A stretch of DNA of 64,000 nt, from NCBI RefSeq assembly GCF_963576615.1, contig NC_088711.1:13129869-13193868 (forward strand), in the 5' to 3' direction. Position 1 is the stretch's first letter. Each line of letters opens with the position of its first letter. Of this stretch, positions 1-64,000 are shown one piece after another. The stretch is from Watersipora subatra. Lineage: Eukaryota > Bryozoa > Gymnolaemata > Cheilostomatida > Watersiporidae. The translations under genes were made by a program, and so were the position numbers. The notes under the pieces are model-generated. The model had not been told where the DNA came from and did no database searches. It was given only the letters and a program-made list of their open reading frames with translations.

Positions 1-2676
1 CCCACTTTAAAATCTAAAGGAAAGTACACCAAAGCATCCCCAATTTCTGTAGTGTCACTGTTGTCCAAGGAATTGGAGAGCTCAAATAGTTTTGTTAAAG
101 TATCGAAGAGTCCACTACAGTCACCTAAAGCATCAAGAAGACTAACAAGGTCATCAAAGATAGCATTCAGACCAGAAAGGTCACCTAAATCAGCAAGGTC
201 ATCCAAAATAACAAAAGAAAGAGGAAGGTCGACAAAAAGTTCTGAGATCCTACCAAATTCATCAAAAAGATCATGCAGTCCAGCAAGGTCACCCAAGGCA
301 TCTGTCAGTCCAACAAAACCACCCAAGGCTTCAGTAAGACAAACCGAATTACCCAAGGCATCATTGAGTCCAGCAAGGCTTGCCAAGGTGTCAGGGGGTC
401 CAACCAAGCTCATCAACGCATCAGTAAAATCTAAAAACTCACCTAAGGTATCAGGGAGACCAACCAGGTCACCTAAGTCCATTGAGAAACTAACAAGATC
501 ACCCAGAGCATCAGCAAGTTTAACAAGCCCACCCAAGACATCAGTGAATCCACAAAAGTCGCCTAAGGCATCAATGAGGCCGAAAAGGTCGCACAAATTA
601 TCAATTGGACATACAAGGTCACCCAAAATATCAACAAGGTCACGCATGGTATCAGTGAGTCCAACAAGGTCACCCAAGACATCAATGAGCTCAACAACAC
701 CACCCAAGTCTTCGGTTGAACCAAGAAAGCCTTCAATGAGATCAACGAGGTCATTCAAGACATCAGGGGTTGAAATAACATCACCCAAAGCATCAATTAA
801 ACCGAAAAAGACGCCGAAGGTTTCATTAGGGCCAACAAGGTCCCCAAAGGCTTCAGTAACTTCAACAAAGACACCCAAAGCATCAGTAAAGCCAAGCAAG
901 TCACCCAAGGCATCAGCAAGTCCCAAAAAGTCGTCCAAGACGTCGGTGAGGCCAACAAGGTCACGCATGGCATCGGTGAGTCCAACAAGGTCGCCCAAGA
1001 TATCAGTGAGTTCAACAACACCATCCAAGGCCTCAATTAAACCACGAAAAACTCCTAAGGCTTTAATGGAACCAACAAGGTCACCCAAGACAGTGATTGA
1101 AATAATATCACCTAAATCATCAAATAAACCGAAAAAGACGCCGAAGACTTCATTAGGGCCAACAAAGTCCCCAAAGACTTCAGTAACTTCAACAAAGACA
1201 CCCAAAGCATCAGCAAAACCAAGCAAGTCACCCAAAGCATCAGCAAGTCCAAAGAAGTCGCCCAAAACACCAGTGAGTTCAGAAACACCACCCAATGCCT
1301 CAATAGAACGACAAAAGACTCCCAAGGCTTTAATGAGACCAACAAGGTCACCCAAGACAGTGATTGAAATAACATCACCTAAAGCGTCAATTAAACAAAA
1401 AAAGACGCCGAAGGCTTCATTAGGGACAACAAGGTCACCTAAGGCTTCATTAAATTTAACAAGGACACCTAAAGCACCAGCAAAACTGACCAAGCCACCC
1501 AAGTCATCAGTGAGTCCGAAAAAGTCGCCCAAGGCATCAGCGAGACCAACAAAGTCACCTAAGACTTTAATGGTTAATCGTCAAGTTACTCCAACAAGGT
1601 CACCCAAGGTCTCAACGAGTCGAATAATGAGTAGTTCAACATCTTCATTAAATGCCAGTAAAACTACAAAATTTCCTAAAGATGCCAAACATTCACCCAT
1701 TTTACCTCAGACCAAGCGACATTCAACTAGGTTGATATCGGGTACACCGACAGCAACATCCAAAACATCTGTGGATTTATGTTTCAATGCCGAGTTATTA
1801 ACTCCTGACGCAACCATCAACGAAACTGAAAATGACACTTATAATAATCTCAAGCTGATGGAAATGTCTCACACAAAAGCAGCTGCATCGTTATTAAAGG
1901 TGAAAAAATCACGATGTCAAAAAAGCATAGTTAAACGAGGTTCACCAGTGAAGGATTTGTCTCAACACATTGATGAGATCTTGGAAGAAAAAGCTGGGCA
2001 AAAAACTTCAAGTGTGTTTTTGGGTGTTCTTAATGAGCAAGTCTACACCAGTCTCCTAAAAAGTACACAAATGAACACCTCGGGAACTTCAGCTAGAAAA
2101 CATCTAAAGCAGGCAAAAACATCAAGTTTTGACACGCCTAAAGTCAAACATTCACAATCAAAATCTTATGTTAAACAAAAGCAGGAAATGCATGTCACTA
2201 GTGCTACTGAGAGGAAAAGGTCCCCATCATCAACACTTCATCGTCGCTCTCTTCCAAACCCAGTTATGGTCACTAATGTTGTAGAAAGTGTTGTTTCACG
2301 CAAAAGACGCTCGGCAACTCAAGTGAGTGTGGATTCTCCGAAGTTAGCAAAATTGAGTCAGAGCGCGAAAAAGATTGTTCGCAAACCTACGCCTAATCGT
2401 GTGCGCAAGACTCTTGAAACGAGGAAAGTTGTTGACTATGCTATGGGTGACCACTCGTTACTATATGCAACGCCTGATGCTCATGGTGAAGCTCATCTTT
2501 TTCATACTCCGATGGTTGACCAGCAACATCCAAGTGCTTCTCCAGAATCACCCGCACTCTTGAATGATACCTTGGTATCAGTTGCTGAAACATCAGGAGA
2601 CGTAACTTCTGATGAAGAAGATGCTGATGTAGAAGAGGTAGCACCCGCTGCCAAAACTTGGTGTAGTATTATGTGA
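1..2676 (+). CDS. SPK-repeat, lysine-rich protein with C-terminal CaaX box (5' partial)
   Basis: The frame is open from the first base, so the window starts inside this exon; the first in-frame Met/Val codons are not a credible start. About 890 residues are visible. Residues 1 to about 550 are a degenerate repeat of (S/T)PK(A/T)S-type motifs with R/K-x-T spacers, rich in Ser, Pro, Lys and Thr and poor in hydrophobics. The C-terminal third is more complex (KRKRSP-like basic clusters, an acidic stretch DEEDADVEE) and ends KTWCSIM before TGA at 2674. CSIM is a CaaX prenylation box of the kind ending prelamin A; a terminal Met favours farnesylation in known proteins. SPKK-type motifs are known from histone H1 tails as minor-groove DNA binders and CDK sites. 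Inference: a nuclear, chromatin- or lamina-associated protein tethered to the inner nuclear membrane. Family not recognised; the repeat could instead be a microtubule-binding or Ki-67-like region. Confidence 0.75.
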   Translation, partial: PTLKSKGKYTKASPISVVSLLSKELESSNSFVKVSKSPLQSPKASRRLTRSSKIAFRPERSPKSARSSKITKERGRSTKSSEILPNSSKRSCSPARSPKASVSPTKPPKASVRQTELPKASLSPARLAKVSGGPTKLINASVKSKNSPKVSGRPTRSPKSIEKLTRSPRASASLTSPPKTSVNPQKSPKASMRPKRSHKLSIGHTRSPKISTRSRMVSVSPTRSPKTSMSSTTPPKSSVEPRKPSMRSTRSFKTSGVEITSPKASIKPKKTPKVSLGPTRSPKASVTSTKTPKASVKPSKSPKASASPKKSSKTSVRPTRSRMASVSPTRSPKISVSSTTPSKASIKPRKTPKALMEPTRSPKTVIEIISPKSSNKPKKTPKTSLGPTKSPKTSVTSTKTPKASAKPSKSPKASASPKKSPKTPVSSETPPNASIERQKTPKALMRPTRSPKTVIEITSPKASIKQKKTPKASLGTTRSPKASLNLTRTPKAPAKLTKPPKSSVSPKKSPKASARPTKSPKTLMVNRQVTPTRSPKVSTSRIMSSSTSSLNASKTTKFPKDAKHSPILPQTKRHSTRLISGTPTATSKTSVDLCFNAELLTPDATINETENDTYNNLKLMEMSHTKAAASLLKVKKSRCQKSIVKRGSPVKDLSQHIDEILEEKAGQKTSSVFLGVLNEQVYTSLLKSTQMNTSGTSARKHLKQAKTSSFDTPKVKHSQSKSYVKQKQEMHVTSATERKRSPSSTLHRRSLPNPVMVTNVVESVVSRKRRSATQVSVDSPKLAKLSQSAKKIVRKPTPNRVRKTLETRKVVDYAMGDHSLLYATPDAHGEAHLFHTPMVDQQHPSASPESPALLNDTLVSVAETSGDVTSDEEDADVEEVAPAAKTWCSIM
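776..1566 (+). repeat. Higher-order repeat inside the SPK gene (three copies of about 200-330 nt)
   Basis: The stretch beginning ITSPKASIKPKKTPK recurs three times (from about 776, 1103 and 1367), each followed by the same order of motifs: LGPTRSPK, then TSTKTPKAS, then SPKKS, then SPKTVIE between copies. The coding region therefore grew by duplication of multi-motif blocks as well as of single SPK units. The second and third copies are shortened. Confidence 0.8.
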
Positions 2677-3604
2677 GCTTCATTTCATATTAGCATGGCA
2701 ATTAGTTTTTAGTTCATCTAACTAGTTTATAAACCATAACTTTTCTGGTAATGTTGGAAAAAATGAACCCTTATATGTATATAAGTTTTCAATATATCTC
2801 TATGACTGGTTGGTTGATATTCAACTTTTGTTTGGGCAGTATGTATCCCGCTAGTTATTGTTAAGCTGTCAATCAGGAATAACTAAATATAGTTTGCCTG
2901 GTTATTCTTTTATCAAGTCTTGATAAATTCTATTATTTTGCTTATATAGACAGTCAATGTCACTATATTATTTGATTATTAATAGTAGCTAATGATGATT
3001 ATATTGCATGCTAATAGTATGCATATATATATGTATATAATAAAGCCTTCACAATTGTGCATTTCTTCTTTATTTCGCTGCAAAGTTCACTTGATACTAG
3101 AGCGAAATGGAAAAATGTGTTTGCTTTTAATCTGTCACCAACATGTCTGAGATTTCAACAATAATTACACTGCATTAGCAAGATACATTAGTCACACAAT
3201 CCTTGGACTTGCTTTAGACAAGTGTGGTACATTCTACACGTGTGTAGGTTGTTACAAATATGATGATGCAGTGTATTCATTCACCTTATACTCAAGGGAA
3301 TTCAAGCGTATACTATTTGATTCACTGTAGCCACATTCTTTGTCAAAAGGTGATGAGTTATATAAACGCTACCATTGCATAGGTTATCTGTCATCAATAG
3401 CAAAGTCCCTTAGCTCTGTCAGCTTTTGTGCTACATCGCTTGGATGGTTTATAATTTCTAAAGCTTGAACAAGAAGAAATTCCACCATCCCTTATTATCG
3501 ATAACTTATTAAGGCTCACATATCTTCACGGTCTCTTAGCTGTTGTCAGTACATTTTACTCAAGAATTTTGGATATTATGATTTTTGTTGGGTAGGCTGT
3601 AAGT
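2677..3604. other. 3' UTR of the SPK gene and spacer before TMC
   Basis: AT-rich sequence with an AATAAA poly(A) signal on the + strand at 3039-3044, which gives the SPK gene a 3' UTR of roughly 400 nt. From about 3070 to 3604 I see no further ORF or repeat. The TMC promoter presumably lies here, but I recognise no specific element. Confidence 0.6.
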
Positions 3605-6600
3605 ATGGATGAGCGCCTGCTTGCTCTGGCAGATGTCATAAATTCTGCCACTGCTCCAGGTAGGTTCATATTATATACAGTTCAAAACTTCTGTACAATG
3701 TATTGGGACAATGGCTAGCTCCTAATAAGAAAATATGCTATGCAGGAGGTGATCAGGCTGTTCTCAAGTATAGACTCAGATCGGGGCGTAGCTCTCCCCT
3801 ACCTCCTGGTAAGAAATTACTACCGTATATGAAGATAACCAGAAACTACGAAAGAACATGGCAGCGGGCGGTAAGAAAAGTACACATTGTGAACATGTTG
3901 AGGAGGATGGGACAAGAGAGGATGAAGCAGCATCAAAAAAGTCACCCTAGCCTGGACTATCAATGCATTGCGGTATGATAGCAGGTTTAGTATATTTGCC
4001 AAATAAATCATTTCCCTGCAATGTTAAACAACACAATGCATGTACCTGCCTCTGAATGTTAAGTATTTCATCCTTTTTAGTGTATTTCGTATTCAATCGT
4101 TTACATTGTTCAGCGGAAACTCAGCAGTTTTAGCCTTAGCAGTTTTAGCCTTAGCAGTTTTAGCCTTAGCAGTTTCAGTGTTTATTATAAACTTTGTGAC
4201 TCTTTACATAGAAAGATTTATATGCATGTATAAGCTGAGAAATAAAATTATCTCCTTAATTTAAGCTCATTATGTCAATAGCTCTAGTCCCGCTACTGCC
4301 GCCAACCGCGATGTTTTGCAAACCAAGCGGTATTTATATCGTAGGCGTATTTATTTCCTTTAGGATAAAGAAATGCGTAAGGAGAGAAGGATCAGCAACA
4401 AGTTAAACCGACAGGATTCAAAGTTTCTGGTTGAGCATCTCCGGCATAAGGCCTCTGTGCAAAGACTAAGCACCGAGGCTCAGAGGTCAGAGGTCTTTTA
4501 CTCTATATTAGGGTGAAGCTGAACAGCGGAGTGTACAGCAACATGGGAAACATTTCTTTCTAGAGAATCACAACATCAAATATAACAGATGTTGTTGCTA
4601 TAGTAGTTGCTATACTAGTTCTAAGCTCATTGATATTGTATATATACAGTACTGTACATTACTGATATACTATTAATACTATATATAGCTGTTCTCTGTC
4701 TGTGATATATTATTGATACTATATATAGCTGTCCTCCGTCTGTGATATATTATTGATACTATATATAGCTGTCTTCCGTCTGTGATATATTATTGATACT
4801 ATATATAGCTGTCCTCCGTCTGTGATATATTATTGGTACTATATTTAGCTGTCTTCCGTCTGTGATATATTATTGATACTATATATAGCTGTCTTCCGTC
4901 TGTGATATATTATTGATACTATATATAGCTGTCCTCCGTCTGTGATATATTATTGGTACTATATATAGCTGTCTTCTGTCTGTGATATATTATTGATACT
5001 ATATATAGCTGTTCTCCGTCTGTGATATATTATTGATACTATATATAGCTGTCTTCCGTCTGTGATATATTATCGATACTATATATAGCTGTCTTCCGTC
5101 TGTGATATATTATTGATACTATATATAGCTGTCCTCCGTCTGTGATATATTATTGATACTATATATAGCTGTCCTCCGTCTGTGATATATTATTGATACT
5201 ATATATAGCTGTCTTCCGTCTGTGATATATTATTGATATTATATATAGCTCTCCTCCGTCTGTGATATATTATTGATACTATATATAGCTGTCTTCTGTC
5301 TGTGATATATTATTGATACTATATATAGCTGTCTTCCGTCTGTGATATATTCTAATCTACATAGGATAGCCATAGAGACAAACATGTTAGAGACTTCCCA
5401 CTTTGAGTGTTTTCACTATCAAAGTGAAGTTATAGAAGGTTTCAGTTTGGTGTTTTGAACAATCGTGTAAACAGGTGGTTTCTGATTATCTCATCACTAT
5501 AGATTTATTTCTTTGTCTTTGAGTCTTGTTCAGCTACTGCTACATTATTAGCTACTGATTTTGTTCTTTGAACAGAATCGTTTTGTCAGAACCTTTTTAT
5601 TTTTGAAATTATATTTCTATCGTAAATGTTTTTTAGTTCATACTATTGTTTACAAAATATAAAAATGAACACTTTTGTAGCAGAACGGATGGAAAACCTG
5701 ACAGTCATGGAGACTTTGTCACTCAATTATCAACTGCGAGTGATCATTTAGTTGAACATTCAACAATTAGGAAAGCTTTTAGATCGAAGGATGTCCAACT
5801 GCAGAGGCAGGTCTCTATAGAAAGTCACATTACTGACAAGTTGGGAATGAAAACTATTTCTATACAGGTCTGTCTCTTTAGTACACTTAATACAGTTAAA
5901 ATTGTGCTATAATAGTCAACCTTGACAGTACAGGGTTAACGTTTATCTATAAATTTGTTTGTCTAGTTGCTTACACTAAACCAAATGTGTGAATAACTCT
6001 CTGCATACTCTATGAGTGCTGCCATACTCTATGAGAGTATATTTTATGATTGGTGAGCTGTAGATAGCAAACAACGACTTCTGACGCTAACCGATCTAGT
6101 TGTAGAATTTTTAAGAAATACGTTTACGTTGAAGTTGATCTTTATCATGTACTGTAATTGTTTGTTTTATTAGACCGAGCTCCAAGAAAATCCACTAATC
6201 GCTATAGGCAAAGGAAGCAACCAAAAACCTAAAAAGGTGAAAACTAAGGCAAGGTCCCTTCAAGTGGTGATGAGCAACAGTCATCTGAACTTGAGTGCCC
6301 TGCGACAGTTGGATGCAAGGTGAGCTTATATTCTATACATAGATTATGTTGTAGCAAGAATTGTATAAGAGACAAATGCAGGAAGAATGTATTTTATTTA
6401 TGTATAACTTTTTGTTGGCTTCTAGTGATCATAAACAACGTGATGTTTTGTGTTACATGCCAAAAGAAAAATGAAAAGACAAAAATTAGGAACTATTGAG
6501 TGAGTTGAACAAACGTGTTTTAAAAGTTGGTAATCTAATAGTATTGCGGAGGAGTCGGGATAGTAAATTGTAGGTTGTAGTAACATGAACTGAAATGAAT

Positions 6601-9600
6601 GGTGGTGGATGTAATATGTTGGTATTACGGAAAGCAAAACGGTGTTTGTCATACGTGTAGAAGAATAAATACAAATAATTTGGGCGTGGTTTGCCCAAGA
6701 TTTTGAAACCTGCAGCTCTAACGAAGAAATGAGAAAGTTTGGGATTAAGCAATACATTCAAAGATTTTGGCATGTGATTGGAGGAAGTTTGGAAGTCTAT
6801 AGCGTGTTATTTCACTAAACAGACATTTATTAGTGTAGTTCTATCTATAATGCCACACCATTAATCCTAGTCAGCTATGAGTCTACTAAAAATATAACCA
6901 GCTTCTCAGCTTTTCACTGATAACAAACATACTATAATGTTCTGGGATAGATGCGGCCGCAGCAGTGTTTCCACATTCACAAAACAGATCATGTAATGGA
7001 AAATTTTATTTTCCCTAAAGTAATACACCATGAAATATTTGTTCAACTGCAGAGCTTCTGTGGGAGCTTGTGTGCACTGGTAGATGCGTCATTTGATTGC
7101 CACAAATTACAAAGCACTGAAGCTAATTGCATTTCAGATGCTCTGCTACCTACTTAGCTTAATTACTTCACCTGCATACAGCAGAGCGTATATCATTGAC
7201 ACAAAATTTGTTAGTTGCGAACTCTGACATGTCTCTGTTTCTAGATTACCGTAAAACCTCTATTTGAACCCCATGGCGCTCTATTTTTTACCCTTCTTTT
7301 ATAGTGGCTTATCTTATAGTCTAAACAAAGGTGGAGTTCAATTAGCGGTTTTACAGTAATAAATTTTATAAACTGTTAGAATTTATTTTTCCAAAGTTTA
7401 AATTTTGTATCTAGAAATGATTTAGTAATATAGAAACAGTCTAAATTAAAACTATTGTGTCATCGTCGTGTCGTTGTACTATAGAGTAGAGAGAATGGTG
7501 GCTAAGGGAGGCAAATCTATGTATTAGTTTTAAAATACGTCGGAGGATTACCTGGTGGGTCATCTCCTTTATTTTCTGACGATATTTTGTCATTCCTTAA
7601 ATGTGCTGTGAAGATAAATTCTATGATACACTTAAAAAAGATTTAATTAAAAAGTGAGTCTTGAGAAGCATATGAAGCATATTTAGGTTCGAGCAGCTTC
7701 ATCTCAACTCAAAGCAGCTCTCGCTGTTGATACGTCAGAGTTGTGAAAATCATCTAAGGTTTAGTTCTCTACTCAAGGTCGGCAAGTCATTCTATTATAC
7801 CCTGAAAAGTTAGCTTTACGTTTATATAGACCTCATATCCATGTGATACTGGTTGAACTCACCTCTGCCATTGATTAACCTGTCACCACTTCATCGACAA
7901 TGATGTCTTATCAGCAATGAGCCAAAGAAGATGAAGACCAGCACCAGCATGCCAGATGTGAGGAATAACAAATCTCAAAAGAAGACTAAAAAGCTGCAAA
8001 ATATTCGACGAATTACTTCAGAATCTTCCATTGATCAGTTGGCCAGGCAGAAGACAAAAGGTTTTACATACTGTGCACATTCTTTGATAGCACTCGAGTT
8101 AATGTGGGGATAACTACCATCAGATCCTAATTGGTATTGAAGCTATATGTAAGTAAAGCACTCGGGTCAATGTGGGGATAACTACTATCAGATCCTATGT
8201 GTTATTGCTGCTATAAGTCAAGCATTCGAGTGAATGTGGAGATAACTACCATCAGATCCTATGTGTAATTATTGCTGCTATAAGTACCCGCACTTGCTGA
8301 GACATTCCAGTCCAGTCTTAATTAGGCCGTCTGACCTGAAACAACGAATCTTGTTATTCTCAGAGCTGTCTATAGCGTTGGTCAGCCCACATCCCTTGAA
8401 CGACTTGGTGATTAACATTTTCAGATTCATGCCTGCTTGACTTGTCTGCCAAAGTTTATTGGTTCTCGTAGTGCTGCGAAGAAATTTAACATACACCTAT
8501 GCGGTAGGAGTGTCAAGGCCTCGGTGTAGCACACTCAATCGGATACAGTAGACAATCCTATAACATATACCTCGTATAACGTAAATTCCAGATAACATAA
8601 AAAATTTATGTGAAGTTATTGCTTCCCACTATGAAAAAAATCCGTATACCTTGTAATGTAAATTGCCAAGTTGGGGGAGTTCTCAAATTCTATTTGAACG
8701 TTAATCTATTTTGTCACACTTGCAAAAGAAAAAATGACGTGCATATAGCGTTTTACTTACATATTATATAAGTATACAATTTTTGCAACAATCTAGTTCA
8801 TCATAATAGATGTGTCGACAAAACATAGAATAGGGTAGCTGCGCATTGGTGCAGGTGTTACAGCATCGGTCCACCAATCCGAATGTCACGAGTTGGAGTA
8901 TCATCAAAAATTCTCTTTTATCTTAACCTTGACCCCTTGGTACAGATAGACGACGAACGGGTAGTATCGCTTTTTTTGTAAAATATTCTGCTGTTTTGCT
9001 TTCGTGTAGCCATATAAGATATTTGTTATTAGTTTTACTTTGAAGAGTACACATCTCTGTTTAGATAAATAAGCAAATCATTGTAAATGAACGTCGAAGA
9101 TGTGCGCTACCCATCAACTTATTGTAGAATTACCGCAATAATAGTCTATAAAAATCAGTGAGGTTGATCATAAAAAGGAGAAAAGTTATCTGTGCAAACT
9201 AATAATGCTGCATTTATGGTACAAATTTTTCCTTGCTGTATGCTCAAAAGGGTGAGTTTGGAAAGATCTTGGAACATATTAGGCAATTTACATGTATTTT
9301 ACTGTTCTTATAACATAAAATCCCTATAACGTAAACATTCCTGGAACATATTATTGTCATTGCAGGAGCTTGACTGTAGTAAGCATGATTCAAGTGTGTT
9401 TATCCACATGTTTGATGCGTGATCAGTGCAGTTAATATTAGCCCACAAAACTCAAGTCTACCGAAATCACGCTGGTCTTTTAGTACGATATGCCTAGTTA
9501 GGTACATTTGCTTACTAGTTAGTGTAATGAATGTCAAAGTGTCACACAAATATAGGTGGCCTTCAAATAAAGGTGGCGCTCTATTTTTCAACCTTTCCCT

Positions 9601-12600
9601 TCTAATGGCGTTCAAATAGAGGTGGCATTCAAATAAAGGTGGCACTCAAATACAGGTTTTACGATAATTTATCTATGTGTGTCCACTGTAACAATCTCTA
9701 ACCTAATTGATGTGTGTTTACTGTAGCGACCTCTAATCTATAAGTGTCCACTGTAGTAACCTCCAACCTAATCTATGAGTGTCCGGTGTAGTAACCTCCA
9801 ACCTAATCTATGAGTGTCCACTGTAGCAACCATCAATAAAATCAAGTTTGATCAGAAGTTCTGTCTTACTATGTTAAGGAAAACAAGGTACCTACGTTAA
9901 AGTTGGAGCAAGCTCTTCCAGCTCACCAGATAAGAGAGATGTTAAACGAGGGAGTACTGGTGTTATGGTTGCTGACCACAAGAGGAAACGACACAGAGGT
10001 CATCAGGCGTCACCCTCAACAACTCGCACTGACAGGTAGAAATGCTTTAGAACATACAGTTAGGTAAATAGAATGCTGTATAACCATATATAACTACATG
10101 TACCGTATACACCTTACCACGCAACAGAGAATGGCTTTGTTTTAAAAAGTTGACAAAATGTATATTTATTAACTAGTTGTCATTGTTCACAGGGAAACAA
10201 GAAATTCACAAATACAAAAGCATATTTCGAAAGAAAAATCACCAGATAAAGGTATGTATAACTTATGAAACACGATCCATTGTATAATCAAGTATATGAT
10301 ATGTTAACGTTTTATTATCATACAAACATAATAAGTCTGGTAGGTCTAAACAAGTGATGCTAAACCAACTCTTATGCAAATGCAATTGAATAATTTCAGT
10401 TCAATAGATACGAAATGTTTTGATAACTTTCAATACTTTCTGATTATTGATGAAAAACTAACACATTTTGAATTTGGAAGCGGCTGAATACAGATAAGCA
10501 ATGCAATATTACAGTTGTGTATCAGTGCATATTACAGTTGTCTATCAGTGCATATTACAGTTGTCTAGCAGTGAGTATTACAGTTGTTTAGCAGTGTATA
10601 TTACAGTTGTCTAGCAGTGCATATTACAGTTGTCTATCAGTGAATATTACAGTTGTCTAGCAGTGAGTATTACAGTTGTTTAGCAGTGTATATTACAGTT
10701 GTCTAGCAGTGCATATCACAGTTGTCTATCAGTGAGTATTACAGTTGTCTAGCAGTGAGTATTACAGTTGTTTAGCAGTGTATATTACAGTTGTTTCGCA
10801 GTGCATATTACAGTTGTCTATCAGTGAATATTACAGTTGTCTAGCAGTGTATATTACAGTTGTTTAGCAGTGTATATTACAGCTGTCTAGCAGTGAATAT
10901 TACAGTTGTCTAGCAGTGAATATTACAGTTGTCTATCAGTGAATATTACAGTTGTCTAGCAGTGTATATTACGGTTGTCTAGTAGTGCATATTACAGTTA
11001 TCTAGTAGTGTATATTACATTTGTCTACCAGTGCATATTACAGTTGTCTAGCAGTGCATATCACAGTTGTTTAGCAGTGTATATTACAGCTGTCTATCAG
11101 AACATATTACAGTTGTCTAGTAGTGTATATACAGTTGTTTAGCAGTGAATATTACAGTTGTCTAGCAGTGAATATTACAGCTGTCTAGTAGTGCATATTA
11201 CAGTTGTCTATCAGAACACATTACAGTTGTCTATCAGAACATATTACAGTTGTCTAGCAGTGTATATTACAGTTGTCTAGTAGTGTATATTACAGTTGTC
11301 TAGCAGTGTATATTACAGTTGTCTAGCAGTGTATATTACAGTTGTGGATCAGTGAATATTACAGCTGTCTAGCTGTGAATATTACAGCTGTCTAGCAGTG
11401 AGTATTACAGTTGTCTAGTAGTGCATATTACAGTTGTCTAGCAGTGAATATTACAATTGTCTAGCAGTGCATATTACAGTTGTCTAGCAGTGTATATTAC
11501 AGCTGTCTATCAGTGAATATTACAGCTGTCTATCAGTGAATATTACAGTTGTTTAGCAGTGAATATTACAGTTGTCTATCAGTGCATGTTACAGCTGTCT
11601 AGCAGTGCATTTTACAGTTGTCTAGCAGTGAATATTACAATTGTCTAGCAGTGCATATTACAGTTGTCTAGCAGTGTATATTACAGCTGTCTATCAGTGA
11701 ATATTACAGTTGTTTAGCAGTGAATATTACAGTTGTCTATCAGTGCATGTTACAGCTGTCTAGCAGTGCATATTACAGTTGTCTAGCAGTGAATATTACA
11801 GTTGTCTAGCAGTGTATATTACAGTTGTCTAGTAGTGTATATTACAGTTGTCTAGCAGTGTATATTACAGTTGTCTAGCAGTGAATATTACAGTTGTCTA
11901 GCAGTGAATATTACAGCTGTCTAGCAGTGCATATTACAGTTGTCAAGCAGTGCATATTACAGCTGTCTTTTCTTGCAGGACCAATTTTATTGCACCAGGG
12001 GCGGGTGCACAAACCCAATTACTCTCCAAATATTGATAAAAAGAGAGAGAAGGACCTGTACAACAGCAAAGGTATAATATTAATATTATGTTATGTAGAG
12101 GAAAACTTATGAATTAGAGGAAGAGGAGGTACTGTCCGGTTCGATTTGATAATTTAGTGGCTCTGCATATCACCTCAGTGTTTGTGATGCCACTCACGAG
12201 GGAGTTACTTCTGAATAGTTGAGTACCACATTCAATAAATGATACGAAATATCTCATTATATAAACTTGGAGGTCTGAAATTTAACTAGGAACAAGGATA
12301 TCATAGCTTTTTGAGCTGATCAAACCAAAGTTATCACAAAGGACGAGATTCTGCAATGAGCTGTGGTTAGTAGCACCATTTTTATCGGCTAATATAAAGC
12401 TTGTTTTTTTTAGAAGGGAAACTAAGAGAAAAACTTGATGGCCAAGAGGGGAAAAAAAGAGATGTGAGAGCAGCGGCACAGGAAAGGTGGGCTGACTTAC
12501 ACTAGAGAATACAATTGTACGACCTAATGCTATGTCTCAGTGATGCCTGTGTGATTATTAATATGGGTGTATATCTAGGCTGTTTCTCCTTAGACCACGG

Positions 12601-15600
12601 GAGTGATTGTCAATATGGTGTGCAGTATATCTAGGCTGTTTCTCCTTAGACCTTGGGAGTGATTGTTAATATGAGTGTGCAGTATATCTAGGCTGTTTCT
12701 CCTTAGACCACGGGAGTGATTGTTAATATGGGTGTGCAGTATATGTAGGCTGTTTCTCCTTAGACCATGGGAGCAGGCAGAAAAAGAGAAAAAGATCAGA
12801 CAAAGGAAAGAAACAAGTACTATCCAAGCCGCAGCAACCAAAGTGGATGATGCAAATAAATTGAAAAAGAAGGCCATTTCAGGTGAAGGTGAAATATTCT
12901 TCTCCAACTTTTGCCCCACCTCTTTTAGCATGTACTTGATTTATATGTGTTTATAGTGGCTTCAAATATCTATACTCTATATACCATATCCAAAAGTTTT
13001 CTAACACCAGAACAAAATCAAAGTTTATACGTTCAAGCTTTCGTTGAACATATCGCAAGTTTTTTCGTAACACCCCTCTTCTACCTAAAAGTTCACATTA
13101 CAGTTTAAATGCTTAACTCAGTTTAAATGGTAACTCAGTTTAAATGGAAACTCAGTTTAAATGGTAACTCAGTTTAAATGGTAACTCAGTTTAAATGGTA
13201 ACTCAGTTTTGCTCTCAGGAACATAATTACTAGTAACCTGGTTAGACGGTACATAAGTTCACAGCCTTAGACATGGACCCTGCCCTACAAAGTCTTTTTT
13301 GAATGCCAGTTTTTACTTTTTCAAACTGCACGAACGCTGTCAAGCATTCCCTACAATAGGAACCACTTCAGCGTAATCTATGTTAAAGATCCTCTGGGAA
13401 CTGGTCATGCTAGCAATTCTGAAGAGATTGACTCTTTTTACCCCTATGCAGGATATCGCTCAACTACTGTTGTACAGCTTGGCTTAAGTACCAGTGCGCT
13501 TGATTTGTAAATAGACAGGTTGGATTTGTATTCTTGGTTGGTCATGAGGTCCTTCAGGTGTTGTCTGTCCATTGTTACAGCCATTAAAATGTAGCGCAGT
13601 AAACCCAAAGTCTACATTATAATCGTAGAGGTATACTTCTTGTTGAATTTCAGCCGGTATCTCCCAAATATGATATTTTTTATGCCTCAACCAATGAAGG
13701 CTTGTTCACACTATATCACCTGTATGTCAGGGTCGTTCTCTCAGCGATTACTCATCGACAATGCGCAACATAAACGGATGAAATCGGCGAGGCAATATGG
13801 ATGTCGGAAAACATTGCAGCTGTCAAACTTTCTCGGGTATTCTATAAGACGACATTCTGTAAAATGTGTACCACCTCGTCGATGATGATCGGCTATCACA
13901 AATCTCCATTTCCCTTTATGATAGTTGCTACAGGACTAGTATTTCATCATTTCAGTTATCACATTGTATAATGAAAACGCTATGTCGCAGACTGCTCACC
14001 GATGTAAACACGGATGGGTTTGTGATAGTGTGAGCATTATTATTAGAAACAATCCCTGATGTATTGTGAGATTGATGGCAATAGACTGCGATATAGTGTA
14101 AACCAGCCACACTTGACAACCGCACTTGACAAGGCGCATCCAACTCTTATACTAAACACATATCACATCGGCAATTTAAGTGTCAATTACTGCAAATATA
14201 TACTAATAAATCAGACTAGCAATTGAAGAAAGTAGCGGTGCTGAGTAGCAGTATCAACCACAGCTCAGCAACAATGAGGTTAACAAAGCTGGTCAAAAAG
14301 CTACAATCACTGTGGTGACAACTCAGACTGTGTTCATGTGATCTTGAAATTTTCAAGTTCATTTCTGTAGAGCTGTACAGCATTGTTAAATGACTTTGTG
14401 AAACTGGGGCTAATGTAGGTAGGTACTGTATATTGAAATTAGCTATGATTATTTTTACTATAGGAGGATTTACTTTAGGTAGTCCAACCTTATAACATCG
14501 TAATTTACTTTAGGTGAAGCGTGTGCAGTCGATATGTCATCACAAGATTCCTTTAAAACAACTACCAAATGTTTCTCTGATAATTTCTAAGATATAAAAG
14601 CATAAGAGAGCGTGTAATCAGAAAATGTTGGAACAGTTTTGGCATAATGCAGCATAGTATTTCAGAGAGAGCAAAAGATGTGGAGAAACAAGCACCACCT
14701 CTTATTGAAAAAACTCCAGTTCAACCTATGGAAATCACTGTTAAAGAACGTTTGGGTGAGTTCAACTAGTATTCTCTCCAACAGCATGCAACTCACAAAG
14801 AAATTGGAGATGGTTAATTTAACTACGTGTTACTGCAGAAGTTTTTATGACAAGTTATTGGTTATTGCTGGAGCTGAAGATCAGTTTTCTGTAGTCACTG
14901 GTGGCTAGTCTGGTAACAGTTCACCATTTTGATCATCAGTTGCCACGCTTTTTTGAAGGAAAAGATGATGAAGATGAGCCAATCATTGTTGAAAAGACAA
15001 CTCCTAAAGGTAAGTAGACATTTATATAAAAATACTTTGTACGTAAAAAAATTTATATGATTCCAAAATTTCAACTTGCACATTTGATTTAAATCCAACT
15101 AATGTTATATTAAAATGCCTCAGATCAGCCTAACTTCAGTCTCTACTCTTACACAGATTAAATGGTTGCAAACAATCTTTACTATAATAATAGCCGTGCC
15201 CATCTGTCTGTAGTCACTGTAAGACAGGGGTTCTTAATCAGTGGGAAATTTCCCATCAGTGAGAACTTTGAGAATTTGAGGTGGGAAATTCTCAAGCTTC
15301 AGATTGAGAATATTGATTACGCGCATTTCAAGGATATAGCTGTTGAACTGTATTTTCACCAAATACATGGTGCAGATACATGCTTTTATTGTGGGTAAAA
15401 CTGTATTAATACGGAAACCAGCCTCGAGACGTATCAAGCAGCCTATTGGATAATTAGTCTGCATTGCATCAGCTATGCATCACTACCATACTACTGAGGC
15501 ATTACACAAGCATACACCAAACATACCAGAGCTAGTAAAAATAAACAGCAGCAGAGGGCCCACTAAGCGATCATGACTGCTAACTTTGTACTGTGCTGTT

Positions 15601-18600
15601 TTTATTATAATTAAATTACTCTATTATTGTGTTTATCTTGAACTTTATTTTTCCATATGAAAAGTATATCATGACAAACTATCCATAAAATATGATTTCT
15701 ATCACAGTTCAATTAATAATTGCTTCATTTTGACTGTATGGCAAAATTCTATCTGAAAAGCATCCTCCTGAAATCTGAGTGTAGCAAAAATACCACAATT
15801 TTTGGCTGTTAGAGAGGGGGAAATCTTGAAGTGTGGTTTGTCAAAGTGGGGAATACACCAAAAAGGTTAAGAACCACTGCTCTAAGAGCATTCGGAAAAG
15901 AATTCCACCTCATGGTAATTAAACATGAATGCTTGGCTTCCTGGTCAAGCACAGTACAATCTACACCACTAACTCACCTTGCTGCAATGCAGAATAATTG
16001 TGCACATACATCTATTACACATGATAATTTCTCTCGGCGCACAGGAATGTCAGTATACTAGTTTATATAACACAACAACCACAATTTTCATGAAATGTGG
16101 CTTTAAAATATTTGTGTGATTTTCTTAGTGTGACTTCAATTGCTACAAAATGCATAATTGATGAATTATTTGTCGTATACGCATGTACGTTAAGGAACTC
16201 GTATGCTCAGTTGAAGTAGGTTTGTTGAAAAACCAAGGCAGATCAGATATGATAGAGATCAGAGAGATAAAGTATTTACCAATTAACTGTTAGTGGAAGC
16301 CCAGACTCTTCATCACCCTTCCAAACTTCCAACTCAGATTTCATGATCCGCCATGATTGAACCATATGTGTGATCTGTCTCTCTTTAAGAAAAAGCTAAT
16401 AGCCCTGATAACTTTACACTCAGGTAAAAGCGGAACGTATGGTGGATATGAGGTAGCCGTAGGGTGCTTAATGTCTTAGGAGAGGATAAACCCGCATGGC
16501 CAGCTCAAATTAACAACCACTTTGCTGACAAATAGAAACCGGTGTGCTCGGTACTTCACATTCTCTCAATTATTGAACTTATGGCGTGCTTTACAGCAAA
16601 TACCGATGACCTAAAACCTCCTGGAGATGCAAAGCTTGAAGCTTATGAGAAATTATTCATTGATAAAGGGCCAGACGAACAAGCTCCTGCAGGTGGGTTT
16701 TAACGACAACAAAGAAACTATTTTAATTAATATAGATGTGTTACAGGCAGGTCTGTGGAGAGATTCGAGAGAATTGCAGTTGAATCGTAGCTTTAGTCGA
16801 ATGTCACCATCTCAAGTATGCTATAAGCCATTAATAGTACTTTTTTTAGGGTCCTCTTTTGCAGTTTTGTCAAAACATTTGGTAGTTTGGTCTGATTTAG
16901 ATATCGACCCTGAGCTAGTGGCGAAGGTTGAAGAGCAGATCTTTGAAAAGATAAAATTCTACAAAGAGGTGAGTGGGGAATAGTTAAACGAGCCAGTAGA
17001 ATAAATTGCATGTTTGACTCAAGTCATACGTTGCATCTTCACCGGTGCAATTTTGTTGTCTTCAATGTTGGTGAACACAGGTTCAAAGCAAAGTGCGAGA
17101 AAAGACTTGGTACATCAGAAAGAAAATGGCATTAAGGGCTGAAGCAAATGCGTATACATCCAGGTTTGAAGGAGTTTCTCGCGGGTCACATGGTTTAGGA
17201 TTTGGAGACAGAGTCAAGGTTAGAGAATTAAAAGGCCCCCTTCATTTTGCTCACTCACCATAATGTGTTAAAGTTACTAGTGATTATTAGAGGCAGTTTA
17301 CTATGAATATTTAAAATATATTATCAAGTACCAAATTAAAACAAATTTATAATAAAAATCAGAAGCGTAATCAAACTAATCTTGTAGCGACCAGCTGTGT
17401 GCCATGTTTTTGGCCAACTTGTTTGAAATTGGACATACCACAGTTTTGATGCTCCCAAAAGCGGTTGTGGCAGAAGAGAAACCCTATTATACAAATAGTT
17501 TAAGGCAACAAATATTGCGTTTGATGAGTATAGCTTGTCAGTTTGGGTTATATTGTTGTGTTTCAACTAACTTTTGTAGGTTTATAAACTATAACGTAAA
17601 TTAAAAAAGATTAATCATTAATTAAATTGTTGACTATAACATTAAATTTATTAAACTTGATAGCAAACCTGCAAAGGTATTAAGTACACATTCTAACAGA
17701 ATTTAAGGTTGAGCGAGTGCGATTGTTAGTGACTGCTACCAGGAGCATGAAGTTGCATAGAAATTTATATATTTTATCAGGTAACACTTCGGAAGATGTC
17801 AAGGGAGTTATCCAACTACGCAGCTTTAATGATTCCATGGGAAGATAAAATCAAGAACATAGAAAGCTACTTTGGATCAGTCGTCGCATCTTATTTTACC
17901 TTTCTGCGATGGCTTTTCTGGATAAACTTTATCATGGCCCTTATCTGTGGTGTGGTTATAATTATGCCTGAGGTGCTCTTCGGACCTGACATGGGGGCTG
18001 TTCCCTACAAATCTGTACCAGGTAAACAGCTCATCAGATCCACTCTTTGTTTGCCAATTCAGCTATCTTTAATTGTCTCATCAGGTTACAAAAAATAATT
18101 GTTTTCCCTTTTTTTTAGTGAATGAGTCGACAGAGGCGAGTTACCTAAAAACTCTTTGGAACTTCAATGGTTATGCTCAAGTCTCTCCTATTTTTTATGG
18201 CTACTACTCGAGCATAAAGGTTTATGAATCGGGATTTCGTATGCCCTTCGCATATCTCTTAGGAAACCTTATGATGTTTGGTTACAGTTTCATAACCATC
18301 TTAAAGCAAATGGCAGCCAACTCCAAAGATGAAAAGGCTACGGACAAAGATGACAACTTCACATTTTCTTGGAAGGCTTTCGCGAGCTGGGATTACATGA
18401 TAGGCAATGAGGAAACAGCCAAAAATAAGTACAAGGCCTTGGTTATTACGATTCGTGAAAGCGTCACAGAGAGCAAAGAAAGTGCAAAGAAGACGAGTAA
18501 GAAGGTGAAGTTTTTTAGATTTGTCGCCAACATTTTAGTCTTGATGGTGTTGACAGCGAGTACTTATGCGATATATATCACTGTCAACAGGTCTCGAAAG

Positions 18601-19926
18601 TTTCAAGCTTTAGCAAAAGAGAAGGGACCGAGTTCGGTGACTTGGGTACAATCTAATGAGGTCTCATTGGTTATGTCATTAGTGACAGCATTTTGTCCAA
18701 TGATATTTGATGTTATCGCAAACTTGGAAGACTATCACCCTCGAGTAGCATTGCAATGGTCCCTTCGACGAATCATGGTTCTGTATTTACTTAACCTCTA
18801 CACGCTATACATCGCTCTCTACTGGAAGATTCAAGATATCGAAAAGGAAGCTCTAGAAGCGAACTCAACATTTTATGCAAACTTAAACATGTCAGAGATT
18901 ATACCCTGTAGCACACCGCTACCAATTATCAGTGATAGTTTTTCGATCTCAATTTTGCACGAAGGGTTTGCCAATCAGACGAGCATGCCATGTGGTATAC
19001 CTGAATTCGTTCCAGAAATGACGTGCTGGGAAACAATGGTCGGTCAAGAGCTCATCAAACTAACTGTGTTTGACTTTGTTACCACAGTTGGACTTATCTA
19101 TGTTACCGAGTTTTTCAGGGCAGTTTTTATCAGGGTGCTAAATGCATGTTGGTGCTGGGATATGGAAATATATTTTCCTGCATATGCCGAGTTTTCATTA
19201 GCCGACAATCTTTTACATCTGGTATATAATCAAGGAATGATTTGGATGGGAACACTGTTCTGTCCAGGCCTGCCAGCACTCAATCTGTTCAAGTTACTTT
19301 GTTTGTTTTATGTGCGCGCTTGGGCCGTTATGGTATGCAATGTACCACATGAACGGATATTCAAAGCTGGAAGCAACAACTTCTACTTGATGCTGCTGTT
19401 GTTTATGCTGTATGTAGTCATGATACCGATAGCCTTTGCTATGGTCTCCATAAGACCGTCTCGGACGTGTGGACCTTACCAAGACACAGAGTACATGTAT
19501 CTCATCATTACTGAATGGGTGCAAGACGTGTTTCATGAGACAATATTCGCAGTACTAAAGTATCTCACCTCACCCGGAGCTCTCATACCAATATTTATTC
19601 TGTTGCTCCTTTGTATCTATTACCTCTCATCTAGTAATGATGCGCTGCAAGGCACAGTGTTGGACCTCAAGAAACAACTTCAATACGAGAGAACTGAGGG
19701 CAAAAAGAAAGTTTTCAACATGAACAAGGCAAAGGAAGAAGCTTCTCCGAATGAGCCACCGTCTGTACCAGAGGTCAAGATCGCTACTCAGCCGCCGAAA
19801 GAACAGGTTACCATTGAGAAGGAGGTTCCTACTCCATCAATAGCTTCTGTCTTGCTAGCAAAGAAGTATATCAGCAAGACCCGAGAAAGAATTGAGGAAA
19901 GGAAGTTGGCTGCTACTTCAAATTAG
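3605..19926 (+). CDS. TMC: Transmembrane channel-like protein (TMC1/2/3-type), 18-exon gene
   Basis: Exons, by splice sites and phase: 3605-3659, 3746-3972, 4364-4485, 5681-5867, 6174-6319, 7915-8060, 9879-10035, 10193-10251, 11979-12071, 12414-12486, 12764-12882, 14666-14755, 14959-15009, 16597-16692, about 16850-16968, 17081-17218, 17781-18021, 18119-19926. They sum to 3927 nt (1308 codons plus stop) with every junction in phase. ATG 3605 follows an in-frame stop at 3593. Residues 1 to about 650 are charged and Lys-rich. TM1 (about 663-690) contains SVVASYFTFLRWLFW. The motifs SWKAFASWDYMIGNEETA and CWETMVGQE (about 1009-1017) through WCWD are TMC hallmarks. The C terminus (about 1225-1308) is charged. 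Family knowledge: TMC1/2 are pore subunits of hair-cell mechanotransduction channels; invertebrate TMCs act in sensory and excitable cells. Least certain are exon 15 (16850 versus 16751 or 16901 acceptors) and the end of exon 2 (a GTAAG donor at 3809 is an alternative). Symmetric exons could have been missed. Confidence 0.9.
4118..4175. repeat. 15-bp tandem repeat (TMC intron 2)
   Basis: About four copies of CAGTTTTAGCCTTAG; each unit holds two TAG/CAG ends after T-rich sequence, so it resembles repeated 3' splice signals. Confidence 0.85.
4657..5351. repeat. 40-bp minisatellite, about 17 copies (TMC intron 3)
   Basis: Unit contains TGTGATATATTATTGATACT followed by ATATATAGCTGTCCTCCGTC. Copies differ at only a few positions (C/T in GTCYTCC), indicating recent amplification. 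Confidence 0.95.
7249..7356. mobile_element. Short MITE with TIRs (108 bp) in TMC intron 5
   Basis: Ends CCGTAAAACCTCTATTTGAA (left) and, inverted, CTGTAAAACCGCTAATTGAA (right); flanked by TA on both sides. The same terminal motif recurs near 9560-9670, 50417 and 52080. Confidence 0.7.
8086..8280. repeat. Three copies of a 65-bp repeat (TMC intron 6)
   Basis: Units share GTGGGGATAACTACCATCAG and end with a TGCTGCTATAAGT-like segment. The array starts 26 nt after the exon 6 donor. Confidence 0.85.
8546..9376. mobile_element. Pogo-like MITE with tRNA-like insert, copy 1 (TMC intron 6)
   Basis: Begins CAGTAGACAATCCTATAAC and ends, inverted, CAGTCAAGCTCCTGCAATG; flanked by TA. It matches the element at 47943-48781 along its length (831 versus 839 bp). 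No transposase ORF, so non-autonomous. CAGT ends with a TA target fit the Tc1/mariner-pogo (Tigger) group; assignment beyond that is inference. Confidence 0.8.
9550..9835. repeat. MITE end fragment followed by a roughly 36-bp repeat
   Basis: 9550-9670 holds AGGTGGCATTCAAATAAAGG-type repeats ending in ACAGGTTTTAC, a terminal half of the short MITE family. 9670-9835 is about five copies of a unit with GTGTCCACTGTAGTAACCTC. Confidence 0.75.
10508..11967. repeat. 23-bp minisatellite, about 60 copies (TMC intron 8)
   Basis: Unit TATTACAGTTGTCTAGCAGT plus GTA. The array runs to within about 12 bp of the exon 9 acceptor (TTTTCTTGCAG at 11978), so the last unit merges into the genuine 3' splice region. 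Every unit contains ACAG, TAG and CAG trinucleotides. Confidence 0.95.
12575..12773. repeat. 57-bp array copying the 3' splice site of TMC exon 11
   Basis: Four units contain GGCTGTTTCTCCTTAG followed by ACCAYGGGAG. The last unit is the real acceptor plus the first ten coding bases of exon 11 (from 12764); the three upstream copies continue with AGTGATTGTTAATATG instead of exon sequence. Confidence 0.93.
13094..13212. repeat. 17-bp tandem repeat (TMC intron 11)
   Basis: About seven copies of GGTAACTCAGTTTAAAT. Confidence 0.9.
15225..15879. mobile_element. hAT-like MITE (655 bp) in TMC intron 13
   Basis: Ends CAGGGGTTCTTAATCA and, inverted, CAGTGGTTCTTAACC. Flanked by imperfect 8-bp target duplication ctgtaaga/ctctaaga. 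CAGGGGTTCTYAA ends and 8-bp duplications are typical of hAT transposons. No transposase ORF. Confidence 0.85.
17781..18021 (+). CDS. TMC: TMC exon 17: pre-TM1 segment and TM1
   Basis: Acceptor TTTTATCAG before 17781 and donor CCAG/GTAAAC after 18021; phase 0 in, phase 1 out. It encodes MSRELSNYAALMIPWEDK, then the conserved SYFGSVVASYFTFLRWLFW at the start of the first membrane helix. The same motif (FGSSVASYF-FLRW) occurs in vertebrate TMC1/2. The exon ends in the first extracellular loop. Confidence 0.93.
18119..19926 (+). CDS. TMC: TMC exon 18: TM2 to C terminus in one exon
   Basis: The acceptor is a long T tract ending TTTTTTTTAG; the first two bases complete a Val codon from exon 17. 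About 600 residues carry all remaining membrane helices, the loop motif WDYMIGNEETA, the TMC signature CWETMVGQELIKLT followed by FFRAVFIR and WCWDME, NQGMIWMG, CNVPHERIFKA-NNFY, and a Lys/Glu-rich cytosolic tail with DLKKQL. The reading frame is intact to TAG. Vertebrate TMC1 is split into many exons over this region, so one exon here suggests intron loss. Confidence 0.96.
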
Positions 19927-20319
19927 TCTCAGTATTAAATCACAACTTTCCTATTTTTCACTAAAATCCCGAATGTGGATGATGGGCTTTGTGAAATGAC
20001 TGGTTAGCATTGAAGGCCACTCTCAGTACAGCTGCAATAAACTTTAGCCACAGAAAAATCAAATATAAGCTCACCTCCATATTATTGAGACAGTTCACTT
20101 TCATGCAATATTTGTCTGTTTGAATGTTTTTATTGTAAACTATTTATAATTTCTGTAAGCTTATTTAAAATTCTGTATATTTAGTTAACAAACAGTAATT
20201 GTTATTTGCAAAAATAGTTTTTTCATCTCGAGCAAAAAAATATCGTTAATGTATGTATTCTATGAAATAATAATCTCCAATGGATTTAAGGAGGATGGCA
20301 GCTTTAGTGTATTCTTATC
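19927..20319. other. Shared 3' UTR interval of two convergent genes
   Basis: The TMC stop (19926, +) and the RING gene stop (20320, -) are only 393 bp apart. A + strand AATAAA lies at 20036-20041 and a - strand AATAAA at 20129-20134, so the two poly(A) signals are about 90 bp apart and the transcript ends abut or overlap. Confidence 0.7.
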
Positions 20320-20394
20320 TCAGGTAAGCAAGTGGATATCTCCTCGGCACAATGGGCAGGTTGGATGCCTTTCCTCCAACCACTCCGTCACACA
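20320..20394 (-). CDS. RING gene exon 9: second half of RING-H2 and stop
   Basis: Acceptor TTTTTAG before 20394. Encodes CVTEWLEERHPTCPLCRGDI then HLLT and TGA. Joined in phase 0 to exon 8 it completes C-x2-C, C-x-H-x3-H-x2-C and C-P-L-C, with the conserved Trp that helps bind E2 enzymes. It is too short to stand out as an ORF and was found by searching the minus strand for the missing CPxC. Confidence 0.93.
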   Translation of the reverse strand, partial: CVTEWLEERHPTCPLCRGDIHLLT

Positions 20395-23300
20395 CTAAAA
20401 ATAACAAGCTCAAATCATTTACATGCATATCTATAATTCTCAAATTTGGTTGTCGTCTGTCCGTTCGCATGTCCAGTTATAGCTATTAAAATCTTGGAAT
20501 GAAAATCTCACTACTTGCTGGATTTGAACTCAGGCAAGATTTAAACCACGCATTCAACTACTGAGCTATACAGTTTTTAGAATACTATCGCTACTATCAT
20601 ATATCGTATGCACACGCTAAATTACGTATTAATTAATAGATTGCGCCCACGTGTTACGATGCCCTTATTATAAAATATTTTTCGCCTTATTCTATAAAAC
20701 ACGATGCTTTTTTGTTAGGGCGAACTTTTTTCGTCACACGGTATCAACAACAATTTCTCTCGAACTTAGATTTTAGTGATTGTTGTACTAATTATGACGA
20801 AATAACAAAATGTTGATATGCTATTTTGCCGCTATCAGTGTTATCCCTTATGGTAAAAACGGATTCGCAAACAGATAAGTGATAAAATTTTAGTTAAAGG
20901 TTTGAAGTTTAATAAAATAAATACTAAGACTTCCTTTAGGTATGTGTTTAGTAAACTAAATTAATTTAAATTAGATTCAGCATTTATGTTACACGTCTGC
21001 CTCGAAAGTAAGAACTCTGCACGTAGTACATTGTAATGTTATATTTTCTTGGAGGTCATAACCACAAAATGCACCAAAGTTATTGTAGGTACCTATAGTT
21101 ACTAGGGTTAACATATTGTGTTGTTACTATTTTTTAATGATGATGATGTTTACCAGGCGGTGGTTGCATTAGATAATTACTATGGATTTCTATTCCACTC
21201 TATATACCTCTATATGGTATTTTCGCCTTATAATGCCAACATTGAAACGAACTAGAATCATATAATTGTATACCAAATAATTTTTCATTGTAATCGTAGC
21301 AAAACAGACTATATTTAGCCATTACTTGCTAATGATTTCACATTTACATTTAAATAACTTTACAGTTTTTTTTTCTAATTTATTTCAACAAAACACTTCT
21401 TTCATGATATGAAATTTAAAAGTTAGTTGTTTGAAAAAGTTTTAAAACCTTTACATTTGTTTTATTTTTTTCTTAATTCATTTCAACTGCACAAAAACAC
21501 TTTTCATGATATCAAGTTCAAAAGTTAGAATAGTAAACGTTGTTTATGTTAAATAAAAATAAATTTTTTGTCAAAAGACTTTTGTATTACCCATGTAACA
21601 TCGAGCATTCATCAAGCATATATAAATCTCAATGGTTGTCGTCATCGCTCATTGTCTGCCCAGTTAAAAGCTAACAATAAAAAATCTGTATTGTAGATGA
21701 TTTGATCTTGGTACCTCCCGGTTACGAGGCAATAAGCTAACCCATTAAGCTACATGGGATGCAATGGATTCATCGGGCAGATAGTCATTATCGGGGCTAA
21801 AATACGCATAGCAATGCGCGGCGTCACTAGAGCTTGCTCTCACGTTTTTTATTAGTAAGTTTAGTAATACGGATACTAGCTTACGCAAGTTAGCCAATGG
21901 CAACTACATTACCTGCTACTGTTTATAAACTGTTTTTTAATACCAGTGCAATGCTGGGCATTCATCTAGTCATGAATAAAAACAGGGGATGGTTGTTTTC
22001 AGCGCATAATCCTAACTAGCTTCTCCCAAATCATTTTAAATATTACATTTTGACCAGCTGCGGACATCAAATGGAAGGTTGCAATTTACTTTTACTAATG
22101 AAGCTATTACAAAATTATTTTGGTACTTGCTCTCAATAAATTAATCCGATGTACCACAAAATAAACTTTGGTGTAATTAAGGTAAGACAAAATTTATTTC
22201 ACCCCATTATTAATAATTGGGTGAAATAATATATTAATATAATATATAATAATAATAAATAATATTATTAATAACTTTAATTATGAAGTGAGTACTTTGC
22301 TTCAATTTTAAAATCTGAAGCATTTAATTCCAATGCTGAAAGCGGTTGCTGAAAACATGGCATAACCAGAAGAAAGAGAAATGAGAAGGTTGGTTCTATT
22401 ACTATTTAAACACAACATGAGAGACAAGCATTAGTAAAAAAACATATAAGTTCTCAGCAGAGCCCATCTTTGCTTAAAGTTTTTTGACAAAATCACATTT
22501 ATAAAAGGTTACTTTCTTAGCTCTATTGCTGTGTGCTAAAATTGGACTCGGCACACAGCAATTGTTGTTAAACCAGCTAATCATAACCAGTTTTATTTGT
22601 GGCTTCATTGGTATAAATTTGTTCTCTATATTGAGTAACTAAAAGATACTAAAATATCTTTTTAAAAAAATATCGAAGATCATGTTTGATATTTTATCCC
22701 TTGTCCATAGAATCCATGAATCATTACAAATACTGAATCACATCTTTACAGACAAACTGCGCATATTGGAAAGAAAGAGATAGGTATGTAAAAATACCTT
22801 CCAATGAAAAGTGTCATGGCCACACTCGAGTAGATATCGATCTGCAAATCGCAAAGTTTCCCAACAAATGACACACTCTTCAGTAGCTTCAGAAGGCTGA
22901 AACAAAGACACAAAACCAAAGTTTGTTATGTTTAATGTTAACATATTTATGTAAACATTGTCTTTAGACTCGAGCAAATGTTTTAACAAGTTTTGAATAG
23001 GATGTTTTAAAACATACCATAACCTTTTGTTTATTTCGCTTCTTTTTTCTGCTTGACGCCTTTTGCCAAGCATTTCCTTGCGGAAATGTGCTACAGGGTG
23101 ATGGAGCAACTTGCTGAGTTGTTGATTTTTGCACCACAGACTGAGTTGGCGGTTGAACAGGATGCCCCTCAACGGTTGTTTTCTGTAGATATAAGAATGA
23201 GAGTAAATATAACAAAATGCAGCTCAGTGAGAAAACTAGCAGCTTTACAGTAGTCCAACTATGTGTAAGTACATGCTGGGCGTAAAGCCATGGTACATGA

Positions 23301-26300
23301 AATCATAGTATGTGGAGTTATAGTACATGAAGTTATGGTACGTGAAGTCATGGTACGTGAAGTCATGATACGTGAAGTCATGATACGTGAAGTCATGGTA
23401 CGTGAAGTTATGGTACGTGAAGTCATGGTACGTGAAGTCATGCTATGTGGAAGTATGGTACGTAAAGTCATGGTATGTGAAGTCACGGTACGTGGAGTCA
23501 TGGTACGTGAAGCCACGGTACGCGAAGTCACGGTACGTGAAGTAATGGTATGTGAAGTCACGGTACATGAAGTCACGGTACGTAAAGGCATGGTACGTGA
23601 AGGCACGGTAAGTGAAGTCATGGTATGTGAAGTCAGGGTACCCAAAGTCATGGCAGCCGAATTCACGGTGCGTGAAGTCATGGTATTTGAAGTGCTAGGA
23701 GACTAATGAGAAGTAAAACCTATTAAAGAGTCAAGTGCATTTTGTATTGTATAGCAAGAACTCAGAATTTGAAAGTTAGGTTCTTAAATTGACCTTTGAA
23801 ACTATTTGTTAATTCTAATGTTTTTGTTGTTTTCCTGGTGGCAAACCCACCAGAAAAACAACAAAACATAAACCAGTAAATTTCTTACATTCTCACCTTG
23901 AACAAGTTGGCCCAACTGGTGGTGGGCTTTTCATCCACTGCTCTTGTTGTGATTTTACTTGAACTGGGGCCTGGATCTCTGGAAAGTACTGAAATAGGGC
24001 TGAAGGCGAGAGAACCATTTCCTGGAGTGTTGCGAGTCAGGTCAATGTTAGGAGCCAGTGGAAGACGACAATTAGGCTTCTCATGATTTAGTTTCTCAGC
24101 TCTTTCAGCCCCAGCACTCTGTGCTACACTTCTTCCCAGTTGCTGGCTACATGGTCGTGAAACATTGGCAGCAAACTGTCTTTCTAAATTACCAAGCTGT
24201 GATAGTTTGGGTCGATAAGAGGAATATGACTCTGTTGGCCAGCAAGCTCTTGCGGAGCTAGAGGTGGTTGACCCTGAAAACGATGAAGACTGACCGGCCT
24301 TGACAGAGCCAGAAGTAGTTGACTCTGAAGACAATGAGGACCGACTGACCTTGGCCCAACCAGAATCGGTCGACTCTGAAGACAATGAAGACTGACTGAC
24401 TTTGGCAGAACCAGAAATGGTTGGCCCTGCAGACGATGAGGACTGGCTAGACTGAATACAAATTGGAGTCGCCCAAGCTGATGGTACTGGTGGCTGAGTA
24501 GGCTTGACTGAAGCTTCCTTTGAAAAGATCGATGAGGTCGATGATTTTTTAACCTTCTTAGAATGAGTTGAAATGCCTGAAGATACAGGACAATGCTGAA
24601 CTGTTTCGGTTTCAAGAACGGATAACTGGCTGCCCTTCCGAGTACAAGAAGTTGAAGTAGTTGATGATATTGGTGACTTGGAGGCTTTCATAGCGCCAGA
24701 AGTTACAGGATTTGTCAACGCCAGTGACTCTTTACCCACTACAAAGGCACTAGCAGCAGAACTTGTTGATACTGATGGGTTATTGGTTTTTAAGGAATGT
24801 GAACTTATAGTGGTTGATGGCATTGATGACTTGCTAACAACGTTCAAAGAAACACGAGTAGCAGAATTTGATGTTGCGGCTGATTGACTGGATTGCACAG
24901 AGCTGAGTGTTATAGCACTTGCTGATACTGATGGCTGAGTGGCTGCAACGCTTGAAGGTTTTGACAACTTGTTTGTTGTCAAAAAGGCAGAAGGAGTCGT
25001 GCTTGATGGCGCTGCAGGAGATCTAGACTTCCGAGTACCCCGAGTTTTGACAGTTGATGATGTTGATGTTTTTAAACCTCTAGATGTTGTATTGTTTATT
25101 GATACTATTGGTTTCTCTGTTTTTTCAGTCATAGAGCTGGTTTCACCAGATGACAACACTGTGTGACTAGTTATTACAGAGCCATCTGTAGTAAGCTTGG
25201 TTAGCTTGCCAGTTTTTAGAGGAGCACAAGTAGTAATACCTGATGATGTTGTTGATGGACTAATGTTCAGAGACTCCGTAGTTGTAACACTTGCTGATAT
25301 TGATGAATGACTACTGCTTTTCAAAGAATGAGGAATTGGGGCACCTGTTGACGCTTTCATGATATCATTGTTGAGACTTGATGGCACTGGTGTGTGACTA
25401 GATGTAATAAGGCCATGTTGTGTTGTGGTACTTAGTGATTCTAGTGACCTGTTAGCCTTCACAGTGACTGGCACAGGGAGAACCGATGACGTTACTGGCA
25501 GATTGGACATCAGAGAGTCAGAAATTGTTGAACCTGATAAATATAACAATGGATCATTGATAGATGTGTAAATTGTGAGACTTGATAGATGGCTGATTTT
25601 ATATAGAAGAGTAGAAAGGAACCTGGGATGATTTAAAGCTGGGTGATTTTCATGAAAATAAAAGTTAGGCAAGGTGAGAGAGATGAAGAGTGATGGATTT
25701 TACAGAGCTGCCTTTTCTTGACCTGGAAGGAAACTTGGACATGGAAAGCTTAAATATTCAAATCGATTCATTACGCCTACATGAAAGTAGCAAAACTTGA
25801 TTTAAATTGCGCAAATCTCTCACCTTCAAAAGTGTCGATGAAGTTCAAACTTGCATCTGGCGTATGCTTTAGGAAGTCTTTGGAAAATTCTACTGGCTCT
25901 GACCCTGTAGAACAACAGCTAGCTAAGACTGACCAACAAATTGTATACGATACTCAATTAGTATGCCAGTAGAGTCTTGTTAACGAAAAATCTGGTCAAT
26001 TAAGAATCTAGGTAGATAGTTGATAGACAGACAGTTATTTCTATCAAATGAATTAGGTCTCTCTTAATGAATATGATTCCGCAGATGAACAGTTGCATCA
26101 TCTTATGCTCTCTATGAGCAGAACTTCTCTTTTTAAGGTTTTATTCAGTTTAGGCCTTATTATGCATTTGACCTTTCTGATTTAGCTTTAAATAAAAATA
26201 CTAAATAAAATAACAAATTAATAAAATTAATGTACAGAGAATTATTAAGTTCATACAAGTTGCAAAAAATCATCCGACTATTCATGAATGAGCTTATTCA

Positions 26301-29300
26301 GCCATGAAGTCCCTTCTGCACTGTATATGAACACAGGAATTAAACTTACTGGACATATTTTAGTCAAGAGCTGATGTAGAGGTAGTATATGAAATATGCA
26401 GAAATGAATATTATGGTACATAGCAGATCATTGTTGTGTTATCAAATGAAACATAAATTTGCTTAAATTGTTCATGTAATATAAGAATCTGACCTTGTTA
26501 TTAAGTTTTGTATGTAGTTTTAGCACTTACATTTATGATTTTTTTCTTTGGTCTTTACACATTTTCTGGGATTCTTAGCTAATGGTGTGTCAGGACAAAA
26601 CACTACTGATGGCCTTGCTGACGGTGTCTCACCAGTAGCTAAATGGAATGTTATGTAAATAAAGGTCATGACAGACAACTCATGAGAGAGTTTTCATCAA
26701 CTTGAGAATTAAGAAACCATCAAGTTGCTTTGCTGAGATTTGGCCAACAAAATCACATATGTTTAACTTACATTTTACTTTGGAACCAGGAGAGCTTGTA
26801 TTCTTAGTTACAACTTCTGCGTGGCAAGATGTAGCAGAGCTAGGTTGAGATTGTGGTTCTGCTGTTTGATGAAAAGCATCATGCTCTTCTTGATGAGGTC
26901 TAACATCCTCAGAAATGGTGGTCTGATCTGAAGAACTTTTTTCAGACCTGGTACATTCATCGAGTGATGGAGAGAATGCTAATTCAGGTTGTAGTGGTTG
27001 TTGTTGTGTGGTGCCCATCCTTGATGATTTGATAGTTTGCTTCAATACATCAGTGATTACTCCTTGTTGTGAGTTTACCGGACTAATGCTGTAAGGCAAA
27101 TTGTTTGGATTTGGAAACTGGTGTGGCAAACGGTAAGGTAAACTACTGTTTGGTGGTTGATATCCAACATATGGAGGGACAAGACCTATTAGAGAAGGGT
27201 GAGACAGTGATTCTCTTGGCGCATGTCCAAGAACATGTGCTGGTGAATTTGGTAATGGAACTTGAGCAGCCCCGGAAGCTGCTGACATAACACCTAAAAA
27301 AGGATTCATGGTTCCTTGGAAGAAACAACCGGCTGTTTGGTAAAAATATCCAGCTAGTTGAGGATGTCTAGCAGCTTGTAAAGGAATGCCAGATTGGGGT
27401 AATGGATTCTCAGGTGTCTTATAAGAATCTGTACATGGTAGAAGAGAATGTTTTGTTGCTACTAAGGTGTTTACAGCAGTTGGTAAATTATTCACAGCTT
27501 GTCGTACAAAAGTTCCAGGTGCTGGAAGTGTTTGACAAAATTTTGAGACATCTATATTTGAAGGTGAAGGGCTGTTATTTTTTTGAAGAGAGCTGTCGGC
27601 TACTTGGGAGAGTTTTTCAGTTTTCTTACAAAGATGGTCAGCTCCTTGAGGAGAACTCTCTAATTCACAACTTAGGCGAATATCGGTTTGTTGGAGAGGT
27701 TGAGAAGCTCTTTGATGAAAACCACTTGTTTCTTGCAAAGAATTGGTAGATTCTTGAAGAGAATTGTCGCTTTCAAGAAAATCATTAGAGTAGGCATCAA
27801 GACTACCAACTTCATGGAAATCATCAACAGAATCCTTGAGTGGTTTCTCAGTCATTTGTGAGATGCTAGCAGCGGTAGAATCAGCCTGCTTTTGAAACAG
27901 TTCATTTGTACAAGCTGAAAATCTTTTCTTCGATGACACATTTTGAAGATGGAACTTGGTGACTGAAGATGTCATTTCATTGACACTATTGCTATTTAGA
28001 TTTGATGTAGCGTTTGCCTGCTCAAAATGAGATGCGGATAATGATGTATTTTGCCCATGAATTTGAGGTTTTGGTAAGCCACTCGCTTCATTATTGTGAT
28101 CCAGTTTATTCGGGGAGACGGTAGTAGTTGTTGTTGCAGGAGAAGTTACAATCATAGAGCAACCACTTATGTCAGGAGATAGTTTATTCAAAGATTCAGT
28201 TTCTGTGGCGTTTGCACAGGATTTTGAAGCTTCTGACAAAGCCGCTGTTGGCTCCGTACTTAGTTCAAGAGGAACGAGAAGTGAGCTACAAATAGAGCTT
28301 GTCGCTTTCTCTGCATGTAAAACAGACTTTGATACAGGTAACTCATCAGGACTAATCTGTTTTGCTGAGTCACTGGCTGCCAGTGATGAAACATCCTCTA
28401 CATACTTTAAGCCTACAAACCAAAGATCATTAAGCTGGGAGTGACCATCCGTGTCATTATCATCGTCCCTACCACTATCGCTAGACTTAATGTCTTCCAT
28501 GTTTTTTGGAACTACGTGTTCTGTTTGTTCCGCAGAGAGTCTGGAAGAAAGAAGCCCATCATCATCACCTGAAGACTCTATGTCTTCCCAGCTATCAGGA
28601 ATACAGATTTCTATCTCTTCATTAGAATGTTTGGTTGAAAGACTTACATCAGCATTATCAAAATCAGACAGTGCATCATGGTAAACTTCATCCAGAGTTG
28701 AATCAGTTTCACAGTCTGAGGTAATTATTATTCTGATTGGCTCATTGTTATCAGCTGTTTGATTGCTGTGTACAGGTTCACCTTGGACGTTTGCCTGGTT
28801 AGTTTGTAAAAGAGCTTCATGAGAGACGGACTTACTGCTGGGAGGTGTGCGGTATACAGGGACAAGGTCTTCAGGAGCAGAAAATAATTGCAAATGATCT
28901 GAAGTATCATCTAGTGATCTGGCCATGCAACCTTCTTCAGAAGAAGCCGCACTTAGCAAGTGCTTGTCACGCCCAGAAGCTGAAGCACTAAACAGCATTG
29001 GTATATTTTCAGAAGCAACAAAGTGAGAAGATGCAAGATTACCCATATTTACACTGGGACTACAATTGATCAAGGTATCGTTCACCATGTTTGCAGTTGT
29101 TTTCGGAGCCTCTAGTGGCACCTCAATTGACTCCATAACATTCAATGAATCCAAATCACTTTTGTCTAGAGATGGACAAGACTGAACCGAGCTGCTTACA
29201 GACAGAACTGAAGTTTCTTCTAGCTTCTTAGTAGTAAACACAGATGACTGTTCATTCTCCTTTGGCGAATTATTGAATTCTACAAGACGCAAATTCAAAC

Positions 29301-32300
29301 GTGACCAGTTGATATATATATACCTGATAAAAGAATGTATAACCATTACAGGCTTAAAACATTGTAACGTGTTGAAGTAGCCAATCTTATTAGCTATCAT
29401 GGAATAGAAGTATTTCTACTTAAGCAATAGGGATATCATTAGCCTATAGTTTCCATCCTCCAAAACATGGAGATCATGCTTTAATGATTGAATGAACAAC
29501 TGTAAACACCAAGTGTGTACCAATATTCAAAAAGGCAGGAGCTATCTATACATATATATAGGTATACATATCTATATCTACAATATATTTCTCAAAGTGT
29601 GTGTTTGTGTATGTCCAGCTATAGCTTTTAAAAGCTTAGAGTGAAAAACCCGTCTTGCAGAAGATTTGATCTCGGACCCTCCAATTCACCAGTCTAATCC
29701 CTTACCAATTATGGATGCTTTAGCGATATATGTTGTTATATGGGTGCAAATATGCTACCGCTCTCCATTACGGCGTAACGTCATGGTGCAACATCATAGA
29801 GAGCGGTAGCATAATTTTATGTGTGGTTCAATCGTGAGAGCAAGTAGTTAGCTCTTATTAGTAAGCTTACTCAAATTAGCCATTGGCAATATGCCAGGCT
29901 AATAACAAGTGGCAGGCAACTACATTACCTCTCATTGTTTGTAATCTGGTTTTTGATATCCGTGCCACGCCAGGCATCCAGCTAGTATAAATATAAATTT
30001 CAGTGTTTGTTTGTTTGTTTGCCATTTGTGTGTCCAATTATAGTGATAAAGTTATAGGAGCGAAAAATCTGCTTCACATTGAATTTGAACTCGGAACGTC
30101 TAATTCTGCAAACAGGCGTACTATTCATTACACTTGGCGTTCAACTACTTATACTTTGAATTATTTGTGCACATCATACTTATTACACCTGCCAATCTTT
30201 AATGTCAATTGGTTAAAGTAACACGGTTCACGCAACATCTAGTACGCTTAAAGATCATGATTGCATGAGAGACCATAATGCAATCTTTTTTCCTAGCACT
30301 GGCTTCAGAGGGATGGGCAGGACTCACATTATAGTGAAGATTTAGACTAGCTTAAGTTACTCGAATACATTGGGTAAAGAAACTTAGCCAATTAAAGAAT
30401 AAATTTTCTATGTACAAACTTTTTATATTGCCCATGCAACGCTGGGTATTCACCTAGTATACAGTATGTATAAATCTCTGTGTTTTTTTTGTCTGTCATT
30501 CGTGTGTACAGTTACAGTGATGAAGTTATAGGAACAGAAAATCTGTTTCGCACTGGAATTGAACTCAGTACCTCCAGTGTCAGTTGAAGTACCTACATTC
30601 AGTTGAAGCGTACTATCCATTCCACTACACGTCCAACTGGCAATACTATGGGTTAATTGTGCACATACTTATTACACCAGTTAAAATATGTACACTTAAA
30701 GCGCTTGCAAAAATACTAGCATGCTTGAAGATCATGACTTGTAAGTAATGATTATATGCACAATTATAAGCACTGATCTTACTATATTAAATATTTAGAT
30801 TAGGTTAATTTACTAGCTTAAGTTACTCAAATTCATTGGGTAAAGAAACCTAGCCAATAGCAACTAAATTAATTGCCACTGTTTATAAGCTGACTTCTTT
30901 ATTACTTGTGCAACGCCAGATATTCAGTAGTATATGTATGTATACATGTATGTATAGCCGAAAACAAGCAGTCGAAACAGTGATCAGGTCAATGTTGAGT
31001 TGTGAAGGTTAAACAATACAGGTGTAGGATGAGTCAAGGTTATGAACTACAGATGGTGTGAACAGTAAATAGTAGGATTCGTCAACACTTCACTCAATAT
31101 TCAAGTTAGATCACCTTTCCACTTCTAATAAAGTTACGCAATTCTCTACTCATTATTGAGTTACCCTAACTCTCTGTTTGTGATACATCGAGTAGCATTA
31201 ATATTACACTTGTGATATATAAAGTTACAGTACCTTTCTGCTCATCTGACAAGACCTTGCCTTCCGTATCGAGCATTCGTTGATTGAGGAGATCCTTGAT
31301 ATACTGCTCAACAGAGCTGATGGAGACATCTTTGTCTACAAGTGGCAAGTCTTCAGCCGGCACTCCTGACCTCAGAAGATGAACATTGGCTTTGAATACT
31401 TCCTACAAGGTGTGCTAAGTCATTACCACTCTGACTTGGATCATAACTTTTCAGAAAATAAACAGAGCCAAGCCTATCTTAAAACTATAATCCATGATTG
31501 GGAGAGCTACTAGCTAAACTTGTGCTAAGTGTGTGGAAAATGCTGAAGACTGGAGCCTTTCTCAATAACAAACAGAATTATCTGATAATATCACCTGATA
31601 TTTTATGAGCTCCAATCAGAGACAACTTATTAGAACTAGGAAGTGTGAAAAGTGGGAAAGATAGGCGAAAGGAGAGGAATATGAGAAGTAAACTTTATGA
31701 GTTGCATAAAACCAAAAGCTCAATTAGATTAACATAACTCTATTATATGTAGTCATGTGACCAACTGAATCTGCTGAAAATCCCCAAGGAATGCTTTGGC
31801 AAGTTCCAATCACACATTAGTGTTACAAGCTGCAGAGACGATGGAAGAAAGTGTGAGGGTGACCAAGTCTACAGAATAGTTATAAGGCAGACAACTTCGC
31901 TTAAATCAACAACGGTTCGCTAGCGTAACATTGTACAACAGTTTGACACACTTGTATGACTATTTGGTATACTTGTACGAATGTTTGGCACACTTGTATG
32001 ACTATTTGGCGCATTTGTATGACTATTTGGTATACTTGTACGAATGTTTGGCACACTTGTGTGACTATTTGGCGCATTTTTACGAATGTTTGACACACTT
32101 GTACGACTATTTGGCACATTTGTATGACTATTTGGTATACTCGTACGAATGTTTGGCGCACTTGTATGACTATTTGGTATACTTGTACGAATGTTTGGCA
32201 CACTTGTATGACTATTTGGCGCATTTGTATGACTATTTGGTATACTTGTACGAATGTTTGGCACACTTGTATGACTATTTGGCGCATTTTTACGAATGTT

Positions 32301-33967
32301 TGACACACTTGTACGACTATTTGGCACATTTGTATGACTATTTGGTATACTCGTACGAATGTTTGGCACATTTGTAGGACTGTTTGACACACTTCTACAT
32401 AAACAGTAATGTAGACCAATAACGTTGTCAAAGTATTGCCGTCATGGTTATGCTGCAGACTATCTACTTGGCTAAATAAAGCCTTTTACGGTCAGTGCAA
32501 TGCATTGTTACTGCATTGTTTTTGTAATCTAAGGTCTTCTTAGAACTTTGATCAAGGTAACTAAACAACTGACACAAAACGAATTATATTATTAATATAA
32601 TCACAGGTATGTTGTTATTTCACTGATGTCTATGAATATGTATTCTCAGATAATTAAATTTATTGTGTGCCGCTGTCTATCGGTGCATGAAATATTATTA
32701 TGCTATTACAATAGATCCAAAATCAGCAAAATTTAATATTAATTGAATTTTTGTTTTGCTTCTGTAAAACCTACTTATAGCTATAATACAAAAACAGCAC
32801 ATAAAAAATCAATTTTTCACTAGAAATCCGTAGATGAAGTGTTGCATCGGCAGCAGTGAAAGTGCGTAGTGGTCAGAAAATCAACAGCCTATCATTCAAA
32901 GGTCAAACGAAGAGTAACAAATTTACAATTAGTTTTAGTATAAATTCATGCATAAAGAAGTTATTATCATATAAAGTGGTTGAAATTCTCAAGTTACTTT
33001 TCAAGCCAAACCTCTTTTAACAAGTACATCCACAGATGCATTTGAATGCGAATCTGCAAAGTTAACTAGCTTACCATAGAACTATCTGTTTTACGAGCAG
33101 CCTTACTCACAATTATGAGTTGAAGGATATGTTTATGTAAAGGCTTGTATCTAAGCGAGAATGGGAGTGATACAATATATTGAAGAAATACATATGGTAG
33201 ATTACATATTATTAATCTAGACCTGAGACTGCTGTAATTCTTGACTGCACTTTTCTTTTATAGCAGCCATCTTTGCTCCAATCATCAAGAACAGTCGTTG
33301 ATGTTGATGCTGGCTTGCAGGAACACTGTTCAAGACCTCACTTGAGTCATATGACACACTTGTGAGCTTACAGTGTAAGCGTTCTAGACAGACGGCCTGG
33401 TAGAGGGTCTACAAGAAATAAGTAAATGTTTTGTGTCATTTTTTAAAAGCTATATCCATTAAAGATTATAATTTATGACAGCTACATATGCCCTGATATA
33501 AGTGAAGTTGACTTACCTATGCTCTGGTATAAGTAAGGTTGACTTACCTATGCTCTGATATAAGTAAAGGTTGATTTACCTATGCCCTGATATAAGTACA
33601 GGTTGACTTAACTATGCTCTGATACAAGTAAGGTTGACTTACCTATGCCCTGATATAAGTAACGGTTGACTTACCTATGCTCTGATATAAGTAAGGTTGA
33701 CTTACCTATGCCCTGATATAAGTAAAGGTTGACTTACCTATGCTCCGATATAAGTAAAGGTTGACTTACCTATGCCTTGATATAAGTAAAGTTGATTTGC
33801 CTATGCTCTGATCTACATGTAAGTAAGATGATTTACCTATGGTTTAGTATAAGTAAGGTTGACTTACTTATGCTCTGATATATATAAGGTTGACTTACCC
33901 ATGCTCTGATAGCTTCTGAGCGAAAGTGAATAATAAGGCTGTCTTTCCAGTCATCTAAGGCAGCCAT
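20320..33967 (-). CDS. Ser/Thr-rich RING-H2 protein (putative E3 ubiquitin ligase), 9-exon gene
   Basis: Exons in transcript order: 33967-33899, 33408-33223, 31402-31234, 29279-26772, 26638-26531, 25533-23897, 23182-23024, 22896-22798, 20394-20320. They total 5010 nt (1669 residues plus stop) with phases agreeing throughout. The start MAALDDWKDSLIIHFR is the first Met in the exon. Residues 1-141 match the N terminus of the neighbouring CCCH/RING gene. Residues 142-1559 are low-complexity Ser/Thr/Pro sequence with acidic patches and no recognised fold. Residues 1560-1612 end in a basic cluster (SSRKKKRNKQK). Residues 1620-1661 are a RING-H2: CVIC, then ECGHDTFHWKC, then CPLC. RING-H2 domains recruit E2 enzymes, so ubiquitin ligase activity is the family expectation; substrate unknown. 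The protein ends eight residues after the last RING Cys. I do not recognise the orthologue; TTC3/DZIP3-type ligases also have C-terminal RING-H2 domains but differ here. Confidence 0.88.
20400..20600 (-). mobile_element. tRNA-derived SINE fragment (intron 8 of the RING gene)
   Basis: On the minus strand: TATAGCTCAGTAGTTGAATG (A-box region) and GAGTTCAAATCC (B-box) with tRNA-like spacing, followed by the family's GTCTGTCCAGTTATAGC-like body. Confidence 0.75.
20600..22797. other. Intron 8 of the RING gene: AT-rich, mostly unassigned
   Basis: Apart from SINE sequence (about 21610-21978) and short palindromes at 22195-22230 and 22527-22562, I see only AT-rich DNA with no coding signal. Confidence 0.5.
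21610..21978 (-). mobile_element. tRNA-derived SINE-like element
   Basis: Minus-strand tRNA-like head near 21695-21755 (GTAGCTTAATGGGTTAGC and a degenerate B-box). The far end carries GTGCAATGCTGGGCATTCAT before CTAGT, a terminal motif also present near 29970, 30440, 30920 and 40510. Confidence 0.65.
22798..22896 (-). CDS. RING gene exon 8: first half of RING-H2
   Basis: Encodes PSEATEECVICWETLRFADR followed by YLLECGHDTFHWK. It supplies C1, C2, C3 and the two His ligands. Donor GGAAG/GTATTT in phase 0; the remaining ligands are in exon 9, 2.4 kb away. Confidence 0.92.
23024..23182 (-). CDS. RING gene exon 7, linker before the RING
   Basis: 53 residues, phase 0 both sides; acceptor ATCTACAG, donor CAAAAG/GTTATG. 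Begins KTTVEGHPVQPPTQSVVQ and ends with the basic run ASSRKKKRNKQK, a plausible nuclear localisation signal. Confidence 0.85.
23282..23700. repeat. 15-bp minisatellite, about 28 copies (RING gene intron 6)
   Basis: Unit GGTACGTGAAGTCAT with scattered variants. A multiple of three, it leaves frames open on both strands; these ORFs are products of the repeat. Confidence 0.95.
23822..23867. other. Long hairpin 30 nt downstream of RING gene exon 6
   Basis: TTTTGTTGTTTTCCTGGTGG pairs with CCACCAGAAAAACAACAAAA across a loop of about five bases, with one mismatch. It lies in the intron just inside the 5' splice site of the 1.6-kb exon. Confidence 0.75.
23897..25533 (-). CDS. RING gene exon 6: 545-residue Ser/Thr-rich region
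   Basis: Acceptor TATTTATCAG before 25533; donor TTCAAG/GTGAGA after 23897. More than a third Ser/Thr, with short internal repeats (SQSSLSSESTTSGSAK-type units at about 24240-24440) and basic clusters such as KTRGTRKSRSP. Probably intrinsically disordered and heavily phosphorylatable. No domain recognised. Confidence 0.87.
26531..26638 (-). CDS. RING gene exon 5 (small)
   Basis: Phase 1 to phase 1, 108 nt, encoding about 36 residues with TGETPSARPSVVFCPDTP and a basic end (RKCVKTKEKNHK). Bounded by CATTTAG on the 5' side and AAAT/GTAAGTGC on the 3' side. Being symmetric, it could be a cassette exon. Confidence 0.75.
26772..29279 (-). CDS. RING gene exon 4: 836-residue Ser-rich disordered region
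   Basis: Acceptor CTTGTAG before 29279 and donor AAAT/GTAAGT after 26772, phase 1 on both sides. Early part acidic and Ser/Asp/Glu-rich (SDCETDS, SSGDDDG, SGRDDDNDTDG); later part Gln-, Pro- and Ser-rich. No known domain or membrane segment is visible. The whole insert is open, which for 2.5 kb argues strongly for coding function. No counterpart exists in the neighbouring paralogue. Confidence 0.88.
29545..30935 (-). mobile_element. Cluster of three tRNA-derived SINE-like elements (5' intron of RING gene exon 4)
   Basis: tRNA-like heads on the minus strand near 29655-29720, 30075-30150 and 30540-30635, each beside a GTCCARTTATAGTGATAAAG-like body. Terminal motif CAACGCYGGGYATYCA near 29960-29985, 30430-30460 and 30905-30930. 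Head-to-tail arrangement suggests serial insertion into one another's A/T-rich ends. Confidence 0.7.
29751..29813. other. Perfect 15-bp inverted repeat
   Basis: TATGCTACCGCTCTC at 29751-29765 and its exact complement at 29799-29813, 33-nt loop, within a SINE-like element. Confidence 0.85.
31930..32395. repeat. 21-bp satellite with 210-bp higher-order repeat (RING gene intron 2)
   Basis: Units alternate between CACTTGTATGACTATTTGGY and TACTTGTACGAATGTTTGGC types. Ten-unit blocks repeat almost exactly twice. Three frames stay open because 21 is a multiple of 3. Confidence 0.92.
33485..33912. repeat. Roughly 32-bp array copying the 5' splice site of RING gene exon 1
   Basis: Minus-strand unit: ATCAGAGCATAGGTAAGTCA then ACCTTTACTTAT. 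The final unit (33898-33910) is the real exon end ATCAGAGCATGG/GTAAGTCAACC. About 12 further copies fill the start of intron 1, most with a perfect AG/GTAAGT. Confidence 0.93.
33899..33967 (-). CDS. RING gene exon 1 (23 residues, start codon)
   Basis: MAALDDWKDSLIIHFRSEAI then RAW, ending exactly at TGG/GTAAGT. The block W-K-D-x-x-I-x-F-x-x-E-x-I-x-A-W is shared with exon 1 of the CCCH/RING gene (63506-63676), and both exons end after Trp in phase 0. The 3' end of this exon is the last unit of a tandem array (see 33485-33912). Confidence 0.85.
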
Positions 33968-34620
33968 TCTGGACCAGGTATTAATATTTAGAGGGTATTA
34001 TGCACTTCTCACCGGAGTATATACACTAAAACAAATCCACCTTTAAAATAAATGCATTGATCAGCAATCTTAAAATGTTTGATATGAACAGTAGTGTCAG
34101 CCAATCTAATTTGTACCCAACCCATCAGAATGATAAAAACACCTAATTGAAAGCTATGAAACAACCAGAAGGCTTCAGGCGCACCATGCAATAAAGTGAG
34201 AAATGCCCATGCCTTTCAGTATTACTGTCTCTTTGGTTAACAGTATTCATGCATTAGAATATGAAAGTATTACGCTGAGAGTAGAATTTAAAATACTGCT
34301 CAAGCTTTTCACAAAAGGAAACTTGCTTAAGATTGCTCAGATAAGCACAGAGTTGTCACTTTTTGATTTAATAGATGGCTAGATATTTATGCCATGGGTT
34401 GCTATTTGGTCAAATAAAAAAATTAGAAGACTTATTCATCAGCAGCCATGGTTGTAAAGTGAACAGAGTGTGAAGAATCGCTATGACTAACAAATCTAAA
34501 AGGAGACAACCTCGAAAAGGTCAAAATACAAGCCACTGACTTTTTTGATAATAAGCACAATAGAAAAAATGTAGTCAAAAGGATACAACAGAAGTGAATG
34601 AGTGTAAAATTACACATTTC
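33968..34620. other. Upstream region of the RING gene
   Basis: Presumed 5' UTR and promoter of the minus-strand RING gene. I see no distinct promoter element, repeat or coding region. Confidence 0.4.
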
Positions 34621-34626
34621 ACTCAC

Positions 34627-35195
34627 TTTGACTAGTAACAAGGACTAGTAACAAGGACTAGTAACATCGACTAGCAACATCGACTAGTAACATCAACTAG
34701 CAACATCGACTAGTAACATCGCCTAGTAATGTCGACTAGTAATGTCGACTAGTGATGTCGACTAGTAATGTCGACTAGTAATGTCGACTAGTAACAAGGA
34801 CTAGTAACATTGACTAACCACATTGACTAGTAACAGTGACTAGTAACAGTGACTAATAACATCGACTAGTAACATCGACTAGTAGCATCGACTAGTAACA
34901 TCGACTAGTAACATCGACTAGTAACATCGACTAGTAACATCGACTAGTAATTTCAACTAGTAATGTCGAATAGTAATATCGACCAGTAATATCAACTAGT
35001 AACAAGGACTAGTAACATTGACAAGTAACATCGAAAAGTAACATCGACTTACAACATCAACTAATAACATTGACTAGTAACCTAGTCTAGCGACATTGAC
35101 TAGTAATGTCAGTGAGTAACTTCGACTAGTAACCTAGTCTGGTGACATTGAATAGTAATGTCAATAAGTAACATCGACTAGTAACATTGCAAAGA
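34627..35195. repeat. 13-bp satellite, about 43 copies
   Basis: Unit GACTAGTAACATC with variants (GTCGACTAGTAAT, GACTAGTAACAAG). Many units contain the palindromes ACTAGT or GTCGAC. Confidence 0.93.
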
Positions 35196-37427
35196 CTTGC
35201 AATTCATACGAGAGATTTAAGCAGATTACATTCTTTGTTGTACGGTACACTACTTTCTAAATAAAGTTTGGTGTTTCATTGAGATGGTAATCTAGAGACA
35301 TTTGTACAGTAAAATTTGACAAGTCAGTTGTAGTTGTTCAAGCATTAAAATTGTTTTTTTCTAAAAATATCTCAAAACCTGTAAAGATCAAACAAGTGCT
35401 TAGCTTTAACATAACATAAATCGTAGCCGTTTGAGGAAAGATAAAATCTAAGTTTTTAATGCAGATCATGTATTAGAAGATAAATATTAAAGTATTGAGT
35501 TCCTTGGTAAATAATAAAATAGAATGCTAGTGATCCTAACTTTTTCAAGCCATTCTTTGCATTATGAAAACCTATAGAATGGCAATTTATTAAAAAACAG
35601 TGCACTACCAAACTCTATCAAAATAGTTTGATCACATTTACTAATAAAATACTTCTCACTTGAGTTTTGAACAAGTAAGATAAAATGTGTCCCATGATAA
35701 TCCAGATAGTTGGTTTTTAACGTTGAGCAACTCTATGAACAACTCTATGAACAACACCGCCTACTCAGCAGGAAATTTCCATCGACCAATACGTATTTTG
35801 TAGATAAAGATCAATGATTAACAAGCAACTTTCCGTATTCAACAGCTCAGGTCAAAGGGCTACAGTGAGATACCAAGTTCATGTCAATAACAAAAGACTG
35901 GAAAGTCAAAAGGTGGGGAGAAAAAACAAGCCAAGCTCATGACAGTGTAATACATAGAAAATTGCAACTAAGTTGGTTCAAGATTCAGGACTGGAAAAAT
36001 AGTACAATTCAAAAGCTCATAACAAGCCACATGACTAGAAATAAAATGTCTCCAAGTTTGTTTCGACTGACTTTACCAGACTGCAGATGTTTTGACACGA
36101 GTAGTTTTGATAAGCTGATCATTGTGAGTCTAGTCTTCTACAGACAAACTCCTAGCAGCTCTGCACTATCTGCTCAAAGTTACTTTTATTTTTTTATTGA
36201 TGTTTGATCTGCACACGTATAGAGTTGGTCGCTTTCAATTTAGCTTGCTTGCTTCAACTTGAGCTAATTTCAAATGTTCAGCATTAGATCTCCTCTTTGA
36301 ACATCGTTAGACAAAACTTCATAAAAATTTCATTCTATTTTTAAAATTCATGTTTTGGCGAATGGTTCAGACAGTGACTGATAACTCACATTGTGAGCAA
36401 TGATAAATGGCTACCAACTGTCATATTTTACTTGGCTTTCACACGCAGAATTTTTCAAGTTAGTAGCAGCATAGAGTTAGTAAAATTAATGTATAACTTT
36501 GACTTGCATGTTGGTATGAGTCTCTCTCCACCTTTCTCTGTTATCCCTCATTGAAACGTACAATGTCAAAGAAACCCTCACATCTAGCTTGTATGCTGCA
36601 GCTTACTAATGTATTGTTTGAGTTAAGCTGTGACTTGTGTCCAGCATCAGGTTAATAATCTTGTCATGCTCTCTGATGGAGAAGTCACTTTTATATAAAT
36701 CTTTCTGTAGTATTCTACTTGCATGTTGCTGTTTTGAATGAGTTCTAAATTTTTTTAAAAACTTTCTCCAGATTTACTTCATTTGGCATACTCGAATTCA
36801 ATATACCGTATGTAATTAGCTTTAATAGCCGGCTGGCATTCAAAAAGACAGTCAAGATATATAATAGGCCCTGTTAGTCTCAAATGTAACACAGCAGGCA
36901 ACTTTAGTGATTAGTCATACAACATGTTGAACTGTTTCTCATAGATTCATCAAATATTCGTATAAAAACAAGCACACATTTATTCAGACTACTCAGTCTC
37001 AGCTAAAGCAAGGCATAGTAAAATGATTAGCTTTAGTGAAGCTATTTGAGGTGTTACATTGAGACGTGTGCATGGTTACCCTCTCTAAGCAATGCATTTC
37101 TTATCCACCAATATATTTAGAATTATAGGCTACTTATAGGCTGAGTTTCTACACACATTGATATAGAAACTAAGATCTTATCTTTCATAAAAACTATTTC
37201 AAATTTAACAAACTTAAAATGGCGTTTGTTGAATTTAGAATTGAGATGGTTTTAGTACTGATATAAATAACAAATAAATTTTTAATCAAATTGGGTTTTA
37301 AATAGACAGGAAACATTGCTATACCTTTCAAATATAGCTAGCACTTTGGTATAAAATACAGCATATTTGCTGAAAACATTTGTAAGAATATTGCACATGA
37401 TTACAAACTGCTAGCAAATATGCAACG
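35196..37427. other. Unassigned intergenic DNA
   Basis: AT-rich, with frequent stops on both strands. The open frame at 35881-36207 has no splice context, bias or family resemblance. I see no repeat or gene. Confidence 0.5.
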
Positions 37428-37435
37428 CTATAAGT

Positions 37436-37904
37436 CAGGGGTTCCCAACCAGGGAGAAATTCCCCCTAGGGGAATTTTGAATATACAAGGGGAAAACAGA
37501 GAGGTGTCTGATTTGTTAAATTTTTAATTCATGTCCTGCAGTGCCGTGTGAGTTTAGATTTCATCATTTTGGTTTTATTCATAACACTAGTTGCTAATAA
37601 TGAGCAACTAGTCAGAACCCAGATATATGTGAACACATCTATCCAGATTCCGATTGGATAGTAAGTTCACCTAGTCATAAACCAATTCACTGCTATGCCG
37701 AATGTCATGTAATGTTGTGTGTTGTATGCATGCTGCACAAAAAATTATATTATGCTGTTATATGATTAGATATACATGTACAATAAAATGGGATTATAAT
37801 TTGTATCGGTTGTTTCTAGTCATGTGAGTTAAAAGTGCGTGGGGAATCAAATTTATAAAAAGGCAAAAGGGGGAGAGTTGAATGAAAAAGGTTAGGAACC
37901 CCTG
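37436..37904 (+). mobile_element. hAT-like MITE (469 bp) with perfect 8-bp target duplication
   Basis: Ends CAGGGGTTCCCAACCAGGGA and, inverted, CAGGGGTTCCTAACC; flanked by ctataagt on both sides (37428-37435 and 37905-37912). Same family, in opposite orientation, as 57755-58224. Confidence 0.9.
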
Positions 37905-38179
37905 CTATAAGTGTTTAGCGTGTTAGCGAGTGGGCACAGTTTAGAAAACAATTTGATGATGCAAGTCTACCTTCAGTGACAATCTCTAAGTGAAAATGAT
38001 AATCTTCGTGAAAATGTTAACCATACGGCTTTTTACTCAAGAATCTACTTAAAGCGAGACTTTTAGCAGTTGCAATAACTTCACAAAGTAGCATATCTAT
38101 ATAGACTCGTTTGGATTTGGGACTTAAAAAGTGGCCATAGCAGTTTGATGCAGTCCAGGGGATCTTTTTAAACTAAGAA

Positions 38180-38835
38180 GTGCTTGCATACATGACTTGT
38201 AGTGACTTAAAAGGCTTGCATACATGACTTGTAGTGACTTAAAGGGCTTGCATACATGACTTGTAGTGACTTAAAATGCTAGCATACATGACTTGTAGTG
38301 ACTTGAAGTGCTTGCATACATGACTTGTAGTGACTTGAAGTGCTAGCATACATGACTTGTAGCGACTTGAAGTGCTTGCATACATGACTTGTAGTGACTT
38401 AAAGTGCTTGCATACATGACTTGCAGTGTATTAAAGTGCTTGCATACATGACTTGTAGTGACTTGAAGTGATCGTATACATGACTTGTAGTGACTTGAAG
38501 TGCTCGTATACATAACTTGTAGTAACTTAAAGTGCTAGCATACATGACTTGTAGTGACTTAAAGTGCTTGCATACATGACTTGTAGTGACTTAAAGTGCT
38601 AGCATACATGATTTGTAGTGACTTAAAGTGCTTGCATACATGACTTGTAGTGACTTACAGTACTTGCATACATGATTTGTAGTGACTTAAAGTGCTTGCA
38701 TACATGACTTGTAGTGACTTAAAGTGCTAGCATACATGACTTGTAGTGACTTAAAGTGCTTGCATACATGACTTGTAGTGACTTAAAGTGCTTGCATACA
38801 TGACTTGTAGTGACTTACAGTACTTGCATACATGA
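38180..38835. repeat. 32-bp minisatellite, about 20 copies
   Basis: Unit CTTGCATACATGACTTGTAG followed by TGACTTAAAGTG. Some units have CTAGCATAC or CTCGTATAC; variants are interspersed. Confidence 0.95.
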
Positions 38836-40110
38836 ATGGAAATGCTTAAACTACCAAGTTTATTTAACATACAAGCAAACTTTTTTAACTTTTGAGTCTA
38901 GAACATTTTATTTATAAGCAGTAAAACTTGAAATGTGTAAATGATCATTAACGAGTAACACAGCCAAAACGGTAACAATGTTGTTGAGCAAGTCTTCGAC
39001 TACGCCTACAATGATACGACATGAGAACTACAAATCCATAATGAATACCCAAAGACAAAGCAATAAGACATAATATGCACTATTGTTAATAGAGAATGGA
39101 TGAACCTATTGTATATAAACATGATGTATAACTAAGAGATATTGAATCTATAAAAATCTATAAGAAAAGCTGGTTGAACTGTTATGACTTTCACTGACTT
39201 GGCTTTATGGTTGCTCCCAGCACAATATATTAAATTTAGAAGATGAGCATCTAGATACACTTTCCTGATGCATGAGAGCATATTTATACCAAAAAAATTA
39301 GTCCCACACTTTTGAAAACCAATTTTAAATCGTTAAGCAACACTACACGACTAAAAAATTCAAACTACTGTATGTTTACTTATTTCCTGTGAGTAAGGTA
39401 TGTGCACAAAAAAAAGATTCGGTCATGATTTATCTGGGCCAAGTTGGGTGCTCATATGGGTGGTTGCTGAAGTATTTCGGATGTCATACTACGTAGCATT
39501 GAACATAAATGGTCAAACTGCTAGCTGTCTCCAGATGTTTATGGGTAATCTTGACGGTATGATAAGCTAGGGTATCACTCACTCCATATGATCCAACAAT
39601 TAGTTACAAGTTGATTCAATTTTTTTTATCATGGTTGTGTCTATTTTGGTATACTTCATTATGGCAGCATTTTGCATGATACTTGCAATGTGCTGTAATA
39701 TCCTTGGCGTTCAGTTGAGCTTTGATGGCACTGAATGTCATGATTTTTTGAGCGCTATCAGTAAAGTTCAGTGGCTCTACTTCAGCCATTTTTATGAAAG
39801 ACTAGTTTCATGTCTTCCTATCTAGATTTCTACTGTTATATCTAAATTCTTCTCATTGTGTTTTATTATTACTAATTTAACATTTTAAGTGTATTTTCTA
39901 CTATGTTATTATTGCATTGCGATAAAATATTTACAGTCGAGATTTATTATGAGCCATTGATATCTGTGAATATGGACTAAACGTTGGGCAACTCATCTGC
40001 AGTCACTTTCTAGTGTATGTTTCATTCATTTCAACTACTAAAAGTGATAGCTTGTATCAGTCACAATATTACAGAATCCTTTTAGACAGCCTTGCTGCCA
40101 CATTCTTGTT
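38836..40110. other. Unassigned intergenic DNA
   Basis: AT-rich and without recognisable genes. A 64-codon frame at 39631-39825 is hydrophobic but has no support. Confidence 0.45.
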
Positions 40111-40114
40111 TGAT

Positions 40115-40525
40115 AATATATAAATCTCAGTGTTTGTCTGTCTGTCGTCCGTCTGTCCAGTTATAACAATAAATTTTTATGAATGAAAAACCCATTTTGC
40201 ACTGGATTTGAACTCGAAAACTTCAAGCCTGCAGACCAGAGGACTAATCCACTACACTGTGTAGACCTTGCCATACTATGGCATAATAGGGCACATGCTT
40301 ATGCATTGCTTGCAAAGATACTGGCGCGCTTTAAGTTCATGACTGCGTTATGGATCATTATGCATTATTATATGCATTGTTATTATATGCATCATTATAC
40401 AATCAAGCTTCAGACGTAGGACACGGCTCTTATTATAGTAAGTTGCTAGTGTTACTAGCTAAGTTATGCAAATTTCTTGGGCATTTATTTTATTACTCGC
40501 GCAGCGCCGGGCATTGTCTAGTTTA
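40115..40525 (-). mobile_element. tRNA-derived SINE-like element
   Basis: Minus-strand tRNA-like head near 40190-40265 (GTGTAGTGGATTAGTCC and GAGTTCAAATCC). Body GTCTGTCCAGTTATAAC; terminal CAGCGCCGGGCATTGTCTAG near 40505-40525. Confidence 0.75.
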
Positions 40526-42500
40526 GTACTACAATGTATTTTTTACACCTCAACAAAATAGTAGACCTTTTATATATTTTCTTGTCTTATCATTTCTGCT
40601 AGCTCTAAGAACCAATAAACCAATGACCCTACATACAATATATCAAACACTTCACATACTATAGAGATATGATTTAAGTTCAAACCAAATGACCGTCACC
40701 TGAATCTAAATGTAAACCAACTAATGCAATATCAACAGAATGGGCCAGTAATCTTTATTTAAGTTTACTTAGCAGGACACTTCAGTATAGTTTAGTTCAG
40801 GGCCAATATTGACCAGAGTTGAAGTCAAATATCAAAGCTTTGTTCAGAAGCTATGAATAAAAATCTATCTGTTCTTCATTGATCCATTGCGTGGCTTTCA
40901 GCAATAGCTGGTAGTACTGCATTTACTGCTGCATGGTACCTCGCTGTTCCACATTTTTCTACATAGTAATAAGCTCTTTAGTAACATAAAAATCTTTGTT
41001 GGCACGCAGTCTCCCTTCTCTTTAATGGCTACCAACGATGGAAAGAAACAAACTCTGAGTAATCTTTTACTTCAGTAAAAATACAAATCCAGACACCCTA
41101 ACACTGGTGTGAGATTCCCATTAGTAGCATAAAACTTCTCCATGTAGTTATCGGTGTTCAGACATCATCAGCCCTTTTGTCTCCAGTATCCATAAATAAT
41201 TTTAATGGGATGACTGATATCATGAATCAGCAATATAATGTGATGTGGCAATACACCGATCTGACCCAAACTAGATCATTGAGAATAGTAGCTCTCTTCA
41301 CTTTAATCTAATGTGAAAGACCTTTTAAAATATTTATTGCGATATATTCCTTTTAGGTATACTAGCTGTGAAACATCATCACGTTATCTGCAAGCAATAT
41401 TTTATTTATCTGGTTGTCGCAAACTACATAGCCCCATCGTTGAGCACTTTATGATGAGTACAACCTCTGACTGACCATGATCACAACTAGAAATTAGTAA
41501 TTGGAAGCTCGCTTTCTACTTCGTTGCTAGGAAACCAAGTCAACAAAGAAGTTGTTACGTCTAGAGTTTCTGAAGTATGAAGCTAATTTACCGAGACAAC
41601 AGAAAATCAAAAGAAATTCAATTCATTGTAGCATCTGACAAGAGCTCATTTTAAAGTGATAATTGGTCTGCTGCTAAACAATAGGAGTTTTACAGCAAAC
41701 GATATTTAGCTCAATGACAATAGACGAGGATGCAAATGGAGAGAACTTCGCCAAAGTGCATTAAAAGACCACTGTTGCATGCTAAGAGTAAACAATGAAG
41801 CCATGACTAACAAGCTTTTAACAACAGAACAGGTCAAAACACATTTAAAAAAATGGCAGCTCAATTGACTTTTCTAGAAGAGAGAGGAGTACTGACTACA
41901 AATTTTGGTGATTAGTTCTGTACAACAGTTTTACATTGGTCATAAATTGCTTGAACTTGCAGCTCATTCATTTAAAAAAGACTGTCAATCTCATATCACA
42001 AGTTGAACTGGGTGCAATACATCAAAAGCATCAAAATGAGTTTCAGGGTTTAGTGTTGCTACCTGGTGGATAAACATGAAGTTGGATGCTGCAGTAAGAT
42101 GGTTCAAGCGACGCCTAAAAATATCACTTACCATGAAGAGTGAAGTTATGGCTGCAATAAGTGAACTAAAAACACAGTTTTTGAAACAAGGATTTGCCCA
42201 CTGAATGGCTCAGTCGCTTGCAGTGTAAATGCATAATGGGTCTGTTCTCATCCGCATTGGTCCCCAAAATTTAAACAAAGCCAGCTAAAGGTATCATACT
42301 TTTTGCCAGCTCTCAGATATATGGTAGAAAATACTCATTTTTATAGGATGCCACAAGCGGCATTTCACAAAAGAAACTCAGAAAATTCTATTTCACAATT
42401 ACATTCTGGACAATAATGCCATTTGGGTAGGCTTGACAAGTCTAACTAAAGTCCTAGTGTACAACAAAAACTAGGATGAGCAGCTGCCTGAGATGTCTTT
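40526..42500. other. Unassigned intergenic DNA
   Basis: No convincing coding region or repeat. Parts of 41700-42500 are less AT-biased and may be a decayed mobile element or pseudogene continuing into the next entry. Confidence 0.4.
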
Positions 42501-42503
42501 TGA

Positions 42504-42767
42504 AAAGATCAAGGAAATCTGGCTGTCAAATTCAATGAAGACAAGAGCAAGTTTCTTCAACACAATCTACCAAATATTGAACACGATTTTATATCAGGTG
42601 GCTCAAAGTTTGAGAAAGATATGGCTAAACTGAAAGCTGAACGTAAGACAGCCGCCACAAAGTTAGAGAATGTCAACGCGCTCTGGGCAGCTACAGAGAA
42701 GTTTGCTGAGGTACAAAGAGGCAGCGGGGGAAGTAAACCAACACCCTTTCAGGGCAGGCTGGCATAA
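42504..42767 (+). pseudogene. Possible coding remnant, 87 codons, charged helix
   Basis: Open frame between TGA 42501 and TAA 42765 encoding a hydrophilic helical sequence (KDMAKLKAERKTAATKLEN, NALWAATEKFAEVQ). Its Lys/Glu/Ala heptad look resembles real protein more than random AT-rich DNA. No start context, flanking exons or family recognised; could be a retrocopy or mobile-element fragment. Confidence 0.3.
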
Positions 42768-45170
42768 GTAGGTCTAGGTCTACTTCAATACCCAGTTATT
42801 TAGTGCCATCTTCTTTGTATGAGCCAGAAGTTGCATTCCCACGAGACGCCTGCTTCCTTTAGTGAGAGCGAGGTAAAGACAGAAAAGACAGTTGCTGTGG
42901 TTGAGGAGCCATTATTGACCAACCATCAGGCTCTGGGCTAGCCTTTAGTGATGGAAGTACTAGTAGCAGTGATCACAAAAGCGGCAGTAAAGAAGAAGTA
43001 GTGTAACGTAAAGTGGCTTTGGCAGTAGCACAAGATCTGATGGGCCAGAGGAATGATCCATGGAGACGACCCGAGTGGAGCCAGGTAACAAAGGTGAGTT
43101 ATTGTGAGTAAGGTGAGTCATTACGTGCAGTCAATTGAGCTCCTTGATAGATCTGGTACTGTCCAAAATAAGATATTTTTTCATTTTAAAAGAAAATAAA
43201 AAGGGCATATTGTTGATTGGAGTTGTGATACCCAAACTACATTAATGTCTGAAGTCATGGTAGTTGCAAGTGGTCATGACAGTTGCAAAAAGTTGATGAA
43301 GCCAGAAAATTAAACAGTTAAGCTAGTCTAAAAATGAGTAAAAATAGACTGATACGGCCCTTCTTTGAGATTTTGACATGTAAGTGACTGCTTCATGCAA
43401 TACCGACAACGCTGAATGAGAACATAAGCAACATTCTAGGGAGTTAGTTTAGACTGCCACATTGATTCAGCATAACATAACACAAATTGCTCTAGTAAAT
43501 ATAAACGACCAAAATCTACAATAAATTGTGTATATTAAATCTAGCCAATAAAGACCTCAAAATCGTGAAGCTGTTTAAACCAATAAAAACGTACGCCAAG
43601 TGCTGTTACAAGGGCAGTATACAACATGTAACAAAATAGCACTTCAACAACAACGTCTTTTACAAAAATGTTAAACAACCCGTCCGAATCAACTATACAT
43701 TGAGAAGTTTTGAGCAACTTCCCACTTCATACCGATACTACAAGGAAACCGGATTCAATTACGTTAATTTCTAACAAACGGCTGCTTGCAAATATAATTA
43801 ACCGACTGCTAAAAATGATCAATTAGTAGTACAGATTAAGTATTACAACTACTCACACGAGACAACTCAAGTTCAGTTCTATCTTGTAAGTAGTTAGTAA
43901 ACAGTTTTGGTGTACGCGACATTGACGACGGAGCCTTCCTTATAACAACGATCACGTGACAACTCTATTTGGGGGAATTCCCGACTGGTAATATACAGGG
44001 AGAAAAATCCAACTGCGCTTAATTACGGCTTTGTTAGCACATCACGAACTACATGTACAGCTATCGCGAGCAAACAGTTTTTACAAGAGTTTGTCTCTAA
44101 TTTAATGCTCAGTAATTATGCTAAACTTTCGAAACTTTGGCAAACGCGTACAATATTTTAATTGCGATGACATCTCTTGAAATAATAACCTAGGGACATC
44201 ATATTGACCTCGACAAGAAAATAAGGATCAATAACGTGTCGCGATTAATTTTTTTCCTAGGTCGCGACACCCCCAGAGTTGAAACTCCCCCAAAAGACTC
44301 ATTAGGCTCGGCTCAAAATCACGTTTTAGAGAGGGTTTTCAGACCATAGGGTACTGTCAGCGAATTTGCTAATTTAGGGGGGTTTCCGCAGCCAATCCAG
44401 TGAAAGGGTCCTTGTTTCTCCTAGCTTTTTCCAAATAAAATTTACTAAGTTTTGCTGAACAATTTCTTTCATTGATTGGCCTAATTAGGTGTTTCCCTAG
44501 ATACATATGCTATAAGCCTTGTGGAAATTATTTTTATAGCTTCGAATCATATTGGATGTTTAGCGGCGCGTGGAACCTCGGCACCCCCTAGGGAACTCCC
44601 AGTGTTTAGGGGGTGTATTTCAAACTGATCAACCATGTGATTGGGGGTACAATATCCAAGTCTGGGCTTAGGCAAGTGGGTATTTCTTTCAGAGTATCAA
44701 CCCTGGGGTGACACCAAAAAGAATTGTATAGCTTATATTCGTATAGCTTAAAATATAGTTATTATATTAGTTAATTATTATGACTTCATTAAAAGACAAA
44801 TAAGATGAGCTGGACTGCCTTTAATTTAAGTTAGTACACAGTAAAGTAACATATCAGTAATGTTTTGTGCCAGATTCATCTGTAAAGCAGCTCGTTAGGT
44901 ATTGATAAATTTATTAGACACCTGTATCACTCGTCGAATAGATGTATTTAAAAATAAATTATTTATTTAAAAGCCAACCAAGCTCTATGCAAAGAAAAGA
45001 ACTATAAAAAAATGTTAAAATATAATGAATAAGCAAGCCAAGTAGTCCAAAAAACTTTTTACCGAAGAAGTTTTTTGTAAAAATATCAACTGAGTGGAAC
45101 TCACAAAACCTAAAAGCAGAAACAACAAAGACGTGTATAAAAACTTGATTGAGAGGGAGCTATTGAGCAA
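42768..45170. other. Intergenic DNA downstream of the CCCH/RING gene
   Basis: Includes the gene's 3' UTR (to about 44950, poly(A) signal 44962-44967). Between 43900 and 44650 it is more GC-rich, with runs such as CACCCCCAGAG and GGGGGAATTCCC; I could not assign this part. Confidence 0.4.
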
Positions 45171-45290
45171 TCAAAACGCAAAATAATCTGTAGCCTTAGT
45201 TCTGTATGAGAAGTCCGAAATTTGAGAGAAATCCACCTTGTTTCTGCAGTATGGACAGGAATTGTCAATTTTTGTCCATTTCTCCAAACA
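45171..45290 (-). CDS. CCCH/RING gene exon 11: second half of RING-H2 and stop
   Basis: Acceptor ATTCCTAG before 45290. Encodes CLEKWTKIDNSCPYCRNKVD then FSQISDFSYRTKATDYFAF and TGA at 45171-45173. A minus-strand AATAAA at 44962-44967 gives a 3' UTR of about 200 nt. Separated from exon 10 by a 4.5-kb intron full of mobile elements. Confidence 0.92.
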   Translation of the reverse strand, partial: CLEKWTKIDNSCPYCRNKVDFSQISDFSYRTKATDYFAF

Positions 45291-48200
45291 CTAGGAATAG
45301 AAAAGAATGAAACTAATTATCAAGTAGAGACGACTCTCAGATAAACATGAAAGGCAGAGTAAATTAACGAAGATTCTCACAACAATAAACAAGACTTATT
45401 TTCAAAGTAACAATGATAACTTTACAATAATAATGGTAATGGTATAATCAATTTCAAAACATTGAAATATAATTGATACATTGATAATTGATAAGTGGTG
45501 AGCTTGAAATAAATTGATTAAGTGGCCGTTTATCCATAAACATACAATATATATATATATATACATTGATTCGCTAATACACCTCACTCAGGTATACAGC
45601 AAGGACATCGGAATGACCTTCGATATTGAGAAATGTGGAAGGCTAATTCTTAAGAAAGGCCATTCTATGCTCACAGATGGCCTATGAATGACAAATGGTA
45701 CCATCAAAGATATAGAAGAAGGGTACAAGTACTTGGGGATTATGCAAAGCAACATCAACCACGAAGCCGAGGTACGTCACAAAGCCATTACCGAATACAA
45801 GAAACGCCTTTGGCAGGTCTTACGGAGCCAGCTCAATGCCAAGAACCAAGTCATGGCAATAAATACCTACGCACTGCCAGTAATAAGATATCCAGCAGGC
45901 ATAATAAAGTGGACTGAGGAAGCCATCAAAGAAACAGATATAGCAACTCGTAAACTGCTGACCATGCATGGAGCACTCCACCCAAAATTTGATACTACTA
46001 GATTGTATCTTGATAGGAAAGATGGCGGTAGGGGACTCAAAGGTGTACAGCAGACAGTGAAAGAGGAAGAGCAAAGCATCAAAGCATATGCAGCCTCCAT
46101 GGCCATTTCAGATAAGTTGCTAGCTGAATTTCAATTGGCTGCTCTTACAACGGACCTACGCCCTGATGATGAGGAAATTGACTGGCACACGAAACCTCTT
46201 CATGGTGCTTACCACCAACAAATATCTAAGGTTGGCAATCTTCACAAGACATATATGTGGCTAAACAAAGAAAACCTAACGGCCTATACAGAGTCGCTAA
46301 TCATGGCAGCCCAGGAGCAAGTGCTCCCAACAAGGCAACTCCAAACGAAAATCTATCACACTAGAGACGATCCTAGATGCAGACTGTGCAAAGATGTACC
46401 TGAGACCATCCAACACATCATCAGTGGATGCAAGCAGCTAGAAGGAAACGCATACACTGAGCGGCATAATCATGTCGCAGGTGTTGTGTATAGAAGTCTA
46501 TGTGATGAGTATGGCCTTAATAAACCACAACACTAGTGGGAAGCTCCTGGTAAGGTCAATGAAAATGACCGCGCTAAGATCCTGTGGGACTTCTACATCC
46601 GAACTGACAAGCATGTCCTAGCAAACCAACCAGATATAGTGGTGGTAGACAAGGAGAACAAGAGGGCTACTATAATAGATATAGCAGTACCCAATGACTA
46701 CAATATAGCCAGCAAAGAAAAAGAAAAGGTAGAGAAATATCTCTCTCTTGGAGAAGAGATTGAAAAATGCTGGAATGTAAGAACAACTGTAATCCCAGTA
46801 GTCATTGGGGCACTGGGCGCAATAACACTGGCGCATAAAATGTGGCTTGCCCAAATACCAACAACAATCAACTCAGGTGAGTTACAGAAAAGTGCGCTAT
46901 TGGGAACAGCTAAGATCTTGAGGCGAGTGCTCAAACTCCCAGGTCTCTGGTAGGAGACCCGAGTTAGAGCAGAATTTACCACCCATACGGGGTATCCGGG
47001 GTGAGGAAACAATTTTTTTATATATATATATATATATATGTAGCTTACAATGTAAAGTAAAGTGCTCAATAATTGAGCCAATCAGAGCTGTGTATAAAGT
47101 TTATTAAAAACTACAAGTTAAAACCATTTCTACTAATAGTTTCATGCAATTGAATTGCAATCTTCAGGTAGAATGACTAAAATGTATAAGTTATAAAATT
47201 ATTTTATAAAGCTGATGGCTTAGTACTATCAATGTTATAAACCCCCTTCAGACTACAACTTTAGAGTAGCAGCCCGAAGATTGACGGAAGAAGTCATGAA
47301 ACTGCCAGTAGCTGAAAGATAAGTACAACTATTATCTATAACTAGTGTCTATATATATGGCAATGAGATCTGTTTCCCTTGCCTGCTCTGAGCTGCACTG
47401 ATGAGGCTTCAATAGCCACAACAGTACTGTCTGTAGCATGAGTATATATATCTATATATAAACTCAGTAAGAAGTTTATTAAAATTTGACTAAGCATAAA
47501 AATTACTAAAAGTTTCATATTACCCCAAAAGGGTAATACCCGCAAAAGATGTGTACCACTCATCAGATAAAATGCTTAGTGAGGACTATACATGAAATTC
47601 TGCATTAGCTGGTAAACTGAAATAGAAGCTCAGGTATTAAAAGCTATTACAAGCTAGATGGATGAAGTCTATTATGTAACGCTATTTTGTTACGCTAAAG
47701 ATGTTTCTTAAAATGTCTACAAGTATGTAGATGTGAGTTCACTTCGTTTATTTAGAGTTGCCTTCTCGGGTCTGTAAATGATGAAATATTTGGAGTATAT
47801 TAGGATGAAATGTTCTTGGAGTAAGGCTTGGCATGTGATAAAATGTACCAGGTGATGTGATAGCATAATCCATTTAACTTTTAATAGCTTATAATACCTG
47901 AGTTTCTATTTCAGTTTACCAGCTTATGCAGAATTTCATGTACAGTAGACGCTCCTATAACGCAGACCTAAACGGAAATTCCAGATAACGTAAATAATTT
48001 ATGTAAAGTTTTTGCTTCATACTACATAAAAAATTCCATATAACATAAAATATCAAGTCAGGCAAATTTCAAAATCGATTTGAATGTTAGTTTATCTCGC
48101 CGCACTTGCAGAAAAAAAACATTTATTCTATTATGTATATTTCTCGCGACATTCAGATAATGTCAAAACGGAGACTCGGCTAGCTGAGCAATGTTCACAA

Positions 48201-51200
48201 ATACAAAGGCGATTGGTTGGTACAGGTGTTACAGCATCGGTCTACTAATCTGAATGTGACGAGTTGGAGTATCGTTGAAAGTTATCTTTTATCCTAACCT
48301 TGACCCTCTGGATACAGATAGATGACGAACAGGTGGAACCCCTTTTTGTAGTAAAGCGATTTTGTTGTTTTGCCTTATTGTAAAACTAATAACAAAATAT
48401 TTGTTATTAGTTTTACTTTGCAGACTAGACTCTGATGAAAAGAAAAAAAAGCAAATCGTTGTAAATAAACATCGAAAATGTGCAGTCCCCAATCAACTTA
48501 TTGTAAAATTACCGCAATCATAATCTATAAAACCAGTGAGATTGATCATAAAAAAGAGAAAAGTTGTCGATACAACTCAATATTACTGCAGTTACGGTAC
48601 AGCCACCAAATTAAAAGAGTGAAGTCATGTTTTTCCCTTTTGCATGGTCAAAAGAGTGAGTTTAAAAAGATCTCGGAATAGTTCAGGCAATTTACATGTG
48701 TTTTACTGTTCTTATAACGAAAATTCCCTACAGCATAAACGTTCCTGGAACGAATTATTTACGTTGTAGGAGCGCCTACTATATAGTCCTCACTAAGCAT
48801 TTTATCCGATGAGTGTTATACACCTTTTGTGTAATATGAAACTTTTAGTAATTTTTATGCTTGGTCATATTTTAATAAACTTCTTACCAAATTTATAGTA
48901 ATCTCTACTTTAGTATCGAGCGCTTTATGCCGACTTGTAGCCCAAACTTTATTGTATATATATACTAGAAAATTTTCTTTTTATTTAACATATAACAACA
49001 GTTACCATTCTAACTTTCAAACTTCATATCATGAGAAAAGTACATACATAATAAGAGCTGTGAATTGTAGGAGCTTTTGTAGTCTAGTGGTTAGAGAATT
49101 AGATTGAAAACTTGCAAAATGCAATCTTTGTGAGTTGAAGTCCAGCAGAATGGAAAATTTTAATTCCAAGATTTTAATAGCTATAGCTTGACATACCCAG
49201 CTATACACAGACCAACTTTGAGAAATGTATCATGTTTATCCATAAATGTATAATGCATGCGTAAAATTGTATATATATCATATGTTTGTACATAATGTAA
49301 GAGTATACATGTATATATATTTAGTATTGCTAGAAATACTAGTTCCGTAAAGAATAATAAATAAAAAGCACTATGTGCAGCGTGAATTATAGTATAATTT
49401 ATAATATAGAGAGTACTCTGCTGTTGGTTAATCATGACAGATATAGTTCTGTTCTCATCAGGTGATAGTTTTAGAAATTTATATACATGCATATAGGCCC
49501 TACGTATCATACGTATCATATTATGTTTATCCATAAACATAAAATGTATCTGTATATATATCATATGTTTATCCATAAACATATACATGTAATGTATGCA
49601 TATATACATCATATGTTTATCTATAACCATATAATGTACGCATGTATATATAGAATGTTTATTGATAAGCATATTATGTATGCATATATACATCATATGC
49701 TTATCTACAAACATATGATATGAGGTAGTATCAGCATAACGAATTCTTAAAAATGCTAATATAACTTTCTTCGCTCATATAGACAAGCTACATGTACAAT
49801 AGACTGGAAATGATATTAGAAGATAGGTGTTACTTACATCTTTGTGAAAAGAGTTATGGCCACATTTCAGTAGAAATCTTTTTCTACTCACACTGAATTC
49901 CTCAAAACATATGCTGCAGTCCTAAAAAGATAGCGACAGAGATGTTATGCAAGTTTATTCGTTTATAAATGATAGTTAAAAATCACCTGAACTTAGTGGC
50001 AATGAGTCGGCATATTTGCAGACACTCACTTCATGCATGTCTTTATCTTGATCGGCTCTGTTGTTGACAGCTTGAGAAGGTGCCCTGACCAGTAGGCGTG
50101 GCCTGAGTGGTTTAGATTTGTCTGTCCGCAACTCCTCAGGACTATGAGCATAGACGCACTAAAACAATAGACCGATAAGCGTGTACACATATGTATGTAC
50201 AAGTTGGTGATACGTAGGCTTGGCACACAAATTAAAAGCGTCTTGATAAAATCACTCATTGCAAGTTTGAACAAAGCCTGTATCATGGCATACACACTAT
50301 TTAAAGCATGCTCAAAGAATCAACAGCTATAAACAGCTAACAAGTTTAACCAATTTAATTATCGCGTCTTCACAACTATGCAGATGATATAAATGATAGC
50401 AATGATGATATATATACTGCAAAACCTCTAATTAAATGCCACCTCTACAGTATTTGAACGCCACCTCTACAGTATTTGAACGCCACCTCTACAGTATTTG
50501 AACGCCACCTCTACAGTATTTGAACGCCACCTCTACAGTATTTGAACGCCACCTCTACAGTATTTGAACGCCACCTCTACAGTATTTGAACGCCACCTCT
50601 ACAGTATTTGAACGCCACCTCTACAGTATTTGAACGCCACCTCTACAGTATTTGAACGCCACCTCTACAGTATTTGAACGCCACCTTTACAGTATTTGAA
50701 CGCCACATCTACAGTATTTGAACGCCACCTCTACAGTGTTTGAACGCCACTTCTACAGTATTTGAACGCCACCTCTACAGTATTTCAACGCCACCTCTAC
50801 AGTATTTGAATGCCACCTCTACAGTATGTGAACGCCACTTCTACAGTATTTGAACGCCACCTCTACAGTATTTGAACACCACCTCTACAGTATTTGAATG
50901 CCATTTCTATTTAACCGCCACTATGAACGAAGGTTTGAAAAATAGAGTGCTACCCTTTATTTGAATGCCACCTCCATTCAAACCGCCACTTTAAAAACCT
51001 TTCATCTTTATGAACCGATAATATCAAGGGATCAGTAGAAAAGTGCCCAAAAAATCATATTGATAAAGAATAGTTTACATCAATAACAATCAATTCTCTC
51101 GTCGTCCAACTCTAAAGCTTTCATCTTGTTTTTCCTTAAAGGTTGACTTGCAACAAAATTCACATTACAGTTATTTGATATGAAAAGATTCACCATGTCT

Positions 51201-54200
51201 TACTCTGTTGTGTTGTAGGTGCAAAATATGTGGAAACGTGATTACAAGCTCTTAAAAGCTAAAAAACGAACAGTTAATCCGCAGCCACACGAAACCGCCG
51301 TAGTTTGGATTCGCTTTCCAAAACGGCTCAAATGGGTATAGTTGTTACAGGATGGTTTCTGTTTACACTTTCATGCAACCTCATTCGTCGAAATACTTTC
51401 ACAAATATACTTCACGCATTCAATAAAACCATGTCTATTGTTCTTACGCGTCTGTTTTATCGTCATTGTAATGATGTCACTTTTAGCACTGATATCTTAT
51501 AACTTACCGTAAAAAATCGTTAAACTTTTTAACCTTAGCTCGAAGGAGTACATATCATTGTCTGATAATCATGATGAGCCTGTTGGTCACTTGTGATAAT
51601 CGATTAGTGCTGCAAAAATTATTTGCGAAGTATTGGGTGACATGATCAGATTACGACTTGCCGATTAGACCAGGCCAAAACAAAATTGTAAAGTAGCAGG
51701 CATCTATATTTGATACGGTGTCTGTCATAAACTAGTACTACGATAAGTTTTATATTGAGCTTTTTATTGGCCTTTCAACTCACGTGAGAACATACGTGAC
51801 AAGACGATAACCAAATTTCGTAGTTACGTCATCGAAATAAAGAGATTCATTGCAAGCAATAGATGTCAACTGGTAGAGATACTTCTTAGTTTCTCAATGC
51901 ATATTTATTAAAAGATATTTGACAAGTTGGAGGTAAGTTAGCAGATTTATTGCATCCAAAAGGTTTAATATCGCTCCACTGAGAAATGAGGGCAAAATAT
52001 AGGCGACATTCGCTACGCCCGTAAAAAGGCTAAATTTATCTTCTCAAAACTCTGACAAGCCATTTAAAAAACACACCACCAGCCTCTATTTGAACGCCAC
52101 CTCCAAAATATAAAATAATAAAGTATTTTATACTAAGTGGTAAGTACAGTGTGCACAAGTATAAGACTACCTACAATAATCTAGTATTTCTGAAATCTAT
52201 ATAACCAGTTGTAATTTGTCTTAAAAAGGACACAAAGGCTTGGTATCATTTTAATGCTCAGTATCTCCTTTATCTGTGTTTCTTATCTGCGTCTTTAAAA
52301 ATAATACTCTGGCTGTTACATCGTTAGCAGTGTTACATGTCAATATTTTTTATTAAGTGCTATTTTAAGAAATAAGTCCTTGAACTGTTAAAAATGACTG
52401 AATCTATAGCTAGGGAAGTAGAAATTCAAACATGAAAAAATTCAGAGAGTTTAACACAATGGCTTTAAAAAAAGAATTGCTAACTTTAGCTAATTTATCA
52501 AAGACCGGTGCGTCATTTGCCAGTGGATAAGTTATATTCTTTATTTTTCTTTTGGAGTGCCTATTCATTCATTTCTTTCTAATTATTTTTTAGCAATCTG
52601 AATCAATTTAAATTTCTATCATTCATTCTCTTATTCACTACCACTCTGAATACACTTGCATCTGTCCATAAACACAGGACATAGACACAGGAGTTAATAC
52701 ATAGATTATGATGATGGATTTGAGGGCGTTTATGGACAGATGTAAGTATATTTCAGAGTAACAGTAAGTAAGAGAATGATAGAAATGTAAGTTGATTCCA
52801 ATTTATTAATACTTAGCAGAGCTCATCGCGTGAAAGTATTATGTAATTTGGAGTAAAAACTTTGACTGGCAAACAGAACGATAACATACCAGAACAATGT
52901 AGATTTTAAAAAGTGAAACGGTAGATAAATTTTTTTTTTCAAGTTGGCTATAATATGTTTATTGATTTCTATAGTTAAAGTGTATGAAAATTATTGGGCA
53001 GTTTTACATTTGCGCACATGTCTGTGTAGAGATGAAGAGGTGCAGCAGAAAAGAAAGTATATGAAAAGGTATGCAGTGCTTCAATGCAGTGAGATTGGTT
53101 TACAGTTATATTGTACTCACCTCATTTGCAGGAAGACGGCACTTTCCACGAAGACTTCTTTGACAGATTTCATACTTGGGCAGAGGTTTCAGCTCTCCTC
53201 GACCGTGAGCAAACCTGCATTCAGCTTTTGTATTCCAGCACTTGCCAGCCTCCCACTTCTCACACATGCTAGTTTTCCGTAAATAAAATGCCAGACGGAA
53301 AGGACACTGCTGGTTATCACAGGGCTCGGTATGAGCCGTGTTGGTATCCTGTAAAAAAACCGTTACTTTAAAAAGCATAAACATCAAGCGAATATATAGC
53401 TGTAGTTATGCTACACACAATCTCCTCACGGCAGCATCTAAAAAGAGAATGTCCTCTGTTAATAAGACTGCATATGAGTTCAACAGAAACAACCTCCGAT
53501 TCCAGTTGCGTGTGGTGCTTTCTTTAACTGGAGCTTTGCGGTGGCCATTTTAAGCCTGACTGACTCATGCTCAAAGTTGTTGAGGCCATCTCAATCTCAT
53601 CTATTGTGTGCTTTTATATTATTATAAATTATTTGCTAAATAAAATAATTTAGTTCATTAAATTAATATAATAAATTATATCAACAACATTTATAATATA
53701 ATTAATAATAATTACATTATCAATTAATAATTTATTAATTATCAATTTCTTAATTAAAAATTTAATAATAACTATTAATACAGCAATGAATACAGCAATA
53801 TTTTACTTGTTTATCAATTTTAAAGCATAATGCAATGCAGATTTCCGAAAGAAAATAACATCAACATGCGGTAGGTTTCAAGGAGGAAACAAGGCCAACA
53901 TACAGTAGGTTTCAAGAAGAATGTCAGTGTTGAAGTGTAGTGAAACCTTTACAGAAGCATTTTTCAGTCGATGGGAGTTGAGTTATTTTTAAAAGGTGAA
54001 AAACTAAAGATTTTAGACTATGAATTGACAAAGATAAAACTTTGTTGGGCGATCCTAGTATCTAACTTGATCAATTTAATTGTGCCGACCTGAAATCGAC
54101 AGCTGCTTATGGGAATGGGCAAACAAATCCTATTTTTGAGTAAGATCACCTATGATATAAGTTAAGCATCACCTTACAAATTGTCTAAAATTCATTAAAC

Positions 54201-57200
54201 ATCTACTTTAGATAAGTTAATTTATGAATTGCTAAACAAACCTGAGGCGGCGGCGGCCCTCTGTGAAACCAGTCAGGAAAAGGTCGAAGCTCCTTTTCAC
54301 CATGTGCATGTTTGCAGCCAGACCCAAAAGGACAAAAGCCATCCTTATAATGCCAGCATATGCTGGTCTTGTACAGCTCAGGTATCTTTACGTAGGGCGT
54401 AGACTTTGGCTGCTAGAGAGAAGAAAAACTTTATGAAGTTCGATTCAACGGCATACATATCCAGCCTATAGCAAATGAAGCAGAAGTATCAATGGAGTGA
54501 AGGGACTTACAACTGCAACTGAATGCGGCGGCAGGCCATTAGGAACATCTACTGGAGCAATAGTCTTGTTCACAGTTGGAGCTGGAGGCGGTGCGACTGC
54601 TGCTTTTACACCAGCTTTTCGACCAGCTTTAGAAGAATCTTCAGATCTTTTATTCTGATCTAAAAAATGTTGCTCTGAGCATAAGAATGTGCAATAGGAG
54701 GGGGTATATAAAGAGAGCGGAACAGGAAAATAAAGAGGGAGAAGGGGGGGGGGGTCAGAACAGAGAGAGAGAGAGAGAGAATAGAGAGGAGAGAGAAAAA
54801 GAGAGAGAAAGGAGACAGAGAGGAGAGAAGACAAAAAAGAAAACGGGAAAAAGCAAAGAGAGAGGAAAAGAGGGAGAAAGGGTTAAAGAGAGAGGATAAA
54901 AAGAATGGAAACAAGAAAAAGGGAGACAGAGAAAACTGAGAGGAAAGAGAAAACAGAGAGAGGAAAAGAGAGGTACGAGAGAGGATAGAGAGAGGATAGA
55001 GAGAAGGAAGCGCTGTCAATGGACTTGAGAGCTTTCCCAAAAGCATACTGTGGTAAGGTGTCTGTAGAGGCAAATTTTCTGAAACAATTTATGGAAACAC
55101 GACTACATTTTTCTTGCTCAAAAAGCATGTATTTGTGAGTAACCACTACCAACTTTCAAGAATGTCAACCATTGTATTACAACAGTTCATCATATGGTGA
55201 TCATGATAAGAAATACTTTGGTTATCAAAGTATTTACTCTAACCTTTCTTATCTTGATTATCCCATCTCATCATTAGTTCCCTTGCAAACATTTCATCAT
55301 CTTCAATTTGTTTGTCTGTATCATGCTCTCCGAATGTCCCAGCTGTAGGTAAGCAATGATCATACTGTTATAACCAAGAAATCGTTAATTCTAAATAATT
55401 TATATCAAAGTAATTACTATATTCTGTCTGTTTATACCTTATTATGTCTGTTCATACCTTATTCTGTCTATTCATACCTTATTCTGTCTGTTTATACCTT
55501 ATTCTGTCTGTTCATACCTTATTCTGTCTATTCATACCTTATTCTGTCTATCCATACCTAATTCTGCCTATTCATACATTATTCTGTCTATCGCTACCCT
55601 ATTCTGTTTATTTACACTTTATTCAGCCTATTTCTACCCTATTTGGTCCTGGTACATTCTATTCTGTTTATTCTTGGCTTGTTGTACTTGGTCACACTTA
55701 GTTATGTCTCGTCCTAAAAAAACAAAACAGGAAAGGTGCTGCAGCCTTGCCCAGCAGTTTGGCCGTTGGTCAGGTTAATGTCAGTTTTACTATTTTATAA
55801 ATGACAGTTGCCAAGATAAACAGCCAATAAAATCTGCCTACTACTACACATGTATCTCTCTGTTCAAACAATAGTTGCCCTTGAGTTAGTCATTCTGATA
55901 AGTAATCCTTACGCATACCACATGTACGCATATCAGATAGTTTGATAGTGGAGGTGTGGGATAATGGACGCATACCTGAGCCAACTGAGGCAGTAGACTT
56001 TTTCCTGGAAGGTGCTGCAGCTGCATTAGTCGTCTGCTGCAGAGATGATTGGTCGCTGTGTTTGCTGCCATTGGATACCTCATTTGAAATTGAAGTTGGT
56101 TGAGCTTCTTCTTCTTCATCCTTTTGGGTTAGAGGCTTTATGAGGTTTGTGGACTCATCCAGATGACCAAGTGAATTTGATGTTGCAGCTGATGATGAAC
56201 TTACAATACCCTCTTGGTTGGTTTCAGATCCGTCAACCGCTTTTACCCCACTTTTGGACTTCTTCTTTTTCTTCCTTTTTTTAGCGGGAGCCTTTGGAGG
56301 TTCCTTAGCGGTCTCGGATTTCTTTTCATGGCTATTCACAGCAGAACCCATGCATTGTGAAGATTCCTCATCAGGGCCTTCAGATTGGACTTGAATTCCA
56401 AGAGAAATGGTAGAGTTGCCTTCACCTTGACCTGTCTTGTGACCATGGAGTATTTCATCAGTCGCAATTTCGTTTTCATCTTTGCACTTTTCTGTCGAAT
56501 GACAAACAACCTCTGTTGATTCTTTCTCTTTATTAGATTCGACTTCACCATCACCTATACCAGACCTATCGCGTTTCCGATCTCTTTCATGTTTCAAACC
56601 AAACACATTTTTTACTTCTTGATGCTTTTTCCCTTCAATGTCGTCCTTGACCTTAGCATTATCTACAGGCCTTCTTGGTGTTGTTGTAGCACTTCTCAGA
56701 GCTGCTCGTTCATGAAGTGATAGATCAGCAAAGTTACTCCTTGCAGATAAAAAGGCCGAATCTAAAACGCAATATAATAGATAGCAACAAGCCACATATT
56801 ATTTATTATTTGAACCTTTTCAAACTAATGTAACACCTGGTCATTTACTAGGATTTTTGTCTGCACTGAAGCACCATGTATCCAAATATTAATATCTATT
56901 CAAATACTTGTCTAAATACTTATCTAAATATCAGAATAGATAACATAATAGAATAAATCTAAATACTTATCAAATACATCCACTGTATTTAAATATCAAC
57001 ATGTATCCAAATATTAATATAGATCCAAATATTAACGTGCATCCAAATATTAATGTGTATCCAAATATTAACGTGTATCCAAATATTAACGTGTATCCAA
57101 ATATTAACGTGCATCCAAATATTAATGTGTATCTACATATTAGCAAGCACCTCAGACAGAGCTTCTGTCAACAATTGGATTACATAGTTTTCAGTCTATT

Positions 57201-60200
57201 TTTAAACCGTTGCGCTGCCACAACAAGAATGCAAACAAAAAAAGTGATACTTAGATTTATGCCTTATTCTGGTTAAAAACCCTGAAATATACAACCCAAT
57301 AGACGATATACAATAGACAAATATGCAGCGGGAACATCTGGTTTGAAGTCCTACTAACTACCTGAAGATTTCATTTCTCGTCTATGAAATCTCCTGGATT
57401 TTAATCTTGAGCAACCGCAGGGCTAGATGACTGTAAGGTCATCATAAGATCAAATGGTTTGCACAGCGTGTAAAAAGGTATCATCATGGAGATACAGTAC
57501 AGCATTTCACACTGAACAATGGTGCCATCTTGAGAGCCAATTTCAAGTGTTTTATCAGAGAGAAATCATATAAATACAAAACAAACATCGTCACTGCTTG
57601 CCTCAGTTAATTTTGTCTGGAATGTCTGTCTGGTTAATTTGAACTCTATTGATACAACACCAGGGCAATTTTCTGGCAGCGTTCACATTGGCACGGCTGG
57701 CCATTTCCGAGATGACTGACAACCAAGTGAACCACTTGTTAACAGACCTTAGAGCAAGGGTTCCCAACCTTTTTCATTCAGTTCCCCCCTTATGCCTTGT
57801 CATAAATTTGATTCCCCCCGCACTTTTAACTTGACTAAAAACAACTGATACAAATTATCATCCCATTTTATTGTACATATCTAAACATATAACAACATAT
57901 TATTAATATTTATACAGCACGCATACAACACACAACAGTACATGACCTTCGGCATGACGGTGAATTGGTTTATGACTAGGTTAACTTAGTATCCAATCAG
58001 AATCGGGATGGATGTGCTCACATATATCTATGGGTTCTGACTAGTAGCTCATTATTAGCAACTAGTGTTATAGATAAAACCAAAATGTTAAATGATGAAA
58101 CCCAAACTCAAACGTCACTGCAAGACATAAATTAAAAATTTAACAAATCAAATATTCTGTTCCGCTTGTACATGTATATTCAAAATTCCCCCCGGGGAAT
58201 TTCCTCCCTGGTTGGAAACCCCTGTTTTAGAGACACAAACATAAACATTAGTTATGGTCATATCTGCATCAATTTTTGCGTTAAAAATGGAAAAACTGCT
58301 CACTACAACTGGAATAGTATGAGCCAGCACTGGATGCATTTGCTTTGGTAAACCTGACCAAGTGATTGCTCAGTTGCTCTGGTAACACGCTTTTTAATTT
58401 TAAAGAGCTGGTGTAGAAAACCAAAGCTTCCCGGGTATGTTTATCTACATACATATGTATATATATCTTTCCGGGTATATTTAAACCGAAGCTACCAAAG
58501 TTTGCAAGGCGCCGTCCAGGTTCAAGCAGTCGCTAGCAGTTGTGGCAGTTGCTAGCAATTGCTAGCAGTTGTGGCAATTTTTAGCTATCATAGCAAATTG
58601 CAATTCTAGCAACTCCTGGAATTCTAGCAACTTTTTGCCCTATTGTTGTCAAATCTGAATTAAATCAACCGATTTTGAAAATTAAATACTGAATTCACTA
58701 GTAATAAGTTGTCCAATCAAGCAAGAGCTGTTAACCCAATTAAGAATAACTGAAGCTATTTGGTTGCAAGTTTCTTTCTTCTTTCTTTAAAGTAACTTAG
58801 TCTGCTCCCTCAAACAACGTTCCTTGCTTCTGTAGTTTTAATTCGCTTCGCCTTGTTTATTTTTAGACTGGATGTCAACCATTCATTGATTCTAGAGACT
58901 GAGCTTTAGTATAGCGCCATAGCTCTTCATATTATATTTCCACACCAAACTATTTCAGGAAAGGAAAGGTGACACTATATGATGTAGTTATTTCTTAACC
59001 TTTACAGACCTTGGAAAGACAAGTGATGCTAATCATAGCAAGCTGTGGTGAACTGTCACACAATATGTGATCATGAATGTTTGTTTTTTAAACAGTGTGC
59101 GTGATTGGGCAGGTCAGAATGCAATAGCTGCTTAGAGCATTGTAAATGCTTGGTGTATCTGGAGGGAAATATTATGATTTGTCATTTAAGTGAAACTTAG
59201 AAATGAATTGCTAGAAGGTTAAAGAAACCGTATGGCCATTCTTTTAGGAATTCCAGAATGGACGGATTCAATTTTTACCTACATGCCAACAGGCCTGTAT
59301 TCCCTGGTTGAAAGTTGGGGCGGCAAATGTTAGGCGACTAGTTATGAACACCAGATGGTTTGGAGGGGGCGGTGTAAGCCCCCCCAACAGGTTTCTCTCA
59401 TGTAAGGCCACAACCGGGCCTCTCACATAAAGTTTAAAAAAATTTTATCGGAAAGAATAAATATTTTTCTATTATTTGAGATTTGTTTGTTTTAGGTGAT
59501 GTGACTGCTAGGGCGTTTTCAGATTAAAATAGGCAAAACTTGACCGCAATTAAAACGCTAAGAAAAAAAACATCTTTTTCTTTTGAGCGTTTTAACAAAG
59601 ATCAATTTTGCCGATTTTATTTCAAGTTCATCCGAAGGTTTTTACGCTTTCGATGGATCATTGCCAAGCGGATGCTTGGTTGAACTTGACCTTTTTCAAA
59701 CATTTATAAAAGTTGTTAACAAGAATATTTTACCAATGATGATAATAATGACGCCTAAGAACTACTAAAAGCTGATGTTTATCTCTATGGCTTGGAATAA
59801 AGTGATATTCTACAGCAATAGAAACCGTTCCCGTAGCTGTTGGGCAAATAACTGTTCGAGTAAACGATGTGGAGGTCGAGTTATCTAAAGCAATTTATCA
59901 TTGCGTGGTAACGGACCAAACAAATCCATTTGAGTTAATCATGTGTTCGTTGTAAAATTTTTACATTTTATTCAAGGGCGAGTTATCCGAGTTTGACTGT
60001 ACTTAGCCGCCAAAAATTCCTAAAAAGTTGGGGCGGCTCAGCCGGCCAGCCGCCCCAGGGAATACAGGCCTGCATGCCAACTTACAGAGACGAGCTTTAT
60101 TATAGAGCCATAGTTTTTTATATTCTATTTCCAAGATATTTGAGAAGACAGGCTGGCAGCATTCAGGAGTAGCTTATGTAACTTAGCTTCTGACAGCTTG

Positions 60201-63200
60201 AGAGAGTTTTTCAGTTCAGACTGCGATGAGATGTTGATAAAAGCCTGTATTCTGATCATAACCACTTCATAGCAGGCTATTATAGACTAAGGAATCATAC
60301 TGCAATAATAATAATAATAATGCAAATACTCTACAGTAAGCAAGGTTGAAATTGAATGATGATGTCTATCAACTGCCTTGACTTTTATCTCACCTTGCCT
60401 GTTACCGTAGCAACATTTAATCAGTGCACTTTGTTTCAGACACAGCATGTATCTTATCTGCCGAAGTAATCTATGAACGTGACTTGCCTTCAGAATAAGT
60501 TGAACTTGCAAAGCTCAAGTTGAGCTCATCAACATCAGCTGTGTTGTCCGGCATTGGAATTGTCCCCTCTTCAATTAGAGCACGGAAATGCTGGAGGTCA
60601 GCTTGCGGGTCAATTGCTGGGAGACCATTGATGGAGCAACCAGCATCCAGACTTTTCATGGCTGATATAAACTTCTCCTGTGAAAAGTGTGAAACGAAAT
60701 CATAGGAAACTTAAAGAGGTTGTCTTGGGTGATAAACTAACCTAATCAGCGTTTTATGCGTATGAAGGTCTAAATTGAAGCAGCTATTGCATCCAGAAAG
60801 TCAGAATAAGCATAGATAGTTATGAACTTTATTATCACCGACTAATGCTTTTTAAAGCAAATTAAATCATAAAATAAAAAATAAAATGAAGACCAATAAA
60901 AAGAAATCATAAGAGAAAACATTTAAACAACTAAGGTCATAAGGTCATAGATACTAAAACTCCAAAACGGCTCAGCTAATGGGTAGCCAACGTAGAATCG
61001 ACATCTTTTATTGCTACAGACAACGCCATAACTCAACTACTTGTTGTGTTGACAAATGTATTGACCAATGAGAGCTCAAATGTATTGACCAATGAGAGCT
61101 CAAATGTATTGACCAATGAGAGCTCAAATGTATTGACCAATGAGAGCTGACTGAAGCCAGGTTAAGGTCCTGACATTCGTGTTGGATGTCAAAATTATTG
61201 CTGTTTAAACATTTAGCTTTTATGCTTTTATGCGTTTAAGCATTAGTTTTTATGTAACTACTAGCTGTTTTATTTTTGCTCAAGGAAAGAACAACTACGT
61301 CTAAACAGTAAAAATCAGTCAACTACAAGAGTTTAAATCCATAAAATGTTTTTAACAACTTTAAATATAAATATATGTTTCAGCTAAATAATTATCATGC
61401 TACAAAAAAGAATTGTTGCTGTTTGAAATTTAGCCAAAGGGATGGACTTCTGTCCATTGAGGAATCAATTCATTCAGTCACTCACAGAAACATCAGTTTC
61501 TACAGGGCCAATGAAGATCAATCTGTTCAATCAGACAGCAAGGGTTTTACATTTGACAACTGTAGACTGGCAACATAAGTGATGTCTTTTGTAAGTGTGT
61601 GTGTATATCCACAGCTTCATGCAGGCAACAAAGGCTGTGCTTGAAAATCATTGGAACAATGAGGACCTTTTACACTAAAGAGAATTTTCCTATGATACGT
61701 ATGTGATACATATCATAGGAATAAGTATTCGCTTTGGCAGTAGGTAGAGATTAGGAAGAAGCACAATGGGTACAAAAAAGCAGCAACGAGCCATTGTTCT
61801 TTTTGATAGGTGGGACCCTCTCGAGGATGATCCTGGATATGGTGGATATATAAAAATATTTATAAAAACCCTTAGCAGTTGTTCTATATTGCTATTTTTG
61901 AAGATTGAATTTACACGATATTGTAACACTAATTTAGTTTGCCTAGTTTCTATTATTTTCATTTTTTCTAGTTATTTATTTTTTGTCTTTTTGTGCTTTA
62001 TTTTTAGTTTTCATCAGCTTTCTCATTTTCACTAACATAACTGTAATGTTTCAACAAACAGGACAACTTTGAGGCACTTACACCAGCACAACTTTGAGGC
62101 ACTTACACCAGCACAACTTTGAGGCACTTACACCAGCACAACTTTGAGGTACTTACACCAGCATAACTTTGAGGCACTTACACCAGCACAACTTTGAGGT
62201 ACTTACACGAGCACAACTTCGAGGTACTTACACCTGCACAACTTTCATCTTTAATCAGTTCTGAATATGAAGAAGCTTTCTCTTCCTCAATCACAGCAAT
62301 AAGATACCCCTTCTCTTCCGGTGATAGTTCAGGCGCACCAGAAATGTGAACCAATTCCATACCACCTTCAAACTCTTTTCTAAACCGGTGCAGAGAGAGC
62401 AGAAAGAGATATCTTTCAAATGATGCTGCCAGAAAGCATTTCTGAAATGAAATGCAGCAAACAAAATGACAATGGTCAGTGTTTAAGTCCGCGCAAACTG
62501 TTTTCTTATTGCAAACTGGCAGCACTAACAGTCCTATTCTTAGAGGCTGTGAACTGCTGAGGCAGCCTGTAACAGGTGTGCTACATGACAGCGGTTGGCG
62601 TTGCATGCATTCTCCAAGTACACTGAGTAATGCGCTAGTATGGTCCAATAGGAAAGGTGCATGTCTAATAAATGGACATTCTTAACTTCTATAGCAAAAG
62701 TTAAGAATAATGAGTATATCACCGTGGTGATCATCTTTTTACACTGAGCGTGTTCTTTGCAAGAACAGAAAAAAAGTGTTACATACTCATGATAAAGCAT
62801 CTTTATAAATTCTGTCACAAATGCAGTTTATGCAGGTCAATTCACCTGCCTTAATGCTAAAGGTAGGTGAGTGGTGGGTGGGTAGATGTTTCATAGAGAG
62901 GAAAAGCTCATCTAGGTTAGGCGACATGAACTTCAGACTTAACGCAGCGTAATCGTATATATTATGTTTGTTATATTTTTATGTTATACTGAAGTATCAT
63001 GACCTTTTTACTTTCACTCAACTCAAGCTTCCTTTCCTTTATGTCAGTTTCACTTCTTCCCAAGATAACTAATACGTAAATGGGTTCAGAAACTTTTTAT
63101 AGGACTGATTCAAAAAAATTTGCACGGTTTTTAAAATTTGCACTCTAATTTGGAAACAAAGTATCACAAAAGCTTCAGATAGGAAAAAAGTATAATATAG

Positions 63201-63676
63201 GTTACCCATGGCATGATGTTTTTAGTTTGCAAAAGAAATAATAATTTTTCAACTGTAGATTAGATTTCAGATTAGAATTTCTCATTGACCCGCGCTGCTG
63301 TGAGTGCAACCTGATCAACAGTTATAGATTGTTCAATGAGGTCATTACTACTAAATTAAACTAAAGTGTCGATTTCAAGTTCATTTCTGTAAAATGTGTA
63401 GACTTTGCTGTTATAACCATTACTGTGGTAACCACTCATTCAATGCATATTTCTTGCCACAGTAAAAATTGAGAATAGTGATATAAAATACATGACCGCA
63501 CTGACCCAAGCAGTGATGCTTTCTTCTCGATAGAATCTTATCATGTCATCCTTCCATGAGCAGCTGCATTGACTAAAAGTCGCGGATGAAGACCCGTTAA
63601 TCTTTTTAGCAGCTTGTTCAGTCATTGCATTGTTGCCTGATGCAGACTTGGAAGCGGGTTTGTTTCGGGTCATCAT
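45171..63676 (-). CDS. Triple CCCH zinc finger plus RING-H2 protein (putative RNA-binding E3 ligase), 11-exon gene
   Basis: Exons in transcript order: 63676-63506, 62441-62232, 60677-60488, 56761-55976, 55342-55244, 54659-54511, 54409-54242, 53348-53121, 50158-50030, 49921-49838, 45290-45171. They sum to 2334 nt (777 residues plus stop) with all phases consistent. Start MMTRNKPASKSASG is the best Met, but the frame is open further upstream and another 5' exon is possible. Residues 191-535 are charged, including a Lys run near AKKRKKKKKSKSG. CCCH fingers: C553-C561-C567-H571, C620-C628-C635-H639, C653-C661-C668-H672, the first two followed by HG-x2-EL-like motifs as in TTP-type fingers. RING-H2 at 712-753: CSIC, KCGHNSFHKDC, CPYC. 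CCCH fingers usually bind RNA and RING-H2 domains recruit E2s, so an RNA-linked ubiquitin ligase is the inference. Not Makorin (finger order differs) nor Roquin (RING is N-terminal there); orthologue not recognised. Confidence 0.88.
45590..47020 (+). mobile_element. 5'-truncated non-LTR retrotransposon, R2/NeSL-type with restriction-like endonuclease
   Basis: A single frame from 45592 to TAG 46951, broken by TGA at 45685-45687 and TAG at 46534-46536, encodes the end of a reverse transcriptase and the C-terminal region. VYSKDIGMTFDIEKC follows the (missing) catalytic YxDD. Then GYKYLGI, PVIRYPAGIIKWT and a thumb region LYLDRKDGGRGL. A zinc knuckle CRLCKDVPETIQHIISGC and an endonuclease-like PDIVVVDKENKRATIIDIAV (PD-D/E-x-K type) mark LINEs with a C-terminal restriction-like endonuclease. 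After the stop come a short 3' UTR and an (AT)n tail. Two nonsense codons and truncation make this copy dead. It lies in intron 10 of the CCCH/RING gene, opposite strand. Confidence 0.88.
47120..47180 (-). ncRNA. Hammerhead ribozyme-like motif A (Penelope-type)
   Basis: Minus strand: core CTGAAGA (47161-47167), stem II from TGCAATTCAATTGCA, then GAAAC (47139-47143), a minimal stem III with loop TATTA, and cleavage triplet GTA (47131-47133). Core complete; stem I pairing (CATTC with GAAATG) is short. Confidence 0.65.
47259..47318 (+). ncRNA. Hammerhead ribozyme-like motif B
   Basis: Stem I CTTT/AAAG and CAGC/GCTG (47259-47262 with 47315-47318; 47270-47273 with 47311-47314). Core CCGAAGA at 47274-47280, stem II TGAC/GTCA with loop GGAAGAA, GAAAC at 47298-47302, GTA at 47308-47310. 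The second core base is C instead of the invariant U, so activity is doubtful. Confidence 0.6.
47490..47580 (-). ncRNA. Hammerhead ribozyme-like motif C (left arm)
   Basis: Minus strand: stem I ACTAAGCAT/ATGCTTAGT, core CTGATGA (47560-47566), GAAAC (47512-47516), GTA (47504-47506). Stem II is extended by a duplication that forms GTATTACCC/GGGTAATAT and leaves extra unpaired bases after the core. Confidence 0.7.
47943..48781. mobile_element. Pogo-like MITE with tRNA-like insert, copy 2
   Basis: Starts CAGTAGACGCTCCTATAACG and ends, inverted, AGTAGGCGCTCCTACAACG; flanked by TA. Inserted within the right arm of the palindrome. The uninterrupted arm (near 47585-47590) shows one TA at the same position, proving the 2-bp target duplication. 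839 bp, no transposase. Confidence 0.9.
48792..48865 (+). ncRNA. Hammerhead ribozyme-like motif D (right arm)
   Basis: Stem I ACTAAGCAT (48792-48800) with ATGCTTGGT (48857-48865). Core CCGATGA at 48806-48812, stem II GTGTTATAC/GTGTAATAT, GAAAC at 48838-48842, GTA at 48848-48850. The core has C for the invariant U, unlike its mirror copy C. Confidence 0.7.
49070..49160 (+). mobile_element. tRNA-derived SINE head
   Basis: TAGTCTAGTGGTTAGAGAAT (A-box region) and GAGTTGAAGTCC (B-box) on the plus strand, then ATTTTAATAGCTATAGC, the body of the same SINE family seen elsewhere in reverse. Confidence 0.75.
49225..49715. repeat. Degenerate AT-rich palindromic repeat
   Basis: Repeated CATATGTTTATCCATAAACA and ATAATGTATGCATATA motifs of about 50 bp, many internally palindromic. 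Open frames here on both strands are repeat products. Confidence 0.75.
49838..49921 (-). CDS. CCCH/RING gene exon 10: first half of RING-H2
   Basis: 28 residues: DCSICFEEFSVSRKRFLL followed by KCGHNSFHKD. Acceptor ATCTTTTTAG, donor AGAT/GTAAGT, phase 0. The intron interrupts the RING at the same residue as in the downstream paralogue. Confidence 0.93.
50030..50158 (-). CDS. CCCH/RING gene exon 9: end of third CCCH finger
   Basis: Acceptor TTGTTTTAG before 50158; starts CVYAHSPEELRTDKSKPLRP, giving C-x7-C-x6-C-x3-H across the junction. Ends DKDMHE at GAA/GTGAGT in phase 0. Confidence 0.9.
50417..50990. repeat. 22-bp minisatellite grown from a MITE end, about 20 copies
   Basis: Starts TACTGCAAAACCTCTAATTA, the terminal sequence of the short MITE family, then about 20 copies of ACAGTATTTGAACGCCACCT plus CT, then unrepeated MITE-like sequence with ATTTGAATGCCACCTCCATT. 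Confidence 0.88.
52600..52798. repeat. Long hairpin: roughly 70-bp inverted arms, 55-bp loop
   Basis: Left arm 52600-52673 and right arm 52728-52798 are imperfect complements (CATCTGTCCATAAAC against GTTTATGGACAGATG, TCTATCATTC against GAATGATAGA). Likely a fold-back MITE in the intron between exons 8 and 9 of the CCCH/RING gene. Confidence 0.85.
53121..53348 (-). CDS. CCCH/RING gene exon 8: second CCCH finger and start of third
   Basis: Contains SMCEKWEAGKCWNTKAECRF then AHGRGELKPLP (C-x7-C-x6-C-x3-H) and begins a third finger, YEICQRSLRGKC. The third finger's last Cys and His are the first residues of the next exon (CVYAH), 3 kb away, so an intron splits the finger at its third Cys. Confidence 0.92.
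54242..54409 (-). CDS. CCCH/RING gene exon 7: first CCCH finger
   Basis: Encodes TSICWHYKDGFCPFGSGCKH then AHGEKELRPFPDW: a C-x7-C-x5-C-x3-H finger with the typical HGEKELRP tail, followed by HRGPPPPQ. Phase 0 both sides. Confidence 0.93.
54690..55010. repeat. Roughly 300-bp polypurine (+)/polypyrimidine (-) tract
   Basis: Almost uninterrupted purines on the + strand, with (GA)n and GGGGGGGG runs. In the transcribed minus sense it is C/T-rich and ends about 30 nt before the acceptor of exon 6 (54659). Confidence 0.92.
55425..55690. repeat. 20-bp minisatellite, about 12 copies
   Basis: Unit ATTCTGTCTGTTCATACCTT with decay toward the right. On the gene's minus strand each unit reads AAGGTATGAA, a weak 5' splice site look-alike. 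Confidence 0.88.
55976..56761 (-). CDS. CCCH/RING gene exon 4: charged linker
   Basis: 262 residues, phase 1 both ends. Begins DSAFLSARSNFADLSLHERA; rich in Lys, Glu, Ser and Asp, with the run KKRKKKKKSKSG as a probable nuclear localisation signal. Probably disordered. Confidence 0.85.
56890..57135. repeat. 18-bp AT-rich tandem repeat
   Basis: Copies of ATCCAAATATTAACGTGT; the left end (56890-57000) is more diverged. Upstream intron of CCCH/RING exon 4. Confidence 0.88.
57755..58224 (-). mobile_element. hAT-like MITE (470 bp), inverted relative of the 37436 copy
   Basis: Starts CAAGGGTTCCCAACC and ends, inverted, CAGGGGTTTCCAACCAGGGA. Flanked by imperfect 8-bp duplication ccttagag/ttttagag. 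Confidence 0.87.
59290..60072. mobile_element. 783-bp element with 18-bp perfect TIRs and 8-bp target duplication
   Basis: Termini CAGGCCTGTATTCCCTGG and its exact complement; flanked by catgccaa at 59282-59289 and 60073-60080. Subterminal GGGGCGGC motifs on both sides. No transposase ORF; the 8-bp duplication suggests a hAT-like non-autonomous element of a different family from the three above. Confidence 0.92.
60488..60677 (-). CDS. CCCH/RING gene exon 3, with a GC donor
   Basis: Encodes EKFISAMKSLDAGCSINGLP, AIDPQADLQHF and onward to STYSE, phase 0 to phase 1. The 5' splice site is GAAG/GCAAGT, the classic strong form of a GC-AG intron; no usable GT donor in phase is nearby. The paralogous exon (31402-31234) has the same phases and a normal GT donor. 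Confidence 0.82.
61060..61152. repeat. 25-bp tandem repeat, four copies
   Basis: Unit AATGTATTGACCAATGAGAG plus CTCAA in intron 2 of the CCCH/RING gene. Confidence 0.9.
62050..62247. repeat. 25-bp array copying the 5' splice site of CCCH/RING exon 2
   Basis: Minus-strand unit AAAGTTGTGCTGGTGTAAGT then GCCTC, about seven copies. The last (62221-62247) is the genuine exon end AAAGTTGTGCAGGT/GTAAGTACC. Confidence 0.93.
62232..62441 (-). CDS. CCCH/RING gene exon 2
   Basis: Encodes 70 residues beginning KCFLAASFERYLFLLSLHRF. The donor is taken as GCAGGT/GTAAGT, which restores phase 0 with exon 3 and matches the phase in the paralogue; the overlapping CAG/GTGTAAGT would break the frame. Its last 14 nt are part of a tandem array (62050-62247). 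Confidence 0.82.
63506..63676 (-). CDS. CCCH/RING gene exon 1
   Basis: 57 residues from tandem Met codons to a donor after TGG (GTCAGT). It ends CSWKDDMIRFYREESITAW, which aligns with the first exon of the downstream RING gene. The preceding sequence (to about 63720, after a TTTCAG) is also open, so the start could be on an upstream exon. Confidence 0.75.
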
Positions 63677-64000
63677 CAAATACAGCAATGGTATTATTAT
63701 TTTACCACCACTAAATGCTGAAATATAAATAAAAAACAATTGCTAGAAATTAAAGGGAAAAAATTCATGACATTTTTGAAATAATCAAAATTTAATGAAT
63801 TTTTAGGCTCATATTATTAATAACAGTGATGCGCTTCAGATTGTCAAATCTTGCAAATGGCACAATTCTTGACACTAGACAGCATCCTAAAAAAATGAAG
63901 ACATTTTCAAATTTAAACTTGGAACCCGAATCAAATTTTAAATAAACAATTTTAAGAATTAACTTGAGAGTTTCAAATTATTAGTAATCCGATCAGCGTT

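Follow-up and report, generated by a model that had tools for sequence, protein, structure and literature searches.

A minisatellite spanning the exon 1 donor of a RING-H2 gene in Watersipora subatra

Minisatellites at 5' splice sites

To our knowledge, minisatellites that span a 5' splice site are known from a few human genes, some of them tied to disease or to enzyme level. The minisatellite unit in IFI6 is reportedly 12 bp, shorter than the unit described here, and the VNTR in CBS is said to affect splicing.

The arrangement in human ABCA7, as set out in the accessible part of its report, consists of a 25-bp VNTR in intron 18 that has the exon 18 donor as its first two bases. As in the array described here, the tandem repeat starts from the donor of the exon itself. 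One unit further on lies a cryptic donor, the use of which retains one unit and leads to an early stop. Two frameshifting events were found at 14 ± 6 and 2 ± 1% 'respectively', neither of which was affected by the size of the VNTR, and retention of one unit is read here as the event at about 2%. Blocking translation, and with it decay, raised the frameshifted transcripts. Skipping of exon 19 rose with VNTR size, and overall expression was lower with longer VNTRs, for which the authors name causes other than the frameshifted transcripts. In contrast to the array described here, 12 to 427 copies are known for ABCA7, and the effect of length is on skipping of the next exon rather than on decoy use.

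Two further human genes offer related cases, each described in the available passages of its source. In IFI6 (also 6-16 or G1P3), a minisatellite reportedly gives multiple splice donors, with two downstream units used as donors according to a citing paper. The IFI6 isoforms mentioned by that paper encode protein, whereas every decoy in the present array is predicted to give an early stop. The CBS repeat c.1444_1467+7 is a 31-bp VNTR of 16–21 copies, the numbering of which covers 24 bases of exon and 7 of intron. It resembles the present array in having a 31-bp unit across an exon–intron junction and differs from it in that the CBS unit is mostly exonic.

Looser parallels are found, again in sources seen as excerpts, in UBC, VCX3A and CeRep25B. 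The dual-specific sites of UBC and VCX3A are similar in that AG|GT has been amplified with a tandem repeat, but the length of the intron in those genes is a multiple of the repeat, whereas here the acceptor lies outside the array. CeRep25B of C. elegans is, like the present array, a near-palindromic and mostly intronic minisatellite, and it is associated with alternative splicing; in contrast, its unit is 24 bases long, its clusters lie on two chromosomes, and the passages available mention no donor in the unit. The array described here is a new example of the donor-spanning arrangement known from IFI6, CBS and ABCA7. A literature search on bryozoan minisatellites, splice sites and introns gave, among the matches listed, a single bryozoan match, which concerns mitochondrial introns. 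A non-vertebrate case in a minisatellite-rich genome would provide a natural test of donor choice among a dozen near-identical copies, and could show whether RNA folding or position decides that choice.

The host gene and its exon 1 array

The array lies in the window (the whole 64-kb stretch of DNA analysed, to which all coordinates refer), within a minus-strand gene that is a residue-for-residue match to the NCBI Watersipora subatra protein P0001, recorded by NCBI under the name 'serine-rich adhesin for platelets-like'. The coding span of this gene (20320..33967, minus strand) comprises eight coding exons deduced from P0001, seven of which encode 1576 of the 1600 residues while exon 20394-20320 encodes the last 24. 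A RING-H2 finger at the C-terminus of P0001 (PF13639, 40.7 bits compared with a curated cut-off of 27.3) shows that the first-pass annotation was right to label this a RING gene. The coding part of exon 1, MAALDDWKDSLIIHFRSEAIRAW (33899..33967, minus strand), is identical to the start of P0001 and ends in phase 0. It is followed by the 5' splice site TGG|GTAAGT (33893..33898, minus strand), across which P0001 reads RAW|EVF; the P0001 model thus splices at 33898, the position previously given for the donor G. Exon 2 (31234..31402, minus strand; EVFKANVHLL... in the NCBI protein model) has its acceptor at 31403, giving an intron 1 of 2,496 nt. This intron contains a candidate extra exon (33223..33408, minus strand) of 62 codons, which is open, has phase 0 at both ends and is absent from P0001. 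Exons 33408-33223 and 26638-26531 of the first exon model were dropped, as P0001 is without both, and the end first modelled for the exon at 23182 was replaced by the different end in P0001. A scan of the 64-kb window for tRNA genes found none.

Pfam matches for the first 141-residue model, which included the candidate exon, were all below the cut-off. Searches of NCBI and UniRef proteins with three parts of the protein revealed no relatives, as the sole match was the gene itself (one match each at E ≤ 1, 10 and 0.01, among 299, 34 and 1271 candidates, respectively); these searches need shared five-residue words, and distant relatives may escape them. Both this result and the status of P0001 as itself a prediction would fit a mis-modelled gene or exon 1, with a junction that is no true splice site and an array that amounts to an ordinary minisatellite of intergenic sequence or a UTR. 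Against this explanation, the exons of the gene are phase-consistent with GT donors and AG acceptors, the RING-H2 match exceeds its Pfam cut-off, and RNA-seq was produced for Watersipora subatra from specimen tzWatSuba4 under BioProject PRJEB62167, according to the accessible part of the source. Mis-modelling is considered quite unlikely.

The array itself is a 31-bp minisatellite of 13.5 copies (33483..33911, minus strand), as determined by TRF (period 31, 84% matches) and by alignment of the units. It starts 13 nt before the end of exon 1, includes the donor and continues for ~415 nt into intron 1. The exon 1 junction, TATCAGAGCATGG|GTAAGTCAACC on the exonic and intronic sides of the unit, is the first unit of the array, aligning with the unit consensus over 31 bases without gaps and with 3 mismatches; the best match to the consensus outside the array, on either strand of the window, has 11 mismatches. 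The real exon has TGG (tryptophan) at the position where the array consensus has TAG. After the junction unit come twelve full copies and, last, a partial one, all in intron 1. These results confirm the earlier observation that the exon 1 donor is repeated about a dozen times into intron 1, and correct two of its details: the unit includes 13 exonic bases (TATCAGAGCATGG) rather than ten, and the copies are spaced at 31–32 bases, with one spacing of 36, rather than being 31–33 bases long. The tandem array includes the 5' splice site of exon 1, which is authentic insofar as the P0001 model uses it. Growth of the array out of exon 1, as claimed earlier, is a plausible proposal, though the three protein searches gave no relative.

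There are nine occurrences of the octamer AGGTAAGT in the window, and seven of these belong to the array (minus strand); dinucleotide shuffles gave a mean of 2.59, and none of 100 reached nine. Outside the array, AGGTAAGT and TGAATGGA are equally rare in the window, with two occurrences each. The array is described from the single haplotype in the assembly; contigs of a second haplotype of the species are deposited, according to the available part of the source. Manual merging of the 59 TRF rows gave 32 stretches, which together make up 13.6% of the window, and one of the 14 splice sites of the model, the exon 1 donor, lies inside an array. Given this coverage, the meeting of an array with a splice site is unremarkable by position alone.

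Donor-bearing arrays are not unique to the RING gene. Triples of AGGTAAGT at 18–48 bp spacing gave 2057 + 1739 matches genome-wide, compared with 157 + 138 for the reversed pattern, a 13-fold excess (3796 v 295) of overlapping matches that is not normalised for the frequency of single sites or the number of arrays; one 28-bp array alone has 117 copies of AGGTAAGT. Three arrays were viewed among the matches listed, one of which starts at the end of an open frame of 67 residues that has no Pfam match, while the remaining two have no evident exon at the edge and so do not lie at a visible junction. The un-normalised excess is compatible with preferential seeding of tandem duplication at 5' splice sites in this bryozoan, which could give rise to many donor arrays, each tolerated by means of its own masking hairpin. 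Such a general process is very unlikely to be the explanation; if the excess survives normalisation, it would bear on where minisatellites are born.

Predicted products of decoy use

The consequences of decoy use were predicted by lengthening exon 1 to each later site, joining it to exon 2 or to the candidate exon at 33408, and translating the result. All 13 later sites give an early stop, after 44–53 codons, with either acceptor; the 13 include two sites without GT and the partial copy (33800, 33611 and 33484), which are not credible donors. The third unit carries an in-frame TAA (33833..33835, minus strand; codon 45), which ends every read-through product past the second decoy and is the cause of the stop for 11 of the 13 sites, leaving unit length to determine the result at the two nearest sites alone. 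The first-pass annotation is at its strongest in proposing that decoys switch the protein off, a claim upheld by the predicted truncation at every site. A shift of frame, which it gave as the main cause, accounts for two sites and was rejected as the main consequence, as the in-frame stop comes first for the other 11 whatever the unit length.

The weakest point of that annotation is the length dependence. In a length-dependent brake, the decoys would compete for U1, and longer arrays would divert more transcripts to stop-containing mRNA and thereby lower the amount of RING protein. The early stops at all later sites are in keeping with such a brake, as are the title of a cited paper, which links the 31-bp CBS VNTR to reduced activity, and the fall in ABCA7 expression with VNTR length in the part of that report available. 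However, because the TAA lies in the third unit, additional units would leave the decoy product unaltered, and a longer array could change only, possibly, how often that product is made. Furthermore, the equivalent event in ABCA7, retention of one unit, was constant with array length in the same part of the report, and its authors assign the lower expression to other causes. The comparison with ABCA7 has a direct bearing on the decoy brake and tells against its dependence on length; a length-dependent brake is unlikely.

The array is instead probably a near-neutral, donor-spanning minisatellite, with the original first donor mainly used and the copies used rarely. A minisatellite seeded at the junction of exon 1 and intron 1 would have spread copies of the 5' splice site over the first ~415 bases of the intron. 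Occasional use of a decoy would yield mRNA with a stop near codon 45–54, which would be removed by nonsense-mediated decay. With an early stop and decay of the decoy mRNA, and with the first donor favoured, the array would be carried as a passenger that is neutral or of mild cost. In the single protein record found, the first donor (33898) is the only one seen.

Donor choice among the copies

The 12 full downstream copies differ considerably in the state of their donors. GT is kept in ten copies and AG|GTAAGT in seven, so that the earlier description of the copies as AG|GTAAGT holds for these seven and fails for the remaining five. The stretch containing the seven perfect decoys (33511..33771, minus strand; GT at 33769, 33737, 33705, 33674, 33642, 33547 and 33516) also contains the degraded copies 33611 and 33579. 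The three copies nearest to the real donor are all degraded (hexamers within 33795..33867, minus strand), reading AA|GTAAGT at 33867, AG|GTAAAT at 33836 and AG|GCAAAT at 33800. Copy 33579 reads AG|GTAAAT, like 33836; the full copies without GT are 33800, with GC, and 33611, with TT; and the last, partial copy at 33484 reads GTAGCT. A match within exon 1 at 33947, with 8 mismatches and no GT, was left out of the copy list, and the donors of the copies were scored using a frequency table. The chance that the three nearest copies are all degraded is 0.045 if the five degraded copies of 12 fall randomly, and 0.070 when the partial copy is counted. The donor-core columns have 0.78 changes per column, compared with 1.14 elsewhere in the unit (13 units, insertion columns left out), a difference that is not significant (5546 of 20000 shuffles were as low), and selection on the donor columns was set aside for this reason.

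The AG|GT core, present in nine of the 12 full downstream copies, would be needed by dual-specific or recursive sites, with the AG|GT of each unit acting as acceptor and then as donor so that the intron is removed stepwise to leave the normal product. Splicing steps of a single 31-nt unit would be too short for known introns. While dual-specific sites within tandem repeats have been described, in sources seen in part, the pyrimidine fraction ahead of the AG is 0.38–0.62 in the 12 copies compared with 0.62–0.81 in six acceptors of the gene, ranges that touch. In addition, the real acceptor at 31403 lies outside the array, in contrast to the UBC type, where both intron ends lie in the repeat and are separated by a whole number of units. 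Stepwise removal is very unlikely.

Pairing with U1 is predicted to be as strong for the seven perfect decoys (-10.5 kcal/mol) as for the real donor (-10.3 kcal/mol), a match that favours the length-dependent brake. The copies could also act as a landing platform that binds U1 without splicing, either raising transcription or guarding nascent transcripts against premature polyadenylation. Seven perfect U1 sites on the sense strand less than 400 nt from the first donor would suit this function, and suppression of polyadenylation by U1 is an established process, according to the available part of the literature. However, the 2,496-nt intron has one AATAAA and one ATTAAA (32664 and 32737), about 750–820 nt past the last copy, the hairpins described below are predicted to mask the sites, and the donor columns are without significant extra conservation. 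A U1 platform is highly improbable.

The masking is predicted from a CTTAC-like arm that, in most units, lies beyond GTAAG and is separated from it by 5 to 6 loop bases. Intact decoys could enclose their own GT in a hairpin with as many as 9 bp; at perfect decoy 33705, for example, a 5-base loop lies between ATAGGTAAG and its pairing partner CTTACTTAT (33687..33709, minus strand; 9 bp, predicted -7.2 kcal/mol). Hairpins that equal the consensus one in strength arose with 78 of 20000 random tails of window composition and with 128 of 20000 shuffled tails. The energy required to open the nine donor bases, computed in five windows of flanking sequence, is 3.3–4.2 kcal/mol for the real donor compared with 5.2–8.1 kcal/mol for the seven perfect decoys. 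When U1 pairing and opening are combined, the real donor has the best energy among the 13 sites (itself and the 12 full copies) in all five windows at 37 °C and in four of five at 15 °C, coming second in the remaining one. The earlier statement that the decoys are closer to consensus stands for seven of the 12 copies, which match the consensus better than the real donor does, but folding reverses the order of strength in most windows, and this argues against the brake.

Statistically, this ranking is weak. For the real donor to be the most open of the nine GTAAGT sites is only a 1-in-9 event, the windows overlap, and the pattern emerged from inspection. Among the degraded copies, 33836 has about the same openness as the real donor. 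By local accessibility with an 80-base window, three of the seven perfect decoys (33705, 33674 and 33642) are more open than the real donor, whereas none of the seven is with windows of 150 or 300; this disagreement may come from averaging over windows that sever the pairing arm. Copy 33867 is more open than the real donor with both the 80 and 150 windows. Seven other donors of the exon model have opening energies of 1.3–7.6 kcal/mol (60-base flanks; the donor at 26530 is not in P0001). Since other donors need up to 7.6 kcal/mol, masking by 5–8 kcal/mol is not decisive and does not forbid use of a decoy. Were competing donors chosen by a 'proximal' rule, the advantage would lie with the downstream copies.

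A first donor that wins beside a tolerated minisatellite is the most likely account of these observations. Splicing would occur mainly at the original donor, which is transcribed first and has three poor donors as its nearest copies, and the better copies beyond these would be masked in short hairpins with their own unit. The edge position of the first copy alone could explain the decay of its hairpin arm. Folding of one copy as a whole unit is unexceptional compared with shuffled tandem units (z of -0.9 and -1.0). Among the twenty arrays tested, at least two others (23281 and 49522) show more unusual folding, on either one or both strands.

Donor-like arrays elsewhere in the genome

A search of the whole Watersipora subatra genome for triple AGGTAAGT arrays returned 3796 matches, compared with 295 for the reversed pattern. 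Both figures are raw counts: matches inside an array overlap one another, and no correction is made for how often the single site occurs. Two donor-bearing loci lie on the minus strand of contig C1 of this genome. The larger, L033 (~3480571–3483876), is a 28-bp array of 118 copies with 96% matches, in which the unit contains CAG/GTAAGT and AGGTAAGT occurs 117 times in the cluster; no exon was evident at the array edges. The array at L032 (~1754377–1754796) comprises 12.4 copies of a 34-bp unit, CACCTCTACAG/GTAAGTGGATG..., wherein the donor is joined directly to an acceptor-like stretch. This array starts at the end of a 67-residue open frame, which may reflect either chance or another array placed at an exon edge.

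Other repeats in the RING-H2 gene

Intron 1 of the RING-H2 gene contains a second minisatellite (31931–32398; periods of 42, 63 and 105 bp) closer to its 3' end, and a coding exon contains 3.6 copies of a 51-bp unit, a multiple of three (24260–24445). Similar short intronic stretches with a tRNA-like motif were recognized by eye at ~30660–30530, 30160–30060, 29710–29640 and 21760–21690, and perhaps represent an old SINE. ARAGORN identified no tRNA genes in the window.

Candidate exons and protein identity

Two candidate exons are absent from P0001, the NCBI protein matching this gene. The first (33223–33408, intron 1) is open over 62 codons, with phase 0 at both ends, a pyrimidine-rich acceptor and a weak-looking GTCTAG donor, and is a possible alternative exon. 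The second (26531–26638) is 108 nt, in-frame, and has a GTAAGT donor. Three protein searches found no relatives of the 20320–33967 product, and its database name, 'serine-rich adhesin for platelets-like', conceals a C-terminal RING-H2 finger.
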